Made by a program: the position numbers and the translations under genes | Shown: positions 1 to 35,448 of the stretch, piece after piece | Position numbering within the stretch: position 1 is the first letter of the stretch | Layout of the letters: every line of letters begins with the position of its first letter | Notes under the pieces: generated by a model | What the model was told of the DNA's origin: nothing | Database searches by the model: none | What the model saw: the letters and a program-made list of their open reading frames with translations, nothing else | NCBI GenBank assembly: GCA_017502845.1 | Contig: JAFVUE010000006.1 | Coordinates: 1-35,448, forward strand | Source of the DNA: Clostridia bacterium | Lineage (GTDB): Bacteria > Bacillota > Clostridia > UMGS1810 | DNA length: 35,448 bases | Direction: 5' to 3'

Positions 1-28
1 TCGGATACTTTTTTACAAAAGTACCCGA
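1..28 (-). terminator. Hairpin just downstream of hslO, possible terminator
   Basis: Bases 1-12 pair with 17-28 (TACTTTT with AAAAGTA, then TCGG with CCGA, one A/C mismatch) around a 4-base loop. It lies 9 bases after the hslO stop codon, the usual place for a terminator. The window ends before any T-tract on the minus strand could be seen, so termination is inferred. Confidence 0.4.
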
Positions 29-37
29 TATGTTTTA

Positions 38-928
38 TTATTCTCTTGTGGCTTCATTAAGAAGATTTTCAAGGTCAGTTTTATCAAAATTATAAACCGT
101 ATCACAGAAATGGCAGGTGAGTTCTGCCTTACCGTCTTCCTCGATTATCTTGGTTATCTCTTTCTTACCGAGAGATACTATTGCTCTTTCGACTCTTTCT
201 CTTGAGCAATCGCACCTGTACTCTACTTCTGTCTTTTCAGTTACTTCATACTCTATTCCCTCAAAGAGGATTTCAAGCATATCCTCGGGAGTTTTGCCTT
301 CTCTCATAAGATTTGTAACGGAAGTGATATTGGCAAGATTCTGCTCAAGTTTATCAATATCGCTATCCAACGCATCAGGCATAACCTGAAGAATAAAACC
401 ACCTGCACACTTAATTGACAAATCAACATCAACTAAAACGCCAACGCCAACGGATGATGGTGTCTGCTCGGAAATAGTGAAATACGATGTAAGGTCATCC
501 CCTACTTCGCCGCTTACAAGGTGAACTCTGCCGACATAGGGTTCTTTAAGACCGAAATCACGGATTACTGTTAAATATCCGTCCTTGCCCACAGCACCGC
601 CAACATCAAGTTTACCCATAGCGTTATTTGGCAGGTCTACGAGAGGGTTATCAACATATCCCTTTACATTACCCTCATAATCAGAAACCGCCATAACTCT
701 GCCGATAGGACCGTTACCTGTAAGTTGGAGAGTGATGCTGTCCCCTTTGGATTTGAGCATTGTACCCATCATTGATGCGGCAGTCAAAAGTCGACCAAGA
801 GCCGCAGAAGCAATGGGGTATGTTTTATGCATACGGTGTGCTTCATTTACAAGGTTTGTTGTATCAGCTGCAAAAGCACGGAAAAAGCCGTCTTTTGTTA
901 CGGCACGGATTACATAATCTTTACTCAA
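38..928 (-). CDS. hslO: Hsp33 redox-regulated chaperone
   Basis: Cytosolic holdase chaperone that is switched on by oxidative stress combined with unfolding. The 296-residue length is normal for the family. The C-terminal redox switch is complete: a C-x-C pair at about residues 239/241 and a C-x-x-C pair at about 272/275, the four cysteines that bind zinc when reduced and form disulfides on oxidation. The start is a TTG at 928, with AAGGAAG (936-942) seven bases upstream; no in-frame ATG gives the conserved N-terminus. It follows the decarboxylase operon after a strong hairpin (1000-1030), so it may have its own promoter, though no clear one was found in 929-999. Confidence 0.95.
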   Translation of the reverse strand: MSKDYVIRAVTKDGFFRAFAADTTNLVNEAHRMHKTYPIASAALGRLLTAASMMGTMLKSKGDSITLQLTGNGPIGRVMAVSDYEGNVKGYVDNPLVDLPNNAMGKLDVGGAVGKDGYLTVIRDFGLKEPYVGRVHLVSGEVGDDLTSYFTISEQTPSSVGVGVLVDVDLSIKCAGGFILQVMPDALDSDIDKLEQNLANITSVTNLMREGKTPEDMLEILFEGIEYEVTEKTEVEYRCDCSRERVERAIVSLGKKEITKIIEEDGKAELTCHFCDTVYNFDKTDLENLLNEATRE

Positions 929-999
929 TGTATATCTTCCTTTCGATAAGTATATATATGATCAACCAATTATTTGGGTATTCATATATTTACTTAAAT

Positions 1000-1030
1000 C
1001 GTATGGCGGAAGATAATCTTCCGCCATACG
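1000..1030 (-). terminator. Long perfect hairpin between oadA and hslO
   Basis: CGTATGGCGGAAGAT (1000-1014) is perfectly complementary to 1016-1030, giving a very stable stem of about 14 pairs at the end of the decarboxylase operon. No T-tract follows on either strand, so it is either a weak terminator or an mRNA 3'-end stabiliser or processing site. Confidence 0.5.
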
Positions 1031-1042
1031 TAAAGTATTTAA

Positions 1043-2431
1043 TTAAACTTCCTGAATAGTTACAGAATTGATATCTACCTCTTTTACCTGAGGACCTTTT
1101 CTGTATTCAAAGAACTTTGTAGCAACCTGATCAAAGAGTGCATAAGAAAGCACATCTTCTTCCTGCTGCATATATTCTTTGCACTGTTCCTTGAGTTTAT
1201 CAAGTTCGGGTGCGATATTATCTGCAGGACGGCAGGTAATGGGCTCTTCATCACCGATAATCTTCTTTCTGAAATCGTCAGAAATCGGAACGGGTGTTCT
1301 GCCGTATTCGCCACGAACAATACCTTTTGTTTCCTTGGAAACCATCTTATATCTCTCACCCATAAGAACGTTGAGAACTGCCTGTGTGCCTACAATCTGG
1401 CTTGTAGGTGTAACGAGAGGCAACCAACCGAGGTCTTCACGAACACGAGGGATTTCTTTGAGAACTTCCTCAAATTTATCCTCTGCATTCTGCTGTTTGA
1501 GCTGTGAAACAAGGTTTGAAAGCATACCGCCGGGAACCTGATATTTAAGTGTGTTAATATCAACACCCAGTACTTTTGTACTCATAAGACCGCTCTCAAG
1601 TGATTTCTCACGCAAGGGTCTGAAGTAATCTGCGATTTCTGTAAGAGCATCAATATCAATGCCTGTATCGTACTCTGTACCCTCAAGTGCCTTTACAAGG
1701 GGCTCTGTTGCGGGTTGACTTGTACCCATTGCCAGAGGAGACATTGCACAGTCAACTACATCAACACCTGCTTCAATTGCCTTAAGATATGTCATAGAAG
1801 CAACACCGCTTGTGTAGTGTGTGTGAAGCTGAATCGGAACTTTAACTTCTTTCTTAAGTTCTTTAACGAGTTTCTCTGCCTCATAAGGAATGAGAAGACC
1901 TGCCATATCTTTGATACAGATTGAATCTGCACCGCAGTTTTCGTATTCTTTTGCAAGTTTTACAAAGAAGGGAATATCATGAACAGGGCTGATTGTATAA
2001 GAAATAGCCGCCTGAACATGTCCACCCTCTTTTTTAGTAGCATTGATTGCTGTCTGCAAATTGCGGACATCATTAAGAGCATCGAAAATTCTGATGATAT
2101 TGATACCGTTTGCGATTGATTTCTGTACGAAATATTCAACTACGTCATCTGCATAGTGACGGTAACCGAGAATATTCTGTCCACGGAAAAGCATCTGCAA
2201 AGGAGTTTTCTTTGCTTTGTCCTTAATCTGTCTTAATCTGTCCCAGGGATCTTCATTGAGGAAACGGAGGCAGGAGTCAAATGTTGCACCGCCCCATGCT
2301 TCCAATGAATGATAACCCACTTTATCCATTTTTTCTATAATGGGAAGCATCTCTGCTGTGGTCATACGAGTTGCGATAAGCGACTGATGAGCATCACGCA
2401 GGACTGTTTCTGTAATACCTACTTTAGCCAT
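1043..2431 (-). CDS. oadA: Oxaloacetate decarboxylase alpha subunit (carboxyltransferase)
   Basis: Transfers a carboxyl group from oxaloacetate to protein-bound biotin, the first step of the sodium-pumping decarboxylase; homologous to the carboxyltransferase domain of pyruvate carboxylase. Visible motifs are RDAHQS at 12-17, the IKDMAG segment holding the carbamylated lysine at 173-178, and the metal-binding HTH at 203-205. At 462 residues it lacks the C-terminal biotinyl domain found in the roughly 590-residue Klebsiella OadA; here biotin is carried by a separate protein (3743-4102). The ATG has an AGGAGG site seven bases upstream. It is the last gene of the gamma-carrier-beta-alpha operon. 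The physiological substrate could also be another 2-oxo or malonyl-type acid, but the alpha sequence favours oxaloacetate. Confidence 0.92.
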   Translation of the reverse strand: MAKVGITETVLRDAHQSLIATRMTTAEMLPIIEKMDKVGYHSLEAWGGATFDSCLRFLNEDPWDRLRQIKDKAKKTPLQMLFRGQNILGYRHYADDVVEYFVQKSIANGINIIRIFDALNDVRNLQTAINATKKEGGHVQAAISYTISPVHDIPFFVKLAKEYENCGADSICIKDMAGLLIPYEAEKLVKELKKEVKVPIQLHTHYTSGVASMTYLKAIEAGVDVVDCAMSPLAMGTSQPATEPLVKALEGTEYDTGIDIDALTEIADYFRPLREKSLESGLMSTKVLGVDINTLKYQVPGGMLSNLVSQLKQQNAEDKFEEVLKEIPRVREDLGWLPLVTPTSQIVGTQAVLNVLMGERYKMVSKETKGIVRGEYGRTPVPISDDFRKKIIGDEEPITCRPADNIAPELDKLKEQCKEYMQQEEDVLSYALFDQVATKFFEYRKGPQVKEVDINSVTIQEV

Positions 2432-2452
2432 ATTATATACCTCCTATTATAC

Positions 2453-3724
2453 TTAGCACATTGACAGGAATACACCTGCTGCAACGGCTGAACCGATAAC
2501 ACCTGCAACGTTGGGACCCATAGCGTGCATGAGCAGGAAGTTTGCAGGGTTCTCTTTCTGACCCACCATCTGTGATACACGGGCAGCCATAGGAACGGCT
2601 GATACACCGGCAGAACCGATAAGGGGATTGATCTTACCCTTGGTGAGTTTGCACATGATTTTACCGAAGATCACACCGCCTGCAGTAGAAATGCAGAATG
2701 CTACAAGACCAAGAACGATGATCATAATTGTTTCAAATCTGAGGAACGATGCCGCAGTAGCAGTAGCGCCAACAGAAAGGCCCAAGAAAATTGTAATAAT
2801 ATTCATAAGCTCGTTCTGTGCTGTTTTGCTGATACGGTCAACAACGCCACATTCTTTTGCAAGGTTACCGAGCATAAGCATACCAACAAGGACTGCTGCA
2901 GAGGGAAGAATCAGGGAAACTACTATAGTAACCAGAATAGGGAATATAATCTTCTCTGTCTTGCTTACGGGACGAAGCTGCTCCATAACAATCATACGCT
3001 CTTTCTTGGTTGTGAGGGCTTTCATAATCGGGGGCTGAATAATCGGAATCAGCGCCATATATGAGTAAGCCGCAACTGCGATAGCAGAGAGCAAGTGAGG
3101 AGCAAGGGTTTTTGTTACAAAAATAGCTGTGGGGCCGTCTGCACCACCGATAATACCGATTGAGCCCGCTTCTTTGAGACCGAAAGTGCATATTTCCGGG
3201 AATGCAGTACCGAGAAGAAGTGCACCGAAGAATGTTACAAATACACCGATCTGCGCTGCTGCACCGAGAAGAAGACTCTTGGGGTTAGAGATAAGGGGTG
3301 AAAAGTCTGTCATAGCACCTACGCCAAGGAAAATAAGAGGCGGATAGATACCAAGCTTAACACCTAAGTACAAATAGTCAATAAGACCACCGTCTTTGAA
3401 AAATTCCATATTTTCTCCGGTGGTTGCTGATACGGCTGTAAAATTAAGCTGACCGTTAGCAAAAAATTCGCTGTGATACAAACCGCCAAACGGCATATTT
3501 GCAATCAGCATACCAAACGCGATAGGAAGAAGGAGCAATGGCTCAAACTTCTTAGCAATCGCAAGATACAAAAGGACACAGGCAATAGCAATCATAATGA
3601 TTGTTCCAAGACCGCCGGAAATACCGCCGTTAAAATTCAAAAAATTGGCATTGAATATATCAGCAAATCCGGTAGATGCGAGAAAATCGCCGACGCCTTT
3701 AACAAATGTTTCCCACATTGTCAT
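2453..3724 (-). CDS. oadB: Na+-translocating decarboxylase beta subunit
   Basis: Polytopic membrane subunit that releases CO2 from carboxybiotin and couples this to export of sodium ions. The 423 residues are mostly hydrophobic helices, and the family signature GGADGPTAIF is present near the middle, including the aspartate needed for Na+ transport. The family is shared by oxaloacetate, methylmalonyl-CoA and glutaconyl-CoA decarboxylases, so this subunit alone does not set the substrate; the neighbouring OadA does. The start at 3724 has GGTG seven bases upstream; a second in-frame ATG lies two codons in. It sits 21 bases upstream of oadA. Confidence 0.93.
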   Translation of the reverse strand: MTMWETFVKGVGDFLASTGFADIFNANFLNFNGGISGGLGTIIMIAIACVLLYLAIAKKFEPLLLLPIAFGMLIANMPFGGLYHSEFFANGQLNFTAVSATTGENMEFFKDGGLIDYLYLGVKLGIYPPLIFLGVGAMTDFSPLISNPKSLLLGAAAQIGVFVTFFGALLLGTAFPEICTFGLKEAGSIGIIGGADGPTAIFVTKTLAPHLLSAIAVAAYSYMALIPIIQPPIMKALTTKKERMIVMEQLRPVSKTEKIIFPILVTIVVSLILPSAAVLVGMLMLGNLAKECGVVDRISKTAQNELMNIITIFLGLSVGATATAASFLRFETIMIIVLGLVAFCISTAGGVIFGKIMCKLTKGKINPLIGSAGVSAVPMAARVSQMVGQKENPANFLLMHAMGPNVAGVIGSAVAAGVFLSMC

Positions 3725-3742
3725 TATTTATTCACCGCCTAA

Positions 3743-4102
3743 TCAGTTAATAGAGATAAGTGCGTCACCTGTGTTTACAGAAGCGCCTTTAGAAGTATTT
3801 ACTGCAGCAACAGTACCTGCTTTGGGAGCCATGATTTCATTTTCCATCTTCATTGCTTCGAGAATGCAGAGTACATCACCTTCTGCTACTGTGTCACCAA
3901 CTTTAACTTTAACGTCCATGATGTTGCCGGGCATGGGAGCAGAAACAACTGTTGCGCCTGCAGGTGCTGCCGCGGGAGCAGGTGCTGCCGCAGGAACTGC
4001 TGCGGGTGCGGGTGTTACTGCAGGTGCAGGAGCTGCGCCGCCTACTTCTTCAACCTCTACTTCGTAGAGTGTGCCGTTCACATTAATATTAAACTTTCTC
4101 AT
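3743..4102 (-). CDS. Biotin carboxyl carrier protein of the decarboxylase
   Basis: Small carrier whose biotinylated lysine shuttles CO2 between the alpha and beta subunits. The 119 residues comprise a short N-terminal region, an Ala/Pro-rich flexible linker (about 23-50), and a biotinyl domain with the EAMKMEN motif, the biotinylated lysine being residue 85. I chose the ATG at 4102 over an upstream in-frame ATG at 4126, because AAAGGA lies about eight bases before it and the upstream residues (KRERKII) are not family-like. It is the equivalent of GcdC/MmdC and replaces the biotin domain missing from this OadA. Confidence 0.93.
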   Translation of the reverse strand: MRKFNINVNGTLYEVEVEEVGGAAPAPAVTPAPAAVPAAAPAPAAAPAGATVVSAPMPGNIMDVKVKVGDTVAEGDVLCILEAMKMENEIMAPKAGTVAAVNTSKGASVNTGDALISIN

Positions 4103-4140
4103 GATAATTTTCCTTTCTCGTTTCAAGATTCAATACGTGA

Positions 4141-4518
4141 TTACTTAACTTTCTTATAAGATTTTACTCTCAAGTTTGTTACACCGGTATATCCGGCTAC
4201 GGCACCATTCAAAAGTGCTACGAGCTCATTCTCATCCTGAGGAGCGCTTTTTGCGATCTTCTTGGGAGTGCTCATCTTACGTGAACTCTGCTTATTGTTA
4301 CTATTAAGTGAGTTCTGTGCGGGTGCAGATGCTGCCGCAGGAGCATCCTTGGCAGGTCTTGCAAAAATTACTTTCATAACAGCAAGTATAGCCCACAGAA
4401 TTATAAGTACCGCAAATACTGTACCTACACCGAGGATGAAAATAGTTACTGCTCGAGCCCAGTCCACCGGCTGATTTGCTACTGTTTGTAATGCATTTTC
4501 TACTGTGCTTTCTGGCAT
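4141..4518 (-). CDS. OadG-family gamma/delta subunit
   Basis: Small single-pass membrane protein of 125 residues, matching the gamma (OadG) or delta subunits that assemble sodium-pump decarboxylases. It has one hydrophobic helix at about 22-48, then an Ala/Pro and Ser/Asn-rich linker, then a C-terminal region (ENELVALLNGAVAGY...) similar to delta chains of the methylmalonyl/glutaconyl enzymes, which hold the biotin carrier to the membrane part. ATG at 4518 with GTGGTG upstream. First gene of the operon; no convincing sigma-A promoter was found in 4519-4692. Such short subunits diverge fast, so the call rests partly on position. Confidence 0.8.
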   Translation of the reverse strand: MPESTVENALQTVANQPVDWARAVTIFILGVGTVFAVLIILWAILAVMKVIFARPAKDAPAAASAPAQNSLNSNNKQSSRKMSTPKKIAKSAPQDENELVALLNGAVAGYTGVTNLRVKSYKKVK

Positions 4519-4583
4519 GTTGTTTCACCACGCTTTCGATAAAATAGTGTTCGTCCTAAATCGGACATTCATAAATTTAACAC

Positions 4584-4635
4584 GCAGAAAAGATTTGTTT
4601 TTTGATATATTATCAAAAACAAATCCAAATTCTGC
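4584..4635. other. Long A/T-rich hairpin between two minus-strand operons
   Basis: GCAGAA (4584-4589) pairs with TTCTGC (4630-4635), and inside it GATTTGTTTTTTGATA pairs with TATCAAAAACAAATC with a single bulge, making one near-continuous stem of over 20 pairs. It lies downstream of the lysA-to-GNAT operon and upstream of the decarboxylase operon. It may terminate the former or act in the leader of the latter. The rest of 4519-4692 shows only a small GTCC/GGAC hairpin (about 4552-4565) and T-rich tracts. Confidence 0.5.
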
Positions 4636-4692
4636 CTTATTCTAATAGTTCGACATAAACTCTTTTTTTCCTCTTTTTTTCTTGAGAAATAT

Positions 4693-5076
4693 TTAACAAT
4701 GTTTTTCGAAATATCCTGTGAGATTTATACAAAAACACGATCCTTTTACTGCTTTTTTGGTTTCCCACTCTTCATTTGCCGTCTCAAAGCCCAATCTCTT
4801 AAGCATTACCGGCTTGTCCAGAGCGCAAATTACGTCATAAACACTTCTGCGTTCGATATAGTTAAGCAGGGATTTGAAGATGCCGTGTTCCAGAGATTCC
4901 ATACCCTCAGCAGTTTCAACCGCAATTATCTCCGCATAGTCATCATACATTGCAACTGCACCGTAACCGAGATATTCTTCTCCGTCCTTTGCTGTAAATA
5001 CCACCACATTATTATCAAAAGCACCGTCAATAAGAGGGCATTTTGTATATTCGTTATCAGGAAGTATGGTTATCAT
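4693..5076 (-). CDS. Small GNAT-like protein, function unknown
   Basis: Protein of 127 residues, not recognised with certainty. The pattern resembles a short, diverged GNAT acetyltransferase: a strand pair around GYGAVAMYDDYAEIIAVET, a helix with EHGIFKSLLNYIE, and a late LKRLGFE segment like the end of many GNAT domains. The usual acetyl-CoA loop (Q/RxxGxG/A) is not clear, so catalysis is uncertain. Its ATG is one base before the rluB stop (ATGATATGA arrangement), with GAGGAAAC upstream, so it is translationally coupled to rluB and is last in the operon. Confidence 0.6.
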   Translation of the reverse strand: MITILPDNEYTKCPLIDGAFDNNVVVFTAKDGEEYLGYGAVAMYDDYAEIIAVETAEGMESLEHGIFKSLLNYIERRSVYDVICALDKPVMLKRLGFETANEEWETKKAVKGSCFCINLTGYFEKHC

Positions 5077-5077
5077 A

Positions 5078-5797
5078 TCAGTTTCCTCTCAATCCTTTTA
5101 TTTCTCTTTCTGTAAGTTCTCTCCATCTGCCTACTTTAAGATTTCCAAGTTTTACTCTACCGATAGAAACACGTTTGAGTTTCACAACCTTATGTCCTAC
5201 CGCCTCGAACATTCTGCGGACCTGACGATTTTTGCCCTCGTGGATAACAATCTGTATGACAGATCTGCCCTCACGTTCTTCAATTACATCAAGTTTTGCA
5301 GGAGATGTGATGAAACCATCAATATCAACACCACGGCAAAGGGCAACTATCTGCTCCTCTGTAAGGATGCCACGGATAACCGCCTCATAGGTTTTATCAA
5401 TATTATGCTTGGGATGGGTAACGGCATATGTAAAATCGCCGTCATTGGTTAAAAATATAAGTCCCTCTGTATCATAATCAAGTCTGCCCACCGGATAGAG
5501 ACGCTCATCAAAATCGTCCTTAACAAGGTCCACAACAGTTTTTCTGCCACGATCATCGGAAGCAGAACTTAAAACACCTGTAGGTTTGTTTAAGGCGATA
5601 TATATTTTATTCTCTGTATATGACACAGGTTTTCCGTCAAATGTAACCTTATCACAAGGACCTACTTTAGTGCCGAGTTCACGGATAATTGTACCGTTTA
5701 CCCCTACTCTGCCGTCTGTGATAAGTTTCTCCGCACTGCGGCGTGAGGCAACTCCGCAAAGCGCAAGGTATTTCTGCAATCGCATTTTATCTTCCAT
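5078..5797 (-). CDS. rluB: Pseudouridine synthase, RluB/RsuA family
   Basis: Converts a uridine to pseudouridine in rRNA, in RluB a site in 23S rRNA helix 89/90. An N-terminal S4 RNA-binding domain (RLQKYLALCGVASRRSAEKLI) precedes the catalytic domain with GRLDYDTEGL, which holds the catalytic aspartate, and LNKPTGVLSS. Length is about 239 residues, typical. Start choice is open: a GTG at 5806, ATG at 5797 (AGGA about ten bases upstream, chosen) and ATG at 5785, which matches the family N-terminus best. It lies close behind the carboxypeptidase gene, as rluB lies near dacB in Bacillus (established knowledge). Confidence 0.92.
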   Translation of the reverse strand: MEDKMRLQKYLALCGVASRRSAEKLITDGRVGVNGTIIRELGTKVGPCDKVTFDGKPVSYTENKIYIALNKPTGVLSSASDDRGRKTVVDLVKDDFDERLYPVGRLDYDTEGLIFLTNDGDFTYAVTHPKHNIDKTYEAVIRGILTEEQIVALCRGVDIDGFITSPAKLDVIEEREGRSVIQIVIHEGKNRQVRRMFEAVGHKVVKLKRVSIGRVKLGNLKVGRWRELTEREIKGLRGN

Positions 5798-5809
5798 TGT
5801 ATACACATC

Positions 5810-6949
5810 CTAACATATGGGTCTGCCGAGTGCGACAAGCGCCATTAAAATTTTCTTCATACTTGTAAAAAAGTTTTTCGGCTCTACATAAGATGCACTT
5901 CCACAAGAAACCGCATCAACGGTTTTTATAAGAGAGCCGTTATAATAAATATCCACTTTGCCAATCTTCTGATCAAAACCTACGGGAGCATCAAGTTGAC
6001 GTGGGATATCAAACTTCATTTCAATTTTCGGGGTTGTTCCGTTTGGCACAGGAAGAGAAAAACCTTCCGCAGCGCAAAGACGAACGGAATCAACATTGCC
6101 GTTTACCACGGGAACTGTGCAGAGGTAATCATCTGCAGAAATAACAGTTTTATTCTCATAATTGGCAAAAGCATAGTCCAGCATAGCCATATGGTCATTC
6201 CAGTCATTGGGGGCGTTCAAGGTAACGGCTATAACCTGATAACCCTCCCTCGTTGCAGAGGACACAAGGCATCTGCCTGATTTCTTTGTAAAGCCGGTCT
6301 TAACCCCGTCGCATCCCTCATACATATTAAGAAGTTTATTATGGTTATTAAGGGTTCGGGGATAGTCCCTGCCCTGCCACGGCACTTTTGCAGTCTTTGA
6401 TGACACAATTTCAGCAAATTCAGGGAGAGACATACCATAGCGTGTAATCATTGCAAGGTCATAGGCAGTTGTATAATGATTGTCATCATCAAGGCCGTTG
6501 GGATTTGCAAAACAGGTATCTTTCGCGCCGATTTTCTTTGCAGTTTCATTCATGAGATTGGCAAATTCATCAACCCCGCCCGATATATGAACAGCAATCG
6601 CAACGGCGGCATCATTACCTGACGAAAGCATCAAACCATAAAGCAAATCACGGAGTGTCAGTTCTTCACCATGACCAAGATACATAGATGAACCCTCTAC
6701 GCCTACTGCAGATGGATGCACCTTAACCATTCCGTCAAGATCGCCATTCTCAATAGCACAGATGGCAGTCATTATCTTGGTTGTACTCGCCATCGGCATA
6801 GTGGTATAAGCGCTCTTCTCATACACTACATCCCCCGTAACGGTGTTGATGACTACGGCGCTATGGGCGGAAAGTCCCAAAGCAAAACCATCAACCGGGA
6901 GTAGAAAAGCGAGTACCGTTATGATTATTAAAGTAAATCTGAATCTCAA
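5810..6949 (-). CDS. D-alanyl-D-alanine carboxypeptidase (DacF/DacB family)
   Basis: Low-molecular-weight penicillin-binding protein that trims the terminal D-Ala of peptidoglycan stem peptides. The start codon at 6949 is followed by a hydrophobic signal peptide (FTLIIITVLAFLLPVDGFA). All three active-site motifs of peptidase family S11 are present: STTK (about 55-58), SGN (about 110-112) and KTG (about 217-219), followed by the C-terminal all-beta domain. The TTG at 6949 is chosen because AGGTGA lies five bases before it; a GTG at 6958 falls inside that site. Position beside ytfJ, scpAB and rluB suggests a role like sporulation DacB, but vegetative action is equally possible. A hairpin (6952-6992) covers its ribosome binding site. 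Confidence 0.93.
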   Translation of the reverse strand: MRFRFTLIIITVLAFLLPVDGFALGLSAHSAVVINTVTGDVVYEKSAYTTMPMASTTKIMTAICAIENGDLDGMVKVHPSAVGVEGSSMYLGHGEELTLRDLLYGLMLSSGNDAAVAIAVHISGGVDEFANLMNETAKKIGAKDTCFANPNGLDDDNHYTTAYDLAMITRYGMSLPEFAEIVSSKTAKVPWQGRDYPRTLNNHNKLLNMYEGCDGVKTGFTKKSGRCLVSSATREGYQVIAVTLNAPNDWNDHMAMLDYAFANYENKTVISADDYLCTVPVVNGNVDSVRLCAAEGFSLPVPNGTTPKIEMKFDIPRQLDAPVGFDQKIGKVDIYYNGSLIKTVDAVSCGSASYVEPKNFFTSMKKILMALVALGRPIC

Positions 6950-6951
6950 AA

Positions 6952-6992
6952 AAATCACCTACCATTATTAAAATATAGTAGGCAGGTGATTT
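6952..6992 (-). promoter_or_regulatory. Hairpin with T-run over the carboxypeptidase start
   Basis: Read on the minus strand, AAATCACC and TAC (with a GCC bulge between) pair with GTAGGTGATTT, and a run of seven T follows. This has the form of an intrinsic terminator between ytfJ and the carboxypeptidase gene, but its 3' arm also contains that gene's ribosome binding site (GGTAGGTGA). It could attenuate transcription, hide the site from ribosomes, or both. Confidence 0.55.
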
Positions 6993-7007
6993 ATTTATTA
7001 CATTATA

Positions 7008-7436
7008 TTACTCCTCGGAAATGATAATGGTTTCTTCGGATTTCTTCTCTTTTTTGTCAAAGACACCAGCAATAAGGTCATTGAATTTACTGAGCGCCTC
7101 AGGAACCATTTCAACCACTCTGTCAAGGGTAGAGAGTGTGTTGGTTATTGGCATAACTCTTATATTATCATTATGAATCACAAGAAATGCAACGGGTTTA
7201 ACTGTGGCGCCGCCACCTGTTCCGCCACCAAAGAGATAATCCTTAGTACTTTTGGTTTCAGGGGAAGCATTAAATTCACATCCACCAGCTCCGAAACCAA
7301 AGCTTACTCTTGAAATAGGAATAATTGTTGTGCCGTCTCCTGTAGTAACAGGATCGCCTACGATGGTATTAACATCCACCATCCCTTTAATATTTTCCAT
7401 TGCTACGCCGATAAGCCCTTCAATAGGTGTTGACAT
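7008..7436 (-). CDS. ytfJ: YtfJ/GerW family sporulation protein
   Basis: Small spore-associated protein; in Bacillus, GerW is needed for normal germination through the SleB pathway, and its molecular role is unclear. The 142 residues show the family pattern: N-terminal IEGLIGVAMENIKGMVDVNTIVGDP, then IIPISRVSFGFGAGG, a glycine-rich FGGGTGGGATVKPVAFLV segment, and a C-terminal charged tail. ATG at 7436 with AAAGGATGA upstream. It lies between a DUF2953 gene and the carboxypeptidase, an arrangement common in Clostridia. Its presence is one of the best signs that the host makes spores. Confidence 0.92.
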   Translation of the reverse strand: MSTPIEGLIGVAMENIKGMVDVNTIVGDPVTTGDGTTIIPISRVSFGFGAGGCEFNASPETKSTKDYLFGGGTGGGATVKPVAFLVIHNDNIRVMPITNTLSTLDRVVEMVPEALSKFNDLIAGVFDKKEKKSEETIIISEE

Positions 7437-7474
7437 TAAAAATCATCCTTTCCGAATTTGATTTATCTTTTTAG

Positions 7475-8077
7475 TTATACCTTGAACAATTTCTCTTCCT
7501 TGCAAATATCTAGCATAAGCACATCAAAAACTTTGCACCGCACTTTTCCGCAAAATTCAAGCGAAAAACATTCTCTGTCGAATACAGGGGTTATAGTTAT
7601 CTTATGGTCCTTTACGGTACAAAGATTTGCCACAAGACCGAAGATATTATATATTGCACCCCAGGCAGCACCTGTTGCAATACCGGTATCTGCCGCATCA
7701 TCAAGCCCGAATGTCATATTAAAATCGAACCTGTGTACCTTAATCCGTTTCCTGAACCGTTTCCACAATCGCTTTTTGATTGGATGGCGAGGGTGTATTC
7801 TGCTTTCGATATTGTTGCGGATTTTCTTGAGTTTCTCCGCTAAGGTAATCTCCGGCTTATTCCCTTTCGGTGCTTCATCAAGCAACGCCTTATTATCTTC
7901 AGAAAACTCAAGAAGGTCTATCTTACACCCAAGCACGGTTAAGATGTATTCTTCTTTCAAATCTTCGTCCTCATCTTTACGGATACATATATCTACAGTT
8001 AAACGGATACACATTATTGCGACCGCAAGAACCACAATTACAGCAAGTACCGCAAGAACTATATAAAGAGCTGTCAA
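7475..8077 (-). CDS. DUF2953 family membrane-anchored protein
   Basis: Uncharacterised protein of 200 residues with one N-terminal transmembrane helix (LYIVLAVLAVIVVLAVAIMCI) and a basic middle segment (KKIRNNIESRIHPRHPIKKRLWKRFRKRI), then a FGLDDAADTGIATGAAWGAIY stretch typical of DUF2953. Often found next to ytfJ in Clostridia, so a sporulation or envelope role is possible but unproven. The start is a TTG at 8077 with GGGGTG about six bases upstream. Confidence 0.82.
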   Translation of the reverse strand: MTALYIVLAVLAVIVVLAVAIMCIRLTVDICIRKDEDEDLKEEYILTVLGCKIDLLEFSEDNKALLDEAPKGNKPEITLAEKLKKIRNNIESRIHPRHPIKKRLWKRFRKRIKVHRFDFNMTFGLDDAADTGIATGAAWGAIYNIFGLVANLCTVKDHKITITPVFDRECFSLEFCGKVRCKVFDVLMLDICKEEKLFKV

Positions 8078-8118
8078 AACATCACCCCGTTATCATACAG
8101 AATGTATCTGCCATTTTG

Positions 8119-8721
8119 TCAGATTTCCGGCATCTCCGCTGTCTGATCAATATAGTCTGTCAGTTTTTCGGGCTGTGAATAAGGGGCTGCGCCCTCAGCC
8201 ATGTCAATATCCGTATCCACTTCAGGCAATTCGCTCAGGGACTGCAATGAGAAGCATCTCAGGAATTCTTCCGTAGTAGCATAGAGAATAGGTCTGCCGG
8301 GTGCATCCAATCTGCCAACTTCATCTATGAGACCAAGTTCTGCCAATCTGTTCATTGCACCGTCGCTGTTTACACCGCGGATGAATTCTACAGTTGCTCT
8401 CGTTACGGGTTGATTATATGCCACGATAGAGAGAACCTCAAGCCCTGCATTTGAGATGGTTACTCTTCCTTTTTTCTCATTGAGGGCACGGATACAGTCA
8501 TAATATTCACTTTTTGTACAAAGTTGATACTTATCTTCGAAACGAACGAGTTTTATCCCCCTCGTAACATCGGACTCGTATTTCTTCTGCATTTTCTCTA
8601 AAGTCTGTCGCATTGCCGCCTTACTGCGGGATGTTACCTCACACAGACGGTCTATGGAAACAGATTCTCCCGCAGCAAAGAGTATTCCCTCAATTGCCGC
8701 CTCTAAATTCATATTATCCAT
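8119..8721 (-). CDS. scpB: Segregation and condensation protein ScpB
   Basis: Kleisin-associated winged-helix protein of the SMC-ScpA-ScpB condensin that compacts and segregates the chromosome. The N-terminus AAIEGILFAAGESVSIDRL and the later VLSIVAYNQPVTRATVEFIRGVNS and DAPGRPILYATTEEFL segments are hallmark ScpB sequences. Three starts are possible; the ATG at 8721 is chosen with GTGGTG upstream, while the ATG at 8712 also fits the family. The start overlaps the scpA 3' end by eight bases, the usual coupling of this pair. Confidence 0.95.
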   Translation of the reverse strand: MDNMNLEAAIEGILFAAGESVSIDRLCEVTSRSKAAMRQTLEKMQKKYESDVTRGIKLVRFEDKYQLCTKSEYYDCIRALNEKKGRVTISNAGLEVLSIVAYNQPVTRATVEFIRGVNSDGAMNRLAELGLIDEVGRLDAPGRPILYATTEEFLRCFSLQSLSELPEVDTDIDMAEGAAPYSQPEKLTDYIDQTAEMPEI

Positions 8722-9466
8722 CAAATTCACCACTTAATGTGTCATTTTTTGCTTTACCTAATTTGAAATATACTTTATCGCCCTCGTCGTACGCCTCAAG
8801 AGAATTCATCTTAAGAAGTTCTAGGATTGCAAGGAAAAGAGCAACCGCTTCACTTCTTGTCTTAATGCCCTCAAACGCGCTTTCAAAAGTCATCTTCTTA
8901 CTTGCCCGGAGACGTGTCATAAGGTTACTTGCCTTTTCCTTAACAGAAACACGCTCTCTACCCACAACACCCTCAAAGTTTGATTTTGGTGGTGGTGCTT
9001 TGCGTTCTGTTTTTTCAATAACTGTCAAGAACGCCTCCATAAGACGGTCAAGTTCTACCTGCTCCACCTCACGCTTTACAGGGGCAAGATCAAGCATTTC
9101 CGCTTCTTTATAAAAATTGAGTGCTCCGTCAAACTGACGCTTCTTGAAAAGTTCGGAAATAAGTTTCATAGTATGGCGCTTACGGAGTGCTTCTGTAAGA
9201 TCACGGGCTATCTGCTCCGCATCGTCCTCTTCATCGTGCTTGGGAAGAAGCGCCTTGGATTTGATATAGAGAAGATTTGACGCTACGGTTAAAAATTCGC
9301 TTGATATATCAAGATCTTTTTCCTTGAGCCCCTCAATGTACTCTATATACTGATCCGTAATGGCAATAAGAGAAACGGAACAAATATTAAGTTTATTCTT
9401 CCTTATAAGGTGCTCAAGCAAGTCAAGAGGACCTTCAAAGGTTGCGGTTTTGAAAGTTAAATCCAA
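8714..9466 (-). CDS. scpA: Segregation and condensation protein ScpA (kleisin)
   Basis: Kleisin subunit that bridges the SMC heads and binds ScpB. The 250 residues include the N-terminal FEGPLDLLEHLIRKNKLNI signature and a C-terminal winged-helix domain (FLAILELLKMNSLEAYDEGDKVYFKL). The start is a TTG at 9466, directly abutting the stop of the M50 protease gene, with GGTG six bases upstream. The smc gene itself is not in this window. Confidence 0.95.
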   Translation of the reverse strand: MDLTFKTATFEGPLDLLEHLIRKNKLNICSVSLIAITDQYIEYIEGLKEKDLDISSEFLTVASNLLYIKSKALLPKHDEEDDAEQIARDLTEALRKRHTMKLISELFKKRQFDGALNFYKEAEMLDLAPVKREVEQVELDRLMEAFLTVIEKTERKAPPPKSNFEGVVGRERVSVKEKASNLMTRLRASKKMTFESAFEGIKTRSEAVALFLAILELLKMNSLEAYDEGDKVYFKLGKAKNDTLSGEFDG

Positions 9467-10105
9467 TTAAAACACCAACCATACTATTTTATCAATAAAC
9501 ATAAGAATTTTACTGCTGAAAAACGAAAGTACAGGTGTAAGTATACCTGTGTATACAAGCACAAGAAGAATTATACTGAAATATCTCTCAATGGAATACA
9601 GTTTGAATTTATACTTAGGTGGAAGAAATTCCATTAAAATCTTGGAACCATCAAGAGGCGGAATGGGGATAAGATTGAATATCATAAGACCTACATTCAT
9701 TACGATGGCATAGCGCAATACCTCTATAAGGAATTCCTTAAGCATGCCCAATGGTACAAATCTGGCAACTGCACCAAATACAAAGCCCATAACAAGTGCC
9801 AGAAGGAAGTTTGAAACAGGACCTGCAAGGGATACGGCAACAATTCCCAACCTTTTATTTCGGAAATTACGAGGGTTGATGGGGACCGGCTTTGCCCAAC
9901 CAAAATGGAAGAACAAAAGGCATATGGTACCGAACAAATCCATATGAGCCACAGGGTTTAAGCTCAATCTGCCGTTATAACGGGCAGTGGGATCCCCCAT
10001 CTTATCGGCAATCCAGCCGTGGGCAAATTCGTGCACGGTAAGTGCAAGTAAAAGTCCGGGGACACTTAAAACAAGATTGATTATAAAATTGGTCAGTGTA
10101 TTCAT
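9467..10105 (-). CDS. Site-2 protease family (M50) membrane metalloprotease
   Basis: Membrane zinc protease of the YwhC/rhomboid-like S2P group, which cleaves substrates within or near the membrane; its substrate is unknown. The zinc motif HEFAH is at 25-29 and the third ligand lies in the NLIPIPPLDGSKIL segment. It has about five to six hydrophobic helices in 212 residues, the usual short form without a PDZ domain. ATG at 10105 with GAGGT eight bases upstream. It sits between lysA and scpA, which is a frequent neighbourhood in Firmicutes. Confidence 0.92.
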   Translation of the reverse strand: MNTLTNFIINLVLSVPGLLLALTVHEFAHGWIADKMGDPTARYNGRLSLNPVAHMDLFGTICLLFFHFGWAKPVPINPRNFRNKRLGIVAVSLAGPVSNFLLALVMGFVFGAVARFVPLGMLKEFLIEVLRYAIVMNVGLMIFNLIPIPPLDGSKILMEFLPPKYKFKLYSIERYFSIILLVLVYTGILTPVLSFFSSKILMFIDKIVWLVF

Positions 10106-10116
10106 TTACATTTACC

Positions 10117-11418
10117 TCAAATAATATCGTTTCTTACGATATCCTCATAGGTTTCGCGTTTTACGGCAAGTTTTGATTTACCGCCCGACACCATAACAAG
10201 GGCTGGTCGGGGAATACGGTTATAATTACTTGCCATGGAATAGTTATATGCACCTGTGCTCATTATACACATAATATCGCCTTTTTTTGCAGATGGAAGA
10301 TGGGCATTCTTGATCAAAATGTCTCCCGACTCACAGCATCTTCCGCAAAGGGTAACTGTTTCTTCAGGTCTGTCCCCTGCTCTGTTTGCAAGTACACCGT
10401 CATACTCTGCATCATACATTATATAACGTGGGTTATCAGCCATACCGCCGTCAACAGAAACGTATTTGCGGACACCGGGTATATCCTTAACCATTCCGAT
10501 TGTATAAAGTGTGATACCTGCATCACCGACTATTGAACGGCCCGGTTCCATAAGGATACGGGGGAGTTTAAGACCTTTCTCTTCACAGATGGATTTCACA
10601 ACACGGGAAACTGCCTCTATATAAGAATCGTATGCAATCGGTGCATCTCCCTCTACATATCTGATACCGAAACCACCGCCAAGGTTGAGTTCGGAAATCT
10701 CGATACCGAGCTTAGATTTTACCTCGGCAACAAAACCGAGCATAACTCTTGCCGCCTCTTCAAAGGGAGCAAGTTCAAAAATCTGTGAGCCGATATGACA
10801 ATGAACACCAACAACCTCTACACCCTCCATTTGGGACGCGGTTTTTATAATATCTAGTGCTTCGCCGTTTTCAAGAGTAACACCAAACTTGGAATCTATT
10901 TGTCCTGTGCTGATGAATTCGTGAGTATGGGCATCAATACCCGGTTTGATTCTGAAAAGGATTTTGGCAACCTTGCCTTTTGAGATACAAAGTGTATTGA
11001 GTTCTGAAAGTTCGTCATAATTATCAACAACTATTCTGCCGACGCCCTCATCGAGAGCAAAGTTCAGTTCGTCAGTTGTTTTATTATTACCGTGAAAATA
11101 TATGTTTTCGGGATTGAAACCTGCTTTTAATGCAGTATAAAGTTCGCCACCCGACACAACATCCACGCCAAGACCCTCTTCGGCAACTATCTTATACATA
11201 TACATTACGGAAAGTGCCTTACTGGCATAGAGAGCCATACCGTTGCCGCCGTAGTACTTATCAATCGCATTCTTATAAGCACGTGCATTGGAGCGGATTA
11301 CATCCTCATCCATAACGTACAAGGGGGTGCCGTACTGTGCTGCCAAATCAACACAATCACAGCCGCCTATCACAAGATGATTTCTATCATTAACTGTCAG
11401 GTTGTCGTGTCTAAACAT
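10117..11418 (-). CDS. lysA: Diaminopimelate decarboxylase
   Basis: PLP enzyme that decarboxylates meso-diaminopimelate to L-lysine, the last step of lysine synthesis. The fold-type III signs are visible: YASKAL with the PLP lysine at about 67, the HCHIGSQI segment, the phosphate-binding GGGFGIRY loop, and CESGD with the active-site cysteine from the partner subunit. The 433-residue length is normal. ATG at 11418 with AAGGAG seven bases upstream. It is the first gene of a long minus-strand operon with a perfect-consensus promoter 33 bases upstream. Confidence 0.95.
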   Translation of the reverse strand: MFRHDNLTVNDRNHLVIGGCDCVDLAAQYGTPLYVMDEDVIRSNARAYKNAIDKYYGGNGMALYASKALSVMYMYKIVAEEGLGVDVVSGGELYTALKAGFNPENIYFHGNNKTTDELNFALDEGVGRIVVDNYDELSELNTLCISKGKVAKILFRIKPGIDAHTHEFISTGQIDSKFGVTLENGEALDIIKTASQMEGVEVVGVHCHIGSQIFELAPFEEAARVMLGFVAEVKSKLGIEISELNLGGGFGIRYVEGDAPIAYDSYIEAVSRVVKSICEEKGLKLPRILMEPGRSIVGDAGITLYTIGMVKDIPGVRKYVSVDGGMADNPRYIMYDAEYDGVLANRAGDRPEETVTLCGRCCESGDILIKNAHLPSAKKGDIMCIMSTGAYNYSMASNYNRIPRPALVMVSGGKSKLAVKRETYEDIVRNDII

Positions 11419-11450
11419 AATTTTCTCCTTATAACATATTACATATACAA

Positions 11451-11479
11451 ATTATAGCATTTTTTTCATGGATTGTCAA
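11451..11479 (-). promoter_or_regulatory. Consensus sigma-A promoter of the lysA operon
   Basis: On the minus strand, TTGACA (11479-11474), a 17-base spacer and TATAAT (11456-11451) match the vegetative consensus at every position. It lies 33 bases before the lysA start, and its -35 box is two bases from the left end of the inverted-repeat element at 11482. Confidence 0.85.
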
Positions 11480-11555
11480 ATAAAAAAGCCACTTCACGGC
11501 GGTGCATCTTAGGGAGAAGTCGGTTTTGAAAGGCAATTAACCGCAAACAGTTCAT

Positions 11556-11594
11556 AAAAAATCCCGAAATACGTCAAGTATTACGGGATTTTTT
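11556..11594 (-). terminator. Bidirectional terminator-like hairpin after fucI
   Basis: AAAAAATCCCGAAATAC (11556-11572) pairs with 11578-11594 with one mismatch around the loop GTCAA, and T-runs flank both sides. It is well placed to end fucI transcription on the minus strand. Its minus-strand loop TTGAC is the same as in the repeat core. Confidence 0.8.
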
Positions 11595-11668
11595 CTTGTT
11601 CCTGTTTACGACAAAATTTCTCTTTCAAAACTGCTAGGCACCTTAAAACAAGAGGTTTTTAGTACAGA

Positions 11669-11721
11669 ACGAGGCAAAAGTGCGAAGGAATCCTGACGGA
11701 TTTCAAGTACTTTTAACGAAG
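11669..11721 (+). repeat. Conserved core of dispersed element, copy 1
   Basis: The core starts ACGAGGCAAAA, contains a small hairpin AATCC-TGAC-GGATT (about 11689-11702), and ends in TTTTAACGAAG. A copy of equal length, about four fifths identical by eye with small gaps, lies on the opposite strand at 35313-35365. Confidence 0.8.
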
Positions 11722-11807
11722 TTATGTGCAAAAACATAAAGTTTTAAGGCGATTTATCCCTAAGATGCACCGCCGCAGGCGAAGTGGCTTTTTTGAAATT
11801 CAAATTA

Positions 11808-13604
11808 TTATTTATACATAGGTCCGTAAGAAGCACATGCTCTGTAATCCTGTCCCTCTTTATCCATACCGAATGCATTCCATGCAGCAGGTCTGAAAAT
11901 CTTATCCTCAGGTACGTTATGCATACATACGGGGATACGGAGCATTGAACAGAGTGTAATAAGGTCTGCACCGATATGACCATAACTGATTGCGCCGTGG
12001 TTAGCACCCCAGTTATTCATTACGTCATATGCAGTCTTGAATGCTCCCTCGCCTGTGCATCTGGGAGCAAACCATGTGCAGGGCCATGTGTAGTCTGTTC
12101 TCTTCCAGAGTGTATCGGAAACATCATCGGGAAGTCCGATTGTCCAACCCTCTGCAATCTGAAGAACGGGGCCAAGACCTTTAACAAGGTTAAGACGGAT
12201 CATTGTAGCAGGCATTTCTGCTCTTGTCAAGAATCTTGATGAGAACCCGCCACCTCTGAAGTAACCGAGGTCAGCCATATTCCATGTGGTTGCTTTCATA
12301 ACAGTATCGCAATCTGCCTCTGTCATTTCAAACCACTGTTTCATAACGCCATTACCGTTTTCATCCTTAACTTCGCCACAAGCATCAAGGCAACAAGCGC
12401 CTGAGTTAATAAGGTGGATAAAACCGTCTGCCTCTTTTGCCTTACCCTCAATATCATAACCTGCGGCTCTCTTAACTGCATCGCCACTCCAGTATGTTCT
12501 TACGTCAGCGAACATCTGAGGTCTGTTTGTAAGGAGTTTACCAAAGAGCATACCGATACTGTTAAGTACGTCATTCTCTGTTGCAAGGATATACGGTTCT
12601 CTTGCACCGTTCCAGTCAAAGGATGTATTGAGCATTGCCTCGGGGAAGTCGCAGTTTGGATAGAAGTCTGTCCACTGTCTCTGTCCCTGGAAACCTGCTG
12701 CAATAGCATTATGACCTACTTTTTCTTCTTCGCAACCCTCGGGGAGGTTGGGGTTACCGTTCATAAGGTCTTTGATGATGCACATCATCTTAACTACGAA
12801 CTCAAACTGTTCTTCTTTCTTCTCTGCTGAAAGCTGAAGTTCTTCGGGGTTCTTGTCAAAGCCCATATTGCACTTCTCTTTTGCCCATTTGAGTGCTTTC
12901 TGATATTCGGCTTCGTCATAGATACCCTCTGTCATTCGTCTGATGATCTCTACCTCATCAACAGACTCAACACGCATACCAAGATATTCTTCGATAAAGT
13001 TTACGTCGATAATTGAACCGCCGATACCCATACAGATTGAACCAATCTGCAGGTATGACTTGCCACGCATTGTTGCTGCTGCAACTGCGGCACGGCCGAA
13101 TCTCAAAAGCTTTTCTTCAACGTCTGCAGGAATTTTATCAGAATCGTTCACATCCTGAACGTCGTGGCCGTAAATACCGAATGCAGGAAGTCCTTTCTGT
13201 GCATGAGATGCTAAAACTGCCGCAAGGTAAACTGCACCGGGACGTTCTGTACCGTTAAAGCCCCAAACTGCCTTAATGGTATTCTTATCCATATCCATTG
13301 TTTCGGAACCGTAGCACCAGCAAGGTGTTACTGTAAGGGTAATATCTACCCCCTCTTTCTTGAACTTATCTGCACAAGCTGCTGCCTCTGCAACACGGCC
13401 GATAGTTGTATCAGCGATAACAACTTTTACGGGCTCACCGTTTGAATATTTGAGGTTTTCCTCAAACAGTTTCTTTGCGGCTTTCGCCATATTCATTGTC
13501 TGGTCTTCCAAGGATTCTCTTACTTTAAGAACACCTCTTCTGCCATCGATTGTAGGTCTTATACCTATAACGGGATAAGAACCGATTAATCTGCTCTCTG
13601 CCAT
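11808..13604 (-). CDS. fucI: L-fucose isomerase
   Basis: Mn2+-dependent aldose-ketose isomerase converting L-fucose to L-fuculose (often also D-arabinose to D-ribulose), the entry step of fucose use from mucin or plant glycans. The 598 residues closely follow E. coli FucI (591): N-terminal [49 protein letters not shown], and the metal-site segments [18 protein letters not shown] and ...[15 protein letters not shown] with GGAGG nine bases upstream. It stands alone: no kinase, aldolase or permease lies nearby, so the rest of the pathway must be elsewhere. A divergent AraC regulator probably controls it. Confidence 0.95.
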
Positions 13605-13632
13605 ATCATTCTACCTCCAGATATAATTGATT

Positions 13633-13654
13633 TCATTCCGCCGAAACGGAATGA
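13633..13654. promoter_or_regulatory. Palindrome in the fucI-araC divergent region
   Basis: TCATTCCG (13633-13640) and CGGAATGA (13647-13654) form a perfect inverted repeat with a 6-base centre, 29 bases upstream of fucI. A plausible fucI -10 box (TATAAT on the minus strand, 13682-13677) has no good -35, as expected for an activator-dependent promoter. The palindrome would lie in the fucI leader or act as an operator. Confidence 0.45.
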
Positions 13655-13685
13655 TAAAATATTACTTGATAATATCATTATACAC

Positions 13686-13715
13686 TTGAAATTTATACAA
13701 TACTTGTGTTATATT
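13686..13715 (+). promoter_or_regulatory. Predicted promoter of the araC-type gene
   Basis: TTGAAA (13686-13691), an 18-base spacer and TATATT (13710-13715) lie 42 bases before the regulator's start. The -35 box almost touches the divergent fucI -10 candidate, so the two promoters would compete or share a regulator. Confidence 0.55.
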
Positions 13716-13757
13716 ATAAAAAAGTATAATAATATTCATATTTTCGAGGTGCGATTT

Positions 13758-14600
13758 ATGATATACAACGAACTGAAAGAAAGAGGTTCTGCATCACTCC
13801 CTATGGAGTTATACAAAATAGACGAAAACCACCCAAAATACGAGATGGCTTACCATTGGCACGGGGAGTTTGAAATAATCAGAATTATAAGCGGTACTCT
13901 CAAAATACAACTGAACCACCGAAGTTTCGATGCAACATCAGGAGATGTGGTTTTTGTAAACCCCGAAACGGTACATGGGGCAACACCTGAAAACTGCGTT
14001 TATGATTGTATTGTGCTCTCGCAGGAGTTACTTGCCACAGAGGACAGTATATGCAGTGGCTTCATATCCGAATTAACCGACAAAAACGCCGTAATAAAAG
14101 ACCACTTCAAAAATACTGACGGAGAAATCATTGATGCGACAAACCGCCTCTTTGATGTGATGGACAGAGAGGGATGCTATTTTGAGGCGTTGGGTGCTCT
14201 GTACACGGTATTCGGTATTATCATAAGAGATAAATTATACGAGGCATCATCCGCGTTCCCGAACGTGAACATCGGGAAGAACACGAAACTTAAAAAAGTG
14301 TTCTCTTACATGAGGCAGAATTACGGAAGCCAGATTACATTAAAGCAGATATCGGCGGTGGCTGATATGAGCCCAAAATATTTTTGTTATTTCTTCAAGG
14401 AAATGACACAGAAAAGCCCTATGGCTTACCTTAACAATTACCGCATAGAAAGAGCCGCAGGGAAACTTATGTCAACGGACCTGACGGTTACTGACATTGC
14501 CTACGGCTGCGGCTTTAATGATTTGAGTTATTTTATAAAAACGTTCAAACTGATAAAGGGCATCTCCCCCAACAAATTCAGGAAGAAATACAACGTATAA
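13758..14600 (+). CDS. AraC family transcriptional regulator
   Basis: Sugar-responsive DNA-binding regulator. The N-terminal half is a cupin sensor domain (HWHGEFEIIRIISGTLKIQLN, then SGDVVFVNPETVHG); the C-terminal about 100 residues carry two helix-turn-helix motifs ending in the family signature (VTDIAYGCGFNDLSYFIKTFKLIKGISPNKFRKKY). The ATG at 13758 has GAGGTG seven bases upstream and gives 280 residues; an upstream ATG at 13686 lies in the promoter and lacks a site. Divergent from fucI, so it probably activates fucI in response to fucose or a related sugar (inference). It converges on the P-type ATPase gene with only three bases between them. Confidence 0.93.
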   Translation: MIYNELKERGSASLPMELYKIDENHPKYEMAYHWHGEFEIIRIISGTLKIQLNHRSFDATSGDVVFVNPETVHGATPENCVYDCIVLSQELLATEDSICSGFISELTDKNAVIKDHFKNTDGEIIDATNRLFDVMDREGCYFEALGALYTVFGIIIRDKLYEASSAFPNVNIGKNTKLKKVFSYMRQNYGSQITLKQISAVADMSPKYFCYFFKEMTQKSPMAYLNNYRIERAAGKLMSTDLTVTDIAYGCGFNDLSYFIKTFKLIKGISPNKFRKKYNV

Positions 14601-14603
14601 TTA

Positions 14604-17144
14604 TTATTCTTTTAATTGATTGAAAAACACACCGAGGAGAAGTTCTACGGAACCGGTTGCTGCCACAACACACCACTGACTCGCAGTAAGAGGAACTGTT
14701 TTGAATATACCTGCAAAAAGAGGAATATACATAACCGTCATCGTGAGAAATGCAGAAAGCGCAACAGCACCCAAAAGATAAAGATTGTCTGTGATATTCA
14801 CATTCAAAATACTTCCGCGTTCACTTTTGCATTCGAATGAATATAGCAATTCTGCAAAAATCAAAGTGGCAAAGGCAACAGACCGCGCCACAGACAAATC
14901 TCCCCACATATATCGGGCAAGAGCAAAAGAAAGCAATGCTTCGCCACCCATCAGGATTCCCGAAAGGACAATATTACTGCCAAGACCTTTTGAAAATATG
15001 CTCTCTCCGTCTTTTCGGGGGGAGCGTTTCATTATATCCTTTTCGGGGGTATCAACACCAAGTGCCAATGCAGGAAGTCCGTCGGTAACAAGATTGAGCC
15101 ACAATATCTGTATGGGCACAAGTGGCATAGGCATTCCGCAGAATGCTGCCGCACCCATTAAGATTATCTCGCCGAGGTTACAGGAGAGCAGGTAGCGGAT
15201 GAATTTTCGGATATTGGCGTAAATCACTCTGCCCTCTTCAACAGCAGAAATTATAGTAGAAAAATTGTCATCAAGGAGCACCATATCCGCAGATTGCTTT
15301 GCCACATCAGTACCGCACTTTCCCATAGCGATTCCTATATCCGCCTCTTTAAGTGATGGAGCATCGTTCACACCGTCTCCCGTCATAGCAACTATATTCT
15401 TACGGCGCTTGAATGCACGGACTATACGGAGTTTATGTTCGGGGGAAACACGGGCAAACACATTAGTCTTACCCACTGCATCGGCAAGTTCGTCATCATT
15501 CATGTTTTCAATATCTGCTCCCGTCAATGGCGTATTATTACCTCGGAAGCCAAGCTCATCTGCAATGGCCTCCGCAGTGTTTTTATGGTCGCCTGTTATC
15601 ATAACGGGTGTGATACCTGCCTCATAACAATCAGCAACCGCCTTATACGCTTCTGCTCTTGGAGGATCGATCATCCCCTGAAGTCCCAGGAAGATAAGAT
15701 TGCTTTCAATATCATCAGCATCGGACGTAATCGGTTTATATGCAAAACCGAGGACGCGGAGTGCCTTACCTGTCATATTATCATTGATTTTCATAACGCG
15801 GGATTTATCTGCAAAGTCCACTACACCTGATGCGGTGGATTTGCGATTGCACATATCTATTATCCTATCTGCCGCGCCTTTGACGAAAGCAATCTTTCCG
15901 CCTTTTCCGTCAGAGCACACTACGCTCATACATTTACGGACAGAGTCAAAAGGAATCTCGGAGATACGTTCATATGAGGAAAGTCGGCTTTTATCAGCAA
16001 AGGATTTATCTGTAAGGTTATATATAGCAACTTCTGTAGGATCGCCCGAAACCTCGCCATTACGGTAAGTGGAATTATTACAGAGATGACCACAGGAGAG
16101 AAGGCCCGAAAGAGAATCATTCCCATGAGGATTTACTTCTCTGCCGTTTACCGATATTGTTCCTGAATCGGAGATGTTTGCAACCTTACCGTCATAATAA
16201 ATCTCCCTGACAGTCATCTTATTCTGTGTGAGTGTGCCTGTCTTATCAGTACATATAACATTAGTACATCCAAGAGTTTCAACTGCAGGTAATTTACGGA
16301 TAAGAGCATTGCGCTTAAGCATACGGGCAACGCCTATGGTAAGGGAAACGGTTACAACGGCAGGAAGTCCTTCGGGGATTGCGGCAACGGCTAAACTGAT
16401 TGCCGACATAAACATATCAAATGCCGTCTCTCCATGAAACATTCCTGCAATGAATATAAGTACACAAACAGCCGCACAGATAATAACAAGTTCCTTGCCT
16501 ATCTTATTAAGATGCTTTTTAAGCGGTGTCTCCTCGGAAGTGGTATTTTCAAGCATATGGGCAATAGAACCCATCTTCGTTGACATACCTATAACATCTA
16601 CACGCGCAGTTCCTCTGCCGGAGGTAACAGTTGTACCCATATAAAGGGAAGTATCTTTATGTATATCCTTTTCAACGGGAACGGATTCGCCTGTAAGTGG
16701 GGATTCATCAGTACAAAGACTATAGGACGTAAGAAGAGTACAATCAGCGCATATTCTATCCCCAGATTCAAGAACTACAATATCCCCCACTGTTACTTCC
16801 CGCGAGGGAACGGTAATCTCCTCTCCGTCCCGTATAACAACCGCCTTTGGAGAAGACAATTCGTTAAGCGCCTCTAAAGATTTCTCGGTCTTATACTCCT
16901 GAACAAATCCGAGAACGCCATTTACGAGGACTATTACCATAACAGTTATGGCATCGGAATATTCCCCTAATGCAGCAGAGAGCAACATTGCCGCAATAAG
17001 AGTCAGAGTAAGCACGTCCCTGAACTGTCCGAAAAACAAGGATACAGCCGATGTTTTCTTCGCCTTTGCAAGTTCGTTATACCCATAACGCAGTTGGTTC
17101 TTACGGGCTTCAGCAGATGTGAGTCCCGAATTTTCTGTTTTCAT
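14604..17144 (-). CDS. P-type Ca2+-transporting ATPase (P2 type)
   Basis: Membrane ATPase that exports cations, most likely Ca2+. All core motifs are present: TGES at 151-154, the phosphorylated aspartate in DKTGTLT at 300, TGDH, and GDGVND of the hinge. The PEGLP motif of helix M4 (257-261) is the Ca2+-site signature shared with SERCA and PMCA types. It has N-terminal and C-terminal cation-ATPase domains and 846 residues, a little short but complete. ATG with GGGAGG seven to eight bases upstream. It is a single gene with its own promoter, facing away from the thi operon. Mn2+ or Na+/K+ transport cannot be excluded. Confidence 0.93.
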
Positions 17145-17169
17145 AAGTTTTACCTCCCAATATCATTAG

Positions 17170-17199
17170 TTTATAAATGTATATTGGGACAAGGTACAA
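17170..17199 (-). promoter_or_regulatory. Predicted promoter of the Ca2+-ATPase gene
   Basis: On the minus strand, TTGTAC (17199-17194), an 18-base spacer and TATAAA (17175-17170) lie 25 bases before the ATPase start. The match is moderate. Confidence 0.4.
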
Positions 17200-17216
17200 G
17201 TTATGATAAAAAATTA

Positions 17217-17245
17217 TTGACATTTAACTGAAAGAGTTATATAAT
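17217..17245 (+). promoter_or_regulatory. Consensus promoter of the thiMED operon
   Basis: TTGACA (17217-17222), a 17-base spacer and TATAAT (17240-17245) are a perfect sigma-A promoter. Transcription would start around 17252, at the very beginning of the TPP riboswitch. Confidence 0.88.
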
Positions 17246-17247
17246 TG

Positions 17248-17342
17248 TCTCAAACAGGGGAGCTGGTGTCAGCCGGCTGAGAGGGAGTAATCAACTCCGA
17301 CCCTATAACCTGATGCGGGTAATGCCGCCGTAGGGAGTGAGA
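17248..17342 (+). promoter_or_regulatory. TPP riboswitch (THI element)
   Basis: The conserved TPP aptamer is readable in order: GGGGAGC (about 17257-17263), the CTGAGAGGG pyrimidine-binding box (17277-17285), GACCC, AACCTGATGCGGGTAATGC (17307-17325), and GTAGGGAG (17330-17337). Outer bases TCTC (17248-17251) and GAGA (17339-17342) can extend stem P1. It precedes thiM and is followed by a terminator, so it should switch off the thi operon when thiamine pyrophosphate is plentiful. CCGCCG inside the aptamer can also pair with the terminator region (see findings). Confidence 0.96.
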
Positions 17343-17357
17343 GATTGCTTTTATCGG

Positions 17358-17388
17358 CGGATTATCATTTGATGATAATCCGTTTTTT
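17358..17388 (+). terminator. Riboswitch-controlled intrinsic terminator
   Basis: CGGATTATCAT (17358-17368) and ATGATAATCCG (17372-17382) form a perfect 11-pair stem with a three-base loop, followed by six T (17383-17388). It lies between the TPP aptamer and thiM and is the expression platform. Confidence 0.92.
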
Positions 17389-17443
17389 AATACATTTTTT
17401 CTCTCCCTTGAGATCAGAAAAAAATAAAAAAGGAGAGAAAAAA

Positions 17444-18274
17444 ATGAAAATCAACCTCAAAGAATGCATGGAAAATGTAAGGACTAACACCCCACTCGTT
17501 CACAACATAACAAATTATGTTACCGTGAACGACTGCGCCAACATACTGTTGGCATGCGGAGCGTCCCCTATTATGTCGGATGACATCAATGACGTGGAGG
17601 ACATAACCTCGATCTGTTCGGGACTAAACATCAACATCGGCACATTGAACGGCAACACAATACCGTCAATGTTTGCCGCAGGAAAAAAGGCAAACGAACT
17701 GTCCCACCCCGTACTCCTTGACCCCGTAGGTGCAGGGGCATCCAATATTCGGACGAAAACCTCTCTTGATCTGTTGAATCAGGTGCAGTTTACTGCTATA
17801 AGGGGCAATATATCGGAAATAAAAGTTCTCGCTTCGGGAAGCGGAAATACCCGTGGTGTGGATGCTGACATATCCGACACAGTAACGAAAGACAACATCA
17901 AAAGCGTTATTGAATTTGCAAAGGAATTTGCACGTAAAACAAATTCGATCATTGCGATAACAGGTGCAACCGACATAATAACAGACGGAGAAAAAGCCGT
18001 ATGTGTATACAACGGCGATGCCGCAATGAGCAAAATCACAGGTACGGGTTGTCAGTTATCCGCTATGATGACTGCATATATCTGCGCTAATCCAGAAAAT
18101 ATTTTCGATGCTTGTTGCACGGCTGTAATTGCTATGGGAGTATGCGGAGAGATTGCAAAGAAACGAATGACTGAACAAGACGGAAATTCATCTTACAGAA
18201 ATTACATAATCGACGCCATATACAATCTTGATTCTGAAACACTCGAAAGGTGGGCGCGTTATGAAATCTGTTAA
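17444..18274 (+). CDS. thiM: Hydroxyethylthiazole kinase
   Basis: Phosphorylates 4-methyl-5-(2-hydroxyethyl)thiazole, salvaging the thiazole half of thiamine. The 276 residues show the family N-terminus (TPLVHNITNYVTVNDCANILLACGASPIM), the DPVGAGAS segment, and the C-terminal KITGTGCQLSAMM anion-hole/catalytic-cysteine motif. The ATG at 17444 has GGAGAG seven bases upstream; an upstream in-frame ATG at 17345 is inside the terminator leader and is rejected. First gene of thiM-thiE-thiD under the TPP riboswitch. Confidence 0.95.
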   Translation: MKINLKECMENVRTNTPLVHNITNYVTVNDCANILLACGASPIMSDDINDVEDITSICSGLNINIGTLNGNTIPSMFAAGKKANELSHPVLLDPVGAGASNIRTKTSLDLLNQVQFTAIRGNISEIKVLASGSGNTRGVDADISDTVTKDNIKSVIEFAKEFARKTNSIIAITGATDIITDGEKAVCVYNGDAAMSKITGTGCQLSAMMTAYICANPENIFDACCTAVIAMGVCGEIAKKRMTEQDGNSSYRNYIIDAIYNLDSETLERWARYEIC

Positions 18275-18899
18275 AGATGCAATGATGTTATATGCCGTTA
18301 CAGACAGAGCATGGACACAAGAAAAAAATCTCATCTCGCAAGTAGAGGAATCCTTAAAAGGCGGAGCAACCTGTATCCAGTTACGGGAAAAAGACCTTGA
18401 TGAAGCATCATTCCTTGAAGAAGCAAATGCAATAAGAGATCTTTGTAATAATTACGGAGTGCTTTTTATTGTAAACGACAATATAAGCATAGCCATAAAA
18501 TCAAAAGCAGACGGCATACACATAGGTCAGCACGATATGAACGCCACAAATGTAAGAAAAATCATAGGCAACAGTATGATTATGGGGGTTTCCGTTCAAA
18601 CGGTTGAACAGGCATTAAAAGCCGAAGCCGACGGTGCGGATTATCTTGGTGTGGGTGCGGTTTTCCCCACAAGCACAAAAGACGATGCTGACAGCGTTGA
18701 TTATGATACTCTTAAAGATATATGTTCTGCCGTGTCAATCCCTGTTGTGGCAATCGGCGGTATATGTTATGACAATATGCATTTGCTCTGCGGTAGCGGT
18801 ATTGACGGAGTGGCGGTGGTAAGTGCAATATTTGCCCAAAAAGACATAACAGCCGCAACTGAAAAACTCCTGACAAAAGCGAGGGAGAGTTTTTTATGA
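18261..18899 (+). CDS. thiE: Thiamine-phosphate synthase
   Basis: Joins hydroxymethylpyrimidine diphosphate with thiazole phosphate to give thiamine phosphate. It is a 212-residue TIM barrel with CIQLREKDLDEASFL, FIVNDNISIA, GIHIGQHDM, GVGAVFPTSTK and PVVAIGGI, all hallmark ThiE segments. The ATG at 18261 overlaps the thiM end by 14 bases, with AAAGGTGGG upstream. It lies between the two kinases that make its substrates. Confidence 0.96.
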   Translation: MKSVKDAMMLYAVTDRAWTQEKNLISQVEESLKGGATCIQLREKDLDEASFLEEANAIRDLCNNYGVLFIVNDNISIAIKSKADGIHIGQHDMNATNVRKIIGNSMIMGVSVQTVEQALKAEADGADYLGVGAVFPTSTKDDADSVDYDTLKDICSAVSIPVVAIGGICYDNMHLLCGSGIDGVAVVSAIFAQKDITAATEKLLTKARESFL

Positions 18900-19669
18900 A
18901 AACATCGCTTACAATAGCAGGAAGTGATTCTATAGGTGGTGCAGGAATTCAGGCAGATATCAAAACCATGATTTCAAACGGTGTATACGCAATGAGCGTA
19001 ATCACTGCATTAACTGCACAAAACACTTTAGGTGTTCAGGGTATTGAGCCGATAAGTCCTGAATTTATAAAGATGCAGTTAGACAGTGTGTTTTCCGACA
19101 TCGTACCCGACAGTATTAAAATAGGGATGGTACCCGACACACCGCAGATATTGGCTATTGCCGAAAGATTAAATCATTACAATGCAAAAAATATTGTGAT
19201 AGATCCCGTAATGGTTGCAACAAGCGGTTCTGTTCTTACAAAAGAAACTGCAGTTGGTGTTATGAAAGAAAAGTTATTTCCACTCGCAACAGTTATAACT
19301 CCAAATATCCCCGAGGCGAAAGTTCTGTCGGGAATTGAAATAAAATCCGAAAAAGATATGGAAAACGCTGCACAGACACTTGGGAAAAGCGGGGATTTTG
19401 CGGTTTTAGTCAAAGGCGGACACGGGTTAAGTGATGCAAACGATGTTTTATACTGCAATGGTAAAACAAGGTGGTATAATGGTAAAAGGATTGACAATCA
19501 CAATACACATGGTACGGGTTGCACTCTGTCAAGTGCTATCGCTTCAAATCTAGCAAAGGGATTGCAATTGGAAGATGCGGTTCTGAAAGCCAAAGAATAC
19601 ATATCCCATATCCTTAATGCTCAATTAAATCTCGGACACGGGAACGGTCCGCTAAATCACGGATTTTAA
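18896..19669 (+). CDS. thiD: Hydroxymethylpyrimidine/phosphomethylpyrimidine kinase
   Basis: Phosphorylates HMP and HMP-phosphate to the diphosphate used by ThiE. It is a ribokinase-fold protein of 257 residues: TIAGSDSIGGAGIQADIKT at the N-terminus, DPVMVATSG in the middle, and the catalytic NTHGTGCTLSSAIASNLAKG near the C-terminus. Its ATG overlaps the thiE stop (ATGA), so the genes are coupled. With no thiC, thiG or thiS here, the operon by itself supports salvage rather than full synthesis; de novo genes could be elsewhere. Confidence 0.96.
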   Translation: MKTSLTIAGSDSIGGAGIQADIKTMISNGVYAMSVITALTAQNTLGVQGIEPISPEFIKMQLDSVFSDIVPDSIKIGMVPDTPQILAIAERLNHYNAKNIVIDPVMVATSGSVLTKETAVGVMKEKLFPLATVITPNIPEAKVLSGIEIKSEKDMENAAQTLGKSGDFAVLVKGGHGLSDANDVLYCNGKTRWYNGKRIDNHNTHGTGCTLSSAIASNLAKGLQLEDAVLKAKEYISHILNAQLNLGHGNGPLNHGF

Positions 19670-19671
19670 TG

Positions 19672-19703
19672 AAAAAAGCAGATAGTTAACTATCTGCTTT
19701 TTT
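19672..19703. terminator. Bidirectional terminator between thiD and prmC
   Basis: AAAAAAGCAGATAG followed by its full complement forms a perfect palindrome with T-runs on both sides, serving the two converging genes. The minus-strand arm includes the prmC stop codon (19686-19688). Confidence 0.9.
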
Positions 19704-20537
19704 TCCGTAAACTACACGCTTGATACCTGCGTAATCGGTTTTGATTTTTATATCTGTAAAATGTTCTTTCATAAGTTCGGCAACATCATCTGCCTGTTTA
19801 TGACCTACTTCAAAGGCAAGGACACCGCCATCTTTCAGGTAGAAATGAGCATTATCCGTAATAACTCGGTAAAAGTCAAGTCCGTCCTCTCCTCCATAAA
19901 GGGCAAGGTGGGGTTCATATTCGTCAACCGTTCTGTCAAGGGTTTTCATCTCATCTCCTGTTATATACGGAGGATTTGACACAACCATATCAAATTTACG
20001 GTTGATATGGGAAAGTTCATTTAATACATCAAGTTCGGCAAAAGAAACATTATCTACACTATGCATGTCTTTGTTTTTATTTGCTACATCAAGGGCGGGT
20101 ATTGAAATATCGTAGCCCGTAACAGATGTATCAGGGCAGAATTTACCGATTGACACGGCGAGCGCACCTGAACCGGTACAAAAATCTGCGATATCCTTAA
20201 AGCCGTATTTTTTAATAAGTTCTATGGCAAGTTCTGCAAGGTGCTCCGTATCAGGACGGGGTATAAGGACATTGCTGTCTACATAAAAGTCCATAGACAT
20301 AAATTCTTTATTACCCGTTATATACGCTACCGGCTCGTGATTTGCACGTCTGCTGACGACTTTGAAGAATGTTTCTTCATCGGATTTACTTACCTCTGCA
20401 TCGGGGTTGAGTGCTAGATAAACATTATCTTCGCCGATTGCATGGCACAGTAAAACACGGGCATCAAGTGTGGGATTCTCCACACCTGATGCCCTTAAAA
20501 TATCTAATGCTTTTAAGATGCAATCTCGAATTACCAT
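19686..20537 (-). CDS. prmC: Release factor glutamine methyltransferase
   Basis: Methylates the glutamine of the GGQ motif in peptide release factors, which speeds translation termination. The 283 residues include an N-terminal helical domain, the SAM-binding FCTGSGALAVS (about 119-129), and the catalytic NPPY at about 188-191. The start overlaps the 3' end of the upstream DUF1385 gene by seven bases with a GGAAG site. The usual partner prfA is not downstream, since a terminator follows at once. Confidence 0.95.
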   Translation of the reverse strand: MVIRDCILKALDILRASGVENPTLDARVLLCHAIGEDNVYLALNPDAEVSKSDEETFFKVVSRRANHEPVAYITGNKEFMSMDFYVDSNVLIPRPDTEHLAELAIELIKKYGFKDIADFCTGSGALAVSIGKFCPDTSVTGYDISIPALDVANKNKDMHSVDNVSFAELDVLNELSHINRKFDMVVSNPPYITGDEMKTLDRTVDEYEPHLALYGGEDGLDFYRVITDNAHFYLKDGGVLAFEVGHKQADDVAELMKEHFTDIKIKTDYAGIKRVVYGKKADS

Positions 20538-21481
20538 TTATCGTCTTCCTTATTTTCGGGAATAACTGCTTTAAGTGCCGCAATAGCAACCTCAAGCTGT
20601 GATTCGTCGGGTTCTCTTGTTGTAAGTTTCTGCAACCACAAACCGGGTTTTGTAAGGATAGCAACGCATTTATTCTTACTGCGACCTGCAAACTTTATTA
20701 TCTCATAAGATACACCTGCTACAACAGGGAGAAGAAGAAGTCGCAAACCGATACGCATAAACACGTTATCCCACTTAAGGAACGAGAAGAAGATGATACT
20801 TATAACCATTACTATAAGCAGGAAACTTGTTCCGCATCGGGGATGGAGACGCGAATACTTTGCCGCATTCTCGGGAGTGAGTTCCTCGCCATGTTCATAA
20901 GCAGCGATAGTCTTATGCTCCGCACCATGGTATTCAAACACTCTCTGAATATCTTTCATCCTTGAAACAAGAGCAAGATAGCCAAGGAATATAAGCATTC
21001 GCACACCGCCCTCTGCAAGATTTAAGAGAACGGGATTTGTGATATACCAATGAAGAAATCCGACTATAACTGTCGGTAGAAGCATAAAAAGGCCTATACC
21101 CATAAAAAGCGAAACCACAACTGCAAAGTAGATTGCAATATCCTTAATCTTATCACCGAATTTATCGTCAAGCCATTTTTCAAATTTAGAGGGTTCATAT
21201 CCCTCCTCACCCTCTACATCATAAAATTCTGCAGAGAACATAAGGCATTTAACACCCACAACCATGGAACTCACAAAATTGATGACACCACGGACGATGG
21301 GAATCTTGGACAAAATATTTTTAGATGAAACTTTGACGGGTTTCTTATCTATTATTATCTCACCGTCAGATTTGCGGACTGCGGTAGCAAGTTCGTGAGG
21401 GCCTCTCATCATAACGCCCTCAAGCACTGCCTGACCGCCGATGCTAGTCTTATGAACGGCACAGTTTTCTTTATTACTCAT
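20531..21481 (-). CDS. DUF1385 (YqhQ-like) membrane protein
   Basis: Uncharacterised polytopic membrane protein conserved in Firmicutes, often beside prmC. The N-terminus IGGQAVLEGVMMRGPHELATAVRK and the EYHGAEHKTIAAYEHGEELT and RLHPRCGTSFLLIVMVIS segments are typical of DUF1385; the last two contain conserved histidines and a cysteine. About five hydrophobic helices. The ATG at 21481 is chosen because AAGGAG lies eight bases upstream; the ATG at 21487 is too close to that site. Function unknown. Confidence 0.9.
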   Translation of the reverse strand: MSNKENCAVHKTSIGGQAVLEGVMMRGPHELATAVRKSDGEIIIDKKPVKVSSKNILSKIPIVRGVINFVSSMVVGVKCLMFSAEFYDVEGEEGYEPSKFEKWLDDKFGDKIKDIAIYFAVVVSLFMGIGLFMLLPTVIVGFLHWYITNPVLLNLAEGGVRMLIFLGYLALVSRMKDIQRVFEYHGAEHKTIAAYEHGEELTPENAAKYSRLHPRCGTSFLLIVMVISIIFFSFLKWDNVFMRIGLRLLLLPVVAGVSYEIIKFAGRSKNKCVAILTKPGLWLQKLTTREPDESQLEVAIAALKAVIPENKEDDKW

Positions 21482-21516
21482 AAACATTTCTCCTTAAAAG
21501 GGATTCATCAATTATG

Positions 21517-21545
21517 ATTATACTCTCGTTTTTCAAAATAAGCAA
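21517..21545 (-). promoter_or_regulatory. Predicted promoter of the DUF1385-prmC operon
   Basis: On the minus strand, TTGCTT (21545-21540), a 17-base spacer and TATAAT (21522-21517) lie 35 bases before the gene. Confidence 0.6.
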
Positions 21546-21587
21546 CAAATAAAATTAAATATTTACAAATTATTAAATAAATTTATC

Positions 21588-21616
21588 TTGTGCATTATTG
21601 AAAAAAGTGATAATAT
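21588..21616 (+). promoter_or_regulatory. Predicted promoter of the potassium uptake genes
   Basis: TTGTGC (21588-21593), a 17-base spacer and TAATAT (21611-21616) lie 32 bases before the TrkH start. No riboswitch for c-di-AMP is seen in the short leader. Confidence 0.5.
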
Positions 21617-21648
21617 AAAAACATCACGAAGTATTATGCGAGGTTTTT

Positions 21649-22977
21649 ATGAATAAAACGCGAAAAAAGCACATTTCATCTTTCCAGATAATTATTTTGG
21701 GTTTTGCTGCCACCATTCTTATAGGCACGATACTCTTGATGCTTCCCGTTTCTTCATCATCAGGAAACTATACTCCGTTTCTTGATGCTTTATTCACTGC
21801 CACTTCATCCGTTTGCGTTACAGGGCTTATAGTACATGATACCGCCACTTACTGGTCCGCCTTCGGGCAGGTCGTTATATTACTGCTTATACAAATCGGT
21901 GGTCTTGGAGTTATAACCACAGCAGTTGCTACAGTTATGATATCTGGCAGAAAGATTGGACTTATGCAAAGAAGCACAATGCAGGAAGCAATATCCGCTC
22001 CACAAGTTGGAGGGATTGTGAAATTAACAGGGTTTGTTCTCAAATCAACATTCATTATCGAACTGGTTGGTGCTGCAGTTATGTCTCCCGTATTCTGCAA
22101 AGAATTTGGAATAAGCGGTATATGGATGTCAATATTCCATTCCATATCTGCTTTCTGTAATGCCGGATTCGACCTAATGGGAACAAAAGCACCCTTCTCT
22201 TCCCTGACATCTTATGAAAGTAACATCACAATAAATGCAACAATAATGTTGCTCATTATATCGGGCGGTATAGGATTCATGGTGTGGAATGACATCAAAG
22301 ACCACAAATTTCATATCAAAAAGTACCGGATGCAAAGCAAAGTCGTTCTCTCTGTAACACTTATGCTCATAATAACACCAGCGATATATTTTTATCTTTG
22401 TGAATTTCAGAATATGCCCTTAAAAGAGCGCATATTAAATTCTATATTCCAATCAGTAACACCGCGAACAGCCGGCTTTAACACAGCAGATTTAACGGCA
22501 TTATCGCCTATCGGAATAGCGATAACAATTATTCTTATGCTTATCGGCGGTTCCCCCGGTTCTACTGCCGGAGGTATGAAAACTACGACAGTTGCTGTTC
22601 TTTTATTCTCAGCAACATCAGTTTTCAAGCATAAAAACTCTGCTGAATGTTTTGGAAGGCGAATTGATGATTCTGCAATAAAAAATGCGGCCGCAATAAT
22701 GCTTCTGTATATTGTGTTGTTCATAGCAGGGGGGCTTATAATAAGCGGTATAGAAAATCTTCCCCTTATGAGTTGTCTTTTTGAATCTGCTTCAGCCATT
22801 GGAACGGTAGGTCTTACTCTCGGAATCACACCTTCTCTCGGAACGGTTTCAAGATTGATACTTATTGTATTAATGTTCATAGGTCGTGTAGGGGGATTGA
22901 CCGTTATATTTGCCGCATTCAGCAGTCGTGTTCCTGATGTTTCAAAGAAACCTTTAGAAAAAATAACTGTCGGTTAG
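21649..22977 (+). CDS. TrkH/KtrB-type potassium uptake membrane subunit
   Basis: Membrane subunit of a K+ (or Na+-coupled K+) uptake system. Its 442 residues contain the four pore-loop repeats of the superfamily: SSVCVTGL (about 53-60), SAFCNAGFD, TPRTAGFNT and SAIGTVGLTLG. The central glycine of each loop, which lines the selectivity filter, is present, so it should conduct K+. ATG at 21649 with GAGGT upstream. It is paired with the RCK regulator 11 bases downstream. The length and architecture are closer to KtrB than to the longer proteobacterial TrkH. Confidence 0.93.
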   Translation: MNKTRKKHISSFQIIILGFAATILIGTILLMLPVSSSSGNYTPFLDALFTATSSVCVTGLIVHDTATYWSAFGQVVILLLIQIGGLGVITTAVATVMISGRKIGLMQRSTMQEAISAPQVGGIVKLTGFVLKSTFIIELVGAAVMSPVFCKEFGISGIWMSIFHSISAFCNAGFDLMGTKAPFSSLTSYESNITINATIMLLIISGGIGFMVWNDIKDHKFHIKKYRMQSKVVLSVTLMLIITPAIYFYLCEFQNMPLKERILNSIFQSVTPRTAGFNTADLTALSPIGIAITIILMLIGGSPGSTAGGMKTTTVAVLLFSATSVFKHKNSAECFGRRIDDSAIKNAAAIMLLYIVLFIAGGLIISGIENLPLMSCLFESASAIGTVGLTLGITPSLGTVSRLILIVLMFIGRVGGLTVIFAAFSSRVPDVSKKPLEKITVG

Positions 22978-22988
22978 GAGAAAAACTT

Positions 22989-23636
22989 ATGAAATCAATC
23001 TTACTTATAGGTCTTGGCAGATTTGGTAAACATATTGCCACAAAATTAAATGAACTGGGTCACGAAGTTATGGGCGCAGATAAAAATGAAACTCTGGTAA
23101 ATGAAATACTGCCGTTAATTACCAACGCCCAAATTGGGGACAGCACCAACGAAGAATTTCTGCGTTCATTGGGCGTAAGCAATTATGATGTGTGCATAGT
23201 TGCTATCGGCGGAGATTTCCAGAGTTCTTTAGAAACCACTTCACTTCTCAAAGAACTTGGTGCAAAATTCGTAGTTGCCAGAGCCGAAAGAGATGTTCAG
23301 GAAAAATTCCTGCTGAGAAATGGTGCTGATGAGGTTATATATCCCGAAAAGCAAATTGCTTCCTGGGCTGCAATACGCTATACAGCGGATCATATACTCG
23401 ATTATATAGAATTAGATGAAGATTACTCTATTTTTGAAGTTGCGATTCCAAAAAATTGGATCGGCAAAACTATAGCAGAAATCGACATCCGCAAGAAGTA
23501 CAATATAAATATCCTGGCACTCAGATCAGGCGGAGAAATGAGTCTTACCATAAGCCCTGATACTATTTTAGACATCGGAAAAACCATGCTGGTACTTGGC
23601 GATTATGAAGACATTCAGAAATGTTTCCATATCTGA
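22989..23636 (+). CDS. TrkA/KtrA-type RCK regulatory subunit
   Basis: Cytosolic ring-forming subunit that gates the TrkH/KtrB channel in response to ligands. An N-terminal Rossmann fold with GLGRFGKHIATKL (8-20) is followed by the conserved GDSTNEEFL acidic region, then a C-terminal RCK_C domain (from about 135) that can bind c-di-AMP or other ligands. The 215 residues are the single-RCK form. ATG with AGGAG upstream, in operon with the membrane subunit and followed by a strong terminator. Confidence 0.94.
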   Translation: MKSILLIGLGRFGKHIATKLNELGHEVMGADKNETLVNEILPLITNAQIGDSTNEEFLRSLGVSNYDVCIVAIGGDFQSSLETTSLLKELGAKFVVARAERDVQEKFLLRNGADEVIYPEKQIASWAAIRYTADHILDYIELDEDYSIFEVAIPKNWIGKTIAEIDIRKKYNINILALRSGGEMSLTISPDTILDIGKTMLVLGDYEDIQKCFHI

Positions 23637-23643
23637 TTAAATG

Positions 23644-23682
23644 AAAATACGGAGTTCATTCAAATAATGAACTCCGTATTTT
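23644..23682. terminator. Bidirectional terminator between the K+ operon and rarA
   Basis: AAAATACGGAGTTCATT and its complement AATGAACTCCGTATTTT form a 17-pair stem around CAAAT, with six T following on the plus strand and an A-rich start serving the minus strand. Confidence 0.92.
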
Positions 23683-24957
23683 TTATTCTCCTTTGAGAAA
23701 TTCAAGATATTTTTTATATGCGTCCTCGGTTTTATTCTGACGGGGCACATAATAATGCTTATCCTTAAGTGTATCAGGAAGATACTGCTGCTTAACATAA
23801 GCATTTTTATATGCGTGGGGGTATTTATACTCTACTCCTCTGCCCATCTTCGCCGCACCAGAATAGTGAGCATCCTTAAGATGAAGTGGAACGCTTCCGC
23901 CCCTTCCCGCACGAATATCGGCAATAGCATCGTCTATAGCGCATATACCTGCATTGGATTTCGGCATACAGGAGAGCATTATAACAGCATCCGCAAGGGG
24001 AATTCGTGCCTCGGGAAGACCTAATTGCAATGCACTGTCCACACACGCTTTTGTGATTGCAATAGCGTTAGGGTAAGCAAGTCCCACATCCTCTGCGGCA
24101 ATAACCATAAGACGTCTGCAGGCAGATATCAGATCTCCACCCTCAAGCAATCTTGCAAGATAATGCACAGCCGCATCAGGATCACTTCCGCGTATTGATT
24201 TCTGGAATGCGCTTACCACATCGTAATGGCTGTCCCCGTCTTTATCAAACATAAATGCCGATTTCTGTGTGGCATCACAAGCGGTTTCAATATCAACATT
24301 GAGCACAGCATCGTCTCTGTAGAGGCGCATCTTAACGCACATCTCAACAGCATTTAAGGATTTACGGACATCGCCACCTGCGGTATGAGCAATATGGATA
24401 ATTGCATCCTCGGAAAAGTTAATCTGCTTATCGGGATAATCCTCCCTGATACATTCTATTCCTCTGCGTACTGCGTCTTCTATATCCTCCGCCTCTATGG
24501 GTTTGAACTCCACCACTGTGCTTCGGGAAAGTATAGCGTTATAAACATAAAAATACGGATTCTCCGTTGTACTTGCAATGAGGGTTATACTGCCATTCTC
24601 AATATATTCAAGAAGAGACTGCTGCTGTTTCTTATTGAAATTCTGAATCTCGTCAAGATACAGCAGAACACCGTTTCCTCCGTGGAGAGTGTCAAGTTCT
24701 GCAACGATATCTTTAATATCTTTAGTAGAGGCATTGGTGGCGTTCAGTTTATAAAAACTCTTACCACTTGCCTTTGCACATATATTGGCAACGGTTGTCT
24801 TTCCCGTTCCTGACGGGCCGTAAAATATCATATTGGGAATTTCACCGACACTTACGAGGTTAGTAAGTATCTTATCCTCGCCTATTATATGTTTCTGCCC
24901 CACCACATCATCAAGTGTCATAGGACGAATTCTGTCTGCAAGTGGATTTGACGCCAT
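23683..24957 (-). CDS. rarA: Replication-associated recombination protein RarA/MgsA
   Basis: AAA+ ATPase related to clamp loaders and eukaryotic WRNIP1, acting at stalled replication forks. Walker A GPSGTGKTT is at 47-55, Walker B LLYLDEIQNF follows near 100, then sensor 1 ASTTENP and the arginine-finger region ILSRSTV. The C-terminal half has the tetramerisation domain (SIRGSDPDAAVHYLARLLEGGD, RLMVIAAEDVGLAYP). Normal length, 424 residues. ATG with AGAGGTG upstream. Only a short gap with the glyA terminator precedes it. Confidence 0.95.
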   Translation of the reverse strand: MASNPLADRIRPMTLDDVVGQKHIIGEDKILTNLVSVGEIPNMIFYGPSGTGKTTVANICAKASGKSFYKLNATNASTKDIKDIVAELDTLHGGNGVLLYLDEIQNFNKKQQQSLLEYIENGSITLIASTTENPYFYVYNAILSRSTVVEFKPIEAEDIEDAVRRGIECIREDYPDKQINFSEDAIIHIAHTAGGDVRKSLNAVEMCVKMRLYRDDAVLNVDIETACDATQKSAFMFDKDGDSHYDVVSAFQKSIRGSDPDAAVHYLARLLEGGDLISACRRLMVIAAEDVGLAYPNAIAITKACVDSALQLGLPEARIPLADAVIMLSCMPKSNAGICAIDDAIADIRAGRGGSVPLHLKDAHYSGAAKMGRGVEYKYPHAYKNAYVKQQYLPDTLKDKHYYVPRQNKTEDAYKKYLEFLKGE

Positions 24958-24981
24958 CAGGGTTCACCTCTTTCCAATAAC

Positions 24982-25009
24982 AAAAAGAAACCGATGACGG
25001 TTTCTTTTT
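24982..25009 (-). terminator. Terminator of glyA
   Basis: AAAAAGAAACCG (24982-24993) pairs perfectly with CGGTTTCTTTTT (24998-25009) around ATGA. It is located 18 bases after the glyA stop, so rarA downstream would depend on read-through or a promoter in about 20 bases. Confidence 0.75.
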
Positions 25010-25027
25010 GGAATGATCAAAACAATA

Positions 25028-26266
25028 TTATCTGTATAAGGGGTACTTATCGCAAAGAGCAGCAACTCTTGCACGGACTGCATCCTTATTACCCTCAAAA
25101 TCGCTGATTGTAAGATAGATAAGGTCTGCAATCTCTGTCATATCCTCTTCCTTCATACCTCTTGATGTTACTGCAGGTGCACCGAGACGGAGACCGCTTG
25201 TAACAAAAGGAGATGCAGTTTCAAAAGGAATTGTATTCTTATTGGCTGTGATACCAACTTCGTCAAGCATCTTCTCTGCATCTTTACCTGTAACATTCAT
25301 ATTGCGCAGGTCAATAAGCATAAGGTGGTTATCTGTTCCGCCGGAAACAATCTTGAAACCCTTTGATTTAAGACCGTTTGCAAGTGCAGCGGCGTTCTTG
25401 ACAACCTGTGTCTGGTATGCTTTGAATTCATCAGTAAGTGCTTCGCCGAAGCAAACTGCCTTTGCCGCGATGATATGCATCAGAGGTCCACCCTGAATAC
25501 CGGGGAATACGGCTTTATTAATCATCTGCGCGTGTTCTGCCTTACAGAGGATCATGCCACCTCTTGGACCACGGAGTGTCTTATGTGTTGTAGTTGTAAC
25601 AAAGTCTGCATAAGGAACGGGATTGGGATGAAGTCCTGCAGCAACAAGACCTGCAATATGAGCGATATCTACCATAAGATATGCCCCCACTTCCTTGGCA
25701 ATTGCAGAGAATTTTTCAAAATCAAGTGTTCTGGAATATGCACTTGCACCTGCTACAATAAGTTTGGGCTTGCACTCAAGGGCAATCTCACGTACTTTAT
25801 CATAATCGAGCATCTCTGTATCTTCCTCAACGCCGTAAGGAACGATATTGAAGTATTTACCTGACATATTAACAGGGCTTCCGTGAGAAAGGTGTCCGCC
25901 GTGAGAAAGGTTCATACCCATAACGGTATCTCCGGGCTGTAGGCAGGCAAAGAATACTGCCATATTTGCCTGTGCACCTGAGTGGGGCTGAACGTTAGCG
26001 TGTTCTGCACCGAAAATCTGTTTCGCTCTCTCAATAGCAAGAGTTTCAACAACGTCTACACATTCGCATCCGCCGTAATAACGCTTACCCGGATAACCCT
26101 CGGCATATTTATTTGTAAGAGGTGTTCCCATTGCCTCTATAACTGCATTACTTACAAAGTTTTCACTTGCAATAAGCTCAATCTTACTGCGCTGACGATT
26201 AACCTCCGCCTCTATGGCATCAGCAATCTGGGGATCTGCTTTTCTGATTTCTTCTGTACTGTACAT
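25028..26266 (-). CDS. glyA: Serine hydroxymethyltransferase
   Basis: PLP enzyme interconverting serine and glycine while loading one-carbon units on tetrahydrofolate. The 412 residues match the family end to end: [62 protein letters not shown], and the PLP lysine at 229 within [17 protein letters not shown] at 26266 and a near-consensus promoter 39 bases upstream. Monocistronic by its terminator and promoter. Confidence 0.97.
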
Positions 26267-26304
26267 CCTCGTAAAATTCCTTTCAAATTCATATTATATA
26301 CATT

Positions 26305-26333
26305 ATTATATACATATAACAGACATTTTTCAA
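26305..26333 (-). promoter_or_regulatory. Promoter of glyA
   Basis: On the minus strand, TTGAAA (26333-26328), a 17-base spacer and TATAAT (26310-26305) give a near-perfect sigma-A promoter. Confidence 0.75.
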
Positions 26334-26360
26334 GTGTTATTTTATTATTAAGGGTATTTA

Positions 26361-26389
26361 TTGACATATCCTGTCCGAAATTATATAAT
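26361..26389 (+). promoter_or_regulatory. Consensus promoter of the comEC-led operon
   Basis: TTGACA (26361-26366), a 17-base spacer and TATAAT (26384-26389) are a perfect match, 34 bases before comEC. Such a strong vegetative promoter is not what one expects for a gene used only in competence. Confidence 0.87.
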
Positions 26390-26423
26390 AGTGCTGTATA
26401 TCACTTGACACCGGAGGAACAAT

Positions 26424-28733
26424 ATGGCACGTATTTCCACATATGCCATCATACCATATATACTTGTATGCCTGACTTTCGGCACGGGTTATTCTGACCT
26501 TATCTTGATGTCTGTCGGGATATTCACAACAATAAACATATTACGAAGAAAAAGAATCAGAATCTCGGTTATATTAACTGTATTTACCGTAGCAGCATAC
26601 TTAAACTGTATCAACACCTGTTATGTAAGCCACAATCCTATCTGCGGATTGGCAGGTAAAGAAATCACGCTCAAATGCGTTGTGGATGATATGCCGTCAA
26701 TCGACAGTAAGTATATTAATTTTACGGCAAAAGCCGTCTCTGCAGAGATTGACGGAGAAACGGTATTCCTAGACGGAAAAGTATCCGTGTACACAGGCAC
26801 GTCCGTGGCAATTCCAAAATACGGGGATTTAATGGAATTTGAAACGAGGATAAAACTCCCTTATGGCAAAATGAACGACGGCGGATTTGATTACAGAAAC
26901 TACCTTAATTCGAAGGGCATAATTGCCGTATGTAACGCCAAAGACAACAGCATTAAGAATCACGGAAAATACGAGAATGTAAATTATCTTCTGTACAGTG
27001 TAAACTCATTGAGAACTGATCTTGCTGCAAAATGCGATGCTTATATGAGCAAGGAGGCAGCGTCATTTGCAAAAGCATTTGTGCTCGGTTACAAAGGCGA
27101 TATGTCTGAGGATACAAAAAACAATCTCGCTGATGCAGGTCTCTCTCATATAGTAGCAGTATCGGGATTACATCTGTCTATCATGATAACCATCATCAAT
27201 CTGCTGATCAGCAAGTTGAAATCAAAAAGGCGCGTATACATAATACCCGCCATAAACATAGTGTGCTCTGTGTTTATAGCAGCATTCACAGGGTTCTCTC
27301 CCTCTGTTATAAGGGCGGCTCTTATGCTTATAATTTCAAATAGTGCCGCACTCGTGAGAAGAGAAAATGATTCTCTGCAATCCCTTTCTTTTGCGCTGCT
27401 TATAATTCTGCTCATAAACCCCATGGCAGTACACGACGTAGGGCTTGTTCTGTCCGCATCAGCAACTCTCGGCATAATCCTACTCAGTAAAAGAATAAGA
27501 AGCAAACTCGGACACGGAAGAAAATTCAGATTTATACGGGAAACACTTGCAGTAACCCTGTCAGCACAAATCTTCACATTACCCGTAATGGTGATATATT
27601 TCAATTCCTTTTCCCTGTACTCAGCCATAATAAACATATTGATAGTTCCAATGTTGCCATACCTTATGGTGCTCATACTATTATTTCTGATATGTCCCAT
27701 AATACCCGTATGCCAATTCCTGGCAAACGGAATTTGGTTATGGGTATCTTTTATACTGAAAGTATCAGAGTTTACCGCTTCAATACCCTTTGCGCGGGTA
27801 TGCATCGGATTCGCAAAGTTCAGCTATATAATAATATTACTGTTCTGTGCCGCATGGTTTATACGAAAAACAGTTTCAACGGTTTCAGCAAAAAGAAATA
27901 TATTATATCTTGCAGTTTCATGCATCTCCGTTATACTCATACTCTTTCAGCCGACAGGAAAAGATGTTAAAATAACAGCAATAAACACAGGTTATGCTGA
28001 CTGTACGCTTATACAATTACCAAAAGGTCGCACAATGCTTATAGACAGCGGTAAAACAGTTCCTTCCGAATCATCCGAAAGGATTATAATTCCTTACCTC
28101 CTGCAAAACGGAGTACACAGGATAGATTATGCCGTTATATCAAAATTTACATCAAACAATGTTGACGGAATGATGTCTATGGCAGAGGATTTTGATGTGG
28201 GATGCATAATTGTTCCACGGTATATCCCCAGCGAAAATGAAAGCCAGGCAAACAAAATTTTCGATTTCTGCAGAGAAAATGACATTCCTCTCTACATGAT
28301 GGACGAAGGCAATACATTCTCCCCTTCCCCGGGAGTAAATATAACTGTGCATTCGCCGAAAAACGGATATACATACGACGCCAATAACGGTTCTCTCGTT
28401 TTCAAATTATCGGCTTACGGAAAATCTGTACTGTTCACAGGAGATATTGATAACCGTTCAAGAGGAGTTCTCGCGGAGTTTAATCCCGATATTGAATCAG
28501 ACATATTAAAAATCCCAAGGCACGGGTCATCCTCAAAAGCGGACGAAGAATTCCTGACGGCGACAAATCCGAAAATCGCATATATATTTACAAGCAACAA
28601 CGACCAATACATCAAACAAAGAGAAAACACATTGGAATTGCTCTCGGAAAAAGGTATAGTTACATTCGAAACCAACATCAAGGGAACATTGAAATTTACA
28701 ATAAAACCGGACGGAAACATTTACACAGATTAA
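26424..28733 (+). CDS. comEC: ComEC/Rec2 DNA-uptake channel with degenerate MBL domain
   Basis: Polytopic membrane protein that carries single-stranded DNA into the cell during transformation. In the 769 residues an N-terminal pair of helices and a DUF4131/OB-like region (about 70-170) are followed by the Competence domain with its HIVAVSGLHLSIM motif (242-254) and many membrane helices to about 510. A C-terminal beta-lactamase-like domain (515-769) follows. In that domain the metal ligands appear lost: ISKFTSNNVDGM (572-583) stands where a T/S-H-x-x-x-D-H motif is usual, and IPRHGS (697-702) replaces IPHHGS. GGAGG site seven bases before the ATG. First gene of the operon with holA, the usual partner. 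Confidence 0.93.
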   Translation: MARISTYAIIPYILVCLTFGTGYSDLILMSVGIFTTINILRRKRIRISVILTVFTVAAYLNCINTCYVSHNPICGLAGKEITLKCVVDDMPSIDSKYINFTAKAVSAEIDGETVFLDGKVSVYTGTSVAIPKYGDLMEFETRIKLPYGKMNDGGFDYRNYLNSKGIIAVCNAKDNSIKNHGKYENVNYLLYSVNSLRTDLAAKCDAYMSKEAASFAKAFVLGYKGDMSEDTKNNLADAGLSHIVAVSGLHLSIMITIINLLISKLKSKRRVYIIPAINIVCSVFIAAFTGFSPSVIRAALMLIISNSAALVRRENDSLQSLSFALLIILLINPMAVHDVGLVLSASATLGIILLSKRIRSKLGHGRKFRFIRETLAVTLSAQIFTLPVMVIYFNSFSLYSAIINILIVPMLPYLMVLILLFLICPIIPVCQFLANGIWLWVSFILKVSEFTASIPFARVCIGFAKFSYIIILLFCAAWFIRKTVSTVSAKRNILYLAVSCISVILILFQPTGKDVKITAINTGYADCTLIQLPKGRTMLIDSGKTVPSESSERIIIPYLLQNGVHRIDYAVISKFTSNNVDGMMSMAEDFDVGCIIVPRYIPSENESQANKIFDFCRENDIPLYMMDEGNTFSPSPGVNITVHSPKNGYTYDANNGSLVFKLSAYGKSVLFTGDIDNRSRGVLAEFNPDIESDILKIPRHGSSSKADEEFLTATNPKIAYIFTSNNDQYIKQRENTLELLSEKGIVTFETNIKGTLKFTIKPDGNIYTD

Positions 28734-28746
28734 AGGAGTGAGGTCA

Positions 28747-29745
28747 TTGCAGAGCATAAAACAACAGATAAAAGATAAGTCTGTTCAGGGTGCATATCTC
28801 ATATACGGTGAAGAAGATTATCTCAAAGATTTTTATACGAATCGTATAGTTGAATTATGCACCGAAGAAGGACCTGTGGAATTTAACTGCATGAAAGTAA
28901 ACACCGACAAAATCGACCTCGACAGCATTGCAGAATTTACAGTTTCCACGCCGTTTATGGCGGACAAGAAAATACTCGTTATCAAAAACAGCGGAATATT
29001 TGCAAAGGCAAACGATGCGGTTAAAAAATTCTGGGTTGAAACGCTCGAAACTCTTCCCGACTATCTTGTGATTGTATTCTGTGAAAGCAATGTGGACAAG
29101 CGAAGTGCCATATACAAAGCAATGGCAAAGAGTCATACCATTGAAGAATTTCCGTTAAGTTCTGAAGCCGACCTTATCAACTGGTTTGCAAGGGTTCTCA
29201 AAAGCGGAAACAAGATGATGACAAAAGACGACATCGCATTTGTCATAGAAAACGTGGGACGGAATATGTATTTATTAAAGAGTGAAGCGGATAAGCTTAT
29301 ATCATTCACGTACAACAAGCCCGAACTTATTTCCCACGAAGACATTGAAGCGTGTATATGCAAGTCCCTTGAGGGCAAGATATTTGAACTCATTGACAAC
29401 ATAATAAAAGGCGACAGAGCAAAAGTTATAAACGGAATAAACGACCTTAAAACATTAAGGGAACAACCCGTAATGATTGTTGTATTGATTGCACGTCAGT
29501 TTACTCTTATGAGAAGAGTTAAGGCATATTCGCAGCTGCCGTTTTCTACTATTGTGCAAAAAACAAAGCAGAAAGAGTTCGTGATCAAAAAAGCATCGGG
29601 AAATGCAAAACGTTTTACAGACGAAGAACTTGACAATGCAATATTTATGTGCAACAAGGCAGACGAATCCATAAAATCAGGTGCAAAAGAGGCGTGGCTG
29701 ACAGTAGAACAACTTGCCATATCCCTTATGCCTGAAAAACGGTAA
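28747..29745 (+). CDS. holA: DNA polymerase III delta subunit
   Basis: Clamp-loader subunit that opens the beta sliding clamp. The 332-residue protein has the YLIYGEEDYLKDFYTNRI start of the family (a relic Walker A region), PFMADKKILVIKN, and the C-terminal collar helices (LREQPVMIVVLIARQFTLMRRV). The start is placed at a TTG (28747) because AGGAG at 28734-28738 has correct spacing to it; a GTG at 28738 overlaps that site. It lies 13 bases after comEC, as is frequent in Firmicutes. Confidence 0.93.
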   Translation: MQSIKQQIKDKSVQGAYLIYGEEDYLKDFYTNRIVELCTEEGPVEFNCMKVNTDKIDLDSIAEFTVSTPFMADKKILVIKNSGIFAKANDAVKKFWVETLETLPDYLVIVFCESNVDKRSAIYKAMAKSHTIEEFPLSSEADLINWFARVLKSGNKMMTKDDIAFVIENVGRNMYLLKSEADKLISFTYNKPELISHEDIEACICKSLEGKIFELIDNIIKGDRAKVINGINDLKTLREQPVMIVVLIARQFTLMRRVKAYSQLPFSTIVQKTKQKEFVIKKASGNAKRFTDEELDNAIFMCNKADESIKSGAKEAWLTVEQLAISLMPEKR

Positions 29746-29750
29746 CACAT

Positions 29751-30380
29751 ATGAATACTATAATCGCAATATGCCCTTTCTGCAGAAATTACATCAAAGC
29801 AGATCCGGTTACCAAAGCAAACACTCATTCGGTATACAGCGCAGACGATGTATCAAAGATTCTAAAGAACACGGAAAACAAAATAACATGCGACAGGTGT
29901 GGCAAGGAGTTTTATCACGAGCACTGCTGCAGAATAGTAAATGCAGGAAAGGGCTACGTTATTTTATCGTTACCGCAGATTTCAGATAATCCACCAACGG
30001 TAAAAGCCGCACTATACCAATTGCTCAGAAAAGAAAACTTCCGGTTCAGATACGTAAGAGAATTCTTACTCCTTACAGAAAAAGTAAGGATATTCGAACA
30101 CGGTCTTGACGACAGGGTGATAGAACTTATAAAATACAATTGTGTTCCCGACTCCGGGGACAACAAAATCATACTTACGGGCATAGACGAAAACTCCATG
30201 ACATTTACCGTATATGACGGATATGATACACCTCTTTCATCCCACAGGGTAAACAAAGATGCTTACCATACATATCGCAAAGAGTTAAAAGACGAAATAA
30301 TAACAAACACAACCGTTCAATGGATGGAGATTAACCTCCGTTGGGCAGAAAAATACACGAAGGAGAATCTTAAACCATGA
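29751..30380 (+). CDS. CpXC-like zinc-ribbon protein, unknown function
   Basis: The 209 residues look like a CpXC-domain protein. Two C-x-x-C pairs that could bind one zinc are at 8/11 (CPFC) and 47/50 (CDRC), followed by a HCCRIVNAGKGYVILSLP strand and the segment REFLLLTEKVRIFEHGLDDRVIELIKY, which resembles the family's conserved EKIRIFDxGLDDRVIE. The spacing between the two cysteine pairs (35 residues) is filled with a polar insert. The function of CpXC proteins is not known. There is no clear ribosome binding site, so translation probably depends on holA five bases upstream. Its stop overlaps the ATG of the phosphofructokinase gene. Confidence 0.7.
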   Translation: MNTIIAICPFCRNYIKADPVTKANTHSVYSADDVSKILKNTENKITCDRCGKEFYHEHCCRIVNAGKGYVILSLPQISDNPPTVKAALYQLLRKENFRFRYVREFLLLTEKVRIFEHGLDDRVIELIKYNCVPDSGDNKIILTGIDENSMTFTVYDGYDTPLSSHRVNKDAYHTYRKELKDEIITNTTVQWMEINLRWAEKYTKENLKP

Positions 30381-31582
30381 AAAACGCTATAGTCGGTCAG
30401 TCAGGCGGACCTACCGCCGCAATAAATGCTACATTGGCAGGTGTAATAGTGGGTGCTCTTAATTCAAAGGAAATCGGCACTCTTTACGGTGCAGTTCACG
30501 GTATAGACGGTCTGCTCAAAGAAGAGATTATAAACTTAAATGAAATCTTTGAAGATAGAGATAATATCGAACTGCTCAAAGTTACACCATCATCATATCT
30601 TGGTTCCTGCAGATATAAACTGAAAGAAGAACAGGTTGACGACGTTTTCCGTGTATTTGAAAAGTACAATATCGGTTACTTCTTCTACATAGGCGGAAAC
30701 GACTCCATGGATACTGTTTCCAAACTTTCCGCAAAAGCAGAAGAATACGGGGTTAAGGTTATTGGTGTGCCCAAAACCATTGACAACGATTTATATGCTA
30801 CCGACCATTGCCCAGGTTTCGGAAGTGCAGCAAAGTACATTGCCACATCTGTTATGGAGGTTACGAGAGATTGCACCTGTTACGATCTGGACTCTGTAAC
30901 GATAATTGAAATAATGGGCAGAAATGCCGGTTGGCTCACAGCAGCATCAGCACTCGCTCGTTGCAACGGAAACACTACTCCCGATCTTATATATCTTCCC
31001 GAAAAACCATTTTCTGTGGAAAAGTTTATAGAAGATGTTAAGGGCAAGATTGCAGAAAAGCACAGTATAGTAGTTGCTATATCCGAGGGTATAAGAGACG
31101 AGGAAGGTAATTACATTGCAGAACAGACTGCCTCATTCAAAAACGATTCTTTCGGTCATGGTCAGCTGGGCGGTGCAGGAAAAACACTGGAGAGCATCGT
31201 TAAAAATACTCTCAAATGCAAAGCACGTTCTATAGAAGTAAACTTACTGCAGAGATGTGCGGCTCACCTGCTCTCAAAGACAGACATCGACCTCTCCGTA
31301 GAAATAGGTAACGAAGCTGTTAAATGCGCAACAGCCGGTAAAAGTTGCATTATGATGGCATACAAGCACATGGGATACGAACCATTCGCTACAGAAATTG
31401 TGCCTGTTGACATCAATGGGATAGCAAATGCAGAAAACAAAGTTCCCGATGAATACATAAATGCAGAGGGCAACGATATAACTGACGAATTTATCAGATA
31501 CGCTCTGCCCCTTATTCAGGGAGAAATCATTGTTCCTATGAAGAACGGTTTACCTGTTCAGCTTATCAGGAAGGAAGATTAG
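30377..31582 (+). CDS. 6-phosphofructokinase, pyrophosphate-dependent type
   Basis: Phosphorylates fructose 6-phosphate in glycolysis. Key residues point to PPi as the phosphoryl donor: GGNDS at 106-110 in place of the ATP-type GGDGS, and PKTIDND at 132-138, whose lysine replaces the glycine of the ATP-type PGTIDND. The fold is otherwise complete, with GQSGGPTAAIN at the N-terminus and EIMGRNAGWLTAASALAR later. The 401-residue length fits the group of PPi enzymes found in Clostridia. The PPi reaction is reversible, so it may also serve gluconeogenesis. The start codon overlaps the CpXC-like gene (ATGA). Donor use is inferred from the residues. Confidence 0.92.
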   Translation: MKNAIVGQSGGPTAAINATLAGVIVGALNSKEIGTLYGAVHGIDGLLKEEIINLNEIFEDRDNIELLKVTPSSYLGSCRYKLKEEQVDDVFRVFEKYNIGYFFYIGGNDSMDTVSKLSAKAEEYGVKVIGVPKTIDNDLYATDHCPGFGSAAKYIATSVMEVTRDCTCYDLDSVTIIEIMGRNAGWLTAASALARCNGNTTPDLIYLPEKPFSVEKFIEDVKGKIAEKHSIVVAISEGIRDEEGNYIAEQTASFKNDSFGHGQLGGAGKTLESIVKNTLKCKARSIEVNLLQRCAAHLLSKTDIDLSVEIGNEAVKCATAGKSCIMMAYKHMGYEPFATEIVPVDINGIANAENKVPDEYINAEGNDITDEFIRYALPLIQGEIIVPMKNGLPVQLIRKED

Positions 31583-32824
31583 ATGAAAAGATTATTATCT
31601 ATTATACTGATAATACTCATGATAACACCTTGCATATCCGCATATGCAGAGGAAGAAAAAGAAATGCGCGGTGTATGGTTCTCATATGAGGATTACGCAA
31701 AGCAACTCGGTTCTCTTACAGAAAATGAATACAGAGAAAAAGCTGACGAGATATGCAAAAATATTGCATCAAGCGGATTTAACACAATAATCTTTCACGT
31801 AAGGGCATTCTCCGACGCTTTTTACAATTCATCGTATTTTACGTATTCAAAGTATGTTTGCGGAGAAGCGGGGGTGGCACCCGGTTATGATCCATTAGCC
31901 ATTATGTGCGATATTGCTCACGAAAACAGTTTGGAACTCCATGCCTGGATTAATCCCTATCGAATAGGCGCTCCATCAAACGTTACAGAGAGTTCCGTTG
32001 CCTATGCCTGGAAGATGCAATACGGCGACGAAAGAGTATGCGAAGTTGACGGAAAATGGTATTACAACCCTGCAAGTGAAGAAGTAAGACAATATATAGT
32101 CGAGGGTGTTCGTGAGATAGTTCAGAATTATCCCGTTGACGGAATACACTTTGATGACTACTTCTACCCTACCACTGACGAGAATTTTGACAAAGATTCT
32201 TACGAGGCATCGGGAACATCACTTACGCTTAACGAATGGCGAATTGAAAATGTCAACTTGCTAATTAAGAAAACTTATGATAGTATTAAAGAGATAAATC
32301 CCAATGTAGTATTTGGAATAAGCCCCAACGCAGACATAGAGAAGAATTATTCGGATTATTATGCAGATGTCCGCAGATGGGGTAGCGAAGGTGGATATGT
32401 AGATTATCTCACTCCGCAGATTTATTTCGGATACAAAAACTCCACAATGCCTTTTGACCGTGTCCTTGAAAAATGGGAAAGTTTATGCACAGTTCCTGAC
32501 CTTTACATAGGCCTTGCTATATACAAAGCAGGTAAAGAAGACAAATGGGCGGGAGAAGGCAAAGGCGAGTGGATTGAAAACAGCAATCTCTGTGCAAGAC
32601 AGATTGAGGATATAAGAAAATCGGGTAAAGCAAAGGGATTTATGCTATTTACCTATTCCTCAATATACAGCGAAGATACCACGGAAAATGCAAAAGCGGA
32701 ACTTACCGCAATAGAGGCACTTACAAAACCGAGTGTTAACAAAACACCAAGTATAATACAAAAAGGTTCAGTATTGGAAGCGTTTATAAATATGCTGAAA
32801 GCATTATTCAATATATTCAAGTAA
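31583..32824 (+). CDS. Secreted GHL10 family glycoside-hydrolase-like protein
   Basis: Extracellular or membrane-tethered TIM-barrel protein of the GHL10 (PF02638, YngK-like) family, thought to act on glycans, perhaps peptidoglycan. The signal peptide is about residues 1-22 (LLSIILIILMITPCISAYA), with mature protein starting near EEEKEMRGVWFSYEDY, a family hallmark. Then come NTIIFHVRAFSDAFY, LHAWINPYRIG, YPVDGIHFDDYFYP and GISPNADIEKNYSDYYADVRRW, which carry the acidic residues of the proposed active site. The C-terminal about 30 residues are a hydrophobic, amphipathic tail (VLEAFINMLKALFNIFK). The ATG directly follows the phosphofructokinase stop, with the AAGGAAG site inside that gene. Confidence 0.85.
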   Translation: MKRLLSIILIILMITPCISAYAEEEKEMRGVWFSYEDYAKQLGSLTENEYREKADEICKNIASSGFNTIIFHVRAFSDAFYNSSYFTYSKYVCGEAGVAPGYDPLAIMCDIAHENSLELHAWINPYRIGAPSNVTESSVAYAWKMQYGDERVCEVDGKWYYNPASEEVRQYIVEGVREIVQNYPVDGIHFDDYFYPTTDENFDKDSYEASGTSLTLNEWRIENVNLLIKKTYDSIKEINPNVVFGISPNADIEKNYSDYYADVRRWGSEGGYVDYLTPQIYFGYKNSTMPFDRVLEKWESLCTVPDLYIGLAIYKAGKEDKWAGEGKGEWIENSNLCARQIEDIRKSGKAKGFMLFTYSSIYSEDTTENAKAELTAIEALTKPSVNKTPSIIQKGSVLEAFINMLKALFNIFK

Positions 32825-32843
32825 TTTGAAGGAGGATATACAA

Positions 32844-34115
32844 ATGAAAATTGATACAAAACTTCTGCACGAAGGTTACAAACCATCAAAGGGCGATCCC
32901 AGACAGATGCCCGTATACCAGAGCACCACATTCAAGTACGACACAAGCGACGAGATGGGCAAACTCTTTGACCTTGAGGCAGATGGTTATTTCTATACAC
33001 GACTGCAGAATCCCACAAACGATATGGTTGCCGCAAGAATCTGCTCACTTGAAGGTGGTGTTGCCGCTATGCTCACATCTTCAGGTCAGGCGGCTAACTT
33101 CTATGCAATATTCAACATCTGTGAATCAGGCGACCACTTTATCGCTTCATCTGCTATCTACGGTGGAACATACAACCTCTTCGGAGTTACTATGAAGAAG
33201 ATGGGAATCGAGTGCACATTCGTTGACCAGAATCTCCCCGAAGAAGAACTTGCAAAATACTTCAAACCCAACACAAAGGCGGTGTTCGGTGAGACTGTTA
33301 CAAATCCCACAGTATCAGTTCTTGACCTTGAGAAGTTTGCGCGTCTTGCACATTCTCACGGTGTTCCTTTCATCGTTGACAACACATTTGCAACTCCTGT
33401 AAATTGCCGTCCCTTTGAATGGGGTGCAGACATCGTTACACACTCTACAACAAAATACATGGACGGTCATGCAGTAGGTGTTGGTGGCTGCATCGTAGAC
33501 AGTGGCAACTTTGACTGGATGGCTCACGCTGACAAATATCCCGGTCTCACAACTCCCGATGATTCATATCACGGAATCACTTATGCAGAGAAATTCGGCA
33601 AGGGTGCATACATCACAAAGGCAACTGCACAGCTTATGAGAGATTTTGGTTCTATTCAGTCTCCCCAGAATGCTTTTTACCTGAACCTCGGTCTTGAAAC
33701 ACTTTCACTCCGTATGGCAAGACATTGCAGCAATGCCCAGGCAGTCGCAGAGTTTCTCAACGCAAACGACAAGATCGCATGGGTACACTATTCAGGTCTT
33801 GAAAACGACGAGTACCACGAACTTGCAAAGAAATATCTTCCCAACGGTTCCTGCGGTGTTCTCTGCTTCGGTGTTAAAGGCGGAAGAGAAGCATCTATCA
33901 AGTTTATGGACAGCTTAAAAGTTGCCTCTATTGCTACTCACGTTGCTGACTCCAAGACTTGTCTCCTCCACCCTGCAAGTCATACTCACAGACAGTTGAC
34001 TGACGAGCAACTTATCGAGGCGGGTATTTCCCCCGATCTCATCAGATTCTCCTGCGGGATTGAAGATACACAGGACATCATTGACGATATCAAACAGGCA
34101 CTCGACCAGATTTGA
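32844..34115 (+). CDS. metY: O-acetylhomoserine sulfhydrylase
   Basis: PLP enzyme of the Cys/Met metabolism family that makes homocysteine from O-acetylhomoserine and sulfide. The 423 residues have the family landmarks: YTRLQNPTND near the start, SSGQAANF, VDNTFATPVNCRPFEWGADIVTHSTTKY with the PLP lysine at about 204, and DSKTCLLHPASHTHRQLTDEQL near the end. The large insert after GGCIVDSGNF is typical of MetY rather than MetB/MetC. The ATG at 32844 has GGAGG eight bases upstream; a TTG at 32826 in the track of the frame is rejected. A cysteine synthase side activity is common in this group. Confidence 0.93.
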   Translation: MKIDTKLLHEGYKPSKGDPRQMPVYQSTTFKYDTSDEMGKLFDLEADGYFYTRLQNPTNDMVAARICSLEGGVAAMLTSSGQAANFYAIFNICESGDHFIASSAIYGGTYNLFGVTMKKMGIECTFVDQNLPEEELAKYFKPNTKAVFGETVTNPTVSVLDLEKFARLAHSHGVPFIVDNTFATPVNCRPFEWGADIVTHSTTKYMDGHAVGVGGCIVDSGNFDWMAHADKYPGLTTPDDSYHGITYAEKFGKGAYITKATAQLMRDFGSIQSPQNAFYLNLGLETLSLRMARHCSNAQAVAEFLNANDKIAWVHYSGLENDEYHELAKKYLPNGSCGVLCFGVKGGREASIKFMDSLKVASIATHVADSKTCLLHPASHTHRQLTDEQLIEAGISPDLIRFSCGIEDTQDIIDDIKQALDQI

Positions 34116-34147
34116 TGAAATAATTTGAAAAATCTTGAAAAAAAGGT

Positions 34148-34176
34148 TTGACATACCGTATTTGTTGTGGTATACT
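34148..34176 (+). promoter_or_regulatory. Promoter of the rplU-prp-rpmA operon
   Basis: TTGACA (34148-34153), a 17-base spacer and TATACT (34171-34176) form a strong sigma-A promoter just before the L21 leader. Confidence 0.85.
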
Positions 34177-34180
34177 TGTA

Positions 34181-34250
34181 CGGTAACCGCATGGATTGGG
34201 TTCGGAAATCTCATATAATGAGTACCCATTTTCAGCGAGATTGGTTAGGG
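34181..34250 (+). promoter_or_regulatory. Ribosomal protein L21 leader
   Basis: The transcript leader between promoter and rplU folds with TAACC (34184-34188) pairing with GGTTA (34243-34247) and TGGGT (34197-34201) with ACCCA (34224-34228) inside it. Position and shape fit the Firmicutes L21 leader, where L21 protein is thought to bind its own mRNA and repress the operon. Recognised by context and pairing only. Confidence 0.65.
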
Positions 34251-34261
34251 AGGTGCAAAAG

Positions 34262-34570
34262 ATGTACGCTATTATTGAAACAGGCGGCAAACAGTACAAA
34301 GTATCTGAGGGTGATGTTGTTTACATCGAGAAACTCGCAGTTGCTGAAGGTGATGCTGTTAAGTTTGACAAGGTTTTAGCTGTTGGCGGTGAGAAAGCCG
34401 TTATCGGTACACCTGTTGTTGACGGTGCCAGTGTTGACGCAAAAGTTTTGGCTCAGGGCAAGGGCAAGAAAGTTATCGTTTTCAAGTATAAGCCCAAAAA
34501 AGGTTCCAAGTCAAAGCAGGGCCACAGACAGCCCTTTACAAAAGTTCAGATCGAAAAGATCAACGCGTAA
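34262..34570 (+). CDS. rplU: 50S ribosomal protein L21
   Basis: Ribosomal protein binding 23S rRNA. The 102 residues are full length, with [14 protein letters not shown] at the N-terminus and [28 protein letters not shown] at the C-terminus, both highly conserved. ATG at 34262 with GGGAGG about eight bases upstream; an earlier in-frame ATG at 34196 lies in the leader and is rejected. First gene of rplU-prp-rpmA. Confidence 0.97.
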
Positions 34571-34573
34571 TCT

Positions 34574-34900
34574 ATGATTAAGGTTGAACTTAAAACAAAA
34601 AGCGGTAATATTGTAAGCGGTACTATCTCGGGACATGCTGAGTTTGCTGAATCAAACGACATTGTGTGTGCATCCGTATCTGCTGTATCATTTGCAATAC
34701 TTAACGGCATAGAAAATGTTTTGAATATCCCCTTTGGTTACGAAACCAGAGACGGATACCTCTACTTCACAATGCCTGATGATTTAGATCCGCTTAAAGC
34801 AGATAAAGTAAGCGATATGCTTGAAACTCTTTATCTCTATCTTATTGAACTTGAAAATCAGTACAAAGAAAATATCAAGGTTACCAAAACGGAGGTGTAA
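34574..34900 (+). CDS. prp: Ribosomal-processing cysteine protease Prp
   Basis: Cysteine protease that removes the N-terminal extension of ribosomal protein L27 in Firmicutes and relatives. The catalytic pair is visible: His21 in SGHAEFAESNDIVCAS and Cys32 in the same segment. The 108 residues and the position between rplU and rpmA are diagnostic (formerly YsxB/DUF464). No good ribosome binding site is seen three bases after rplU, so translational coupling is likely. Confidence 0.95.
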   Translation: MIKVELKTKSGNIVSGTISGHAEFAESNDIVCASVSAVSFAILNGIENVLNIPFGYETRDGYLYFTMPDDLDPLKADKVSDMLETLYLYLIELENQYKENIKVTKTEV

Positions 34901-34903
34901 CGA

Positions 34904-35188
34904 ATGTTTAAGTTAGATTTACAGCTCTTTGCTCATAAAAAGGGTATGGGTTCTACAAAGAACGGCCGCGACAGTGAGTCAAAACGTCTTGGCGCTAAGA
35001 AAGGCGACGGTCAGTATGTAGTAGCCGGTAACATCCTGGTAAGACAGCGTGGTACAAAAATTCACCCCGGTGTGAATGTTAAGAGAGGCAGCGACGATAC
35101 TCTCTTCGCCCTTGTTGATGGCAAAGTTAAATTTGAAAGACTGGGACGCGACAAAAAACAGGTTAGCGTTTACGAAGTCGTACAATAA
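34904..35188 (+). CDS. rpmA: 50S ribosomal protein L27 with cleavable N-terminus
   Basis: Ribosomal protein whose N-terminus reaches the peptidyl-transferase centre. The 94 residues begin [20 protein letters not shown]: a nine-residue extension ending LQLF precedes AHKKG, matching the site that Prp cuts in Staphylococcus aureus (after LNLQFF). GGAGGTG lies six bases before the ATG. prp immediately upstream completes the pair. The C-terminal [18 protein letters not shown] is conserved. Confidence 0.97.
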
Positions 35189-35203
35189 TCAATTTTGTTT
35201 ATT

Positions 35204-35234
35204 AAACTCCCGGATTTAACCTGTCCGGGAGTTT
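35204..35234 (+). terminator. Terminator of the rplU operon
   Basis: AAACTCCCGGA (35204-35214) pairs with TCCGGGAGTTT (35224-35234), an 11-pair GC-rich stem followed by a broken T-tract (TGATTTTT). It lies 15 bases after rpmA. Confidence 0.88.
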
Positions 35235-35285
35235 TGATTTTTGCATACAATATATCTTAGCCGAAAGAGAATAATCCGAACCACG

Positions 35286-35448
35286 ATTTTCAAAGGCGGA
35301 TTTTCGATTTCGCTTTGTTAAAATACTCGGTAATCCGTCAAGGATTACCTGCGTTTTTGCCTCGTGCAACCAAAAATCCGCACTTTGAAAATTCCTTGAC
35401 CTTAAACGGATGGAATTTTGAGGAGATTTTGGCGCAGAAGACGCCGCA
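35286..35448 (-). repeat. Second inverted-repeat element, core copy 2, cut by window edge
   Basis: Arms 35286-35304 (ATTTTCAAAGGCGGATTTT) and 35372-35392 are near-perfect inverted copies. Between them, on the minus strand, lies the core 35313-35365, matching 11669-11721. Inside the core GGTAATCC (35329-35336) and GGATTACC (35342-35349) form a perfect 8-pair hairpin with loop GTCAA (TTGAC on the minus strand). Beyond the arms, 35393-35448 holds another TTGAC and a GGCG/CGCC hairpin and runs to the window end, so the full element is not seen. Confidence 0.75.

Follow-up and report, generated by a model that had tools for sequence, protein, structure and literature searches.

Structure of the element at the two sites

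The window, meaning the whole stretch of 35,448 nucleotides analysed here, is one complete contig (C6) of an 820-kb Clostridia draft genome with 72% completeness. Whole-genome search recovered a 53-base core at the two places where an earlier note had described it, 11669–11721 (+) and 35313–35365 (-), with a mutual identity of 81% (E 5e-5). The larger palindrome around this core was recognised from 12 copies read with their flanks, and at the first site the core proved to be the tip of a 279-bp element (Table 1). R1, a covariance model that represents the core and was derived from 29 diverse copies, gave two matches in this element, head to head and on opposite strands. This arrangement makes the element an inverted dimer of one bulged-hairpin half-unit, in which the 5' ends of the half-units meet at the centre and the terminal repeats lie at the outer ends. 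For the 279-nt unit RNAfold predicts a folding energy of -120.6 kcal/mol (z -12.7), with the terminal arms closing the junction of two long hairpins that comprise core 1 and core 2. The arms named in the earlier note (CCTTAAAAC and ATTTTCAAAG) are real, but they make up just the outer part of helix P2 and the element extends beyond them. The window additionally contains a TPP riboswitch at 17246–17353 (+; 69.6 bits; Rfam RF00059).

Table 1. Coordinates of the element, its parts and its flanks within the window.
Feature	Position	Strand	Evidence or remark
Whole mobile element of family A (279 bp), two hairpin half-units in inverted-dimer arrangement	11497..11775	+	Terminal repeats, two head-to-head model matches, fold
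Left terminal inverted repeat CGGCGGTGCATCTTAGGG, 18 bp	11497..11514	+	
Right terminal inverted repeat CCCTAAGATGCACCGCCG, 18 bp	11758..11775	+	Outer TA of sister copies mutated here
Core 1, half-unit on opposite strand	11516..11638	-	R1 match 44.3 bits, E 1.8e-8
Core 2, half-unit with the 53-base core of the earlier note	11634..11755	+	R1 match 84.9 bits, E 1.2e-19
Internal loop, conserved 5' side, GAGGC (RAGGC in most copies)	11671..11675	+	A-G-G-C 97-100% in copies outside the model seed
Internal loop, conserved 3' side, AACGAAG (AACRAAG)	11715..11721	+	A-A-C 96-100% in copies outside the model seed
Terminal hairpin AATCC-TGAC-GGATT	11689..11702	+	C-G pair becomes A-U or G-C in other families; pair 74-141: CG 49, AU 45, GC 31
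Terminator-like hairpin interrupted by the element, left half AAAAAAGCCACTTC	11482..11495	+	14-bp flank repeat
Same terminator-like hairpin, right half GAAGTGGCTTTTTT	11781..11794	+	14-bp flank repeat
Element of family B at the second site, TA-GCCGAAAGAGAATAATCCGAACC, truncated by contig end	35258..35448 and beyond	-	Terminal inverted repeat 35258-35282; R1 match 35279-35399, 107 bits; sister copies 275-277 bp

Divergent arms and conserved pairing

Comparison of the copies showed that their arms sort into 14 families. Complementarity of the terminal inverted repeats within an element was 0.91 (16 nt, 44 standard-length elements), whereas the arm match between families was 0.34, near the shuffled value of 0.28, and the identity of the 53-nt core between the same families was 0.72 in comparison to 0.48 when shuffled. 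These values quantify what had been described in the earlier note as a conserved core with changing but complementary arms. TA was present at both ends in the expected place in 56 of 85 delimited elements, 43 of which measured 275–279 bp from TA to TA, and a recognisable TA..TA pair was absent in the remaining 29; the copy at 11497 has itself lost its TA. The inner-offset control for TA carries no information because TA is self-complementary. At L264 (G011:C74), a left end that belongs to arm family C gives way inside core 1 to another, related sequence, a junction that looks like recombination at the hairpin.

In the sequence-based MAFFT alignment of the seed copies, 80% of cells pair. Double changes occupy 157 cells, where shuffles give 72.6, and pairing fell to 54% when the partner was slid by one column. 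Among 134 model matches, 86% of cells pair with 831 double changes in comparison to 307 shuffled, in an alignment that was fitted to the model and leans the model's way. The seed columns GAGGC, AAAA and TTTTAAC are uninformative on conservation because the seed copies were picked by a pattern that fixes them; in copies outside the model seed, the unpaired A-G-G-C and A-A-C were still 96–100% conserved and the stems varied. Pairing, not sequence, is conserved in arms and stems, and the compensatory changes that the earlier note had set as a test were seen in both the arms and the core helices. In a palindrome, template switching can produce such changes too, with no need for the fold to be under selection. 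Mobile DNA, one of the two options originally offered, is well supported by the evidence given below. The support for selection on the fold comes from covariation, which DNA-level palindrome correction could also produce.

Insertion at TA and mobility

The mobile DNA reading is well supported because of the TA flanks in combination with orthologous empty sites and an interrupted gene. Joined flanks of two insertions (L223 and L237) aligned in relatives free of the element, where an identity of approximately 70% and gaps near the junction mean that the alignments show absence and not the exact junction base. At a third locus (L243; G011:C87), where the element breaks up a reading frame for a Rieske domain, joining the flanks with one TA gave one open frame, ...LLKPTTPRCPHMGCALEYNKEEHSWDCPCHGSRF... 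(...CPHMGCALEYN...). Insertion thus occurs at TA. Some copies at different loci are nearly the same (93–99% identity), and two tandem copies at L219 have one TA in common. The element sits in frame within the Rieske-domain gene, which it lengthens by 92 codons that include no stop.

Families A and F were found inside terminator-like hairpins, with flank repeats of 18 bp (L031), 14 bp (the first site of the window) and 13 bp (L065) in comparison to a maximum of 12 bp among 6314 mismatched flank pairs; L070 showed the same placement by eye. This placement in hairpin loops can be interpreted either as a target preference or as tolerated insertion, both being possible. A T-box leader-like match (L237, 2333–2565, -; 68.3 bits, under the gathering score of 93) was recorded near an element in G004.

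Distribution of the element

The pattern ACGAGGCAAAAN{10,32}TTTTAAC had six exact occurrences in the 820-kb assembly and none for the reversed-pattern control, and a blast search with the core of the second site identified 11 places in the same genome. At E <= 1e-4 the R1 model detected 19 copies in this draft genome (G000), 38 in the relative G006 and 35 in G004. Many further copies, which the earlier note had set as a test, are present both in the host genome and in its relatives. Among the genomes sampled, R1 detected copies in 15 of 16 from the order and in 67 of 391 from the class. Named carriers identified by pattern scan were almost all metagenome-assembled genomes of Oscillospiraceae or Clostridia, many of them from ruminants.

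Phage, plasmid and viral-contig collections gave no convincing copy, as the pattern matches there resemble chance matches to coding sequence and scored no higher than 23 bits against the model; a match in an E. coli plasmid was a single 34-nt piece. Matches in Sporomusa and in one gammaproteobacterium (13 bits) were rejected because they resemble homologous coding regions, of recN type when inspected by eye. The Rfam comparison proposed in the earlier note was carried out with Rfam 15 at gathering and relaxed thresholds and gave no covariance-model match over the element, and literature searches found no description or name for it. A sub-threshold Gut-1 RNA match was recorded separately at L024, 1154–1239 (29.2 bits vs 50).

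Interpretation and alternative explanations

We consider the element to be non-autonomous, TA-targeting, MITE-like mobile DNA of approximately 275 bp that lacks a gene and inserts between genes, with a probability of roughly 0.7. The mobile nature is the well supported part of this reading, and the mechanism is the part that we infer. Each half carries a bulged hairpin in which RAGGC and AACRAAG form the conserved unpaired strands, and the terminal arms enclose both halves and pair with each other but are free to change in sequence. An enzyme supplied in trans may recognise the TA ends and the bulged hairpins, the latter in the form of single-stranded DNA or of RNA, and not the arm sequence, and this mode of recognition would account for one architecture occurring with at least 14 arm sets. 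Several points weigh against this reading: searches of draft genomes gave no autonomous copy and no mobilising transposase, the arms are not tied to one insertion sequence in the manner of standard MITEs, approximately a third of the delimited copies have no recognisable TA..TA pair, and the compensatory changes may stem from template switching. A more speculative proposal, which we regard as unlikely, is that these copies represent a class of mobile elements recognised by bulged-hairpin shape instead of end sequence, with arms drifting freely in compensated pairs and with mobilisation by a type of enzyme that has so far not been linked to MITEs.

The copies may alternatively be ordinary MITEs that belong to several DDE insertion sequences with TA targets (IS630/Tc1-like or IS5-like). 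Every arm family would then have a transposase of its own, and the core common to them would be either an old remnant or a site for binding in subterminal position. TA flanks with terminal repeats of 16 to 25 bp are typical of such MITEs, including RUP and Correia (PMC2229807), and insertion sequence copies get lost from draft genomes. This explanation is nevertheless somewhat unlikely, as neither the IS630-type DDE_3 transposase nor the IS5-type DDE_Tnp_1 transposase was matched in seven element-rich draft genomes that together account for most copies (0/7 for each). Tracing the unpaired ends of arm family C through seven draft genomes for an autonomous copy gave just truncated, chimaeric or contig-cut elements, none bearing a transposase, and no autonomous insertion sequence with the same ends was found beside approximately 100 copies in draft genomes. 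In addition, a remnant should not retain its loop sequence and its pairing across 14 arm families.

It is quite improbable that the element is a structured non-coding RNA or cis-regulator selected as RNA, with dispersal being secondary, although the composition of its helices offers some support. In the sequence-based alignment, the inner helices of core 2 had 4 A-C cells against 24 when shuffled and 25 G-U cells against 40, and this far greater depletion of A-C than of G-U is as expected where one strand is used single-stranded. Some copies also end immediately 5' of a ribosome-binding site. However, G-T in single-stranded DNA hairpins could yield the same asymmetry, which the terminal arms do not show (23 G-U and 23 A-C cells). 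This contrast hints that the arms are kept as double-stranded DNA and the cores as single strands, albeit on small numbers, and the single strands may also be DNA. The orientation of the element to flanking genes was unbiased (++23, --28, -+12, +-9), which speaks against cis-regulation of downstream genes, and no conserved neighbour gene recurred beside approximately 100 copies. Absence of the element from orthologous loci and of any matching Rfam family likewise argues against selection as RNA.

REP and REPIN elements with their RAYT or TIRYT transposases are dispersed, intergenic palindromic hairpins that form inverted dimers (PMC3733652), and the present element has each of these traits, its dimer being one of bulged hairpins. 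All the same, it is highly improbable that a hairpin-binding RAYT or Y1 transposase moves the element in the manner of a REPIN. Y1_Tnp was matched in G000, and 14 of 23 tested genomes with the element gave a match, but so did 12 of 17 genomes free of the element; none was present in G004 and G006, two of the richest carriers. The RAYT/Y1 gene of the host genome is flanked by unrelated repeats (GGGGACGTACATTTTTTGTC) and has no core match nearby. REPs furthermore lack a TA duplication, whereas the present element has TA-flanked insertions, no tagged unit of 20–40 bp, no associated Y1 gene and no GTAG tag that was noticed. A Y1 transposase-like ORF of 250 aa was recorded in the host genome (L321; G000:C9:2500-5500) with several flanking copies of the unrelated repeat GACAAAAGGGGACGTACATTTTTTGTC. 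Finally, an integron attC site (RYYYAAC ... GTTRRRY ends) was rejected since TTTTAAC sits 3' of the hairpin with no GTTRRRY opposite.

Relation to known miniature elements

The closest among named elements to this MITE-like DNA are the TA-targeting bacterial MITEs, comprising RUP of Streptococcus pneumoniae, Correia/NEMIS and ERIC, which are small, gene-less and mostly intergenic, have inverted terminal repeats and 5'-TA termini, and give a transcript that forms a long stem (PMC2229807). All of these traits are common to the present element, which falls within the structural definition of the group. It differs in its length of approximately 275 bp in comparison to 107–155 bp, in being an inverted dimer with two bulged hairpins, and in carrying at least 14 unrelated arm sets on one conserved core. 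It is also spread over many families of a class, and no partner insertion sequence was found for it in the draft genomes, whereas standard MITEs have terminal repeats in common with one insertion sequence.

An abundant element of Marinomonas (G061, L124–L153), present with approximately 300 ends that bear the terminal repeat GAGACCTTTGCACGA, resembles the present one in being a palindrome centred on CGAGGC-stem-AACAAAG. It differs in its length of approximately 140 bp, in having target repeats of approximately 5 bp in most copies, and in possessing one arm set; one copy (L085) scored 38.5 bits and a Colwellia locus scored 48 bits. Common origin with the Marinomonas and Colwellia loci is just a lead because both were picked by pattern.

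Our verdict is that the element is a new and widespread variant of TA-targeting miniature elements. No name was found for this repeat, which is abundant in Clostridia of gut and rumen, reaching more than 10 copies per megabase in places, and which breaks assemblies and inserts into genes and terminators. It also poses the question of how a mobile element keeps moving while its end sequences change almost completely yet remain complementary.
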